DNA from: Sporobolomyces roseus | Taxonomy: Eukaryota > Basidiomycota > Microbotryomycetes > Sporidiobolales > Sporidiobolaceae | DNA: 64,000 nt | Direction of reading: 5' to 3' | Assembly: GCA_016617785.1 (NCBI GenBank) | Contig: JADILM010000001.1 | Location: 2,232,001-2,296,000 of the forward strand | In this document: one piece after another, positions 1 to 64,000 of the stretch | Numbering within the stretch: position 1 is the first letter of the stretch | Layout of the letters: each line of letters opens with the position of its first letter | Position numbers and translations under genes: made by a program | The notes under the pieces: generated by a model | What the model was told of the DNA's origin: nothing | What the model saw: only the letters and a program-made list of their open reading frames with translations | Databases searched by the model: none

Positions 1-3
1 AAT

Positions 4-2622
4 CTCACTCGACTTGCGAATCTTTGACAGCTCTCTCCTCTCTGACTCCCTTTGTCGCCAGCTTTCTCCTCACCTACATGGTCTTCACTCCCTTTGTCAC
101 TTATCCCTCGATATCATATCTTGTCACGAATAGTCTCTACTTCTCTCTCCCTTGAATCAGGACCAGAATTGTCGAATGTTGCGAAACAAAAAAAGTCATC
201 TTTCCCTCTACTAGATCGCGCTCGAGAGAGGCCGAGTCGTAACTCCGAGAATGATATCTCCCGAGAGTGAGAAACACTTCGACTGAACTTAACGAAATTT
301 CAAACTTGTGCGAATTTCAACTTTCGACCTTTCACCAAATCTTGACAACTCGACTCATGCCATGAATGGATGGTACCAGAAGGACTATCCTACCCCTGAA
401 TCATCACCAGAAGTCAAACAAGAATCACCTGAAGCTTCCTCGTCAATCTCTTTTCCCACTTCTTTCAACTTCGATTCTCCTTCTTCTCCTCTCGAATCAG
501 CACTCGTACGGTACTCGAATGGACTACAGATCAAGAGTGAACGTCTAGCAAAGCGTACTACACCTTGTCAGCAGTGTAGGAGGATTAGGAGAGCTTGTAA
601 ATGGATCGAAGGAGATCAAGATTGTGAGAGGTGTGGGAAACTAGGCAAAGCGTGTACTGGTCCTACTCGGTGAGCATTCTATTCTCTTGCGAGTCATGTC
701 TCTGGCAGTGTGAGCTGATTCCCGCATTCGAATGTAGACGTTCGAAATCGATTCTCGAATTGGTTCGTCCCGCTCAACAGCAGCAACAGCAGCATTCGAT
801 AGTCGTCGCAGCGATTGGACCTTCTTCGCCCGAATCGAGGTGGTCGACATTGCACATGTCGTATTCTCTTACCTATCATCTCGTCGAGAGTAAGGCTTCG
901 TTCCCTCGATTTTTGTTCGAAGCTCGCCTGACTCTGATCACTCTTCCCCAAGCTAGCCGGTCTCGAGTTCCTCGCCGACGGCTTCGTATACGACGGCTTC
1001 GACTACAAGTTCTTCTACTCGCGGCTCCAGGAGTCAAGAGGAAGACTAGACGAAATCGATTCGGTTGATCAAGTACGTCGACTTGCTTCTCATTTGATCC
1101 GGTCTGGGAGCTCACACTTCGGACATTGTCTAGCTATTCGCTATGGCACAGATGATCGCCGGATCTCACTCTACGACACACTCCGTGAGCACTCCCTCGA
1201 ATTCACCTGTCCTGAATCGTCTCATCTGACTCTCTTTCGCTTCTCAGGCCTTCCTGCAAACTCGAGCACCGGTCACTGATTTGGACTCTCTCGATTTCGA
1301 ACGATCCGATCCGTCTGGCTGGACCGAGATTGGACTCGCACGAAGGAATCCGCTTCTCGCCGTTACTCGTCAAATCGCCGAAAGCCTCAACTCACAGTCT
1401 CTCGAGCACGATCCTCATCAGCTCGCGACCGAGAGACTATCGGTATCCCTCTTCGCCCTCCGGTTCATATCGGATCTACAAGAGTTCGCCCCGGAACAAT
1501 TGCTTCTTCTGCAGGATGCCGTTCGCAAAGGGCTCGACTACTTGGCACGAGCAGGAGCGACGATCTCTCACGCTGACTATGAGTCCTTCTCTCTTCCCCT
1601 GCGAGAAATAGCTGTAAGCTCCATTCCTCTTTCCGACTCTCGCTGAGGAAGCACAAGCTTACCTACCCCGTCTATTAGCGAGAAGCAGTTCGTGTCGCGC
1701 TCGTACTCGATGTACCAACGACGATGTATGTAACCTTTTCGCGGACATGAAGAGCTCGAACGACACGACGAGACTGAACTTCGTCGATTTTCCAGTTCTC
1801 CGGCAGAGTATCACCTGCTCTTTGGCAATTTTCGACCATTAGACATTCCTCCTGTTCCCGAAGATATATCCTACATCTTCAGTATGCCTCCAGAGTCGCC
1901 TGAGACTCGCGATCTCGCTTTCGCCTTTCAAGATTATTGGATTCCCTTTCCTCTCCCAATCTACTGTCATCTTGAACGACTCCTCACCTACACTCCAGTA
2001 CAACACCTCTCAGCGTCCGTTCAGTACTGCTGGAAGACACTCGAAGAGATCACAAGTCAGCTCGCAGAGATGATCGCCAAAATCTTGAGCGATCCTCGCT
2101 ATAGAAAGGAGGATCCAAAACCTCGACCGAAAGTTTGCCTCGGTAATCTAGTCCAGATCGAATCCGACGCTCTCTTTTTACTCAAAAGCTGTCATAACGC
2201 TGTAACTCGGAGCGCTTCTACCGTCAAACTCTTCAGCAGATCGGAGAAGTTATGGTTTGCGGCGCTTACTCGCAGTGCGGAACGATTCGCAATCCTCCCT
2301 GTATGTTCACCTCAGACGTTCATCCTTCCATTTGGTGTTATTGACACGAAATCCACAGAATTTCTGCAGGTCTCGTCCTTTATTGCACGCGGCTTGCGCC
2401 GATTTTGTCGAGCGGCTTCGTCTCTGTCCGAGTTCTATCCTCGTTCAGTGGTCTTCACTCTTTTCGAATGATCGAGATCGGTGCGCTGGTTTCTCTCGAT
2501 TTAGATTCTCGCTCGCTAACGAAAAGCGCCTTCACAGCTTGATCGCCTCGCTTCGTTTCGTCAGTCACGGCATGCCCGATGCGTGTCGCCTCATACGGAT
2601 GCTCGAGACGACAGCGACATAG
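4..2622 (+). repeat. Left arm of a large inverted duplication
   Basis: The first bases of the window, read forward, match the reverse complement ending near 18042. The match covers the 5' flank, the Zn-cluster exon and, at lower identity, the rest of the factor gene down to its stop. The partner arm is 15406-18042 on the other strand. The true left limit is not visible because the arm runs to the window edge. Confidence 0.75.
362..2622 (+). CDS. Zn(II)2Cys6 transcription factor, copy 1
   Basis: Predicted fungal binuclear zinc-cluster regulator. The first exon (362-669) encodes an acidic Ser/Pro-rich head and then C69-x2-C72-x6-C79-x8-C88-x2-C91-x6-C98, the classical Zn2Cys6 DNA-binding pattern, with an RRIRRACK basic stretch. 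Exon 2 starts at 738 and carries a short polyglutamine run, then a conserved stretch with the words GPSSPESRW and HMSYSLTYHL. Further exons follow, separated by short introns with CTGAC branch points; the last exon ends CRLIRMLETTAT and stops at 2620-2622. I chose the ATG at 362 because the frame upstream has no other ATG. The C-terminal region is shared with copies 2 and 3 but I do not recognise it as a named domain. Target genes are unknown. The protein should act in the nucleus. Confidence 0.85.
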
Positions 2623-2975
2623 ACTCATCAAACCCGCTCGCTCAGACTTCTTCAATCGTTTCAACTCGTCGAGTCCTTCGCTGTCTATCCTGTATCAGTC
2701 TTCGCACTTTCGCTTGTATCGTTTTACGCTTGTCCTTTCCTCTCCTCTCATACTCGTCGTCTCTCTCGAACTTGTTGTCTAGATTATGCAAGAATCCCAT
2801 TTCGCCTCGAACAGTTCTCGTCGAATCTCGCAAGTCGCGATCAAAGAGGAACAGAGAATGATGCAACCAATATAATATAGCAGAGATACTGATGAGGAAG
2901 TACGGAATACGAAAACGGAATAGCGAGACTAACAATACAACCAAAAGCGCAGAAAACGGAATCTAAGTTCAATCT
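2623..2975. other. Convergent intergenic, 3' ends of TF copy 1 and OPT gene
   Basis: AT-richer stretch between two convergent stop codons, presumably holding both 3' UTRs. I see no gene in it. Confidence 0.5.
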
Positions 2976-5900
2976 CTACCACGAAGTTCGACCGAATCCT
3001 TCGGGAGGCGGCGTCTTGTACGAAACATCAGCCCAGTCAAGAGTCTTTGTAAATACCTCGTTTCCCCACCAGTTGAGAGCTGAAGAAATGCTTGAGAATC
3101 AGCTCGAGAAATGGCGAAGAAAAGAGGAGGGAACCGAAATACCAATTGTTCCGTCCTTTGGCAGAGAGAGAGTGAGGAAGATGAAGATCCCACTCATCAC
3201 CGTGCCAGAATCGAGTCCGGCGGATAGGACAAAGTTGAATTTCGACCACCATCGGAATTGACGGCGACGAAGAAGATACTCTGTCGAGACGGGAAGAGCG
3301 GCGTGAGGCAAGAAGAGAGGAAGAAGGATTGCGGTTACATACGGAAGATGAATCCGACAAGGAACCAAGACGAGAAGTTGATGCCCGTCGCGGGCGGCAT
3401 CAGTATCGCGCCCGTTAGAGCGACCGGTACATTCACATACTGCCAAAAGGAGCTTGGGTACCTTTTGGTGAGAGTCCAAGTGAGAAATGGGAGGACTGCG
3501 CCGACAAGGAGCCAATAGAGGATTGCGTTGTACTCCTTTCCTATACCGAATTGTCGAGCCGGACCGATCAAACCCCTGATCAACCAATCACATCAGCCAG
3601 CAACGGCATGCAATCTTGTGAGGAGACGTACCAGATGACTGAGGCTGAATAGAATACACGAACATTCGGACAAGTCAGGAAAGCAGCTTGTCGAGGTTCG
3701 CAAAGATCGGATACGACGCTAACGAGCCACCTTTTCACTCCGACTTGCACAAACGATGTCACTACTGTTGCGACAATTTGTACTGGATTTACGGAAATCA
3801 TTAGCTATTTGCGGCGGCAAGTTTGTGCAAGAGCGTACCTGAGAAAGTTGCGCGAGGAGGGATTTTCATGTAGTGGCCGAGCTTGAGATCCTGCACGAAT
3901 GTTAGTCCTGTCGTAAGAGTTTGTGTGGCGTAGCATTTGAAGAGCTGTTGTTGAGGGATGACGGATCAGTAATGAGCTCGCTTAGAATGTGTAAATGGTT
4001 ACAAATCGCAACTCACCATGTTGGCAATTGGCTGTCCTGGGATAATGTATCCGGCAATGAGCTCGACAATCAAGTTGATCGATATCTGCGGAACAATCCA
4101 GTCAGCAGATGCGTCGGGAAAGTCTTTATTAGTGCGCACCTGAGTACTTGTCATCCCGAAAACAATACCGCCTGGCACAATGTAGATCACACCAACAATT
4201 AGAGCAACTATCAGCGACCAGACAGGCATTCGGGTGTCGAAACCCTACAGAAAAGCAAGAAATCAGAAAGATCACGGGCGTAGAGGAAAAAAGAAGATTG
4301 TTACGGACCGCAACACACGCAATAGACAGACCAGAAGCCACCATCAGGAAAACCATGTACCACCAATCAGGTACCTCCGGATAATTCTTCATCAACTTCA
4401 TGTGTACATCCTCGTCACCGTTTCTGACTCGTCGTAATTGATCAAGGATGGTCCGACCGTTGTAGAGTAAAGTGTGAACAATGACAGCAGTGGAGAGCAT
4501 AAACGCAACTCCGTAGACTGTGGCGTAGGTGATGGGCAAGTAGAGGGGGGAATACTCTTGATATGCGGTTTCATTGAGAGCAAGGTTTATCGGATCAACA
4601 ACTGCGGTCGAGTTGTAGGGGGAGCCGAAGCGATCGAATACTTGTGACGTTGACATCGGAAGGTAGGCTGAATCCCAGACCTATTGAGAGGCGTGGACAA
4701 AGTCAGCAAAGGTCTCATCTTGCGAAAGAAAATGGGACACGAACGTTGAGGTAATACATAATCGGAGCTATGAGCCAGAACGCCAGAGCAAATCCGACAA
4801 AGATATTGACCTCAGCCCACCACGGAACGACAAGAGGAGATCCGAGATAAGCGATTTGACCCCAGTCGAAGGTGAAGATTCCCATTCCGAGTCCCGACGA
4901 AACTCCGAAAAGTTGGTTGACAACGACGTTGTCTGCTCGCGAGAGCGTAAGTAGCGGTCATCGGTAAGACGGAAGAGAAAAAGAGCTCACTTGGTGCGAT
5001 CCAGCAGACCCACGAGAAGGCGGAAAGTCCGACGAAGAGAAAACCTGTGACGAAAGAATTCGTTAGTGATTGAGTCCGCCGGGAAGAGAGCTGAGCTGTC
5101 GAAACTTACCAGGTAACCAATACCACGCAAATGCGCCAGCAAAAACATAGAGAAAGAAGCGAAATCGAGTGGTACCTCCTGAGCGATCATCGTCCTCGGC
5201 ATGGAGCGTATTGAGTAGGGTGCAGAAGACGAGATTCTGCGGCCAGATGAGAGCGGCTGGCCAGACTAGGAACCTCCGACATAGTCCCGCAATGCCGAAT
5301 CCAATCATTTGAGTTGTCATCACGATCAGAATGTCGAAACCGGGAGTTTGTGGGATGCCGTAGAACTTCTCGGCAGCGAGACTGAGATTTACTCCGTACG
5401 AAGGCGCAGTTGAGACGTTTGCCATGATGACGAGGAGAGTGTGTTCTTTGATGTTGAAAGGTCCGGGGTTGAGGCTGAACTCGTCGGGCAACCCGATTCG
5501 TCTTGCCCAAGCAGGAAACCTCCATATCGTGATCGGGAGATATCGAGCTAGGAGTTTACCGACGGGGTACGAGAGGATTTGAGTAATCACGGGTGTGAGT
5601 AGAGGTGCTGGGTATCGCAAGTTGAAGAAAAGGTTGAGAGCGGAAATGATGATGCAGAAGGATAATCCGATGGCCCAGACACGGAATGTGAGGACGGGCA
5701 TCTCGGGATCGTCGATATTTGATACGCTTGCTCGCACTTCGGGATAAGGTGAGTCCTCCTCCTCCTCCTCCTCAAATTCCGGTTCGAGTCGATAAGGAAC
5801 GTAATCGCTGACTCCCATATCCGCCAACATCTTCTGCTCCCTGCTCGTAGCTAATCGAATCGGTTCTCCCATCTCATTCAGCATAATCGCTTGTCCATCC

Positions 5901-6484
5901 GGTGTGAGAGCGTACGAGACGTTCTGCTGATCTGCCCAACTCGAATCGATCGAATCGAGAGCCTCGATTTTGTCGCGAGAACTCTGAGTACTTGATCGCC
6001 GTAGCTCCTCCTGTCTGAGACGTTCCTCGTAAGGGTTTCCGACGATGTAAGAGGGACTGTCGGGAGCGGAGAAGGAAGTTCGTTTGCGAGGACCAGAGGG
6101 TGAGGAATAATTGGAAAGAGCGTAAGCGGCGGCAGGGGAGAGAACGGGATCGGAAGTGGCGGCAGTAGGAGGAACAGAAGGATAAGAGGGATCTGGCGAG
6201 AAGTTCGAGTTTTCGGGAAGAGTGGGAAGTGCGAAACTGAAAGGATTCGAGGTGAGGTTGTCGTTCGAGGGAAAGGAATGGGAAGGAGGTCGATGCGAGT
6301 GGGATGGGTTGGTCGAGTACGAGTGCTGTTCTCCAGTAGTAGGTCTAGCGAATGAGAACATCCCTGGATCATCGTCGTCTTCGTCGTAGTCCTCCTCACT
6401 CCATCGCTGAGATTCGCTGCCAGCCGTTCGAGGGACAGCTGTTCGTGGTCTACCATCACTGGTGCTAGTTGCGCGTGATGCCAT
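2976..6484 (-). CDS. OPT family oligopeptide transporter
   Basis: Predicted plasma-membrane proton-coupled importer of small peptides. The N-terminal 250 or so residues are hydrophilic, Ser/Pro-rich and acidic. Then come many membrane segments interrupted by introns. Family hallmarks are visible: the NPGPFNIKEHTLL motif, the LCRRFLVWPAALIWPQNL stretch near the first membrane segments, and near the C-terminus NVPVALTGAILMPPATG, FVLSAGLDSGTVMSGIFIF and LNWWGNEVFTKTLDWADV. The last two introns (GTATGT...ACAG and GTATTT...TCAG) must be removed to join these segments. The stop is at 2976-2978. The ATG at 6484 begins MASRATSTSDGR. A further intron seems to lie in the 5' UTR near 6630. The gene lies about 650 bp downstream of the secreted-peptide gene on the same strand. 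The substrate cannot be told from sequence. Confidence 0.92.
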
Positions 6485-7135
6485 CTCCTCTACCGATACC
6501 TAGGACTGTTTATTCGAATCATCAGCATCCCTCCCGTTCGAAGCAAAGTGAACCTCGGAGGGCAATCCGAGAGCGGGAAACGGCGCAGATCCCACTTGAT
6601 CAAGTTCGAGAAATCGGTAGAGTACTCACCTAGTATGTGAAGGCTTGTAGCGAGATTGACGAGATGTAGAGGAGGCGGCTTCAATCGTTTGAAGCCAGAG
6701 CCGAGATGAAGCGAAACTGTAGGAGATTGTCCTTGTTGAGAGCTGAATGTTGGCGTGTACAGCTGAAGAAATAGCGTAGCACAGGTTGTGGGAGCTGAAA
6801 GAGGGAAGGTGTAGAATTCGGAGAAGGCTGGACTTCAGCTTTCGTTTCTTTGGCTCAGCAGATCATACAGCACCGAGCTGTTTGTGAAGAACTTTGTTGC
6901 GGATGGAGGACCGGAAACAGCTGCGCGGAATCTGTCGAGGTCTCAAAACTCGATTTCTCGAACCTGATCTCGCGAGGGAAGCAATAAGGCTGACACAGGA
7001 GTATCGGCGCGAGGTCTAGGCATGGCTTCGACGAACAACGACATTACAGAACACAGCGGAGCAAGTGCTCCGAAAAAACGGCAAGAAGGCAACAGGGAGA
7101 ATTCCAGGGAAGGCAGAAGGATTCTGAGCGGGCGA
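6485..7135. other. Intergenic between peptide-precursor gene and OPT gene
   Basis: Contains the 3' UTR of the peptide precursor and the promoter and 5' UTR of the OPT gene, both on the minus strand. A GTGAGT donor on the minus strand near 6628 suggests a leader intron. I see no coding region. Confidence 0.45.
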
Positions 7136-8374
7136 TCAAGATGAGGGATCGAGGGCCCCGGCGACAGGTTGTACACCCCAGCCTCGCTCCTCGAGCTGTA
7201 CGGTAGTTGGGCAGCGTCAGTCTATGATGCGAGATCACAAAACGAAATCTTGGAAGCTCACCGAACGTTTAGCGGTGGGATCGTCTGAACTGGCGACAGC
7301 TTGACGGGCCCAACCTCGCTCCTCGAGCTGCACGGTAGTTGGGAAGCGTCAGTCTATGATGCGAGAGCACAAAACGAAATCTTGGAAGCTCACCGAACGT
7401 TTAGCGGTGGGATCGTCTGAACTGGCGACAGCTTGACGGGCCCAACCTCGCTCCTCGAGCTGCACGGTAGTTGGGAAGCGTCAGTCTATGATGCGAGAGC
7501 ACAAAACGAAATCTTGGAAGCTCACCGAACGTTTAGCGGTGGGATCGTTTGAACTGGCGACAGCTTGACGGGCCCAACCTCGCTCCTCGAGCTGCACGGT
7601 AGTTGGGCAGCGTCAGTCTATGATGCGAGATCACAAAACGAAATCTTGGAAGCTCACCGAACGTTTAGCGGTGGGATCGTCTGAACTGGCGACAGCTTGA
7701 CGGGCCCAACCTCGCTCCTCGAGCTGCACGGTAGTTGGGAAGCGTCAGTCTATGATGCGAGAGCACAAAACGAAATCTTGGAAGCTCACCGAACGTTTAG
7801 CGGTGGGATCGTTTGAACTGGCGACAGCTTGACGAGCCCAGCCTCGCTCCTCGAGCTGTACGGTAGTTGGGCAGCGTCAGTCTATGATGCGAGATCACAA
7901 AACGAAATCTTGGAAGCTCACCGAACGTTTAGCGGTGGGATCGTCTGAACTGGCGACAGCTTGACGGGCCCAACCTCGCTCCTCAAGCTGCACGGTAGTT
8001 GGGCAGCGTCAGTCTATGATGCGAGATCACAAAACGAAATCTTGGAAGCTCACCGAACGTTTAGCGGTGGGATCGTCTGAACTGGCGACAGCTTGACGGG
8101 CCCAACCTCGCTCCTCAAGCTGTACCGTGCAATCGTCAGTCAGTGCCGGTTCTACTAGTTAACGACAAGCTAACGACAAGAGTCGACTTACTTCACGCTT
8201 GACGGCTTCGCCCTCAGTGCCGAAGTTGATCTATTTCAAGGGGATGGAAATCAGCTAAAGGTCAGGAACGACAGAATTCGGTGACGATTGACTCACAGCA
8301 CGCCTTTCTCCGGCGGGAGCAGCAGTGGCTACAGCAGCAGTAGCAGCGATAACGGCGATGAGAGTGAACTTCAT
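7136..8374 (-). CDS. Secreted Kex2-processed repeat peptide precursor
   Basis: Ten-exon gene, 212 residues by my splicing, not recognised as a named family. Exon 1 (8297-8374) gives a signal peptide, MKFTLIAVIAATAAVATAAP, then AGERRA. Exon 2 (8192-8230) gives INFGTEGEAVKRE. Seven 66-nt exons follow (8054-8119, 7922-7987, 7790-7855, 7658-7723, 7526-7591, 7394-7459, 7262-7327), each starting LEERGWARQAVASS and ending DPTAKRS with D or N between. Exon 10 (7136-7195) gives a diverged unit without KR, ending DPSS and stop. All introns are phase 0; the repeat introns are 66 nt with GTGAGC, CTGAC and GTGCAG/GTACAG. KR sites are expected Kex2 cleavage points in the Golgi, releasing peptides that begin S-LEERGW. 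There is no C-terminal CAAX. It resembles in plan the fungal KEX2-processed repeat proteins, which include alpha-type pheromones, Ustilago Rep1 and dikaritin precursors. Its function is unknown. Confidence 0.9.
7182..8123 (-). repeat. 132-bp tandem array, about 7.1 copies (exon + intron unit)
   Basis: The same 14-base block CCTCGCTCCTCRAG occurs at 7182, 7314, 7446, 7578, 7710, 7842, 7974 and 8106, a constant step of 132. Each unit is one 66-nt exon plus one 66-nt intron of the minus-strand peptide gene. Differences between copies are few: two intron types (gggcagcg with gatcac, or gggaagcg with gagcac), synonymous changes near GWAR, and a C/T change that swaps Asp for Asn in two exons. Confidence 0.97.
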
Positions 8375-8480
8375 GTTGATGTGACGATCTGAATTCGTGA
8401 AAGGGGTTCGTGAAGCGAGGGTCGTAAAAGGAGGTTGACTTGAGAGAAGAGTCGTGAGGCGAGTCGCTAGTTGCCTTTCG

Positions 8481-8488
8481 TTATAATA
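8481..8488 (-). promoter_or_regulatory. Candidate TATA element of the peptide-precursor gene
   Basis: On the minus strand the sequence reads TATTATAA, about 107 bp upstream of the ATG at 8374, in an otherwise mixed-composition region. The position is plausible for a strongly expressed secreted product. It is a short motif and could be chance. Confidence 0.35.
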
Positions 8489-10070
8489 GGTCGTAAAGTC
8501 GTGAACGTGATCGAGTTTGAGGTGTGAAGAAAGTGTGGAAAGAAGCAAGAGGCAAGAGGTTCAAGTCGAAATCGGTCTGGCGAGTTTCTTCTTCTTCTCT
8601 TCTCCCCCTTTTGACAAAAAAATCGAGTGGAGGGGTCAAGGAAAAAGGCGCGGCCACGCTGTCTATTGTCTCGTAAACGAGATGACACGGAGATTTGCTT
8701 GGGGGATCAAAGTCCTTTGACCAAAGCCCCGTCAACGTCAACGGCATGAAGTAAACTCTAAGGTTGTTTCGCGCTTGCATGCCGGCACCTTGTTACTTTT
8801 TTCATTCCGACTGCTGTGCAAACTGCACTTCAAGTGATTCGGTCCGTTCCTCGAGGAGGCAGAGACATTTAGCAACGCGTCCTTTGCATTTCGTGATTCA
8901 ACATTTCAATTTTTTCACTCTTTCCAATGTTTCATCCCTAACCGAAGCGATCGCCTTCATCCCCTTATCGCTGATTGAGCCCGTAACAAAGTTGTTCTGC
9001 CACTACAGTACAGAAAGTACCGAACTGCCGACACGAAAGCGAGCGCCTCTCTCTTTCGTGCGAAAGGTCTGTTGCCGATTCCTTCTCGACCTCGACTGCG
9101 TTCTATTGTCGACTCTGAACAAGCTTCTCCTTTGTTCGTTATGTACATTCTGTTCGAAATGTGATCTTGTCGAGAGTGCCGTCGGCATCAGTTCCGTCCT
9201 TTACGATCGAAGCTGGGGAACAATCATCAGTTTTTTGACACTGTTCTTTTCGATCTGCTTCTTCGGCGTCAGTGCCAATAGTCTTGCTCTCGTCCGGCAC
9301 CCTGACCATGTGGGAACAAGAGAGTCGTGGAACCCGTCAACGAGAGATGAAGTGATCGCAATCTGTTCATCATCGTCAGAAAGTGCTCACTCAGCTCGAC
9401 TCTCAGAATCTGTCGCCGTCATCTCCTTGCATCACATACGAGTCAATTGACGATCTTCTCGCACAAAGGCAAGCTTTGCCAACCTGGAGCCTTAGGTCTC
9501 TCGACGAAAGCTTAACTTTGATCTCCCGCAAAGAACGGATCTCGAATTTGCGAGTCTGCGTCGATTCGTTCGAGAACCTGTCTCCTATGCCCAGTGCCTA
9601 GCGAGGCTTCGACTTTCTCGATGAGTCTGCGTACAAACCTTGTACGGAGTTTGTCGTACGTGGATCCCGGCGAAGAATCTGAAATGTTGCAGACAAAGAA
9701 TGAGTCGTCAATCTGCACTCGGCTCGGTGAAGATCTCATCGTGCGTGCCTCTGAGCGACGGTGTCTCCAACGAGTGCCGGAAGCGAACCACGAGCCTGCG
9801 AAAGTAAAGGAGGAGCAGATTCGATCGAATTCAAACAAGACAGCAGATACCTCGAGCTCGCACGACTCTGATCTGAGAGCAGTGCTGATTCAATCAGAGC
9901 CTGTACGACGTTCTCGAAGATTGATGCTTCCAGAGGAACAGTGCAAGATAGTTCGTCAAACTTGCGAAAACTTGCGAAAACTTGCGAAGGTTTTGTGTGT
10001 GATGAACTGCTTTCAAGAGAGACAGTTCGTGGTAACAAGCTACAAAGATCCGATGCTAGACGAGCTCATC
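8489..10070. other. Long intergenic without a supported gene
   Basis: About 1.6 kb between the peptide gene promoter and the SPT16 stop. It holds a 228-codon open frame (8764-9450, +) and a 189-codon frame (9594-10163, +) that runs into SPT16. Neither has a recognisable domain, and I could not find a convincing splice chain linking them. The proximal part must contain the promoter of the peptide gene. An unusual small gene here cannot be excluded. Confidence 0.4.
9961..9990. repeat. Three 10-bp direct repeats
   Basis: CTTGCGAAAA occurs at 9961 and 9971 and is followed by CTTGCGAAGG at 9981, just downstream of the SPT16 stop (in transcript terms). Role unknown. Confidence 0.7.
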
Positions 10071-13000
10071 TCATCTCTTTCCTTTACTCTTGCTCTTACT
10101 CTTCTTCCCTCTGTCGTCGTCCGAGCTATCTCCCCTAGACTTGCTTTGCTCCTTCGAAGCTAACCTTTCCTCTGCATCTGACCAATCCTCTCCTTCATCC
10201 GAGAGATCAGCTTCCGCATCAGAGTCTGACTCTGAAGCATCTGCACTGAACTCTGAAGCGTCTTCTTCGGACTCCTCCTCGAAGACATCACTGTCAGCTT
10301 CGAATTCAGATCCTTCTTCTGATTCACTCGATCCAGCGACCTAGACAAAGCAGAAAGGAGACGAGAAGATCAGCAAGTCGTCATTGAGAGGCTCGTCCGA
10401 GGTGGAAGAAACTCACATCTTCTTGAGCGCTCAGGAAGCTCCACCCTCCTTCCTTGAAGAAGTCGTGAGGGTCTTCGTTTACAGTCTTCATGATCGCTTG
10501 CCAGTTGAGATTGACAGGACCTTCAGAGAACGGAATGTCGACAGAGCTATCAATCGCGAAACGAGGTCGTCGTCAGCTCGGGAAAAGGAATCGGCAACAG
10601 ACAGGAAACGCAGAACTCACTCTAGCCATTCCTTGACGCTGTCAAGCGCATTCATCGGAATCGTATTGATGTGAATGGGTGTTCGAGTGAAATCTTGGAA
10701 GACGAAGACCAAATCGAAGTTCTTCAATCCGTATTGAACACGTTCGAGATGAGCGATTTCGATTTCGTTGAGGGTGACGACGAGGAAAGGAGGTTCGGTA
10801 AGGAAGACGAGAGTATCGGTCGTAGGCTGGAGAAGAACGTTGGAACGGAATGGAACACCTTGGAAACCGAGTTCTCGGAAAGGAATATCGACATCGACTC
10901 GATTGTTCGACTGTTCGAAATCAAGATCTCGTCAGCCCAATCCGGGTTTTGGAACAGATCCTCTAGCTGAGGGAGGAAGGAACGTACAGCTTCAGCAATC
11001 TTGTCGGAGAACGCTTTGAAGTACTTGTTCAAATCGGCCCTTCTCTTTCGCTCATCCTGTTCAGCCTCGAGCTCATCCTCGTCGTGGTAGTTGCGCTTTC
11101 GTTTCTTGTTTCCAGTCTCGTCGAACGAAGCATCGGAGACTTCTCGGAAGAATTGCACGTCCTTTGCTTTCTTCTTGCCGATGATGATGGGACTTTTGAG
11201 GTGAATGTGAATGACGACGATGAGCTCGTTGTCGCAAGGTTGGAAAAGGAGATGTTTGATGTTGCTGAAGAGGATGTCTGTGAACTCGAAGCACAGTCAG
11301 CGAGAGGTTTGTGATGCCCCAATTCGGAAAGGACCTCACCAAGTTTCTGTTCCGACTTGACTGAAGATTGATAGCGAATACCGTTCGAGTGAATTTCGAC
11401 ATCTCCAGTTTGACGCTTACCATCGAATGAAGGGCGCAGTTGGACTTCAGTAAGCTTGATAGGACGCTTGCCTGTTGTGAAGAACTCTTTCGGTCAGTTT
11501 TTCGAAGACGGTGGATCGAGGTGATGTAGGAGAAGTACCTTTGATTTCGACCAGGCGATCCTGCTCTACAACGTCTGCCAGCTCCTTTCGTTCCGTCTCT
11601 CGTTTGACTGCTACCTTCTTCAAATCGTTGATCTCTTTGTGAAGTTCGGCGAAGCGGAAAGAGTCGATAGATCGGTAGGTAATTCCTCGAATGAAGGTAG
11701 CGTTGGGATCTTCGAAAGGCTGTGTAGAGAGCGGATGAGTGTGAACTCATGTCGAGCGAGTCATACATTCGAGAGGGAAACGTACTGTGTCTTCCTTCTT
11801 TCCGGTGATTGCTCCGGGAGTCGTGAACATGAATCGAAGTACAGTGTAATCTCCCTCCTCTTGCTTGATCAAACTCTTAAGAGTGTTGACGTGGAATGGA
11901 ACAGCGAAACCATTGATCGGAAGGACGATGGTCGCGCGACGAGCATCGACGACAATCTGTTCAATTCGCAATTTTCGTCAGCCTTTTTGCGATCTCGACG
12001 CTCACTTCCCGAAGACGATGCTCACCTTTTGCGAAGAGACGGCGTCGGGAAGTTGACTGTCCTTGACGTAAGATTCGAACCTCCTCCATTGTTTCTCCCT
12101 GTTTCCTCCCGTTCCTCCTCCTTCGCCTGAATACTTCTCGAGACCTTCTTCTTGACGGCGAGTTGCGAGTTCCTTTTGATGTTGCTTGCGACGAACAGCT
12201 GCGCTCATGTCGATCTCTCGGTTCTCGTTACGAAGTTTCGACTTGACGACAGCGGTTGCAGCGGGTTTGCGTCGAGAACCATTCTCCTTGTTCGCTTGAG
12301 CTGACTTGGATGGTTTCTTCTCTTCCTCCTATGTTGTTCGAAAGGCGTGAGCATCAGATAGAGTCGACAATGACAGCGGCACTCACCTCCATGTAAAACA
12401 TGACATCGTCTTTCCCTTTCATTCCCTCCGAGAGAATCTTTGATCCGTCCTTGCCAACTTGAACCGTATCGACGAGTGACACGGCGTATCTAGCAAGCGG
12501 AATGTCTCGTCAGCGTGACTCAGATGAGGTCGATAGAAAGAGTGCTCACGTCGCTCCTTTCGAATCGGGAATGCCGTTGAAACCGAGAGTGAGAGAGAAG
12601 ACCATGTCTGTCTTGACAGTGCGAGTTCCTTTCGCTCCGAGAGGATAAGCACCGTCACGGAACTCGAGACCCATCTACGAGTGAGAGGAAGTATCATCAG
12701 TGACGAGAAAAAGGAAATGAGGGAGTGAAACTGAGAACGTACTCCGAATCCAGCAGTCTTGACGAAGTATTGAAGTAGGTCGGGACGATCAGCTTGAATC
12801 TTGTCAACGACCTTCTGATAGAGATCCTTGGCGACGACACCATCCTTGAGTTCGCTGAGAGCGTATTTCTGAAGTTCGACGACGAAAAGGTAGTTCTTCT
12901 CTTGTTGCTATCGAAGAGGAGAGAGTCGAGGCATCAGCACGGCTCTCTCGAGGTGGAGAAGATGGTACGAGACTCACTGCATCGGGATCAATCATGAAGG

Positions 13001-14300
13001 TTCGACCAACGTTACTGCAGTAGGATTTGTAACGGATTCCGAGAGAGCAAAGAATGACTCCTGCTTTGAGACGAGCGTCGTCGGTTTGAGCGGAAGATTT
13101 CAGGTCGTAGTTGCCTCCAGATTGAATGATAGGACTGTAACACCAGTCACCGTATCCTGTCTCGAACTAGACAAGCGAAAACGAGTCAGTTCCGCTTATC
13201 GAGAGTCGGAGAGTAGCGAGATCTCTCGACTTACGCCGTCACCGAGATTGAGTTTCTTCCAGAACTTGGTATCTTCGAGCTTCTGTTCGATCTCTTCTCC
13301 CAATTGTTCATGAGTTACTTTCTTTCCCTCATCGATGTAATTTGACATGGCATCGCTGAAATGGCTCATCAACTTGTTTGTCATGACAGAAGCGTTGCGT
13401 TCGTTTTGCTGCGAGGGGAGATCAACCGGGATTAGTAGGAAAGCTGAGCGAGGACAGAAGTAGAGCGAGAACTCACGAGTTCTTCGCTATCCTTGACTGC
13501 GAGAAGCGTTGAAACGCCGAGAGCGACATCGACCTCCTTGAAATCGGCTTCAGCACCAGCGAGAACCTTCTGCCATTCTTGTACAAACTTTCCAGACATC
13601 TTGTCTTTTGGGAGAGTACCGATTTTGTTCTGTCGAAGATGAAAAGCGTCAAATTCGTGCACCAAATTCGAGCTAGACAAGGAGACTTACGCCATTCCCA
13701 ATGATCTCGATAATCTTCTCGAACTGCTTCTTGTTTTCGGCTTCATCTTTGCTGCGAGTAAGGATTTCGACTTCGATCTTGTCGGAACCGGAGGAAGAGG
13801 TGATGGGTTGAAGGAGTTTCGCTGTATCGGAAAGATGGGTGAGCCAATGTTCGGGGAGATCAGGGAAGAAAAGAATCGTCTCACCTTTCGAAGCGGAAAC
13901 GACAAAGTAAATCTTGCCTTTGCCGAGTAACATCAGAGTGCTCGGGAATTCATAACCGAGAAGATAAGTCTGTCTCCCGAGCCTTTGTCAGCGAAGGTTC
14001 AAACAGTGGAAAACGAGAGAAGCGTACCTGTACTGCACTACCTTTACGGTAAGGGTTCTCCTCATCCGAGTTTCCAGCGACGATGAGCAAGTAATCGATT
14101 TCTCCGAGTGGAGCGGCATCAGCTTCATTCTTCTGTGAACACTCATGAACCGTCAGTCTCAATGCGAAAGAGAGTAGACTCAGAGACTAGCGCACCTGCC
14201 ATTGATCGAACAAACGAGAAGCGCGACGGTGGAAAGTCGAAGCCGAGATAACAACGTCCGACACTGCAGCATCTCCTGAATCAGCACTCGTCACGATCAT
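10071..14300 (-). CDS. SPT16: FACT complex subunit Spt16
   Basis: Histone chaperone of the FACT complex, which disassembles and reassembles nucleosomes around polymerases in the nucleus. The proposed start at 14300 gives [10 protein letters not shown] and then [19 protein letters not shown], the typical beginning of the aminopeptidase-like N-terminal domain. Further along are [20 protein letters not shown], an [18 protein letters not shown] segment and [16 protein letters not shown]. The middle domain carries [36 protein letters not shown] stretch follows [15 protein letters not shown]. The end is the diagnostic acidic tail, rich in [20 protein letters not shown], closed by a basic [11 protein letters not shown] and stop. 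There are more than a dozen short introns. Gene length is as expected for an Spt16 of about 1,000 residues. The start is my choice; the frame just upstream has no better ATG. Confidence 0.93.
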
Positions 14301-15405
14301 GAGAGTTAGGAGAGGGAGCTCACTGTCGTTTTGTAGCTGCAGAAGCTAGTTGATCAGAATCGAATTCGAGTTTCTGTGTAAGCAAAGAGGGTTTGTCAGT
14401 ATCAGAATCCAGTCGTGAGCAGATTGCTTCAGTAACTATCTCTAATGAGCTAGCTAGGCGTGCTCCAGCTGGTTGGGAGAGGAAAGGGAGGAGATCAAGC
14501 AAGAGTGGCAGCCTGCCGAATCCAGCACTCTCTGCTACCCTGATCCTTCCAGCCCCTCTCTAAATTCACGATAACTTTCCACTATGCACGCTCGACTCGT
14601 CCAGGAGTGTTGGGACCGATTGATGAGATGCAGATTAAACGCGTTCGAGTGGGGTCGATGCAGGCTTGTATTGATTGCTGGTAGCCTACAAGCGATCAGT
14701 AGATGATTCTGTAGCTCACCTTGTGCTTGTGTAGAGTCTTGCAAGTTGAAGCAGTGAGAGGTGAAGAGCGAAAGTCCTCCGCTTTGAGGTCGCGTCTTTC
14801 CCTCTTCTTTCGCAACGATGATTTCTCTCGTATGCATAGTAGCATTGGAGTCGAACACGAGAGTCTCGCTGGACGATTCTGGAAATGATTTCTCCAGAAG
14901 AAGCGAATTGATGTCGCAAACGATGTCAAAACGATTACAAAGGTGCTCAACGGGACTCTACGAGGTACAGTCTACAGTGATGGCAAACTTTGAGGTACGT
15001 CGTGTCAGCCAAAGGTGATGCACTAGTTGTGAGTCGAGGGTGTCGAAGCGAAACTCGCGAAACACCGGCCTGCGAGTCTGCGTGCAAAACTACGCGAATG
15101 AGCCATCCAAGAGTGAGCACATTTCTCCTGTCGATGCAGAAAGTAGAGACTCACGATCAGCGCTTTGTTCGATCTTCGGGACGAGGTCGAGTCACTCCCT
15201 ACTATTTCTTCCTCACTTCGCGCGAAGGATTCCTGAGAAAGCTTGACTTCGACAAAGCGTTGAGTCGGACTATGTGCGATAAGAGATTGAGTACGTCCGA
15301 TCGATAACCTAGTGCTCGAGGGGACTTACAAGATTCCGAAAGAGCAATTTTCCGGCGAGATTGGTGATTTCGAGAAACTCGTTTCAATGCATTTAACTTG
15401 CTGGC
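14301..15405. other. Intergenic between SPT16 and TF copy 2
   Basis: About 1.1 kb with only short open frames on both strands, none with a recognisable domain or a clear splice pattern. It includes the SPT16 promoter and the 3' flank of TF copy 2. No tRNA-like A/B box pair was seen. Confidence 0.4.
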
Positions 15406-17669
15406 TCATGTTGCGCACAATTCAAGTAGCCGGATGAGGCGACATGAATCCGGGGATCCGTGACTAACGAAACGAAGCCCATCGATCATTCTGTAATGAG
15501 CAGACTTCATCGATCAGCAGAAAGCGCAACTCGAACCAGAAACCGAGACGTACCTGATTCGATCTGCCTCGAAGAGCAAAGCCCATCGCATGAGAATGTC
15601 GTGCGGACAAGTGCGAAGACGCTCGACGATATAAGCGCAGATTGAGTGTAGATCGATACAAGACCTGCTCAGATGCTGTGGTTATCGTATTAGTAGCGGT
15701 TTGTGGATCCGCAGGTATTATGAACGTACGGGGACGAGTGCGAGTCGCTTCGCGCTACGCGTGAGCGCCGCAAACCAGAGTTTCTCCGATCTCTCGAAGA
15801 GACACGAACCGCATGCACTCCGATGCAACGCGCTGTGACAGCTCTTCAGTAGATAGATCGAGTCGGTTTCCACATGGATGAGGTTGGCTAGGCACGCTCG
15901 CGGTCGAGGTCTCGGATCCTCCTTTCTGTGGCGAGAATCGTTCATGATTTTGTCGATCATCTTTCCGACTTGACTGATGATCTCATCAAGTTTCTCCCAG
16001 CAGTATTGGACTGATGTAAAGAGTCGCTGAGATGGTGTGTAAGCGAGGACTTGTTCGAGGTGGTGGTAGACAGGGAGAGGGAAGATTATCCAGTCATCTT
16101 GAAAGTCGAAGGCGAGTTTCCTAGTTTCGGGCGACTCGGGCGGCAGACTGAAGATGAAGGAGATATCCTCGGGTATCGAGGGGATAGTCGGAAGTTGTTT
16201 GGTGCCGAAAAGGCGATGGTACTCGCTCGGAAAGCTGGAGCACAAATCAGATCAGCTTCACATTCAGGTTCTCCGGCGCTGTGAGACAGACCAACAGAGT
16301 AGTCGGTACGTCGAGTACAAGCGCGAGACGTATCTCGATGCGCTATATCAGAAACGAGAGGCTTCGTCACCTCGTGCTAGCAAAGGAGTGAAAGAAACAG
16401 CGCTCACCGCTATTTCTTGCAAAGGTAGGCAGAACGATTCCACTTCGCTCAACACCATCTTGGCACCTTCGCGCAGCAGATAGTCGATACCCCGCCGCAT
16501 CAGAGTCTGCAGAAGGCGTAATTGTTCCGTCGCACACTCTTGAAGATCTCCGAGCCAACGGACCGCGAAGAGGCATACCGATAACCTTTCAGTAGCAATC
16601 CGATGGCTGTCAGAATCGAAAGATTGCAGCTCCAGGATTTCGGCGACGTGACGAATGACAGAGAGCAGCGGGTGCCGTCTCGCAAATCCGATTTCGGTCC
16701 AGCTCGTCGGAGCGGGGAATTTGAGATCGAGAGACTGTAAATCATTGACGGAGGAGCGGGAGCGTAGGAAAGCCTTGGTTGCGAGCGCGTCAGTTGCGAA
16801 GCGCCGAAAGAGACGAAACCGATCACAGTGGCTGGGAGATGACCTCTTACAGAATGAGCTGTTGAGTGCGAGCCGACGATCATCTGCGATAAAGCGAAGG
16901 CCTGATGTTCGGACGACGATGAGTGGGATCAGGAGCAGCGTAGATTCAGTCAACTCACTTGATCGACCAAATCAATCTCATCTAGCCTTCCTCCAGAATC
17001 TTGTGGCCGCGAGCGAAAGTGCCCGTAATCGAAGGCATCGTGGACAAAGCCTGCGGCATGGAACTCCAGACCGGCTAGCTTGGGGAAGAGAAAGCATGGT
17101 CAGGCGAGCTTCGAACAGAATCGAGGGAACGAAGCCTTACTCTCGACGAGGTGATAGGTAAGGGAGTACGACATGTGCAATGCCGGCCACCTCGACTCGG
17201 GCGAAGAAGGTCCAATCGCAGCGACGATTGTCGAGTGCTGCTGTTGCTGTTGAGCGGGACGAACCAATTCGAGAGTCGATTTCGAACGTCTACATTCGAA
17301 TGCGGGAATCAGCTCACACTGCGAGAGACATGACTCGTAAGATGATAGATAGAATGCTCACCGAGTAGGACCAGTACATTCTTTGCCTAGTTTCCCACAC
17401 CTCTCACAATCTTGATCTCCTTCGATCCATTTACAAGCTCTCCTAATCCTCCTGCACTGCTGACAAGGTGTAGTACGCTTTGCTAGAGGTTCACTCTTGA
17501 TCTGTAGTCCATTCGAGTACCGTACGAGTGCTGATTCGAGAGGAGAAGAGGGAGAATCGAAGTTGAAAGAAGTGGGAGAAGAGATTGACGAGGAAGCTTC
17601 AGGTGATTCTTGTTTGACTTCTGGTGATGATTCAGGTGTAGGATAGTCCTTCTGGTACCATTCATTCAT
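15406..17669 (-). CDS. Zn(II)2Cys6 transcription factor, copy 2
   Basis: Inverted paralogue of the factor at 362-2622 with the same exon plan. The ATG at 17669 begins MNEWYQKDYPTPESSPE. The Zn2Cys6 motif is intact in CQQCRRIRRACKWIEGDQDC followed by ERCGKLGKEC. In the 103-residue first exon I count about four substitutions against copy 1. Later exons keep the shared core, for example LPPESPETRKLAFDFQDDW against copy 1 MPPESPETRDLAFAFQDYW, and SVQYCWEKLDEI against SVQYCWKTLEEI. The last exon reads MIDGLRFVSHGSPDSCRLIR and ends LLELCAT before the stop at 15406-15408. All exon junctions I checked are open, so the gene looks functional. The regulated genes are unknown. Confidence 0.85.
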
Positions 17670-18042
17670 GGCATGAGTCGAGTTGTGAAGATTCGGTGAA
17701 AGGTCGAAAGTTGAAATTCGCACAACTTGGAATTTCGCAGTGACATTTTCGCTTGAACCCAAGTCATTCCTTTCTCGCTTGGAGGAGACAACACCCTTGG
17801 AGTTACGACTCGGTCTCTCAAAAGCGAGATTCGGTAGAGGGAAAGATAACTATTTTGTTTCGCAACATTCGACAATTCTGGTACTGATTCAAGGGAGAGA
17901 GAGAAGTAGAGACTATTCGTGACAAGATATGATATCGAGGGATAAGTGACAAAGGGAGTGAAGACCATGTAGGTGAGGAGAAAGCTGGCGACAAAGGGAG
18001 TCAGAGAGGAGAGAGCTGTCAAAGATTCGCAAGTCGAGTGAG
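15406..18042 (-). repeat. Right arm of the inverted duplication
   Basis: Reverse complement of the left arm at 4-2622. Identity is very high in the Zn-cluster exon and in the 150 bases at the outer end (17890-18042), and lower in the later exons. Confidence 0.75.
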
Positions 18043-18382
18043 GTTCAGGATGTGAGATGATCTCGGGCGATGTCGAGCACTCGAGCGTATGTATCACTTC
18101 CTCGAAGCTGTCTCAATATAGGTTCCGAATCAGCAGATACTCCACTTTGAGCAAATCGTACGAGAGACGTTGCTTACATATCTCCGAATCGAGTCGTGTC
18201 TTCTTAACGAAGGAGTTCGTCTCAGGCAGATTGAGGTGGTAAGTTGAGCTAGGTGTCTTGCCTGTATATAGAGCGAGAAGTAGGTCGAAGTCAGTGCACA
18301 GAAGTTCGCTAGGAAAGAGAACGTATCAACTCACGCTCGATCTGTCTCGACGAATTCAATCGAAATTACCCCGATCATCTCT
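17670..18382. other. Promoter of TF copy 2 and 3' flank of copy 3
   Basis: The outer part up to 18042 is duplicated upstream of TF copy 1, so the two inverted copies share a large part of their promoter. The rest, up to the stop of copy 3, shows no gene. Confidence 0.5.
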
Positions 18383-20652
18383 TCATGTTGGTGTAGATGC
18401 AGCTTGACCTTCGAGGATTCGGATGATACGACAAGCGTCTGGCATAGCGTAGCTGACGAAACGTAAACCTTCGATCATTCTAGCGAAAGTGGAAACGCGC
18501 AAGCGAGCGATCAGCTGTGATAGACAGAGAGCAAGGACGAACTTACTTGTCTCTACGAGAGGGATCAGATCTCGCCCATGCTGACAGAATGCTATCGGAG
18601 CAATTGCGGATCTTCTCGACAAAATGTACGCTCGTCATGTACAATCCGTAGTTGTCTTGCCGATGTGTCTATACCGATCTTCAGCTTTGGAGTTCCTGAT
18701 GCGTAGAGGATGGAGCTCACCATAATCAGCGCCAGATAGTCGGAAACAGACCCGAGGCTTGCGAATAATCGTGAACGAGATTGTTCCGAAAGATCGCTGT
18801 CGAATCTGTGGCGTTCGACAAGAAGGTGGCACATCCATAAGGTAGCGAGAATGTTGGTGGCGTCGACCAGGAGATAGTAAATACAGTTGATAGGGCGAGT
18901 CCCGTGCCGGGTGAGTTCGAATCGAGGATCACAATAGATCTTCTTGTAAGCCTGCTCGTAGGTGAAAGCCATTTGATCGAGCTGCAGCCAGCAATATTGT
19001 ACGAGAGTTGGGATGGCCGGGGTCGAGGCAAAGGCGAGGAGATATTCGAGATGTCGAAAAGCGGCACGAAGCGAAGGTATGGTCACAGATTGATAGTCCA
19101 GAGCGAGATTCCACGTATTCGGAAGTGTATTCTTCACGTCGAAGATGAACCAGATGTCGTCCGGGAAGGTGGAAATCATTGACGAGTTTGTCAAGCCGAA
19201 AAGCGAGTGAAAGGTCAAAGGAGAGCTGAAGAATGACAAAGTCAGGACTGGTTCGTAACGGTATCAGAAGGGTACAGGCGAACATAGCAGTGGGTTGACT
19301 GAGAAGGAGAGATTGACGAATCTCCTCGCGCTATCCAGACAATTTTCAGCGTTATCCATGGTAGAGAAGGAAGGCATGAGAACAGCTTACGACTAGCTCT
19401 TTCAGTGGTTCCACCACTTCATCGTCTTGGTTCTCCCTCACTCTCGCTTCGTCTGCCATCGCGATCCATTCAAGTCCCCGGCGTGTGCACAATTGCAGAA
19501 TCCGTAGACGCTCTGGAGCGAATTCGAGTGATTCCCCGAGAAAGACGCAAGCGAAGCCGCAGATGGCGAGACCGTCTACTGCATCCTGTCGTTTTGTGAA
19601 TGGAGTCGCGAGGTATTCTTGCAAGCGATGTACGAGCTGGTCGAGGATGAAGGAAAGCGGCTGGCGTCGAGCGAGACCAAATCCTGACAGGGCTGACGAG
19701 CCTGGTCCGAGTACGGGTACCGTTTCGAAGCGAACCGCTGGAGTCGAGTCTCGTAGGATGCTCTGAGGGGTTTGAGGATCGAGCAATGTCAGCCGATAAT
19801 GCGGAAACGAATTTTATATTTCGACTTACCGTGTGACTCGTACAATGTGCGCCGATGACCATTTGAGATGTAGCGAAGATCTGATTTTCAGAGATTAAGC
19901 GAAGGTCACGGCTGATGAAGGAGCGAGAAGCAGAGGGCTCACATCATCAATCGGATCGAACTGGTCTAGGCGACCTTGAGCAGCTCGAAAGCGAGACAAG
20001 AAAGATGGAAAGTCGAAACCAGCATAGAGCGTACCGTCCGAGTGGTGCAGAGCAGCTGAGCGAGGTGCGGTAGCGGAGGAATCCGTGAGCTCTTCGATTT
20101 CGCAAACCAGAGATGCAAGAACTCACTCTCGACGAGATGATAGGTAAGAGAGTACGACATGTGCAGCGTCGACCACCTCGACTCGGGCGAAGAAGGTCCA
20201 ATCGCCGCGACGACGGTCGAAAGCTGTTGCTGTTGAGCGGGACGAACCAATTCGAGAGTCGATTTCGAACGTCTACATTTGAACGCGGGAATCAGCTCAC
20301 ACTGCGAGAGACATGACTCGTAAGATGATAGATAGAATACTCACCGACTAGGACCAGTACACCCTTTGCCTAGTTTCCCACACCTCTCACAATCTTGATC
20401 TCCTTCGATCCATTTACAAGCTCTCCTAATCCTCCTGCACTGCTGACAAGGTGTAGTACGCTTTACTAGAGGTTCACTCTTGATCTGTAGTCCATTCGAG
20501 TATCGTACGAGAGCTGATTCGAGAGGAGAAGAAGGAGAATCGAAGTTGAAGGAAGTGGGAGGTGAGATTGACGAGGAAGCTTCAGGTGATTCTTGTTTGA
20601 CTTCTGGTGATGATTCAGGCGTAGGATAGTCCTTCTGGTACCATTCATTCAT
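18383..20652 (-). CDS. Zn(II)2Cys6 transcription factor, copy 3 (diverged)
   Basis: Tandem paralogue just upstream of copy 2, on the same strand. The start at 20652 gives MNEWYQKDYPTPESSPE. The zinc cluster is intact in CQQCRRIRRACKWIEGDQDC followed by ERCGKLGKGC. The first exon is nearly identical to copies 1 and 2, and the next exon keeps GPSSPESRWSTLHMSYSL with a shorter glutamine run. The C-terminal two thirds differ strongly: the block matching LAFAFQDYW of copy 1 is LALDYQSVTIPSLRAAFRHL here. The last exon returns to a recognisable GLRFVSYAMPDACRIIRIL and ends ASTPT. The upstream flank is not shared with copies 1 and 2. This looks like an intact gene with changed regulatory specificity. 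Confidence 0.83.
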
Positions 20653-21460
20653 GGCATGAGTCGAGTGGTGACGATTGCTCGAGGTTTGTTGAAACCAAAA
20701 AGTCGTTTGATCTCCTGCGCTCTCCTCTCGACGAACGAATCTGATCTACCGCTCCTGGAGACGCTCGGGCTCATTATCGACCAATGGGCTGTGTTGTAGG
20801 TTTCTCGACAGTCACGCCTCGGCGTTTGCGACCCTCAATCATTGAGTCCATTTCACGGCGGGCAAAAATTAGTCCGCAGCTGCAATTGGAATAGCTTTGG
20901 AATCAAAGTCCATTACTCTTCCAAAATCTGTGAATTAGGCAAATCTAATCAAGCATAATCAAACGTTATCCAGCGGACATATATCGGACTCAGTGTCCGC
21001 GCCCTTATCTGCGGAATAGTTTAGGACATTGATTCCGACATGCAGTTTGGACGAGATTTGGACTTATCTTTGCCCGCCGTGTTTCTTCCACCCTCCAGTG
21101 ATGCGACGGAGGTACTACAGTAGGAGCTGATCGTCCAAGTCGAGTTTCAGCGTCAGGTAGAGCTTGTTGGCCGGGAAACGACAGGATTCCGAGGGGAGTT
21201 TACCCTCGTCGCAAATTCGAGACTGCTCGCTTCGCCTGTTCGATCACAAGCTTCCTGATTGGAGAGCGTACGTGTTGTTTGATTATCGCAGCCCTCGCTG
21301 CGGCTCCAGTCTGTTGTCGCTTCGGAACTCACGCCCACGGAAACGGAGAGTACAGATTCGCTTCGCAAAGTTGATCTCAAGAAAAAGCACGCTTACCCCT
21401 CAACGAGCGGTTCGAGACTCGACTGCCGACGTTACAATACATATTATTCATAGTAGGTAC
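20653..21460. other. Intergenic containing a MITE-like element
   Basis: Separates TF copy 3 from the 3' end of the orphan gene at 21461. The segment 20854-21081 is a short inverted-repeat element, described separately. Nothing else with coding potential was recognised. Confidence 0.5.
20854..21081. mobile_element. MITE-like element, 228 bp, 13-bp perfect TIR
   Basis: The left end CACGGCGGGCAAA (20854-20866) is exactly inverted at the right end (21069-21081). The similarity continues inward with two mismatches, ending in AGTCC on both sides, giving 20 of 22 matching positions. The interior has no coding capacity and holds another small hairpin, GCGGACA at 20973-20979 with TGTCCGC at 20994-21000. 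TTT flanks both ends and might be a target duplication, but it is too short and simple to be convincing. The superfamily is unknown. Confidence 0.6.
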
Positions 21461-23127
21461 TTAAGACTGAGAGTTTTGTGCGGGTCTGCGAATCACAGGA
21501 TCAAACGCAGAACCAGGAACAGAGGACTTCGACGGCATCGGAAGCAGCAAATCGTCAAACAATTCCATCTGTCGGAACGCATGACGGGTAGATCAGTTCG
21601 TGTATCCCGATTGACAGACAGAGGATAGGCACAAACCCAGGGGTGAAGAAGTTTCGCTTGTTTCTGCCGAACTCCAATTGTCAGCGCCTTCGCCATTGAC
21701 GGGAGACTTTGAAGAAAGAGTCTACTGACGAATGAATCCTTCACGTTGAGTATATGTCGCTCCTGCGGAGAGCAGATAATGTCGTCAGCAACCAATAGCG
21801 TTCCCGGCGCTAGCAAGAAAAGATCGCTTGAGTAGCTTACTAATTTCTGAAGAGTCAGTGTGGTAACTCCTGCAATGGCATCGTCGACCAAGCATCCTAC
21901 GCTATCGTTCACCATGGCAGCACAGCTGATCTTGACGTTCCATCTCGATGGAGCCCCCTCGAGCTTTTTCCACACGTCTAGAGTTACTCTGCTAAGGAGC
22001 TCGTTCAACTCAATGAGGAGCCGCGAGACAGAGCGAATGATAGGGTTGCACTCGAATTCGCGAAGCATGCGCCGTCGAAGTAGGAACGTCGCGAACTTGT
22101 GATTGAGCTGAGCTGGAGTAGCCACGGCTTTCTCGACAATGCGCTGTTGGGTCGAGGAGACGAGGCTCACATCAGGAGGTTCCTACAAGTTTCATTATAT
22201 GAAAGGACTCGGAAGACTTACCGGTAGCTGAATGTGAGCTTTCGTCTGCCCAAGACGTATGGCGGTCAACAGTCTCGATCATCGAACAGTGTCAGGAAAC
22301 GCACGAGTAGCGACAAGACTTCGTCTCTATCTTTAGCCTACACGTAGAAAGATCTCAGTACTCGTGGGAGTAGCGAATCGGACAGAGGAAATGACACACA
22401 ATTCGGAACCAGTTGATCTTCCTTGACTCCGTCTCGAAACCTTCAATCAAAGTATAGATCACGGTGAGGATAGCTTGCGAGAACGTTGTATGAATTCCCC
22501 TCCATTCTGTGATCTCGTTCGCCAGATGATCCCACATCTGTTCTGAAACTTCCTCCATCAACAGTCCGAATTTGCGAATTTCTCTTCGACTAGGTGCATT
22601 ATCAGCAAAGGTTACCGCGATTGCAGCAAGGTCGTCCAAACGATGATTGAATCCCGAGTACGTGGCGAGGCGCTTGTCGATAGTGTCTGGAACAGAGGTG
22701 TCGAAAAGTTGAGAGCGCTGGATCACTGGTGAGCGGCCAGTCCATCCGTAGTCCATGTCGAGCGCAGCGACTCTGGAAAATGAGGATTCGCGTCAGCTGA
22801 ATGTGAAGAAGCGAGAAGTTAAGAGAGAGAAGATAGGAGAGTAGTAGCAAAAAGTAAAACCGGTTACAGACCGTTTGTCTCCTATCTCCCGCACCCACCC
22901 CCATTCGCAGCTATCAACTCTTGTGTGGTTTTGAATAGACACTTTACATCATCCGTCTCAGTCTCTCCTCTGCAGCGCCGTCGTGAAAGGGAAGTTTCTG
23001 ACTCGTTCGCTTTTTCTAGTCTCGAAATTCCCAGCCTCGGAGAGCCAGCCTCAAGTTTTTTTTCTCGCTTTTTTTTTCTCGCGTCTCGCAAGTGGTCTGG
23101 AATTTCGAGACTACGCTTTTTCGACAT
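21461..23127 (-). CDS. Hypothetical protein, orphan by eye
   Basis: Multi-exon gene that I do not recognise. The 3' end is well supported: successive short exons read LQKL, ERHILNVKDSF, KQAKLLHPW and MELFDDLLLPMPSKSSVPG, joined by clean GT-AG introns, and stop at 21461-21463. The long central exons contain the segments FGLLMEEVSEQMWDHLANEI, ILTVIYTLIEGFETESRKI, RIVEKAVATPAQLNHKFATF and RVTLDVWKKLEGAPSRWNVK, probably helical. The 5' end is tentative. An ATG at 23127 opens a lysine-rich exon (KKKREKK) that can be joined in phase, with a GTGCGG donor, to the exon containing VAALDMDYGWTG. If that is wrong, the start is the ATG at 22756. It is divergent from the carboxylase gene. There is no Zn cluster and no clear membrane segment. 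Confidence 0.55.
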
Positions 23128-23350
23128 TTTCCGAATTTTTCCACCGAGTCGGTCAGTCCATCACTCACAGCGCTTCTCAAATTGTTTCCGTCTCAACGAG
23201 GAAACGTTATGGGAGAGAGAAAAGAGCAAGAAAAGAGAGAAGAGAAAATGTCCTTGTCGGCGTCCCGCTTGCAATGCTCTCGTTCCTCCTTTCCCTCCTC
23301 TCTCTCTCTCTTCTCTCACTACTTCGCCTTACCAACTAAGCTAGCAAAAT

Positions 23351-26300
23351 ATGCGCCGTATCGCTACCACATCTCGCACTACTCTCAACAGAGCCTCAAG
23401 AGCCAATTTGGCTCGCTCAACTTCAAGAGTTTCATCTTCGGGAGTTTCAAACTCCACTACAACACCTCGAAATGCTGTGGGATATCGCTCGTTAGCTAGT
23501 AAGTAGTATAAATCGTGGTATGAGCTTGACCCGACTGATCCAGGCTCGTTCGGAGAACAGCAATCGCAAATCCCCACATGCCCGCTTCTTCTTCTCCTTC
23601 TGCCTCCTCCCTCCCTCGCAAACCGTTATTCTCGAAAATCTTGATCGCAAACAGGTGAGATCAATCTCGGTAATACACGAGCGGCTTGGACTGACAAGCG
23701 TTTCGAGAGAGATTTTAGAGGTGAAATCGCAGTGAGGATTATCAGGACATGCAAGAAACTAGGTATCAAGACGGTAGCAGTCTTCTCGGAAGCTGATAGG
23801 AATGCTATGCACGTCAAAATGGTATGTTCGCCTTTTCGCAGATTTTCTCCAACCCCCTTCGAACCTGTGAAGAAGCGTTGAGGTCGTCCAGTCCCTTACT
23901 CCTACTCACGACTGTAGAACGCACAACTTGGATAGGCGGCTGACGAATTCTCGAGTGTACACAGGCAGATGAAGCTTACCTCCTCGGTCCAGCACCTTCG
24001 CACCTCTCCTATCTCAACATCCCCCGTCTTCTCGAAGTCTGCCATCAATCTGGAGCACAAGCAGTTCATCCTGGCTACGGGTTCATGTCTGAGAATGCAG
24101 ACTTTGCTCGACAGCTAGAGAAGGAGGGAATCGTCTTTATCGGACCAGGAGTCGAGGCTATCGTTTCGATGGGAAGTAAAGCGTGAGTCAAAGAACTTCG
24201 GCTTCGAGGCTACAGAGACTCCTTCTACCTTCGAAAGGTCAGCGAATGAGCTGAACGGACGATCGCTTTTCACCGTTTCACAGAGAATCGAAAGACGTTC
24301 GTTTGTATTTCGTCAACCTCGCTCCACCTTTCCCATAACTGACCTCCTCTCGAGCAATTTTAGATCATGAAAGCTGCCGACGTCCCATGTATTCCTGGAT
24401 GGCACCCTTCGACGACTGGCAATAATCCTACCGACCCCTCTGTCGATACTCAATCTACTTCTTTCCTCATCCTCGAGGCCGACAAGATTGGCTATCCCGT
24501 ACTCATCAAAGCTGTATCTGGCGGAGGAGGAAAAGGAATGAAGATCGTCGAGAACCGAGAAGAGTTCGAAAGTCAGCTCGAGAGTGCGAAACGAGAAGGG
24601 AGGAAAAGTTTCGGTGACGACACTGTGCTTCTCGAGAAATACGTCACGAAGCCTCGTCGTAAGTCCTCGTTTCTTCCCTGAAGTTCCCAGCTCGATTCAA
24701 CTAGACGTCCAGCTCGACTCATCTGACGAAGGAGATCCTGACTGACCCTTCATTGCTCTTCCCTCTCGTTCTCTCTTCGCTATCACCCCATCTGTTCTCT
24801 GCGCCGACAACAGACGTTGAAGTGCAGATCTTTTCGGATTCTCATGGCAATCATCTGTCTCTCTTTGAGTGAGTCCATCTCCTCTCAATTTCGCTCTTGA
24901 TAACTTGCTAACGAAGACCAATGATACCGCTAGACGTGACTGCTCCGTGCAACGTCGTCATCAGAAGGTCATCGAAGAAGCACCTGCGCCGAACCTTTCT
25001 TCAGAAGTGAGAGAAAAGCTCTACGAAACGGCGAGGAAAGCGGCGAGAGCGGTGGGATATAGAGGAGCTGGTACTGTTGGTGAGTCTCAATCAGAATCTC
25101 GAGTGCGCGACTTAGCCTAGCGAGCGTACTAAACTGACTGAAAACGACGTTCTCTCCTTACGCAGAATTCGTTCTGAACGCCGACAGACCTGAAGAGTTC
25201 TTCTTCCTCGAAGTCAACACTCGATTACAGGTGAGATGCCTCTTCAATCGACTCTACGCGAGCTGAATGAGCAGTCAACTGACTCTGCACGACTCAACTC
25301 GGTCCAATCTAGGTCGAACATCCCGTAACCGAAGCTATCACAGGCGTCGACCTCGTAGAATGGCAGCTAGAAGTCGCAGCTGGAAACCCTATCCCTCTCA
25401 AGCAAGAAGAGATCACTTGCACTGGTCACGCTTTCGAAGTGCGAGTATACGCAGAGAATCCTCGCAAGTGAGTTCAGGAGTTTCGAAAGACGCTTGTCAG
25501 AGCCGGAATATCGAGCTCTATACTGACACTCGACTTGTTACTCGTCTCACAGCAATTTCTTACCTGATACTGGAACGTTGCTTCACGTCAAGACGCCGAA
25601 AGAATCTGAGTACGTTCGATTAGAAACCGGATTCGAAGCTGGAGACGAGATCAGTGTAAGTCTGCCCCTTCTCTAGTACTCAAGCATGTACCTCACTGAC
25701 CCGCTTCGACCTTCAGGTCTTCTATGATCCACTCATTGCGAAGCTCATCGTTCACGGTCCGAATCGGCGAGAAGCTCTCAAACGGTTGACGAAAGCACTC
25801 GGAGAGTATCAGATCGTCGGACCATCAACAAACCTCGAGTTCTTGTCGAAACTTGCTGCGAACGAGGCCTTCGCTGACGAAGACCTCGATACTGGGTTCA
25901 TTCCCGTAAGTTCTGCATCGCCTCTACCATAGTTGCCTGCAAGGAGGTTGAGCTAACCTGCAATCGGATATATAGCGCCATTACGACTCACTGTTCCCAC
26001 CTCTTCCCGAACCATCTTCTTCAACTCTCGCTTCCACCGCTCTCTTCCTCGCCAACCGAGAAATCTCTCACTTCACTTCCCTCAACCCGAGCTGTCCCTG
26101 GACATCACCTCGACTCGCAGGCTTCCGTCTGGGCGAAGGAGAAGGGAATCGCTACCGTCGATCGTATGAGACTGGACAAGGCAAACTGAGTGTCAGTCCT
26201 GCGAAAGAAGGAGGATCTCAAGCTGGATTCGACGTTACCTTTGAGCCCTCTGCTTCATCTTCATCAGCCTCAACCGAAACAGTCACGCTTTTCGGCGCTC

Positions 26301-26875
26301 AACCTACGTTCTCCTCGTCAACTGGAACTTCCGCTACCGTTTCGACTCTACTTTCGAACCAACTCTCGCGAGTCGACCTCGTATCGTCTACTCCCTCGAC
26401 TGCTCAAATCCTCGAGTCCGGTGTCGCAGAGAATATTCATGCGTTCAACGAAGCTGAATCTTACGCGGGAACGATCGAAGTGAAACAACCGAGTTGGATG
26501 AAGAATGTAGGAAGCAAGAAAGGAGGATTGGCTGGAGGAAAGGCAGGTGGAGCGAGAGCACCCATGCCGAGTAAGATCGTCGAGGTCAAAGTCAAGGTGG
26601 GTGATCGAGTCGAAGCGGGTCAACAGCTAGTGATTGTCGAAGCGATGAAGATGGTAAGTTTCTACTCCCTCATCTTGACGGCATAGTCGACTGCGACATA
26701 TCACCACCTGATACTGACGACTGCTTTGTCTTTGTATTGTTTGTAGGAGCACGTTCTCAAGGCTCCCAAGGCGGGTATTGTCGAGAAAGTGACGGCGAAA
26801 GAAGGAGATTTGGTCAAGGAGGGTCAATTGCTTGTAGTTTTCGAAGCGGAAGAAGGAGAAGTATCGTCGGCGTAA
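23351..26875 (+). CDS. Mitochondrial biotin-dependent carboxylase alpha, probably MCC
   Basis: Biotin carboxylase plus biotin carboxyl carrier subunit, most likely 3-methylcrotonyl-CoA carboxylase of leucine breakdown in the mitochondrial matrix. The N-terminus [20 protein letters not shown] is a typical Arg/Ser-rich presequence. Exons then give KILIANR joined to [37 protein letters not shown], the ATP-grasp loop [60 protein letters not shown] and VRVYAENP. The C-terminus carries the biotinyl motif VEAMKM split by an intron from [11 protein letters not shown] 13-nt exon at 24284-24296 is needed to read [15 protein letters not shown] across the join. The stop is at 26873-26875. A propionyl-CoA carboxylase alpha subunit is the main alternative. 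The partner beta subunit is not in this window. Confidence 0.88.
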
Positions 26876-27056
26876 TTGTCCAATGTAACACTGATTCTTG
26901 CAAGTCGATCTTCGAGTCTGTTAGAGCGAGAGTGAAGAGAGAAAGGACTTAAGGAAGCCCCTTTTCGATTTTTGTACTTGAAAGAAATTTCGCAAGTCCA
27001 AGGTTTCTCCCTTGCGCTCCACCTAACTACGACTGTTCGACAGTATTCGCCATTAG

Positions 27057-30048
27057 GCTACTCCTTGCACGTTCGCGCCCCCTTGGGCTCGTTCTCCCTT
27101 CAAGCTCTCCTTCTCCTCTCATCTCTTCATCTCGACTCCGCCTAACTCTCTCAGCACCACCAGCGCAACTTCGACCTTACTCTACGAACAATAAGAAGTA
27201 CTTCTTGGATCAAGACGAACCAGAAGATTGTTACTATCCTTGGACAGGCTGTCAGTCTCTTCTCTTCTTTCAACTCTTCTTCACATTACTCATCCCGACC
27301 TCTGATCCCGACAGTGACCGCGTTCAGAGCTGCACACAAGACAGAAAGATCCAAGCAAAGTTACTCTCTCAACAACCTCATCCTCGCTCGACTTCATTCC
27401 CTCCCTATCCGAAATCAAGACGGCTCTCTCTCAGTTTACTACCCTTCGGAATCCGACAGAGGAGTTCGAGGCAGCTTCCTACTCTCTCACTCACAAGTCA
27501 TCAACATACAGAATTCGATGGTGAATCAGGGAAAGATACCTCGAGCGGAAATCGAACAGGCTTGGGAAGCTGCTCAACGTCCAGTAGTCAGGAAGAAGAA
27601 CATGAGAAGTGGGTTGCAAGAATTACGATTGAAGGATAGAGTGGATATACAGGGATTCGCTAGGCGGGAAGTTGAGAAGAAAGATGTAAAAGGTGAACCC
27701 GGAAACGAGGAAGGGGTCTGGAAACCTACCCCTTTCGAAGGCTCATTACCCGATGCTCTCATGAGCTGGTCTAGCAGTATGTTGCATCGTTCTCTCCTAT
27801 ACTGTGATGACAGTCGCTGATCGGTTGCTTGGATTCGAACAGTTCAAACAGTTTGCAGAAAGCGTAAACTCGATTACCCTCGTGACTTCCTTCGTCGACT
27901 TCTCCGCCAGGCTGGAATCACCAACGGACTCGTCATCATCAAGGCAGCGCCTACGCAAGGAGCGAAGAAGCAGGGGAATGGGGAAGTCGCCATCTTCTTC
28001 CCCTGGACACTCGTCAAGAAGGTCTTCCAACAATTCGGTTTAACCCCGGAGACCCTATCGAAGGAGGACGGAGCGACACAAACGCCTGCTACAACGAGAC
28101 GTGGCGTCGAGAAGTTCATCGCTCACGGGTTGGTCGAGTCGGAGAGGACTTTGTCCTTTTTCGGACAACCTCTTCGAAAGATGAGTCCTTCGCTGGGAAG
28201 TCGACTGAGACATGCAGCATCTGGAGAACCTGTGAAGAAGGAAGTCGTCGGAGAGCAGCGCTTTACAGCTTGGAGTAGCAGTAAGTCTTTCAGTTCATCT
28301 CGTTCGGAACGCCCTCCTGACGATTGCCTTGAAACAGTTCGAACCGCTCACCATCGATATCTCCGCTTCAACATCTTACTTCCAGATGATCCCACTCTCC
28401 CTCGGCGAACGTCCCTCGCCGCTCTCGACCATCTTTTCGACACTTCTCCCGGAAACACGCTGCTTATGGTGGAAGCGAATGATGCTCGGAACAGCAAGGC
28501 AACGTCACCCGCCAGAGATCTCTACCTCCCTTACGACCGAGTTGTCCAAACTCTCCGAGATCAAGGCGTTCTGGCGGACGAGACGAGTTCGAAGAAACTC
28601 AAAGCGAAACTCGGAACTGAACTTCGAACCGTGTCGATCGAAGAACTTCGGGACGCTCAACCGATCAAGGTCAGCTGTCTCACCCAATTCCAGAATCGGA
28701 TGAAGGACTGTCAGAAACCTGAGGAATGGAAAGCTTCGATGCCTTGGTTGGAAGATCCTGTTCAACCATCGGCAGTCGAGTCGAAAGAGCCTTCAAAGGG
28801 AACGAAACGAACAGTGACCGCTGTCGAACGGACAATGGGACAACTTCTCACTCCCGCCCCTTCCCTCGAATCAACTCCCGAACCTACTCCTCCGCCTCTC
28901 AAACGAGTCAAGAGCTCCGGTATCGTTCAAACCGTTTCGAAGCTCTCCCTCACTTCTGCACCTTCTACACCTCTCGCTTCTCCTACAGTCGCCTCACCTG
29001 CACCTTCGGCCCTCACCCCCTCATCGAATGATCCGAATGCCGACATATCAGATGCAAAGGTGGCCGCCTCGAAATCCTTTGAACTCGAGACTCTTCGACA
29101 CGTTTACGAGACGGCGACAAGAGAAGGTGGAGCGTCATTCCTCGCCTTGGACGTCGAGTTCTGGGAGAGAGATCACGAGGTGTTGACGGAGTTTGGTTGG
29201 AGTCTGGTCGAGTTCGTCAAACATCAGAATGGACAGGTTTCTGCGAAACGAGAGGATCAACATGCTGGTGCGTCTCTGCTTCCTCTCTGTGTATCTCGAC
29301 CCGTACTGAGAGATCTCGTTCGTGCAGTCATCAAGGAGAATCAACGATTCCGAAACGGTCGATTCTCTCCAGACGCTCGAGATGTGAGTCGAGCACAGGT
29401 CTCTCTACATCTCAAAGCTCGTGGTTCCGTCGACTGACGCTCTCTCTGTTTCAGCATTTCGATTTCGGACGAACTCTAACCCTTCCCTCTGGAGCACTCT
29501 TCTACCTCCTCCACGCACTCTTCTCGACCTTATCGACCACCCATCCTCTCTTCCTCATCTTCCATGACCCTCGAGGCGACATCAAAGCACTCACGAAACT
29601 AGGGTTCGACCCTCAAAAGGAGTTTGAGCGGGATCTCAAGCACTTCGGCAAGAAACGAGAAGGTGGAGGAATTTGGGTCGTCGATACTCAGCGAGTATTC
29701 GGAGGTTGGCTCGGTCGAAAAGGACAAATCGGATTGGAGAAAGCTTGTGTCGAGGTGAATGTGCCGACGAGAAGATTGCACAACGCTGGAAACGATGCTC
29801 ACTGTAAGTCTCTTGCGCTCGCTCGTCCTCAACGCAACGTCGGCGATATTGATCCCGTCGATTTTACAGACACACTCGCTCTCCTCGAAAAGTTAATGGA
29901 TCGATCTCTCCGACCTGCGGAAGATTCCGCTCTTATCCGCTTACTCGACGACAGGGCAGCTGCAGCTAAACGAGCCAAACTGCTGAATGCTGAGAAGCGG
30001 GAGAAGGAGAAGGAGACGGCTGAACAAGCAGCTCTCAAGCGGGGGTAG
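27057..30048 (+). CDS. Protein with C-terminal Gfd2-like DEDDh (RNase H-fold) domain
   Basis: One continuous splice chain. The C-terminal part has the pattern of DEDDh exonuclease-like domains of the yeast Gfd2/YDR514C type: FLALDVEFWERDHEVLTEFG with the D-x-E pair, LIFHDPRGDIKALTKLGF with the second acidic site, and LHNAGNDAH continuing after an intron into YTLALLEKL. A charged alanine-rich tail ends at the stop 30046-30048. Upstream parts include LPYDRVVQTLRDQGVL, a Pro/Ser/Thr-rich linker, and an N-terminal half with YYPWTG joined to LTAFRAAHKTERSKQ that I do not recognise. The start is unresolved. The open frame reaches back without an ATG to at least 27058. The first in-frame ATG is 27518. 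A start codon split by an intron (AT at 26884, G at 27057) would give an Arg/Ser-rich leader ending RPYST, like a mitochondrial presequence. Two merged genes remain possible. Confidence 0.6.
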
Positions 30049-30221
30049 ATGACATGGTGTTTATTCTCTGGAATCATTTCGCAATAATGTTGTTGTAGAA
30101 TAGATGTTACAAAAGAAACCACTCCAGGGCGCGTTGACCGCTCCACTACCCTTGAGACGCTTGAGAGTTGACTTCGAATAGGGTCAACATCGAAGGATCG
30201 CAAGTCGCTTCCTCTCACACC

Positions 30222-32282
30222 TCAAGGTGCCGTCCAAGTCTGCGAGTTCTGGATGAGCTTGTAGAAGAACCTGATCGTGCTGAGATGAGCATCGATGTGA
30301 ATCCTACCAGACGAAACGAAACGAGTCAGTCAGTCGAATAAAGCAAGAGTGAGTGATGAAACTGACTTCTCGTCGACAGTGTGAGGATTCTTCATAAGAT
30401 CCAATCGACCAGGAATGAATCGATAGATGTTCGATGTTGTGTTCCAGTACCATTTCGTGTCGGTGTTTGCTACACGACGAGATTAAGATGAGTGAGATTG
30501 TGGACAGAAATCGTTTCGAGCTTACCTATCATTCCGGAAGGTCCCACAATCGCATTGTCAAAGACGTGACGTCCCGTTCCAGCGATCAATTCCCAAGCAG
30601 GTCCTTCCGTCGGAGAGATAGGTGCGGGTTCGACGGCATCTAACGAGGTCAAGCGAACGACTCTTTCTTGGACCTCAGGATTGGTACCGAACGCATCGAG
30701 TGTCAAGTTGAAGGACGAGACGACAGGGGCTAGGACTTTGGCGGCATGGGAGAGAGTGGCGTTGACGGAGGAGAGAAAGTCGATTCGATAGTTGACACTC
30801 GCCGAAGCGGTTTCTGGAAGAGCGTTGCTACGGAGGAGGAAACGAGAGTCAGTCGATGCCTCGTCGCTCAACCAGTGTGCAATGGCTCACATCTTGATGC
30901 CTCCGTTGATCAGTGTCACGGACTGAGCCGTAGTGATGAAGGCTCGAACGAGAGGATGCTTCTTCGCAAGCATACGGCCTAACCGGCCCCAGCTTAGCGG
31001 CACTCGCACGAGGTATCGGAGAAGTCGATCGACGGTAGCGAATTGGGTAGCGCAGCTCAAGAAGGAAAGGAGGGGAGTTCCGAGGACAAGATTTGGTTTA
31101 GGAGCGTTTTCTTCGAGTGTCGTAACGAGCTTCGAAAGGATGCCAATCCCAGTGTTGACTCCATCAGGTACACTCGAATGTCCTCCGGGAGTATGCGTTT
31201 CAATCTTGAGATTCACGAAGCCCTTCTCGGCGACGGCGATTGCGAAGAACGTCTGATTGAAAGCATTGAAAACTCCAGAGATTCCTTCGTCGATGATGAA
31301 AGCGACTCCATTTCGACCGTATCGCTGTTCAAGGGCTCGAGCGAGTACCGGTGCCGACCTCTGTCCACCAATCTCTTCGTCGAACCCTGACGAAAGGATG
31401 ATTGAACGAGCTGGCTCGAACCCCTCCGATGCGAGCTGTTCGAAGGCTGCGAGGATGCCGAGAAGTGTGTTCTTGCAGTCAGTAGTACCGCGCGATGTGA
31501 TCCATCCGTCGACGTCTTGTGTTGCTGAGTACGGTCTGAGTGATTCGAGTCAGTCGATCGATCTCGATTTCGTTCGAATAGAAAACTCACGGGGAACTCC
31601 AGAGCTTGGCTGTCGCGTTGTTGACCGGCACAACGTCTTGATGAGCCATGAGTACGATAGGCTTGAGGTCCTCGTTACTCCCTTTGAACGTTACGAGAAG
31701 TCCATATTTTGCGACCTTTTCGACGGAAAGCTTCGAATGGACAAGTGGGAAAGCTCGTTCGAGGTAGTCGTGAAAAGTCTGGAAGACGTCGTAGCGCGGC
31801 TCTTGATGCGGGTCGATGTGCATGTTGTCGAAAGATTCGGTGGGCTACAGAACGAGCGGAATTATCAGTCGATGCGAGATGAGCGGAATCAGAAAGCTGA
31901 CTGACTATCCGCAACGCTCCTTGAAATCGTTCCAGCGCCATTGCGCTATACCGTATATCAGCTTGAGGATCCCAATTGGTTCCGACGTCCAAAGCTTCGA
32001 CTTGTGCTGGACATGATGCGAGATGCGAACCGGTGAAAGAAGCTGCGACGTCCGAAGGCAGAGAGGCTAGTTTTGATAGATCCGGTAAGCTGGAGGTAGG
32101 AGACGACGGAAGAGCGAAGTACGCTAAGAATGGTGCTGCGATGCAGAGAAGAATCGGAAGAGAGGAGCGACCTTTCGAGGGCGGTCGACTACCGAGTGAG
32201 GAGGGCGACGTCGCGGTTGTCACTGTACGAAGGAGATGGTTTCAGAGCAAAGTCGAAATGATGAAGAAGGTATTGACTTACT
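30222..32282 (-). CDS. M20 Gly-Xaa carboxypeptidase (carboxypeptidase S-like), paralogue 1
   Basis: Predicted zinc metallopeptidase, vacuolar or secretory, releasing C-terminal residues from short peptides. A signal anchor, LPILLCIAAPFLAYFALP, lies near the N-terminus. Metal and catalytic motifs of family M20 follow: VLMAHQDVVPV (H-x-D), RGTTDCKNTLLG, SSGFDEEIGGQRSA with the general-base Glu pair, and TPGGHSSVPDGVNTGIG. The C-terminus reads HIDAHLSTIRFFYKLIQNSQ and stops at 30222-30224. The start is unusual. The frame has no ATG before the membrane segment, but joining the A at 32282 to TG at 32221-32222 across a GTAAGT...ACAG intron makes an ATG, giving MTTATSPSSLG. The paralogue at 52651 needs the same. 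An alternative is the ATG at 32346 with an acceptor at 32189. There are several short introns. Confidence 0.88.
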
Positions 32283-32603
32283 TGTGATTCTCAGTCTCAA
32301 AGGAAGAGCGTCGATGGAAGAGGGAGAAGGAGAGCAGCGTCGTCATGCTGCTGATGATCCGAGAGTGAGTGTGGGGTGACAGCAAGATCGGAAACCCCGG
32401 CGCCGAAAAGATGGGAGAATAAGGTTGGGAGGCCTTTATGCGAGCTCTGCGATAAGAAGGTTTGGGAGCTCTTCTTCTCCCTCTCCCTCTCCTTCAGGTA
32501 GCGATAGAGATGCGGAATGAAGACTGTGTTGCCGAGGAGGAGGTATAAAAGCGATGGGATATCTACAGAAATGAACGGGATATAATGAGAGAAGAACGAG
32601 GCG

Positions 32604-35600
32604 CTAGCCAGCTTCGCCCGTTGAGACGACTTTCGATCGAAGGAAAAGAGTCGAAAAGAGATGCTGATCGCCCATGTTGTCGTATAGCGGGACGTGTCGA
32701 TAACCTGTACACGAAAGTTTCGTTGAGTTCCTCAAGCTCAGTGGATTCAGAGTGATGGAGTGAACTCACCTGGTCGTAGAGCGCCAACACTGATCGTGTA
32801 TGCACCAAGAGACTCGCCTTTACCTTCCTCCATCGCTGCTTTGACGTTGCCCTTCGCGTTGAGAACCTCGAATCGGAGGAAGACGAGTCCGTCCATGCCG
32901 GGAGAAGGGTGAGCAGAGTAGGTGAAGGTGAACGTCGATGATGAGGTAGGAGACGAACTAGCGGAGGAGGTGGAGTTGCGAAAGACAGGGTTGAAAGCGT
33001 TCCCCCTACGGAGAAGAGTTTCAATTGAGGCGACGATTCGAGAAGTGAGCGGAAACAACAACTTACGTGACGACGCTCGTTCTGCGCTTCGAGGGAACGA
33101 CAGTCCCAGGGACGTAGAGACTGACTTCGACGAAAGGATCAACCGACATTGGATCGCCATCACTGCTTGATCCACGAGGACGAGGAAGCTGTTGAGCCGA
33201 AATGACCTGTTCAAGATCGAGATACTGCATCAGTGGTGACCAGCGAAGAGTACACGAGAGGTTCAAGCTCACCTCGACTTCAATCTTGTACTTCTCAGAT
33301 CGCAACATTGCTACTTTGTCCTTTTCCAAACCTTTCTTGCGAAGAAGATCAGGCTTGAGTATGTAGCCAGATCGACCAGCACGTGAGAACATGGCAGAGT
33401 TCAGCTCCATACCGACGTCTGTCGAGAAAGGATCGATTAGTTGCAATAGGGGATAAAGACAGAGAAGAGCCAACATACCGAAAGTTTGCCAATTGAGCGC
33501 TACGAGCTGTACTCCCGCTGCCCACATATGATGCGGCACAAAGTTGCTACTTGATACTCGACTACCTTTCGGATAAGCTCGAGTCAAGTGTCCTCGATTG
33601 TGACTGATGAAGTCTTGTCGGGCTCCCTCATCTTTCAGCATTTTCGTCAAGCGATTCTCTCCGACCGAGATGACGTGAGTTGGTGCGTAAGTTTCCTTCT
33701 TGTTGAATCCTCGAAGCTTGACTCCGACAGTGTAGACGAGGAGGGAAGCCAAAGATTGCGACATGCCGATATCTTTCGGATTTGAAGGGAGATTCGAGGG
33801 AGTTGACGAAGCTTGAACGAAGGGTGAAGCGAGAGAAGCGTAGGTTGGCGGAGAGACTGCGAGATCAGAACCGGTGATAGACTTTGAGACAGCTTGAGGA
33901 GGTGGGAGATATTGAGGAGTGCGATTTGACGAAGAAGAAGACGAAGTTCTGAAAGCGGGTCGTGTCGGCGAGGGCAGCGGAGATCGATGAGCGTCACTGT
34001 CGCTTGAGCCACTTCCGCGGAAGAGACGAGTTGCGCGATAGACTTTGCGCGAGAAACAAAGTCAATTCGAGCAGGGAAGCAAAGGCGAGACGAGGAACCG
34101 ACTTACACTTGCTCTGTCTGAAATCAGAGTCGGAGCCCGACTGAGAAGACGCTTCGGTCGACTCCGAATCGTCTCCACTCGGCATCATCTTGATTGGAAA
34201 TCCGTTCGAATTGCTAGAGGTAACGAATTTGTTCTTCGCCTAACACGATCCACCGACTCAGTCATTACGTTCTAGCGTTGAAGGCATAGAGAGGATGCGT
34301 ACCTTGAGTAAGAACTTTCCCTTGAGTTCCATCGGACTCGGTAACTTATCGACTTCACCCTCCATTTCATCCAATCTCTGACTAACCAATCTATCTCCGA
34401 GCGTTTCCTTCATAATCTCTGCTAGTTTGTCTTGTTGTTCAATCTCGCAATGGACTTCGACACTGAGGATGACTGGGAAGGGCGAAGCGAGAAAGGCGTA
34501 TTGGGCGATAGCTTGTAAGACGGTTCGAGCAGGAATCTTCGAAGTGAGGGTGAGGCCATGAGTGACGACTGGATCTCCATCGTCTCCATCCCATACGTCG
34601 ACTAGAGACAAACCCTCGTGTCAGTCTGGTGAAGGAGAAGGCAAGTAGGTTGACAGGGCAACGCACGTTCGACGCATCGGCACCCTTGCTGCAAAGCTCG
34701 AATGTATCCCTCGACAGTACTCTGACCTTGGAATTGACTACCAATGAGATATGTCTGTTGTGTGACCACCTCGTCAGTATAGTGTCGTTTCGGAAGACAG
34801 AGGCAACTATCGAACGAACGTTGTGACTCGAACTGATGTAATACTCAGGTAGAGGTCTCGTCATATCTTGCATCGTTTCGTCCTTGATCGCCGCATTGTC
34901 GGAAGACATGAGATAACAACCGAAACCTTCGAGAGTGACCAAGTTCGTTTCGAGATCGGCGTATTTCGAGAAGGATCTTGCGAGTTCAGACGAATCCAGA
35001 AGAGTCTACTCGACGATGATGCATCAGAGAGGCTGGGTGAGTATTAGGAGAGAAAAGGAATATACGTCTTGAGAAGATTCGAGGAACCGTTTCCATGCTT
35101 GTTCAGAGAAACCTTTCTCGTTTGGACCGACCAGCGAGAGGAAGATTTCCTCAACATCGATCCTCCTCTTAAGCAGTTGTACGAAAGTCTGGAAAGCTTT
35201 GAAGTCGAGGAAGTCGTTTGGAGCGGCAGATTGCTATAGAATACGACTTAGTCGAGAAGCGATTGATGGGAGCAGAATCGAACTCACTTTGAAAGCTTCA
35301 CTAATTTCTCCTTTACTCATTCCCATACCGAGTCGAGCACATAGAGTGTGCACTTCCTCCTCCCTCACGACCTTGTGTTCATCTCCTCCTTTCGCACACC
35401 CTTCGGAACCAATTTGACTCTCCCCCTCTCCGATCGAAATAGCTTTCGCAACCCTTCCCTCCTTGAATTTCTCGAGTGTCGTCCTCCACAGCTCAGCGTC
35501 CGTGACTGAAGTTGCGACGAAGTGGACGAGTTTGTAAGCCGGACTACCCATTTTGAACGAGGACGAAGAAGAGGGAGGAATAGCATAGATGATGGTCATC

Positions 35601-36218
35601 CAACGGGGTTCGACGGCGGGAGGAAGGTGAAGCGAAGTTCGATAAGGAGATCCGTCGGATCCGAATCTGAGATCTCTGATACGGGACAAGGGGACTGAAG
35701 CAAAGTTGTCACTACGAGTGAATCCTACGAAATGAACCTTACGAAATCAGCTCATCTCGTTCTGTCGGTTCGTAGAGTGACAGGCACGACTAACCTAGTC
35801 CTCGACCATTCTTCTCCCAACACAACTTGACGTCCTGACCCCCAACGACTCCCACTCCAACTTCCAAACCAATCTCTCCATCCTCAGGAGTTTCATTCCC
35901 CAACTCCAACCAAACTTTCCTCGGTTTGACTCTCCTCGCACTCTTCGCTGAGACTTTCAACATCTCCACTCCCGGTCTCACTAGCGTCTGGGGAATGGTG
36001 AAAGGTGGAGGGGCTCGAGTAAAGGAGGAAGAACGAGAAGAAGCAGCGGATAAGCTGGGCTTGATAGTCGAGGGTGCAGAGAGAGTGTTGTCATCTTGTG
36101 AGTTGATAGAGGTGTTCGATGGTTCTCTAGAGCGAGTTGTGGGGCGTTGAAGGGGATTTGAAGATGAAGTTGGATCAACGCAGTCGACTGAGGAACTGCC
36201 TGAGAATGGAGCTTGCAT
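32604..36218 (-). CDS. PLC1: Phosphoinositide-specific phospholipase C
   Basis: Hydrolyses PIP2 to IP3 and diacylglycerol at membranes, calcium-dependent. Order of domains: a Ser/Pro-rich N-terminal region ([10 protein letters not shown] from the ATG at 36218); a PH-like region with [11 protein letters not shown] and [11 protein letters not shown]; an EF-hand-like region ending [13 protein letters not shown]; and the X box with YYISSSHN joined to [17 protein letters not shown], then [16 protein letters not shown] and [10 protein letters not shown], carrying the two catalytic histidines and calcium ligands. A linker follows, then the Y box with [34 protein letters not shown] and SGYILKP, and a C2 domain with [13 protein letters not shown]. 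The C-terminus is [19 protein letters not shown], then a short tail with stop at 32604. A longer N-terminus is possible, since the frame is open to 36428. All key residues are present. Confidence 0.93.
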
Positions 36219-36450
36219 GGTGATAGTAGACGAGTAGAGCCGAATGAGGCCCTGTGCAAGGTCTCTAGACCATTCGATGGAAGGTGAGGAGAGAAAGAGA
36301 GGGAGCGGCTTTCCCGCAAAATCTCTCTCGGAATCAGCGCATTTTCGCAGAGCAAATTCACTCTTCTCCCTGTCGTTATGAGTGGACTGCAGAATGAGCA
36401 TACTCTCATAGGAGTTGCGAGAATGCAAAAGAGGGATGAGAGTACAACAA

Positions 36451-36468
36451 GAGAGAGAGAGAGAGAGG
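36451..36468. repeat. (GA)n microsatellite
   Basis: Nine GA dinucleotides in the short spacer between the PLC1 start and the 3' end of the histidine phosphatase gene. Confidence 0.9.
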
Positions 36469-36496
36469 GGGGAGATGCAAAAATCGATAAAACTGT

Positions 36497-37506
36497 CTAG
36501 AGGATCGCTCCTTCTACCCTAACCAAATCTGCCTCTTCATCGTCCTCATCCTTGAACCTATACTCCCTCAATTCCGCGTTACTCCATTGAAGGTGAGTCG
36601 GCGTCAACTGACGATTATGAGCGTTTGGTGCTTTCGTCAATCTCCTCAGTGTACCATGATGTGTCACACACACGATCGTCTTCTCCGGTCGACTCTTCAA
36701 CCACTTCCTAACCCATTTCGCCCTCGCAACATTCTTCGCTTCCGTCGCTTGAAAGATTCCCTTGTTCTTGTTCCAATCTGGTTTCTCTTCGACCGTTGAC
36801 CAATCGAGGAAATCTGCAGCACTGAATCGCTCTTTCGTCGAATCGAGGTTGTCTCCCGTGTCGCAAGGCCAACTACCACATTCTTGTAGTTCGGGAAGGA
36901 GGAGATGAGGGATCGAGGCTTTCTCGTTGGTCGTTTGATCGCCAGCGGAAGAAGGGGGAAGGTAGGCAGAGAATCCGAGGAGATAGGTTTGGATCGTACG
37001 TCGGAGAGGGGAAACGACGATGAGGGTATCAGAAGGGGAGAGGCATTTGAAGAAGTTGGGATAAGTCGTGGGTATTGAAGTACATTGCGTTACTCCTCGC
37101 TATTCCCAGGAGTGAAGGTTAGCTCTGCATGATATAGTTCGGGGGTTTCCAAGGTGTTTCCCGTTCGAGTGACAGCCTTTTAGTGAAGAGATGGGAGAGA
37201 ATTATCAACGAACCGAAGTGAGTTCAGGATCTAACAAGTTGTGATCTGGAGGAGGTGGAGGTCCGACATTATGTTGCGCTTCCTATCAATCATAGCAATG
37301 TACTTCATCAGTTCAAACTCCTAGATTGACCGGGATTGACCGGGGAAGCGAATTGTGTTCCGATGAAATAGCACACGACTTGACTGTCACTTCATCCGAG
37401 AGCCTGATTCTTGCAAGAGTCCATCCCACCTTCAAAGATCGCCACTTTTGTAGTGAGGAGAAGTTGTAACTCACGCCGTGTCGAAGTAGGAAGATTCGAG
37501 GAGGCA
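36497..37506 (-). CDS. Histidine phosphatase (phosphoglycerate-mutase fold) protein
   Basis: Member of the histidine phosphatase superfamily, similar to yeast Pmu1-type proteins. The start at 37506 gives MPPRIFLLRHG, the catalytic RHG with the phospho-accepting histidine. After an intron it continues EAQHNVGPPPPDHNLLDPEL. Further on are TLIVVSPLRRTIQTYLLGF with the conserved SPLRRTIQT arginines, LLPELQECGSWPCDTGD, and TIVCVTHHGTLRRL, which holds the second catalytic histidine. The end is acidic (FKDEDDEEADLVRVEGAIL) with the stop at 36497. There are three or four short introns. The physiological substrate cannot be read from sequence. Divergent from CMC2, with about 200 bp between start codons. 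Confidence 0.87.
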
Positions 37507-37710
37507 TTGAAAGTTGGGAGGATGATCTAGTAGTTCCGAGTCTGCTACTTCTGACTGACTGCTGTATGCTGCTTGTTAAGAGTCGCTGTATGGTGATGGC
37601 TTGATCCGGACAGTCGGAGGTGATGGAGGAGAGGGAGAGGGGAGCTGAATGACGAAGGTTGACTTTCCTCTCTCTTTCCCACAAACACTGCTCTCTGAAT
37701 TGCTCTGGTC

Positions 37711-38103
37711 ATGCACCCTCCATTAGCAGATCATCAACATGATGGTGAGCTGTCCTCACTCCCTCCTCTCTTCGCTCGATCGCTGATTCATAGAATCTCC
37801 TCTCTTTCAACTTTCTCTCTCCAGCTTGCCTCGCAGTCGTCAAAGCACTTCAAGCCTGTCACGAGAAGAATCCATATCTGAAATACTTGGGATTGTGTAA
37901 CGACGAGAAGATCGCGTTGAACAAATGTTTACGGACAGAGGTGAGGATTTCGCTTTATTGAGCGATTCCCGAAGTTTCGCGAGGGCTTATCATTTTGGTT
38001 GGGGGTACAGCGACTGGATAAAGCGAGAGGGAACTTGGAATCGGCGAAAGAGAAGCGGAAGGAAGTGCAGAAGAGGTGGAATGAAATCGATTCAGAACGG
38101 TAG
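37711..38103 (+). CDS. CMC2: COX assembly mitochondrial protein Cmc2
   Basis: Small twin CX9C protein of the mitochondrial intermembrane space needed for cytochrome c oxidase assembly. Three exons: MHPPLADHQHD, then ACLAVVKALQACHEKNPYLK, YLGLCNDEKIALNKCLRTE, and a basic helical tail RLDKARGNLESAKEKRKE that ends ERWNEID-like after KKR and stops with R at 38101-38103. Cysteines at residues 13 and 23 and at 36 and 46 give two exact C-x9-C pairs. MHPPL is the typical start of the family. The length of about 79 residues is in the normal range. Confidence 0.93.
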
Positions 38104-39122
38104 CTCGCACGAGTTTCGCAAGTTTGTCGACTCTCCCTTATTGCCCATTCGTGAGCTGACACTTTTTGACATCGAATCCGCGCAGACCCTGGTTCTCCAG
38201 CATTCGCAAGCCGTCCAGCTACCTTTCGAAATTCGACCGTCTCTTCGAAAACTATACCGAACTCTCCCCCTCGAACATAGACTGTATTGTAAGATCACAG
38301 CATTGTGCATTCTCTCGTTCTCTTCCGCTCAGTGTGAGAATGTGAACTTCGTTTCGTTTCCGTCAGATTCTATTTCCCACGCACATTTTTCGCAGGAAGC
38401 TGTTCGTCCGTCCGTTCAAATTCTCGTTGACGCAAGTTTACGACTGTAGCGAGCTGCTTGGACATTCAATTGGGGTAGACGCACTCCAAGAATGGGAACA
38501 ACACCGAACAGAAAACAGCTTCGCAAAAAAGTCCCGCCACTTTCGAAAGATGCCCACGTTCTACAGTACATCAAAACTCGACCCAATCTTCGCAACCCCA
38601 ACCCTCACTGCCCGAATTGGCGTTGGCGATTATTCTTGGATCTCCTTATTGAAGCGTAACTGAATTAAACGCTCTGGACAGTACCGCGGGAAAGGATTCG
38701 ATAGGCGATAGCGCTGATCAGAGTGCGCGTGGGAACAATCCGAAGGATTGCCCAGCCCGTCGGGCTCTTGCGAATCCTTGTGCAGGGCCTGAAGACGAGG
38801 AGCACCGCGAAGTAGTCTTCTCGTCGTTGCGAAGGCATCAAAAGGTAGACGGTTCGTAGGAGTACCTGATAGCACGTTCGATGGAAGCAAGAGCTAGAAG
38901 CAGGTCTAGTGGAAAGCTCGATCACAAATGAGACCAGCATCATTGACCGAAGAGTGCGAAAGTTGAAGGAACCTTCATTTTTTTTTTGCAGTCAATCCGG
39001 ACAAGACTTCCTCAAATCTCTCTTGCCAAGCGAAAGATCGAAATGACACCAGCTCCAGCGACTGAGACTGCTCTCTTCCCTTCTCTTCACTTAACCCAAC
39101 TTACCTACTCCCGACTTAGAGT
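38104..39122. other. Intergenic upstream of the ENA-type ATPase
   Basis: About 1 kb with short frames only, and a T9 run near 38979 shortly before the ATPase leader. It presumably contains the ATPase promoter. I see no gene in it. Confidence 0.45.
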
Positions 39123-42100
39123 ATGGGAAACCCTAATCAAGATGTCGAGAAACAACTACAAACAACAGACTCTGGAGCTACTGCTTCAGAGAGCTACTGG
39201 TTCCTAATGTCACCGAAGGAGGTAGCTCACAAGCTTGATACTTCTATCGATGATGGACTCAAGGATGGAGCTGTCAAAGAGAGACAAGCAAGAGATGGAC
39301 CGAATGAATTGACTGGTGGTGGAGGGGTTTCAGTTTGGTCTATCCTCGCTGGACAATTATTCAGTGAGTTCTCTTACTTTGACTTGCTCTACTCCCCTAC
39401 CACCTCGCGCTATCCGATGATGATGGAAGCTGACTCTCTTCTCTTTCGCAACTTTCAACAGACGCAATGGTTCTCGTCCTCGTCGCTTGTATGGCGGTTT
39501 CCTTCGGTATTCAATCATGGATCGAAGGTGGTGTTATCGCTGCTGTCATTTTCATCAATGTATTCGTCGGTTTCCTTCAGTAAGTTTCACAAAAGTCGTT
39601 TCATCGTCGAAATCGTTCTTTTTTCACTGACTCTCGACCCTTCGTCAAACAGAGAGTACTCTTCGGCTAAAACTATGGATTCACTTCGTTCCCTCGCTTC
39701 CCCCAACGCTCACGTTATCCGAGATGGCAAAATCGTTACTATCCCGTCTCCCGAAGTCGTTATCGGTGATGTCTGCGAAGTAAAGGTCGGAGATACCGTT
39801 CCCGCCGATCTTCGTCTGTTCGAGGTTACCAACTTTGAAACCGACGAGGCACTCCTCACTGGAGAGTCCCTTCCTGTCGCCAAGGACGCCGAAGCTAGTT
39901 GGGCTGAAGAAGCGAAATCCGGTTCTTTCGATCCTCGCGACATCGGAGTTGGAGGTGAGTGGCTTCTCTCAATCACTCAGAACAATCAACTGACTTCTCT
40001 CTTCTTCTCAACAGATCGTATCACTATGGCCTACACCTCTTCCACCGTTACCAAAGGTCGAGCGAAGGGTGTCGTCGTCGCTATCGGAATGAACACGGAA
40101 ATTGGAGCTATCGCTGAATCTCTCCGAGGTGGAGACACCAAGGTCCGCAAGGTTCGACGAAACGACGACGGTCACGCCCCATGGCACAGATACCCAGCTG
40201 CATGGGCACTCACTACTTGGGACGTTATCGGTTCTTTCCTCGGTGTCAACGTCGGTACTCCTCTTCAACGAGTTCTCTCCTGGCTCGCTATCGGTCTCTT
40301 CGGAATTGGTCTCGTTTTCGCCCTCATCTGTTTCGCCGCCAACGATTTCCGAGCTCCCAACGAAATTATCCTTTACGCCGTCGCTGTCGCTCTTTCCATG
40401 ATTCCCGCTTCCCTCGTCGTGCGTTCACTCTTTCCCTTCCCTCTGACAAGTTGGGCGAAGAACTGATCAATTCCGAGTTTTCGCATCGCAGGTCGTTCTC
40501 ACCATCACTCTCGCTGGAGGAACTCGTGCTATGGTCAAGCGTAACGTTATTGTCCGAAAGCTCGACTCGCTCGAAGCACTCGGAGCCGTTACCGACATTT
40601 GCTCAGACAAGACTGGTACCCTCACTCAAGGTACGTCAAGCCGTTCCTTTTTTCCGCCTCTGCCTCGATTCGTTTCATTGATGCAAGTTCTCCCATGAAA
40701 CAGGTAAGATGGTCGTTCGCGCTGCATGGATCCCTGCTCGCGGTACCGTCCACATCGGAGAATCGAACGAACCTTTCAACCCTACCTCTGCCGAACTCTC
40801 CTTCACCAAGCTTTCGCCTAGTCAATCTGCCACCAAATCCGACAAGAAACCCTCAAACTCTGATCAAACTCTCAACGAGGAACCTCGCGTCATGTCACCT
40901 TCGGATCTCGTCGAACACGGTGGATCTCCTTTCCAAACTTTCCTCAACATCGCTTCGATGTGCAACGTCGCGAAGGTTTGGGAGAAGGAAGGCGAAGGCT
41001 GGACCGCTCGAGGTGACCCTACTGAATGTGCTATCCAAACTCTCGCACACCGATTCGATTGGGGACGTGAGAAACTTACCGAAGGTGATCGACCTGAGTG
41101 GGGTGAGTTTTCTTCCTTCTGTTACGTGCTAGTTCGACGCTGATTCTTTCGATTGTCTTACAGCTCAACTCCAAGAGTTCCCCTTCGACTCGGATGTCAA
41201 GCGAATGTCGGTACTTTACGCAAAGAGCGGTCAAGAGTGAGTTTCGCATCTGTTTTGAACTACCGAACAGTTGGACTGACATACTTCGCTCTACCAGGAA
41301 ACAACAAGCTTTCATGAAGGGAGCTGTCGAACGTATCATCGAATCCTGCACTCAAATCGAGTCTGAAAATGGTCCCGTCGCAATCGACAAGGAGATGGAG
41401 GAGGAAATCCACGCCAACGTCGAGGCTCTCGCTGAACAAGGTCTTCGTGTTCTCGCACTCGCTCACCGTCCCTGGACCGGTTCTGGATCTGGCGAAGCTG
41501 TTCGTGAGGAAGTCGAGAAGGACATGATACTACAAGGTCTCGTGTAAGTTCTCGTTTCTCGTTTTATCGCTCGAGGGCGTTGTGCTGATGCCATCTACTC
41601 ACTCTCCAGTGGTCTCTACGATCCTCCTCGTCCTGAATCGAAGGGTGCCGTCAAGCTTTGTCACGGAGCCGGTATCCAAGTTCACATGCTTACTGGAGAT
41701 CATCACGCTACTGCCGCCGCCATCGCCATGCAAATCGGTATCCTTCCTCGTCAAATGAACCGCTTCTCGAAAGAGTCTCAAGATGCCATGGTCATGACTG
41801 CCGCTCAATTCGACAAACTATCCGATGCTCAACTCGATGCTCTCCCTCTCCTCCCTCTTGTCGTCGCTCGATGCGCTCCCAACACCAAGGTACGAATGGT
41901 CGACGCACTCCACCGAAGGAAGGCTTTCGTCGCAATGAGTATGTTATCTCCTCTTCTCTCGTAAGTAAAAGCTCTTTGACTGACCTCATTCTTGCTCTTC
42001 TCTTCCCTCTTCTGCAGCTGGTGATGGTGTCAACGACTCTCCTTCGTATGTTCCCTTCATCGATCCTCCGTCCCTCGTCCCCTTACTGACTCCTCCTTTT

Positions 42101-43416
42101 CGCTTTCTCTCAGACTCAAGCGATCCGATGTCGGTGTCGGAATGGGAACTGGTTCCGATGTCGCAAAGGACGCCTCCGACTTGGTACTCTCTGACGACAA
42201 CTTCGCTTCAATCCTCGCCGCCGTCGAAGAAGGTCGTCGTATGTTCGCCAACATTCAAAAATTCGTACTCCAACTTCTCGCCGGAAACGTTATGCAAGCT
42301 CTACTTCTCTTAGTCGGTCTCGCTTTCAAGGACGTCAACGATCTCTCCGTCTTCCCTCTCGCTCCTGTCGAAATTCTTTGGGTCATTATGGTAAGTTCTC
42401 CCCTCTTTCTCTTCTTATTCTCGATCCAGTCGGATCCTGACTTTCTCCTTCACTAGATCTCCTCGTCCTTCCCCGCCATGGGTCTTGGTGCGATGAGAGC
42501 CGAGCCTGACGTTCTCGAACGTCCTCCGCACAACGTCAAAATGGGTCCCTTCACTATCGAGATTCTTTGGGATATGTTGGCTTACGGTCTCATCGGTGCT
42601 GGAAGCTGCCTCGGTTGTAAGTCACGAGCTCAGATCATTCTGTATACCTCGGAGAGCAGGAGACTGATCTTATTTCTTCGTTACTTTCAGGCTTCGCTCT
42701 TATCGTTTTCGGTTTCGGTGATGGCAACCTCGGTAGTAAGTCTCCTCTTCTCTCGCATCCTCTGACAATCTCATCGCTGACCTATATCATCATCAACAGT
42801 CGACTCGAACAACAGTCGAGGCAACGGTTCCGACTTGGTCTTCCGAGCTCGTTCAGCTACTTTCGCAACTCTCACCTGGATTTGTCTCTTCCTCGCCTTC
42901 GAAGTCATGGATCTTCGACGATCATTCTTCAACATGCGACCTGATTCTCCTCACCGATGGACCAACTGGGCTCGTGAAGTCTGGTCCAACCAGTTCCTCA
43001 TGTGGAGGTAAGCATCTCGCTCTCCCACTGATTCGAAAAGCATTCGTACTAATCTCTTCTCGCCCATCTGACAGTGTTCTCGGAGGATTCCTTTCCGTTT
43101 TCCCCGTCATCTACATTCCCGTCATCAACTACGACGTTTTCAAGCATAACGTGAGTCATCTTCGTCGCCCTTTTTTGTCTGAGCTGCGTCCTGACATCTC
43201 GCAATTCTCAAATACTAGCCAATCTCGTGGGAATGGGCTGTAGCTTTCATCGCTACCGGTCTCTTCCTTGCCCTCGCAGAGGCCTGGAAGTGGGCCAAGC
43301 GTATCTTCTACCGTCGTCAACTCAAGAAACATCCTCTCGAAGAAGACGCCGGTATCTTCGGATCTTGGATGACGATGGAGCCAACCAAGACGAAGGATCC
43401 TGTCACCGTCGTGTAA
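39123..43416 (+). CDS. ENA-type (P2D) cation-exporting P-type ATPase
   Basis: Predicted plasma-membrane Na+/K+ efflux pump. The start [12 protein letters not shown] leads to the cation-ATPase N-domain, [20 protein letters not shown]. Motifs in order: [10 protein letters not shown] (actuator TGES), [11 protein letters not shown] with the phosphorylated Asp, [27 protein letters not shown] in the nucleotide domain, [15 protein letters not shown], and the hinge [20 protein letters not shown] followed by [18 protein letters not shown]. The membrane part contains [13 protein letters not shown] and [20 protein letters not shown], typical of the fungal ENA class. The end is [14 protein letters not shown], with the stop at 43414-43416. 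About ten short introns. The protein should matter for tolerance of salt and high pH; that is knowledge of the family, not seen here. Confidence 0.92.
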
Positions 43417-44592
43417 AAACCCTAATAGATATATTCCTGTATTTCTTTCCTTTCTGTCGCCTTGCACATAGTATTAGCACCTGTAGATGAGGACTTCGCA
43501 ACAAATCACCTTGTTCGAACCTTCTCTCACCTCTCGTATAGATTAACGAGAGATCCGCTTCCGCCCTCAACATTCGTGACTCGTCAGCGAGAGCGTCGAA
43601 AGCGTCGACAGCATTGAAAAGAGCTGTTCGTAACCGAGCGTGGTACTTTCGAAAACCTCGACTTGTCTGTCTCCTTTCAACCCGCTTCGCGTCGACTTTC
43701 TGAGCACTCGCCCAGCATCGAGTCCAGTCCGAGGTCTGAGTTGCATGCGAGACGAGACACTCTGCGAAGAGAAAAAAGGTCGGTGAGTACATACGTCGCA
43801 AAAGATATATGATTGATCTACAGCCGTTAATTTGCGATTGCGCTTCGGCCTCAACCGACAGCATTACTCGTCTCGAGAGTGAGGAGGTGCGCACTGTACC
43901 GCAGCTGAAGGAATGACGACGACAGCAATAGTCGTTCTCAGCTAGAGCCGATGCAGGTCGTCGCCTCGAACTTGCCCAAAAAACCAAAGGGGGAAAACGG
44001 GTTATTTTGTTCAGCGCTTGTGTCAGTTTCGGTCAAGCTTTCTTAGCCGAACTAACATACAGACGTCTGCGGTTGTCGAACAACCACAATTCGACACATG
44101 CGCGAGCGGAGACGTCTCGTTGGAAATATTTAATGCTTTGAGGCGGGCGAGCTTTCACTTCGCAACGATGTAATTTCGCGCCAAAACCTGACGCTTTGCC
44201 CAAAACTCGACTGATATGGTACGACACCATACACGCTTCGAGGGAAAGCGCTAAGTTGAGAGACACCCTCTCAAAGAGGAAATGCGGCCTCGAATTGAGA
44301 TTGTTTGGGACCGAGGTATCATGGAAAAAGTTCCAGTGCCTCGAGTGAGCGTGGAGGACCACATGAGATCTGCAGCATCATTTACGTATTGATCGTCATT
44401 TTCGAGTGCGGTGAATTTCGTTTCAACACTTTTCGAGTTTTTGGTTCCTACCTCTCTTCTCTCCTTCTTCCCCACACACTCCACCACCTCCAACCTCATC
44501 GTATACTACTCGTCCTCGACACTCTAGCCTATCCACTCTCAAAATCAAGACCTCCTCTTCCACATTCTAAACTTCTTTACCCGATCATTATC
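43417..44592. other. Intergenic between ATPase and surface-protein pair
   Basis: About 1.2 kb holding the 3' UTR of the ATPase and the promoter and pyrimidine-rich leader of the first surface-protein gene. A 194-codon open frame on the minus strand (43403-43987) overlaps the ATPase end and has no recognisable features. Confidence 0.45.
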
Positions 44593-45954
44593 ATGCGTAC
44601 CTCCTCCCTTCTTTTCGCCGTCGCCTCAACTGCGACTCTCGCCGCCGCTCAATCATACGATTACGGAAGTATCGAAAGGAACCCTCTCACTGCTCAAGCA
44701 CCCGTAAGCCGATCTTTTAATCGAGTTGGAATGATTCCTCTCAAGCTAAGGAATGTGTCTCCAAACTTTAGTCCTGTGCTACGAGTTGTTTCGCCATCAA
44801 AGTTCAACAGGGTGACGCCCTCGTCGGTCGTCAAACTAACGTAGCAGATAAGTCTCCTCATTTGTCGCTTTCGCAAATGGATCGTCGTCGCTTACCTTTT
44901 CTTTCGCTGAATTACGCTACTGCCAGAGCACTGAATGGACGCAAGCCAATGTCAACTGTTTCTGTTAGTCCTTTCCATCTACGTACCCCAGAGAAAACGC
45001 TCTCGGAGTAAAGGAAGCAGAAGCGAAGGAACTGACTTTTCTCGTTCATTGTAAAACAGACGACAACTGTGCTCCCAGTGACGTCCCAACCGCTGTCCTC
45101 GTCCTTCAGACTCTCTGCGCTGATCTAGGAGTCGCAGTCCGTGAGTTACTTGCACTCGAGCGGCGCCGTGGGACGATCAATCGAAACTGATTTCGTCTTG
45201 TGTTTGACAGCTATCTCCGCCGTTACGGGACCTGCGACCACTGTCTCCCTTCCTCCTGTCACTCTCAATTCTGGAGCCAGTTCAGCTGCTTCCGGTAGCG
45301 CTACTGCGATCACTTCAGGCGCTATGTCCGAATCCACCGGATTGATCACGACTACCGATGCGACTGGTGGAGTTGTCGGTAAGTTCGCGTTGACGTCTCA
45401 TTGTCGCTCTTCAACGCTCAACGCTGACTTTGATCTCGAACAGTCGGACCTGGAGGAGGAATTCGAACTTCTATCGATTTGAACTCTGCTTCTACTCTCC
45501 CCATCGGAGGAGCTTCTTCCACCGTCTCGGGAGCACTCGGAAGCGCTAGTTCAGGCGTCTCCGGTGCTCTCGGTACCGCTAGCTCAGCTCTCTCTGGCGT
45601 GAGATACCTCTCCTTTCTTTACCCGAAATCTTTCGCGTTTCCTGAACCTTCTTGTTTCAATAGGCTGCCTCATCAGCAACTGGAGCAGTAGGAGGCGCGG
45701 CGTCATCCGCTACCAGTGCCATCGGTGGCGCTGCGTCCTCAGTCCAGAACGGAGCTTCATCCATCCTTTCAGCTGCTTCAGGAGGACTTCAATCCGCTGT
45801 CCCCTCGAACCCTGTCTCCGTGAGTCTCTCTTACTCGTTCCCTTCTTGATTTAGAGATATGCTGACGACCTCGACGCTCTCGTAGGCTGCTGGCAACACC
45901 GCTGTACCTGTCGCCTTCACCCTCGGTGGACTTTTCCTCGCGATCTTCGCTTAA
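44593..45954 (+). CDS. Six-cysteine, Ser/Ala-rich, probably GPI-anchored surface protein 1
   Basis: Predicted cell-wall or membrane-anchored glycoprotein. Signal peptide MRTSSLLFAVASTATLAAAQ. The cysteine module follows: SCATSCFAIKVQQGDALVG, then GYCQSTEW, then ANVNCFYDNCAPSD, then LVLQTLCADLGVAV, six cysteines in all. It resembles CFEM-like modules but has fewer cysteines than the eight of CFEM. The rest is a long Ser/Ala/Gly-rich stalk with repeats such as GALGSASSGVSGALGTASS. The C-terminus is hydrophobic (VAFTLGGLFLAIFA) and fits a GPI signal. Stop at 45952-45954. To include GYCQ one intron must have AT-AC ends (44848-44915). A tandem paralogue follows 480 bp downstream with the same plan. 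Confidence 0.82.
44848..44915 (+). other. Probable AT-AC intron
   Basis: In surface protein gene 1 the exon ends GTAGCAG and is followed by ATAAGTCTCC. The next exon starts after CTGAATTAC with GCTACTGCCAG. Removing the 68 bases between, with AT...AC ends, keeps frame and gives VAGYCQST, matching LNGYCQSS of the neighbouring paralogue at the same place. A GT-AG alternative (GTAGCA at 44841 to GCCAG at 44925) also keeps frame but deletes the conserved GYCQ and its cysteine. Confidence 0.65.
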
Positions 45955-46432
45955 AGCGTTTTCCTACCCTTACCACCCTTCCTTCCGTCCCCTTCTTTCA
46001 CGCCTCTTACTCTCCACACCATCTCACCCATAAAGAGGTCTTGTCGCAGCCGCTCTGCCGACGACCCCAGTCTACCCTTAATGCACCCATCAATGTTATC
46101 AACCTCCAACCTTTTGTATCTAGCTCAAACCGTACTGTAAACAATTTATACTGCAACTTATCTAATCGTTCAGAATATGTCGTTCCGAACCTTGCTGTCG
46201 CTCTTTCATTCGTTGACGTTGCGAGGGGTAAATCATCGCCTTGCGAACCTGGAGAGGGTCTTTTCGCACCATGGGGTCCCGTTTTGACATCACTACTGTA
46301 CTTTGGTTTTCGTCACTCGAGATCTGTGCGAAGATGGGCTGCGATCGGGATGCGAAAGTTGCGAAATTGTTGCGGGAAACTTCTCCCTTTCTTTCTCCTT
46401 CAAACTCCTTCCTCACTTTTACAGCTACAAAC
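45955..46432. other. Spacer between the two surface-protein genes
   Basis: 3' UTR of the first gene and promoter of the second. Contains two GTTGCGAAA/GTTGCGGGAAA-like words near 46358-46380, close to the second gene's leader. No coding feature. Confidence 0.4.
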
Positions 46433-47860
46433 ATGCTTGCTGCCACTCTACTCGCTGTTATCTCTTCTCTCACCCTCGCCACGGCTCAATCTCTAGCTTC
46501 AAATGCTCCTGTCCGTCTCTTTATTTTTCATCATTCAATATCGCGTTTACTGACTCTCTGATTCGCTCTACAGGGCTGTGCTACTAGGTGTTTCACTGTA
46601 AAGATCACTGAAGCCGATACTCTCGCTCCTGGGGCTAGTACTTTGAATGGTAAGTTCCAAATTCGAATCCTCATCTTCAGAACTCCCTCAGCTCTCGAGG
46701 CGAACATGGAGGGTGGAACTTAGATTAAGGGAGGGCTATAGCTATGTACAAAGACAACGCTGCGCTTCTACGAGTTGCTGGGAGTTCGATCGAGATCGTT
46801 CAACAGTTTACCCCTTTCAAGAGCTGACCATACATTCCTAATCTCACTACAGGGTACTGTCAGGTGAGCATCACACTCTCATTCCCTAATACTCTCAAGC
46901 TGGATAATCTCTTGAGCGAGAGAAAAGGGGTTGTTTCTCTCTTCACATCGCTGACACCCACTTTTTCGCGAATTACATAGTCTAGTCGATTCGTTTCCGC
47001 TTACTACACCTGCCTCTGTGAGTACTCTAGCCTCTATCTATCATCGCGTGAATCAGTGCTGACTTGCTCACGGGGATCGATAGACGACAACTGCGCTTCG
47101 AGTGACATTCCTCTCTCCGCTCAACTACTCCAACAAGTTTGCGCTGATCAAGGAGCTGCCGTCGGTGAGTCGCTCGTCCCTTTGATCTCTGACAGTCAAA
47201 GGTTTCTCAACTCCTTGTTCTTCCCCTCGAGTAGTGACCACTGGTATCGTCGGACCTGCCTCAACTGGAATCTCCCTCTCATCGATCCCCATCTCGTCTG
47301 CCGCTAGTTCCGCTGCCGGATCTGCCTCGACTGGTCTCTCCTCGATCAGCTCATCCGCAAGTTCAGGACTTTCGTCGGTTTCAAGCGGAGTCTCGCAGAC
47401 TGCTTCCTCTATTTCATCTGGAGCATCTTCAGTTGCGTCAGGAGCCTCCTCAGTTGCCTCAGGAGCCTCCTCAACTGCCAGTTCTGTCCTTTCCGGAGCC
47501 TCGCAAAGCGCAACCTCTGTTCTTTCCTCTGTGAGCACTCATTCTCTCGATTCCGGTTGAGAAATTGAGGACTAATCGATTCCTGTCCTCTATAGGCTGC
47601 AAGTGAAGCTTCATCGGCTACCTCTGCCGCTGGAGGAATTCTCTCCTCTGTTCAGAACGGAGCCTCGTCGGTTCTTTCAGTAGCCAGTGGAGGAGTTCAA
47701 TCTGCTGTACCTTCATCTCCCGCTTCTGTACGTTTTCAATTGCTTTCTAATCGACTCTCTACGGTCACCAACTCAGGTTTTGCTTTGATAGGGTGCTGGA
47801 AACCTCGTCGCTCCTTTAGCTCTCGGCGCCACCGGACTCTTCTTCGCCATCTTCGCCTAA
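46433..47860 (+). CDS. Six-cysteine, Ser/Ala-rich, probably GPI-anchored surface protein 2
   Basis: Tandem paralogue of the preceding gene. Signal peptide MLAATLLAVISSLTLATAQ. The cysteine module reads GCATRCFTVKITEADTLAPG, then after introns GYCQ, SSRFVSAYYTCLYDNCASSD and AQLLQQVCADQGAAV, again six cysteines. GYC and Q come from an 11-nt exon at 46853-46863 flanked by TACAG and GTGAGC. The stalk is Ser/Ala/Gly-rich with the repeated unit SGASSVA, and the C-terminus APLALGATGLFFAIFA looks like a GPI signal. Stop at 47858-47860. Exon plan and cysteine spacing match gene 1, so the pair arose by tandem duplication. Possible roles include wall structure or host or surface contact; none can be shown here. 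Confidence 0.82.
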
Positions 47861-48425
47861 TCTTTCGATACCAGATTTCCAAATTCTACGTTCTACCTTT
47901 CTCCCCTTCGTCGGAATTCCCCAATCCTTCTGTTTATACCTCGTACAAATTCTCTCCTAATCTTATCATCCCTCTCGATTTCGACTCTCATCTTTTTGTC
48001 TTTCACTTTAAACCCTATTATTACTTTGATGTCTACGTTACATACGACTCAGTTCTATTACTCTACATCATGCCGTATCCCCTCGACGTCCATTGATTGA
48101 CAGGGAGATCGATGATGGTTTCTCTTTAGGAGGTTGCAACCTAATTGCAGTTGTTCTCCTTCTCCTAAGTCGCCCGTCACTCTTCAGCGAGAGGAGCAGA
48201 TCAATAGACTTTGACTTGTGCTTCATCCGTCTTGACTGAGATCGATCGTTGTGACCCTCGAGTAGGACAACGTCGAAACTTCCCTCTAGCGATGTCGACG
48301 AATGGGTCAAAGCCAGAGAAGCGACGATCGCGTATTGCGAAACGAACAAGCGTAGTAATACAAAAGCAACAATGAAAAGGGTACTACTTCAGGAAGGGAA
48401 AAGAGACAGACAACGATCCAAGCGA
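47861..48425. other. Convergent intergenic, AT-rich
   Basis: 3' flanks of surface protein gene 2 (+) and the SDR gene (-). The first half is AT-rich and pyrimidine-rich. No gene recognised. Confidence 0.45.
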
Positions 48426-49705
48426 TCACGCTTTGGTGAAGGGTCCCAATCCGTCAGATCCAGCTACTTTCTCAATGATCTTGATACTTTGGTTCCAGAA
48501 ATTCTCGATCATCTACCAGAGACGAGGGAGGGGCGTCAGTAAGCCGGTCGAAGAAAATTTGAGAGAGGAAGACAAGTTTGAGCTCACCTCTTGATCCTTC
48601 GCTTCGTTCGTTTCTTTACCGTCTTGATCAGGGTTCGAGAAGTAGGTACCATTCTCATACTTCTCACTGCGTGCTTCAGGAGCGAGTCCAGCCCAGAGTG
48701 CTGAGAGAGCGCCATCGTCCGGAGCGCGCATGGTAGGTCTGATGACAGTCTCCATGACTGCTCCTGCTGTTTCCCCGTAAGCATCCTTGTACTGCCTCGT
48801 TTGACCAGTTGCAACGGCACCTGGGTGTGTCGCGAAAGCAACGACTTTCGACGAACCAAGGTAGAGTTGGACAAGGCGACGGATGAGAAGAATGTCGGCA
48901 AGTTTTGATCGAGCGTAAAGGTTCGAGGGTCCGATGTCCTTCTTGAATTCCTCCTCTGTAGCGAACTTGTCTCCTCCCCAGTTCTCACCTGGTCCTCCGA
49001 AGGTAGCGCGGTGAAGCTCACTTGACATCGAGATGATGCGAACATCGGTGTCGGGAAGTTTCGAAGTCTTCTGGAGGAGAGGGAGGAGGTGGGAGATGAG
49101 TACGATCTGAGAAATCGAGTTGGCCGTGAGATGGGAACTGTCGGAACCAAAAGAGCTAAGTAAAGCGAAAAGCGAAAGATTGAAAAGATTTCGCAAACTC
49201 ACTCGTAACCATCCTTGGTCATTTCGAAAGCGTTGACTCCGAGTCCAGCAATCAGGAACAACCCATCGAGCCTCTCCTCCTTTGCAAGCTCTTTGCCCAA
49301 TTCGCTGACAGCCTTCAAGTCCTTTAGCTCGCACAATTTACCCTCTACCTCTCCAGATTGTTCTCCTCCATCAGCCGAATTGTCCTTCTGCGATCCGAAT
49401 CCCGTCGAGTACGACTCTGTAGCGTACTTGAGGTCTCCCGTTTTGATGTAGGAGAGTGCGCCGTCAATGTGTTGTTGCTGTCCTCCGATGATGATAACTC
49501 GAGCGCCATGCGAGTAGAGAGTACGACTAATCGAGAGTCCGATACCTACACGTTCATTCCTAGGTCAGTATCCGAATGCAAAGATGAGGGATTGGAGTTC
49601 AGACTCACCGTTTGATCCACCAGTAACGATAAAAGTCTTTCCAACTTGCGCAGGAACTTGAGATTGAGAGTAACCGTAGCCGAACATGTTCTTGAGTGTG
49701 TCCAT
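48426..49705 (-). CDS. Short-chain dehydrogenase/reductase
   Basis: NAD(P)-dependent oxidoreductase of the SDR superfamily. The start at 49705 gives MDTLKNMFGYGYSQSQ, then KTFIVTGGSNG joined across an intron to IGLSISRTLYSHGARV, the Rossmann TGxxxGxG loop. Later come LDGLFLIAGLGVNAF (the NAG-like strand), VRIISMSSELHR with the catalytic Ser region, and NLYARSKLADILLIRRL, carrying the Y-x-x-x-K pair. FATHPGAVATGQTRQYKD follows. The C-terminus ends GPFTKA with the stop at 48426-48428. Layout resembles retinol-dehydrogenase or WWOX-like extended SDRs. An insertion rich in Glu, Gly and Ser sits between the second and third strands. The substrate is unknown. Confidence 0.88.
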
Positions 49706-49980
49706 TGCCGTTTGAGTTGAAGTGAAAGGAGAAGGAAGAAAGGAAGAGGCGAAAGTGGGGCGTTAAAAGAAGTTTTTGGAAGGGAACGACGTCAAACTGT
49801 CGAAAGAGCTTGAAATCGCGAAACTACGTCGCAAACCGCGAACTTCGTTCTCGCCTGCCACCAGACGAAACCAAGGATACTACGTCGAGCCGGGACGAAA
49901 TGGAATCAGGCTTTCTCTCCAGCGGAATCCGAAAGTCTATTCGGCTGACCTTCTCGTTCCAAAGAATAGCTAGCTAACTT

Positions 49981-52353
49981 CTACACATCCCGACACAGAC
50001 AGTTCTTCATGAACCCGACTGTTTCACCCAAACATGCTTCTGATATCATTTTTGGATCAGCACAGTCGAAAATCGTTGGCCAACTTCGTTCGACGGTATG
50101 TCCAAAGGTAGGATTCGAAGGTCCTCCTGATCCATCAGGACCCCAAAGCTGTCGACGAAAAGGAGATAGTCAAAACCTGACGAACGGAATGAAGGGAGAG
50201 AAGCGGGGGAGAGGGCAAAGGTGAAGGAAAGCAGAGGACGGAATCATTTCGTTCGTAATTGGACTCACATTATGTAACCAATGACCCTCTGGAGCTTCAA
50301 TCATCTCATCCAATTCCCTATACGACTCATAACGATTCTCGAGTATCCTCCTCCTCGAAACCACAAACTGACCACTCCAAGCAATGATCATTCCCTCGGG
50401 CGGACAAATCTTTCCCCTAAACATATTGTAAACAGTCTTGAGCATGGGGAAATCACCATGACCTGTATTTGCTCCACAGGGTGAATGGTTGAGAGGTCCA
50501 AAGGAGGCGTACCCGACGACGGAGGGAATCATCCAGAGTCGAGGTTTCGAGATTGGGGTCCATGCGAGATGGTGTTGAAGGAAGAAAGTGTGATCGGCTA
50601 GACCGAAACGAGCAGATGAAGCAGTGGAGACAGAAGAGTGAGATGATGCGGGGGATATAGATGCGAGGGTATCGTTGTAGTTTCGCAGGATATGCTTTTT
50701 CAATCACGAACGAGATCAGCTTCCGAAGAACTTACTAGCAGAGAGAGGAAGTCGTGACTCACTTGTAAATAAGTAGCTCCTTCCCTTCCGACATTCTCCA
50801 ACTTGATCACTTGATCCCAACTCTTCAACCCGAGCGCATTCCGCAACGACGTTTCATCTCTATCTCCCTTATTGTACAATATCACCCTCGAGTTGCGCTC
50901 ACTGACAAAAGTAACTCTCCTGACATAGTCGAGGTTCGATCTGGTATTTGGTAAATCCTCGTTGTAGTAAGCGATGACTAGATCGACGGTTCGCGAGGGA
51001 AGAGAGGGGATTGCTGGAGGGCAGGAAAGTGGGCGGAGGGAGGATGGAAGTTGAGAGCATGCGAGGGAGAAAGGAGAATGAGTTGTGGAATGAAGAAGCG
51101 AGGTGAGGAGGAACAGGAGGAAGGGAAGGAGAGAGAGATAGACGAGCGGTGAAGAGGAGGGGGAAGGTCGATTTGATTGATCGGAATCTACTGTTGTTTC
51201 CCGTTCATCCAGCTCCGACTCACCCTTCCGTAGGAGATACCATGTCACTCCTGCTCCACCGAGATACACTACGAATAATTGAAGCTGATTCCCTCGTAAT
51301 CCCGAGAACCCTGTCATGACGGCAGTCGAGAGAAGGCAAAGAGCGTTGCGAGGGATGAGATGTGTAGTTGGTCGAAGAGGAGAGTCGAATATAGAGAGGG
51401 AGTAGAGGAAAGTGATCGTGAAGAGGGCGAAGAGGAGAACCGTCGTAAATGCGAGGAGATAGGATACTGGGCTGAATGTAGGAGCGAAGGTTTGATCTGG
51501 GAAAAAGATGGCTATCGGAAGGAGAAGGGCCGACAGTAACGTTGAAGCCTATTCAGAACCAAAGTCAGTAACATTGCGAAAAAAGAGGCTGAGGGAGCAA
51601 ACGCACGATTGCACTATCCCACATCCACTTTGTTCGACGTTCTTCGTCCCCATCCGTCATTCCTATCTTCATCAATGCTATGAATGCCGCTTCGAGAGGA
51701 ACCCTCAGTACCGAGAAGACTAATCCCGCTTTCGAACTTCCTCCTCTTCCCAACAGTGTCAACCCAACGAATGATGCCATTCCCACCACAACGTACTCCA
51801 TCCTACGATCTCTCAAGTCCGACGTTGTCACCGAGAATTTGCTGGCTATCGTAGGGTACATCAGGACGAGTAAAGGTAGAATGAAAATCTACGTTTTCGC
51901 AAGGAAGTCTGATCAAATAAAAGCCACTCTCGGTAAAGCGAGAGACAGACATACATCAATCGCAAAGCATTCCCCTTGATCCGTCCATCTCAAACTCCAC
52001 ACTCTCAATGCCAGACTCCCAATCAAGGTCCCAGCAGTCGCCCAACCTAATTTCTTCTCGTCTCTCCCGCTCAATAACCCTTTCACAGTTTCTCCCAAAC
52101 CATCTGAATAACTCGTAGCTATCCCTTTCCGTCTCTTGATGCAGTACAAGATGCAAACGAATGCTATTGAACTCGAGAATGGGAATGAGAGTACGGTGAT
52201 CCTAGATTGCTGTGAGAGTCGAGCGAGTTGATCTGAGGCTAGTGAGGAGGTAAGGATTAGTAAGGAGTAGGTGTAGAGTTGTCTGGAACGGGTTGGTCGA
52301 GGTGAAGGAGATTCCGGAGATGTTGAGCGAGAGAGGGGGAAACAGTCTCCCAT
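49981..52353 (-). CDS. Multi-pass membrane protein with C-terminal DUF3431 domain
   Basis: The start at 52353 gives MGDCFPLSRSTSPESPSP, followed by several hydrophobic segments, for example YSLLILTSSLASDQL, YVVVGMASFVGLTLLG, LLALLFALFTITFLY-type helices around 51400-51500, and LFVVYLGGAGVTWYLL. After a loop and a further hydrophobic stretch comes a DUF3431-type domain, often compared with glycosyltransferases: TVDLVIAYYNEDLPN, RVILYNKGDRDE, KLENVGREGATYLQHILRNY, HTFFLQHHLAW, FVVSRRRILENRYESYREL. The last exon, after a GTGAGT...GACAG intron, gives LWGPDGSGGPSNPTFGHTVE, then RSWPTIFDCADP, ending CLCRDV at 49981. No catalytic activity is established for the family to my knowledge. The membrane portion fused in front is notable. 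Confidence 0.8.
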
Positions 52354-52650
52354 CTTTGCGGGTAGGGCCTGATCTGCGAGTTTGAGGCGCTCTACACTGA
52401 TTAAATCGTGTTTGTGTAAAACGCAAAGTGAAAGTGGTAGAAGCGAGAGAAGTTTTCGCAAGAGCTAGTTTTCGGTTCTCTCATCGGATCCATCAAACTC
52501 GCTAGCAACGACGATACACAATGGAGATTACTTGAGCTGCATTGGAAACGAGTTGAACTGAACTGAATGAAATTGAATAAACTAAGTATGAAAATGTTCT
52601 CCTCTTTTTTACTTCTTCGCTATGTACAGTACACTACTCCCTCTCCTCCG
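52354..52650. other. Short intergenic
   Basis: Promoter and leader of the DUF3431 gene and 3' UTR of carboxypeptidase paralogue 2, both on the minus strand. Nothing else seen. Confidence 0.4.
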
Positions 52651-54840
52651 TTACTCTGCCACCCACCCTTCAGTGTTCTTGATGAGTTTGTAAAAGAACT
52701 TGATCGAACTCAAATGAGCATCCACGTGAATCCTAAACACCAACAAACTCTCTTTCGTCAGTCGCGAAACCCTCTTTCGACAATAAGAGAGAGTGTGAAC
52801 TCACCTCTCGTCGACGGTATGGAAGTTCTTAATGAGTGATAAAGGAGCAGGTACGAAACGATATATATTCTTCGTCAAGTTCCAAGACCATTTCGTATCC
52901 GTATTAGCTGAATCATACAAAAGTCTCTATCAGATCTCGTTACGCCGATCTAGAGAGTAGGAAAAGACTCACCAATCATAGCAGATGGAGCAACGATCGA
53001 ACCATTGAAAACATGCCTCGCCGTACCACTCATCAATTCCCAAACTTCTCCTTCAGTAGGCGTTAAAGGTGCAGGTTCAATCTCGGATCCTTCTACCACA
53101 CTCAAGCGTACGTGGTTGGCAGGTGGGGCGGTGAGGTCTGAGTTGGTAGAGTAGGCGGAATAGGTCAAGTTCAGGGAAGAGGCGATGGGAGAGAGGATCG
53201 AGGAGATTCGGCTGAGAGTTTCGTTGACGGAGGATAAGAAATCGATTCGGTAATTGATCGTTGCGGTCGAGTATTCAGGTAGAGCGTTACTGAAACTCAC
53301 TCAGAAGAGTCAGTATCGTGAACTAGAAGAGAAGAATGGAAGAGTATCCTCACACTTTGACCCCTCCATTAACTAAATCGATCGCTTGACTCGTACTCAA
53401 GAAACTCCTCAACACTGGACTACTCTCTGCCAATTCCTCACCCAACTTGTTCCACTCCCTCTCATCCCTGACTCGCTTCTTGAGTGAATGATCCATCTCT
53501 CCGAAATCCGCCGCACAATTCAAATAACTCAACATAGGATTCCCTTCCCTGAACCTCACCTCATCCGGATGATCCTCCAATCCAACCAACAACCTCGCCA
53601 AGATCCCAATTCCCGTATGTCTCCCCAAAGGTACCGATGAATGACCACCCTGAGTGAAAACTTCAAGTTTCAAATTGACGGCCCCCTTTTCTCCTAATCC
53701 GAATCGAATGAAAGATTGACCATATTCTTCGTCGACTCCAGTGAACCCTTCATCGAGGATTAAAGAGATCCCATCTTTCCCATAACGAGATTCTAATTTT
53801 CGAGCGAGGTAAGCGGCAGATCGGGATCCTCCAATTTCTTCATCGAATCCACTAGAGAGAATAATCGTTCGTTCGGGAGTATAATCCTCCTCCTCCAGAA
53901 GTTTATCAAAGGTAGAAAAGATTCCAATCAAAGTGTTCTTACCTGTTTGCCCCCAACTCGGATCAAAAATCAGTTTTCTCATTTCCTGAAGAGAGAGAGA
54001 GAACTGACAATCTGCTACTCCTCTACCCCAAATCCAATTATCTTTATCGATCGTAGCAGAGAAAGGTGGATAAGTCCATTGATCAACGGTAGATTCTGGT
54101 ACGGGTACCGTATCCTGATCTAATCCCATCTCACATCACTCTCTTCAGCTCCTCGTCACACTCAGGATAAGGGAGTTATAACGTACGAGCCATCAATACG
54201 ATCGGTTTCAACCCTTGATTCTTACCTTTCCAAGTAATCAACAATCCATACTCCCTCACTCTCTCAACCTCCAACCTCTCATAAACCTTCGGAAATGTCT
54301 TTTCGAGGTACTCGTGCAAGTCCTTCATGACTTTGAATCGAGGTTCCTCTGAAGGAGTATGTTTCATATCATCGAAAGATTCGGTTCGCTACTTGCAACA
54401 AGCATCAGCCGATGTTTATACAGAGGAGAGAGAGTGAGGGAGAAAATAGTACGATTTTAACTGCACCTCTCAAACGTTGAATCGCTTTCTCTACGTATGT
54501 TTGATCATTTGAAGGATCCCAATTACCTCCTTTATCGAGAGGGTCTACTTGTTTCGGACAAGCTGCTTTTGAACGATGAGGGGAAAGTGGAGATTCGAAT
54601 CGAGAGTTCCTTTGGGAATGACAGGAGTGGAGGGAGGGCAGAGAGAGGGTAGGGAGGGATTGTGGGAATGAGAGGTAGAATGCAAAGGGGAGGAGAAGGA
54701 GGAAGGGGAGGAGTCGGAGAGATGAGGATTTAGATGGAGGGGAAGAGGAAGAAGAGGATGGGAGAGGGAGACCCACTAGATATAGATAGAGAGGGGGTCA
54801 GTATAGATCAGAGTGTAGTAATGAATGGGATTAGCTCACT
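52651..54840 (-). CDS. M20 Gly-Xaa carboxypeptidase (carboxypeptidase S-like), paralogue 2
   Basis: Second member of the family in this window, same plan as the gene at 30222. A Ser-rich start is followed by a signal anchor, LRLLPFLLLLPFAFYLSFP. Motifs: VLMA joined over an intron to HQDTVPVPEST, WGRGVADCKNTLIG (using a GTCAGT donor inside the DC codons), SSGFDEEIGGSRSAAYLARK, TQGGHSSVPLGRHTGIGILA and NYRIDFLSSVNETLSR. The C-terminus HAHLSSIKFFYKLIKNTEGW-like region ends VAE at 52651-52653. The frame has no ATG before the anchor. Joining the A at 54840 to TG at 54774-54775 across a GTGAGC...TCTAG intron creates the start MGLPLPSSS. The first exon is then leader only. The gene is divergent from, and nearly touches, the Trs65-like gene. 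Confidence 0.87.
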
Positions 54841-54849
54841 CGTTCGTTG

Positions 54850-57800
54850 ATGTCAAGTGAACAGAGGGAAACAGCTAGAGCTCCTTCTTCCCTCTCTCTC
54901 TCAGCGACAACACACTCGACCCTCCTCAATGCTGCTATTATGACTACTCTCTCCCTAGATCCTTCCTCATTATTCAACTCGTCTCTCCTCTCCATCCTAA
55001 TCCCCGAATCTACAAGTTCGGCTCCACCTCGTTCCCTTCCTTCCACTCCTCCCCAACCATCTCAAGAATGGATCCATTCCCTCCTTCGCTCAAAACAACG
55101 TACGACGATCTATCAATCAGAACTAATTGAATTCTATTTAGTCCTCTCTTTACTTCACCCAATTTCCTCATCTCAAGCACACTCATTCCTGCTCAAATCA
55201 TTGGACGAACCTCATCTAACTCTAACAACCACTATCACATACATCGAAGGACACTCTCAACCTCGTCCAAACGAACAACAGAATAAAGTTTCAGCATTAT
55301 CTACCTCTTCTAAACTCCCGACTAGCGAGTCAGTACATGTAGCTACTCAATCATTTGATCAAAAAACTGGAGAAGTTTGGGTAGGGAAAGGTTTGAATCA
55401 AGAAGAAGAAGAAGAATGGGTCGGAATTTGGAAATTTACTTGTTCGATTAGTGAGCCCTACTCTCACGCTTCTTAACGAGGAGCTCGGACTGATCAGTAT
55501 ATATATATGTGATGGGACAGATTCGATTGGATTGAGGGAATTGAGGAATCCTAGACTCGAGGTGAATGTTACGGTTACTTTGAGGGACGATCCGAAATTG
55601 GATCGACTACTATTATCCCTCTCCTCCTCAACTCAACCGAACGGATCTACGGTGGAAGATGGAGAAGAAGTCTCGAAGGAGAAGGAGAAACAAGAGGATG
55701 AAGAGTATATGGATGATAGTTACGACGATGTCAACTTGCTCTCTTCCCTCTCTACCAACTCGAATCCTTTCGTTCTCCCTTTCTCAAGACTCCCGTCCTC
55801 GAACCCCTCTCATAATCGACGTCATTCAAGGAATCGTTCTCTCACTTTCTCAAACCCACTCGAATCTTCTGATCCATTGATACGTCGCTCTGTACAATCT
55901 ATTCTAGACGTTCAACGACCAGTGGAAGTAGGGATTAGGACTGTGAGATGTAGTGTACCCGACGGATCCAATTCTCGTTCAGAAGGAGAAGAAGGAGGGG
56001 AAGGAATGATTGTATGTTTGGAAGTGAGTGGACCATCAGGAGAAGAAAGTTTATTCGAAATCTCGAGTATTCGAGTGAGGGTTCATGGGATTGGATCGAA
56101 AGATGGAGGGAGTGATGTGGACGTCAAAGAGATTTGTGGGTTGAAAGAACAAGAAGGAGGAGGAGGGATGAGATTGAAGGGAGGAGGAGTCGATCAACAT
56201 AATTTCCTTTATTCTCTCAGTTTATCGGCTTCGACATTGTTGGAACAACAATCGATCTCGCCATTGGGTCAGAGTTCGGCGATTAATGGAGGAAGAGGAG
56301 GAGGAGGAGGAGGAGGAGGGAAGGAGAATAGTTTACCGATTGCAGTTGCTACGAGTCCATCTCAACGGTTTACTGCGAGGTTTGGGGCGGAGGAGAATGA
56401 ACAGATTGGAGGAGAGGGATTTGAGGAGTATGAGATGGATAGGAGGAGGGAAAGAGAGAGGGAGAGGGAAGTTAGGAGGAGGGAAGAAATGTTCAAGAGG
56501 AATTTGGAAGTTACTGTCAAAGGGAGAGTACTCGTCAAGAGTGGAAAGAAGGAGGAAGTTGATCGAGGCTATAGAGTAGATGCAGAGGAACAAGAGGAGG
56601 AGGAGGAGAAAGAGGAAGAATGGATCTCACCAACGAAAACGATCGAGTCGAAATGGAATTACGTTATTGACATCTCATCCTTCGCTTATCGACCACCACC
56701 ACTTCAAGCCTACTTCCAACCACCCACAGCCTCGACCTCCTCGAACCCTCAACCCTTCCTTCGACCGACTTCTATCGCAGCTCCTCCAATCCCGCTTCTT
56801 CCTCCTCAGTCGACCACTCGCCCGCTCTCGACCCAGACAGAACGGATAGAAGTCGAATCGATCGCAGGATCAAAGAGACACACAATGGCTTCTCTCGCGA
56901 ATCTCTCGATGAAATCACCAGTTCTCAATCGAAGATCCTCATTCGCTCCTCTACCTTCCAATTCCTCGCCTTATCGTCCTCCAGTACAGCGCAATAGCTC
57001 GAATAGAGCGACACCTTCAGCAGCATCGACAGCGAATACTCCTCGACGGTTCTTCTCCCTTCCTCCGAACGCTCAATCCGAAGAACCTTTCACCGTCTCT
57101 TCAAACTCCAATTTCCTTTCTCACTCAACACGTACAGAAACTCCACCACCAGTAGCTAGGCAATCATCTCCCGCAGTAGCAAGGAACAGTTTACCTCTCC
57201 CTCCTCCGAATGGCCAAAATGGAGAATCGAATCGACGAACGAGTTGGATGAGTGGATTAGGGATTGGAAGACCGAGTTCTGCGGTACCTGAAGAAGAGGG
57301 TCGAACGAGTTGGGATAGGAGAGGATCAACTGCAGGAGGAGAGAATGGGTTAGGGTTAGGACTCGATTCGGGATCTTCTCATTCAAACAATCCTCTACCT
57401 CCTTTACCACCTCGACCATCCGAGATTGATCAGGAACAGTATCAGTATTATCAGCAAACAGATACAGGTCGCGTACTGATCACGGTATCGCTCGTTCCTT
57501 TACGTCAAGTTAAATCTCGTCGACGATTACTCGAATCTACACTCCCGAACGGTGGAGGAGGAGCAGGAAGAGATACGAGCAATTTTCCTCCACCAGTTTT
57601 ACCGGGTGCACTCTCCCCTCCTGCTTCTCATCACGCTTCATTCAGTTTCCCCCCTTCTTCACCAAACTCTCCTTCACCTCTCGCGTCTCCCAATCTCGGC
57701 AACGAAACTCCCAAATTCTCAGAAGCGGAACGAACAGCGGCGATCACTTCGAGAATGCCTAGGGTTGGGTTACTCGATGTTTTCCTCGTGCAGTTGTTCG

Positions 57801-58230
57801 TCGTGAATCAGACGGATCAGATCAAGAGATTTGTTGTTGGAGTACCGGGTCTGAAATCAATGGAAGAAGGCGAGGGAGGGGATAATGATGAAGGAAGATC
57901 GAGAGGTGGTGGAGTGGGATTGAGACCTGGTGCGAAACCCGAAATGAGTTCGAGGGAGCGAGTTGCGACGCTGGTTCCTTTAGAGAACGATGTGAGAATA
58001 GGGTAAGTCTCTCTGTCTCTCTCTCTCATGCTCTCTTTTGCTCGTCAAATCATGTGCTGACTCGACCGAGATCGTGCAGGCCTCTCGCACCAAACACTTG
58101 CGCTTCATTAGGGTTGAGAATGTTGGCGATTCATCCTGGTCCTCACGTTCTGGAAGAACTCAAGATTGTCGATCTGAGTGACGGGAGCGAGACTAGATTG
58201 AAACGTCCTCTGTGGGTTGTCGTAGAATGA
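54850..58230 (+). CDS. Probable TRAPP complex subunit, Trs65-like
   Basis: Large protein of about 1,050 residues with few introns. The N-terminal part has SSLFNSSLLSILIPEST and STIYQSELIEFYLVL-like segments. After an intron (GTGAGC to GGGACAG) come GLRELRNPRLEVNVTVTLRD, and beta-rich stretches such as PVEVGIRTVRCSVPDG and EISSIRVRVHGIGS. A long low-complexity middle has a polyglycine run, an acidic RRRERERERE block and Ser/Pro-rich linkers. The C-terminal domain has TGRVLITVSLVPLRQVKSR, VGLLDVFLVQLFVVNQTDQI, RERVATLVPLENDVRIG, and finally RMLAIHPGPHVLEELKIVDL with the stop at 58228-58230. This Ig-like C-terminal layout recalls Trs65 of TRAPPII, a Golgi trafficking factor. That call is from pattern only. 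The start may instead be the ATG at 54940, which has a better context. Confidence 0.65.
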
Positions 58231-58365
58231 AGCCGAAATTGAGATTTTTTGTCAGGGGCTATTAAAACCGAATCGTTCGACTTTAGTGAGGCGATGCGAA
58301 GAGAGAGTGAGAGAGATTTCTCCTCCTTCTCCCTTCACTCTCCTCTTTCGCTACTTTACACAATC

Positions 58366-61300
58366 ATGGCTAGTTATGGTCCATCAGGGACCTTCGACTC
58401 TAGTAGCTGGACACCACCCGATAATGAATTATTCGATCCAAATTCATCATCGTACGAGAATGAATTACTCGATGTATTCAACGCACAACCTTACCAATCC
58501 TACCCTCAAGTGAACCATCAACTCAGTAGTAATCAAGATGTATTTGGAATGTCAGGTCAGAGAATAGCGAGTGGAAGTTCAAGGGCAGGAGGTTATTCCG
58601 AAGATGATGGGAACTCCCCTCAAGATAGCAGTAACGGACACCTATCGTATGCTTCTTCGACAGGATATTCGACTGGTCAAACCAGTGGAGGTATCGATTT
58701 CGACTTGGATACAATGTTTCAATCTGGAGGAGGAGGTGGTTCGACTTCGAATGTTGATTCTCCTCCTTTCGATTTCGGCAACTCGATGATGTGTGACTTC
58801 AACACGACCAACCTACAAGGTCTCTTCTCTACCTCGAACTCGCAACCCATCCCTCAGTTCCAACAACAAATTCCATTCCAAAACCTCTCTCCTTCCTCTA
58901 CCAATGCGACTTCTCCTCCTTACTCGATCTCTTCCATCGCACCATCTTCATCATCTCCATCCGATTACAACTACCTTGCGAATCAGAGCCAGCCTTTGAC
59001 CTATCCCTCTCAATACCTCGCACCGAATTCTGCAGCGGCGACTTATCCAACTCCTTCTCGTCACCCTTCAATCTCCTCCGGTGCTTCACCGAATTATGGA
59101 CAACCCTTGTTCGTACAGGAGGAGGATACGACTCAAGCGAAACGACGTCGACTAACTCTCGCAGAAACTGCTGGACTCGCTCCTCAATCTCATCCTTCCC
59201 TCTCTTCCACCTCCTCGAACACTTTCACCGTCAAACCCGATGCGTTCGGTCAGATTCAGGCGTCACAACCACTTCTGGCTCCTGCTCCACCTCCGACGGC
59301 CAAGACTCAGAGGCAAAAGAGTCCTGTCGAATTGATTGCGAACGCTGGAATGGGTCGAGGAGGCGTTTACCATCCTCGTGAGTTTGGCTTCTGTAACACC
59401 TCTTCATTTCGATACTGATTTTCTTTGAATCGTTTCAGCTACCTATCATCTCCTACCGAAACCCGTCAACGTTGCAGCAGGAGCGAATACGAACGGGAAA
59501 GGAAAGAAGACTGCTCCTTCAACAACTCCCGCATCGACAGCTACCGAAGACAAGAGTGGCAAGCGAAAGAAAACGGCTGATCGAGGACACAGTGAGCTAT
59601 CCTTCCTTCATCAGAGCACGGACCCGAGAAGCTGACTTTTCTCGTTTCTTCCCTACAGATGCCGTCGAGCAAAAGTATCGAAACAGTATCAACAACGCTC
59701 TCGCTACTTTACGAGATACTATTCCTGCATTGAGACACTTGAAACCGCTCCCTTCCGTAAGTCTCGAGTAGGAACTCGGAACCTCGAAACCATCGCTGAC
59801 GACCTTTTTTTCCCTCGAATAGATGCCAGTCTCGAAACGCAAAGCCTCACAATTCACGCTCCCATCCGGAATCGCTACCTCTGCTCCTACCGGATTGGTC
59901 GACGGAGTTGCAGCAGCGAAAACTCTTTCAAAGGGAGTCATTCTCAACAAGGCGATCGAATATATTGACTTCCTTCGTTTCGCTCGTGAATCGCACAATG
60001 AAGATCTCGACATGTTGAAGGAAATGGTGAGAACGATGGTTGGAGGTGGAGAACAGCTCGTTGCGGAATTTGAGAAGAAGAGGGAGGAACGTGAAGTTGA
60101 GCGAGCACAAGAGAGGGAACGAGATCAAGAGGAAGGTGAAGACGGAGACGACGATGGAGAGGGAGAGGAAGATGGAGATGAAGAGGATGATGATAAACCT
60201 GCACCAGTCGTTACCAAGGCGAAGAAAGCGGCACCGGCATCAAAGAAACGTGGTGCAGCAAAGAAGGATAACTCACCACCAGTCAAGACGAAACCACTCG
60301 CCCCTTCTGCCGTTCCAGCTTCGACCATCTCTCTCCCATCTCAACAGATCTCTCCTCCTCTCTCCTCCGAGTATCGTCACGTTCAGGCACTCAACGCGGC
60401 TCATCTCGAAAACATCGCCGTCGGTCACCAACAACAGCAACATCCCGTCACTCACACTTTCCCTCCTTCACCAGTCTCATCCGATGATCACTCCGTTTCA
60501 CCTGCCGCTTTGATGGGAGACAAGTCTTATTACGGACAGCAGCAATTCTCTGCTCAACCTCCTCGAGTCCTCCTCGCATCATTCATGGGTCTGTCTTTCG
60601 CAGGAGGACTCGGATACGATTGGACTTCAGGAGCTGCCGCAGCTACTGAAGAGGCGACCGAAATCGTAGGATCCGCTTGGACCAGTCGACTCGCTCGAAG
60701 ATCTCTCGTCAACGCGAGTCAAGGCTCTTCCCTCATCGACGTCTTCCATCCTTCCCTTCTTAGCGGACTCGTCGCCCTCGGTCTCGCTTCCATTGTCGTC
60801 TCAATCGCTTATGTCGTTTACCCTCTCTTCTCCTCGTCGAAGTCACTTCCCCCTTCCGACACTCGTCGAACACAAGCTCTTTCTTCCCTCGCCAGCTCTA
60901 CTTCCCCATCCTCGACCCCTCAGACGTACGCCTCATCGCGCTCGACCTCTCTCGCAGCACGAAAGGATCTTCTCGCCCTCGTCCATGGCCCCTCTTCGAT
61001 ATCGCTTCTCCCATCTCTCGCAAAGGAGACTCTCATCTGGGCTGTAACGTCAGGTCTCGGCCTACGGTGGACCTTGTCGACTCATCAATCAGAATCGCAA
61101 AAGGACATCGAGACAGCACTCGCATGGGTTCGAATCGCCGAAATCGAAACGACACTCGGACGCGACGTTACCTACTTCTCTCGCCTCTACACCTTCCTCC
61201 GATTGCTCAACCTCTCGAGATCCCCATCTTGGCCTCAGATTACCGCTTCGACTTCGATTCCCTCCGTCACTGCTCTCCTCTCGACTCACCTCCTCAGTCT

Positions 61301-62270
61301 CGGTCACTCTCGATTGGCGGAAGCTACCTGGAACTCGATCTCGTCTCAACGCAAGAAGATCGACGCGTCCACGTCCTCGTCCGAGCAATTCATTGAATTA
61401 GCTCTCGACGCAGATTTCGCTACTGTCAAACTCGTACTCGACTCTCACTTCCGCGAGGTCGACGATCTAGCAACTCCTAGCGATACGGTTCCTCTCCTCC
61501 TCGTTGCCGAAGCGACTTGCTCCGATGCGCTCGAGGATGTTTGGACTCGAATCTTCACCACTGTTGTCGATACGACCTGTCCCCCTCACCTCGCCGGTGC
61601 TGTCCCTTCGTCGGAGAAGATCAAGTCGCTCTTGCAAGATGGAGACGTCAAAGGTACTCTCGACGTCGTGTTCGAGTCATCGGTCGAAGGGTCAGAAATT
61701 CGTACTTTCGCATTGATGACTCGTGCTCTCCTCGACACCTTCTCCTCAGACACCAACGATGACCGTTCTATCACTAAGGCTTGCATCGGATCCCTCATCT
61801 CGGAGGCTAGAGAAGGAGGACCTTTCGCTCATCTCGCTTCCGCCTCTCCATTCTGCAAACTCCTCCTTCCTTCCCTTCCCGAAGATCTCATCGCATCCTT
61901 GTCGCCTATCGATCAAGCGTCTAGTGACATCGACCTCCTCGCGACTACTACCCTCTCTTGGCTCGTCCTTCGTCGGCAAAGTCTCAACCTTCTCGTCGAT
62001 CGTTCCGCCTACCCTTCACCTCCTCCTTCTCCATCATCCTCTCCCGCTCCTTATGACAAGGTCAATCGTGTCGTTCACGCTCAAGCTCTCGCTCTACGCC
62101 AACTCCTCGCTCACGACATCTTCCGTCAATCTCAATCCTCCCACTCGGAGGAAGACGATGTTGTCGATCTAGATGAAGCGAGGGATCTCTTGGTCGACGC
62201 ATTATCAATCCTCGCAAGACGTGCAGCAGGTTTAGGAGCTCGAGATGATGATTCCGGAGTAGAACTGTAG
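58366..62270 (+). CDS. SRE1: SREBP homologue Sre1 (membrane-bound bHLH factor)
   Basis: Sterol/oxygen-responsive transcription factor anchored in the ER and released by proteolysis. N-terminal acidic and Gln/Ser-rich activation region (MASYGPSGTFDSSSW from the ATG at 58366). The basic region is KRKKTADRGHN joined by an intron to AVEQKYRNSINNALATLRD; the Tyr in KYRN is the SREBP-specific residue. After a long loop rich in Ala/Ser/Thr the second helix reads KGVILNKAIEYIDFLRFA. A Glu/Asp-rich stretch follows, then a first hydrophobic segment, VLLASFMGLSFAGGLGY, and a second, LVALGLASIVVSIAYVVYPL, which would form the hairpin. A long C-terminal regulatory domain ends GARDDDSGVEL at 62268-62270. 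A start at 58294 is an alternative. No Insig or Scap gene is in the window. Confidence 0.92.
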
Positions 62271-64000
62271 ATAGATACTCTTTTTTCGTATTTTTCCTTT
62301 TGTGCTTTTGTAGAACTATCTCGTAGTTTGTTGCCAATCTTTCCATTCGTTACCCTCTTTGATCTCAGTTCAGCGTCATTCTAAGCGAGGATTGAGTTGC
62401 ACCACTCCAATCGAATCGATCTTGCATTCCTCTCATCACATTCTGTCGCGTCCTCTTCCCTTTTCCCCTTTTCCCCTTTCCCTTTTCGATGAAAGATGAT
62501 CCTGCGCGTATTTCACAAAGCCGTACATCGAAACGACATCGTCGGTGATTTAAGCACTGTACTGCCAACTTTACTTACAACCCTTTTGCGAAGTTTGAGG
62601 CGAAGACTTCCTGGACGGGATTCGCACGAAACTACAGGCCTCGCAGTGCGATCCCGGTTCCCTCGATGCTCTACCTGACGTAGTAACCCAATGCCGTAGC
62701 TCTATCTCCAAGGTTTGAGTCCAGGCAGGAGGTGGAAGTCGTCGTTCGCTTCGAGACTCGCTCGGGAACAGAATTTCAGTCTTCCGAAAGTAAGCTTTCT
62801 TTCGCCTGTCGTTCTTTTGTGAGTTGTAGAGTAGAGTGCAAGCTCAGATTGTACCGTCTCAAACGATCTGTTCGAGGTGAATATGAGCCCCGTATGAACC
62901 TTCAGATCACAAAGTCGAGATAATTCGATCCAGGGGACGGACGAAAGAAAGTTGCATCCTCAACTTATCGCTGAGTGATCTTCGATCATACGGCGGACTA
63001 CAGCGCCGGCGACGAGCTCTTTCGTATCAACCAACGCGAACGAGGTGACCAGTCTGAGAAGTGTAGTGGGAAGCGAGGCAAGAGAAGTGGACTCTGCGAG
63101 GAACGAGATCTGTCCTTATCAGCGGCTTCTCGTTGATTTGACTGCGGTTGAACATAGTTCACTCTTCAAATCAAAAAAAACGCGTGCGAAGCTTCCGAAT
63201 TTTTTAGAGCTTCTTCATCGAATGTCCTCGACCTTCTTTCGAAGCATTCTGATTCTCCACTTGCTCGGCTTCTCCCGATTGATGGTGAGCGAGGTCACAA
63301 GCTACTCACTCCTTTTATCAGTATCGCCCCACTGTTCGAGCTCCCTTTCTTTCGCCTCGCAACCTTTTTTTTACGACAAACCGACGACGACAACGACTCC
63401 CCGCAAAAACCACGTTTGTTCTCTTCGTTCGGCTTCGGACAAGGGGAACTTTGAAGAACAAGGCACGACTATTCGTCGACAAGTCCGATAATTTCATTTA
63501 AAAGTCGATTGTTCTCCCCCTTGACAAAGGAACACCCCTTTCCCAGTTCTTCCCTTCGGCCAGCAAGTTTCTCTCTCCTTACCCATCCTGCACGGCTCTG
63601 CCTGCCTTGCAGTCGTCGGAACTCCAGATCGATCGGAGTTTAGAAGCTCAAACTTCGCAGAAGGTCAGTTGCAGACCAGCAAAGGAACTTCTCTCTCTTC
63701 TGATGATCGCGATGCTGAACTATTTCATTCTCTATTTTGAACAGTTCTTTCGACGCGATTCCTAGAGCTGTAAACTACGTCGTGAGTGCTCAACTTTCAT
63801 TGCGAAGGTGGAAAGGAAGGAGCGAGAGAGAGAAAGCGAGGTTCATGCTCTGCCTCATTTCCTGCGATCCTGCATTCTTTTGATGGCATTGATCTCTTCC
63901 ATTTGAGACTTGCTTAGGTGCCACTTTACAACACACTTGAGACAGTCCGAACGAAACTGACATCCCCCCCTGCTCTTTGATCCCGGCAAACAGGTTTCGC
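62271..64000. other. Right-end region without a supported gene
   Basis: About 1.7 kb after SRE1. The only sizeable frame is 63045-63491 (+), 148 codons with no ATG context, domain or splice partner that I trust. Composition is mixed, with pyrimidine tracts toward 63540-63600. It may be the promoter and leader of a gene starting beyond the window. Confidence 0.4.

Follow-up and report, generated by a model that had tools for sequence, protein, structure and literature searches.

The window analyzed here, by which we mean the whole 64,000-nucleotide stretch of Sporobolomyces roseus DNA under study, belongs to a genome assembly of 22.4 Mb in 15 contigs. At positions 7177-8122, Tandem Repeats Finder reported an array with a period of 132 (7.2 copies, 97% matches, 0% indels, score 1787). 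Between an ATG at 8374 and position 7136, the minus strand gives a gene model of ten exons and nine introns that encodes a precursor of 212 residues and lies between the genes for SPT16 and an OPT oligopeptide transporter (Table 1). SPT16, the precursor and the OPT gene share the minus strand. The OPT gene is downstream, its ATG at 6484 standing 651 bases past the precursor stop; it begins with a long first-exon ORF (5063-6484), and the exons modelled for its 3' half are unreliable. OPT segments occur at about six loci or more in the genome, a lower bound. The best-scoring named relatives of the OPT first exon are from S. johnsonii (61% over 93% of the query), S. koalae (71% over 56%) and S. 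pararoseus (75% over 47%); a protein of S. blumeae matched at 75% over 45% of the query, and another protein (sources jgi and ena) at 82% over 100%.

Table 1. Features of the precursor gene and its neighbors (window positions)
Feature	Positions	Strand	Description
SPT16 (FACT subunit)	about 10074-14000	-	directly upstream of the precursor; Pfam
Gap between precursor and SPT16	8375..10073	-	presumed promoter region; SPT16 3' end placed by eye from the open frame
Exon 1	8297..8374	-	78 nt, MKFTLIAVIAATAAVATAAPAGERRA; signal-peptide-like start, ends ERR + A
Intron 1	8231..8296	-	66 nt, GTGAGT...TAG, with CTRAY branch motif
Exon 2	8192..8230	-	39 nt, INFGTEGEAVKRE; ends KR + E
Intron 2	8120..8191	-	72 nt; weak likeness to module intron
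Exons 3-9	7262..8119	-	seven 66-nt exons, step 132, with 66-nt introns between
Intron 9	7196..7261	-	66 nt, seventh copy of module intron
Exon 10	7136..7195	-	60 nt, LEERGWGVQPVAGALDPSS*; diverged last unit without dibasic end; stop at 7136
OPT oligopeptide transporter gene	3174..6484	-	Pfam segments down to 3174, PF03169 E 8.5e-52, homologues

The window also holds three paralogous genes, at about 362-2500 on the plus strand and at 15721-17849 and 18386-20745 on the minus strand. They have a near-identical start, MN[G/E]WYQKDYPTPESSPEVKQESPEASSSIS, and their CxxCRRIRRACKW motif is similar to a Zn2Cys6 cluster; Zn_clus reached only E 0.037, below the cut-off, in one N-terminal ORF, and two downstream ORFs matched no Pfam family. 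Elsewhere in the assembly, one of the 15 contig starts reads CTAACC repeats, and contig 14 (71,886 bases), which has an AT-rich start, is possibly the mitochondrial genome.

A sequence-only reading of the window had proposed a secreted precursor built from eight units at a constant 132-bp step, and this layout was recovered: exons beginning with LEERGW start at 8119, 7987, 7855, 7723, 7591, 7459, 7327 and 7195, every step being 132, and the alternation of a 66-nt exon with a 66-nt intron on the minus strand holds for seven modules. The seven modules are not identical, as had been stated, since pairwise agreement ranges from 125 to 131 of the 132 bases and averages 128.9; four sites vary in the exon and three in the intron. 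Exons 3-9 each encode LEERGWARQAVASS[D/N]DPTAKRS, in the D form in five of seven and in the N form in the other two. The description of every unit as LEERGWARQ...TAKRS is therefore right for the seven 66-nt exons and wrong for the eighth unit, which reads LEERGWGVQPVAGALDPSS and a stop in place of TAKRS. This last exon shows 16 differences from module 7 in its first 57 bases (41/57 equal), nearly all of them after base 19. Ahead of the array, the N-terminus of exon 1 (MKFTLIAVIAATAAVATAAPA) has the look of a signal peptide by eye, in agreement with the proposed signal-peptide exon, and a second leader exon, INFGTEGEAVKRE (8230-8192), had been left out.

The array can yield a long product only if it is spliced, because neither strand contains an ORF of at least 50 aa with an ATG, GTG or TTG start over 7239-8254 and every one of the six frames contains a stop in both representative 132-nt units that were translated. 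Coding on the opposite strand was rejected on the same ground, there being no ORF of at least 50 aa on it over 7239-8254. The junctions of the model fall at 8297/8230 and 8192/8119, with the first 66-nt module intron at 8054/7987, and all nine introns are in phase 0. A GTRAG donor, a CTRAY branch motif and a YAG acceptor are present in all nine introns, three of which are independent in sequence. Across the 64-kb window, all three signals occur together in 15 of 594 GT..AG stretches of 66 nt. Judged by their features, eight of these belong to the array itself (intron 1 and the seven module introns), which leaves a background of 7/586. Two introns of the OPT model that were scored alike both had the donor and the acceptor, and one had the branch motif; the CTRAY motif is thus not required in this genome. 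A cryptic donor, GTGATC, lies at 8030 and at the equivalent places of some other module introns, where its use would give a 43-nt intron and a change of frame; module introns that read GTGCTC lack this cryptic form.

The position of the dibasic pairs relative to the splice donors gives the exons a common rule. Exon 1 carries RR, exon 2, read as INFGTEGEAVKR-E, carries KR followed by E, and all seven module exons end in KR before their last residue; exon 10 has none, so the string of KR-delimited peptides that had been described extends over the modules and stops short of the last exon. In all three independent exon types (exon 1, exon 2 and the module), the pair stands exactly one codon ahead of the donor, and each exon would therefore code for a single Kex2 product and the first residue of its successor. 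Eight long ORFs of the window give a background of 38 [KR]R in 3894 dipeptides; at this rate, two further exon types would match the first by chance with a probability of about 1e-4, a figure that serves as a guide only because the pattern was noticed after the fact. The combination KR-X-GTRAG is not enriched genome-wide, as it was found at 274 places against 414 for a backwards control. Among the 100 of these 274 places that were listed, which come from contig 1 and from contig 2 up to base 2,301,160, the only group of at least three within 2 kb is formed by the eight sites of this gene, and the closest pair after them (C1:3282043 and 3283308) is separated by 1,265 bases.

These features bear on a second reading of the same array, in which the cryptic GTGATC donor and its 43-nt intron (junction 8031/7987) open another frame that runs through LRSEVGPVKLSPVQTIPPLNVR-type repeats to 6943 and would encode a secreted repeat protein not cut by Kex2 into units. 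None of the seven module exons has a stop in this frame, and a length-greedy exon model picked it, with a product of 285 codons ending at 6943. We nevertheless consider it extremely unlikely: the GTGATC donor lacks the G at position 5, a length of 43 nt falls below that of every intron in the main model (nine, 66-72 nt) and in the OPT model built by the same script (seven, 54-88 nt), and the three dibasic exon ends would become a coincidence. The variable exon sites also differ between the two frames, three of four being synonymous in the main frame (27% expected, P ~0.06) against one of four in the other, where the remaining three change the amino acid. The main frame is likewise supported by the dibasic sites and by the eighth unit, which matches module 7 base for base and carries its own stop.

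Typical coding constraint left no sign in the array, as judged from two comparisons. Modules differ from one another by a mean of 1.5 mismatches per 66 nt in the exon and 1.6 in the intron, and the 16 differences of exon 10 from module 7 are distributed as 7, 3 and 6 over codon positions 1, 2 and 3. Recent homogenization of the array would give the same apparent lack of constraint.

Homologue searches turned up no relative of the precursor, in line with the claim that it was previously undescribed. The full precursor retrieved ten proteins at E <=10 among 7995 scored candidates, the best at E 1.2; nine of the ten carry PF01869 (BadF-type ATPase), and these matches were judged to be chance. A one-module form of 80 aa gave no match at E <=10 among 18 candidates. 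The protein search relies on shared 5-residue words, and the gene may be unannotated in relatives; the collection does include fungi, since the OPT exon matched many, several Sporobolomyces species among them. Within its own genome, the precursor matched this locus only among the best candidates, and none of the 595 pattern matches in prokaryote collections or the 38 in viral collections was confirmed. A Pfam search of the precursor returned eight families. PF22408, PF21789 and PF14555 exceed the cut-off only when summed over the whole protein, not in any single stretch, and were judged repeat-sum artefacts; the other five lie below the cut-off, although stretch 4-55 of PF13670 (PepSY_2) passes on E-value, and none was accepted as real.

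The empty homologue search, the lack of an unspliced ORF over 7239-8254, exon constraint no greater than that of the intron and the absence of a third-position excess in the last exon would all suit a non-coding or decayed tandem array that came to lie behind a signal-peptide exon by chance, its modules being untranslated. Such an array would hardly be expected to keep length, frame, splice signals and KR in seven of seven exons, nor to be followed by a diverged eighth unit that aligns in frame with module 7 and ends in a stop, and we regard this explanation as very improbable. Judged from the sequence, the gene model is probably correct, and so is the view that the gene codes for a Kex2-processed repeat protein (KEP) and assigns one exon to each copy of the repeated peptide. 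The signal-like start, the phase-0 introns with their splice motifs, the dibasic ends of exons 1-9 and a Kex2 gene in the genome all support the Kex2-type precursor that had been suggested.

According to this model, the pre-mRNA would be spliced at nine introns, and the precursor, with its signal-like start, would enter the secretory pathway. Kex2 would then cleave after ERR, VKR and each AKR, and a Kex1-type carboxypeptidase would trim the KR. Nine products are predicted: AINFGTEGEAV and ELEERGWARQAVASSDDPTA once each, six copies of SLEERGWARQAVASS[D/N]DPTA (four D and two N) and the C-terminal SLEERGWGVQPVAGALDPSS. The computed [M+2H]2+ values are 1073.5116 for SLEERGWARQAVASSDDPTA, 1073.0196 for its N form, 1094.5169 for the form starting with E, 1028.0107 for the C-terminal peptide and 554.2695 for AINFGTEGEAV. 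The genome contains S8 and P-domain segments of Kex2 at one locus, with a C-terminal membrane segment by eye; S10 carboxypeptidases at four loci, none of them recognized as Kex1; and STE3 at one locus. UstYa (DUF3328, PF11807) had no match in the genome, and control genomes gave none either.

The five predicted peptides are all acidic (pI 4.05-4.68) and contain neither Cys nor Tyr. These properties speak against a cationic antimicrobial peptide of the classical kind, one form of the antimicrobial role that had been entertained, and against a Tyr-cyclized RiPP of the ustiloxin type. The repeated unit has 20 residues, a GRAVY of -0.86 to -1.0 and a pI of 4.18-4.68. A C-terminal CAAX box is a feature of basidiomycete mating pheromones. 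The precursor ends in LDPSS without such a box, and the residues that follow its dibasic sites are AI, EL or SL, the XA/XP signature of STE13 being absent; a mating-pheromone reading was rejected on these two grounds.

The array itself points to growth by whole cassettes. Near-identity runs from the intron 2 acceptor to the 19th nt of exon 10, and shared variants recur in modules that do not adjoin. This is the pattern that unequal exchange or conversion of the 132-bp exon-plus-intron unit would leave, a process that may have enlarged the array and may keep its copies alike. Intron 2 resembles the module intron weakly (alignment z ~3.6, against ~1.9 for intron 1; 300 shuffles), as if the cassette had started as a single exon with flanking introns. 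Since the exon length of 66 nt is divisible by three and every intron is in phase 0, a cassette can be gained or lost without a change of frame. Skipping of any module exon would likewise leave the frame and the remaining cleavage sites intact, and both copy number and exon skipping would therefore alter mainly the dose of peptide.

The introns might even be retained for this purpose, with alternative splicing of interchangeable exons acting as a regulatory device that sets the number of peptides. Uniform 66-nt exons, phase-0 junctions and near-identical splice sites, which allow any skip to keep the frame and the cleavage sites, fit such a device; the introns may equally be mere passengers of the duplicated unit, and we think the device unlikely. 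A broader proposal, in which the exon cassettes serve as a frame-safe dose dial and, together with the adjacent OPT gene, form a signalling pair of red yeasts based on secretion and reimport, appears more doubtful still.

Regarding function, the most likely role for the peptides of the putative KEP gene is that of an extracellular signal exchanged by cells of one species, an assignment that we make tentatively. Uptake by the neighboring OPT transporter, as for Qsp1 of Cryptococcus, is one possible route, suggested by adjacency in one genome. A real precursor could also release peptides that act at the cell surface, in the manner of the Rep1 repellents of Ustilago, or as a toxin or antimicrobial. 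This seems a less probable use of the peptides, as the short (20-residue), acidic and hydrophilic unit resembles neither amphipathic peptides that form fibrils nor cationic antimicrobial peptides.

If the model is true, a peptide precursor can evolve in copy number without risk to the frame, a ladder of isoforms is predicted, and a basidiomycete yeast offers a testable peptide together with a transporter neighborhood. Micro-exon arrays may escape gene callers, and surveys of KEPs that start from predicted proteins may then miss genes made of many 66-nt exons, leaving the class under-counted.

Kex2-type processing of repeat precursors is shared with Ustilago maydis Rep1, the epichloecyclins of Epichloe GigA and the dikaritins (PMC6374014, PMC9233826). 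In these systems, Rep1 peptides form fibrils and the GigA and ustiloxin/phomopsin cores are cyclized through Tyr, whereas the unit described here has no Tyr. The Qsp1/Opt1 system of Cryptococcus (PMC7537855) is similar in that a basidiomycete yeast combines a secreted peptide with an oligopeptide transporter, a combination that in the present case is predicted from genes; the protease Pqp1 matures Qsp1 extracellularly, while the link between array and OPT gene is one of genomic adjacency only. The precursor also resembles ascomycete alpha-type pheromone precursors and basidiomycete alpha-like KEPs in presenting a repeated peptide for release by Kex2 and trimming by Kex1, and differs from alpha-type precursors in that the array lacks the XA/XP signature of STE13 after its dibasic sites. 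The mating pheromones of basidiomycetes are of the a-type and prenylated (PMC9769878). The same study describes KEPs of another basidiomycete, Coprinopsis cinerea, several of which were detected as peptides; its passages on Coprinopsis contain no similar sequence, and the sole passage with the word intron concerns cDNA cloning and not gene layout. Knockouts of six of these KEPs had no apparent phenotype, and most KEP peptides are without a known role (PMC9769878).

KEPs as such are a recognized and very diverse fungal class (PMC6339444, PMC7329392). Units of 9-24 residues are the commonest class in Dikarya, and yeast-like basidiomycetes tend to have longer peptides (PMC6339444). The present gene conforms to the class in its signal-like start, its near-identical tandem units (seven, in two variants), the dibasic Kex2 site between them and a 20-residue unit that falls within the 9-24 range. 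It departs from the two surveys in that every repeated unit is an exon of its own with a near-identical intron. The layout had been called highly unusual, and in agreement with this the words intron and exon are absent from the main texts of both surveys (0 occurrences each), where Sporobolomyces is not named either (PMC6339444, PMC7329392). The repeat proteins of Glomeromycotina were set aside as a parallel, their introns being one or two near the signal sequence and not one per repeat (PMC8786786). No fungal precursor with one repeat per exon was recognized in the openly licensed literature by titles and the starts of abstracts. As far as searched, then, the kind of gene is already known and its exon-per-peptide layout is new for fungi. 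Exon-per-copy peptide precursors occur in animals, for example those of amphibian skin peptides. Should splicing and processing in the array of S. roseus follow the prediction, an exon-intron cassette can serve as the unit by which a fungal peptide precursor is repeated.
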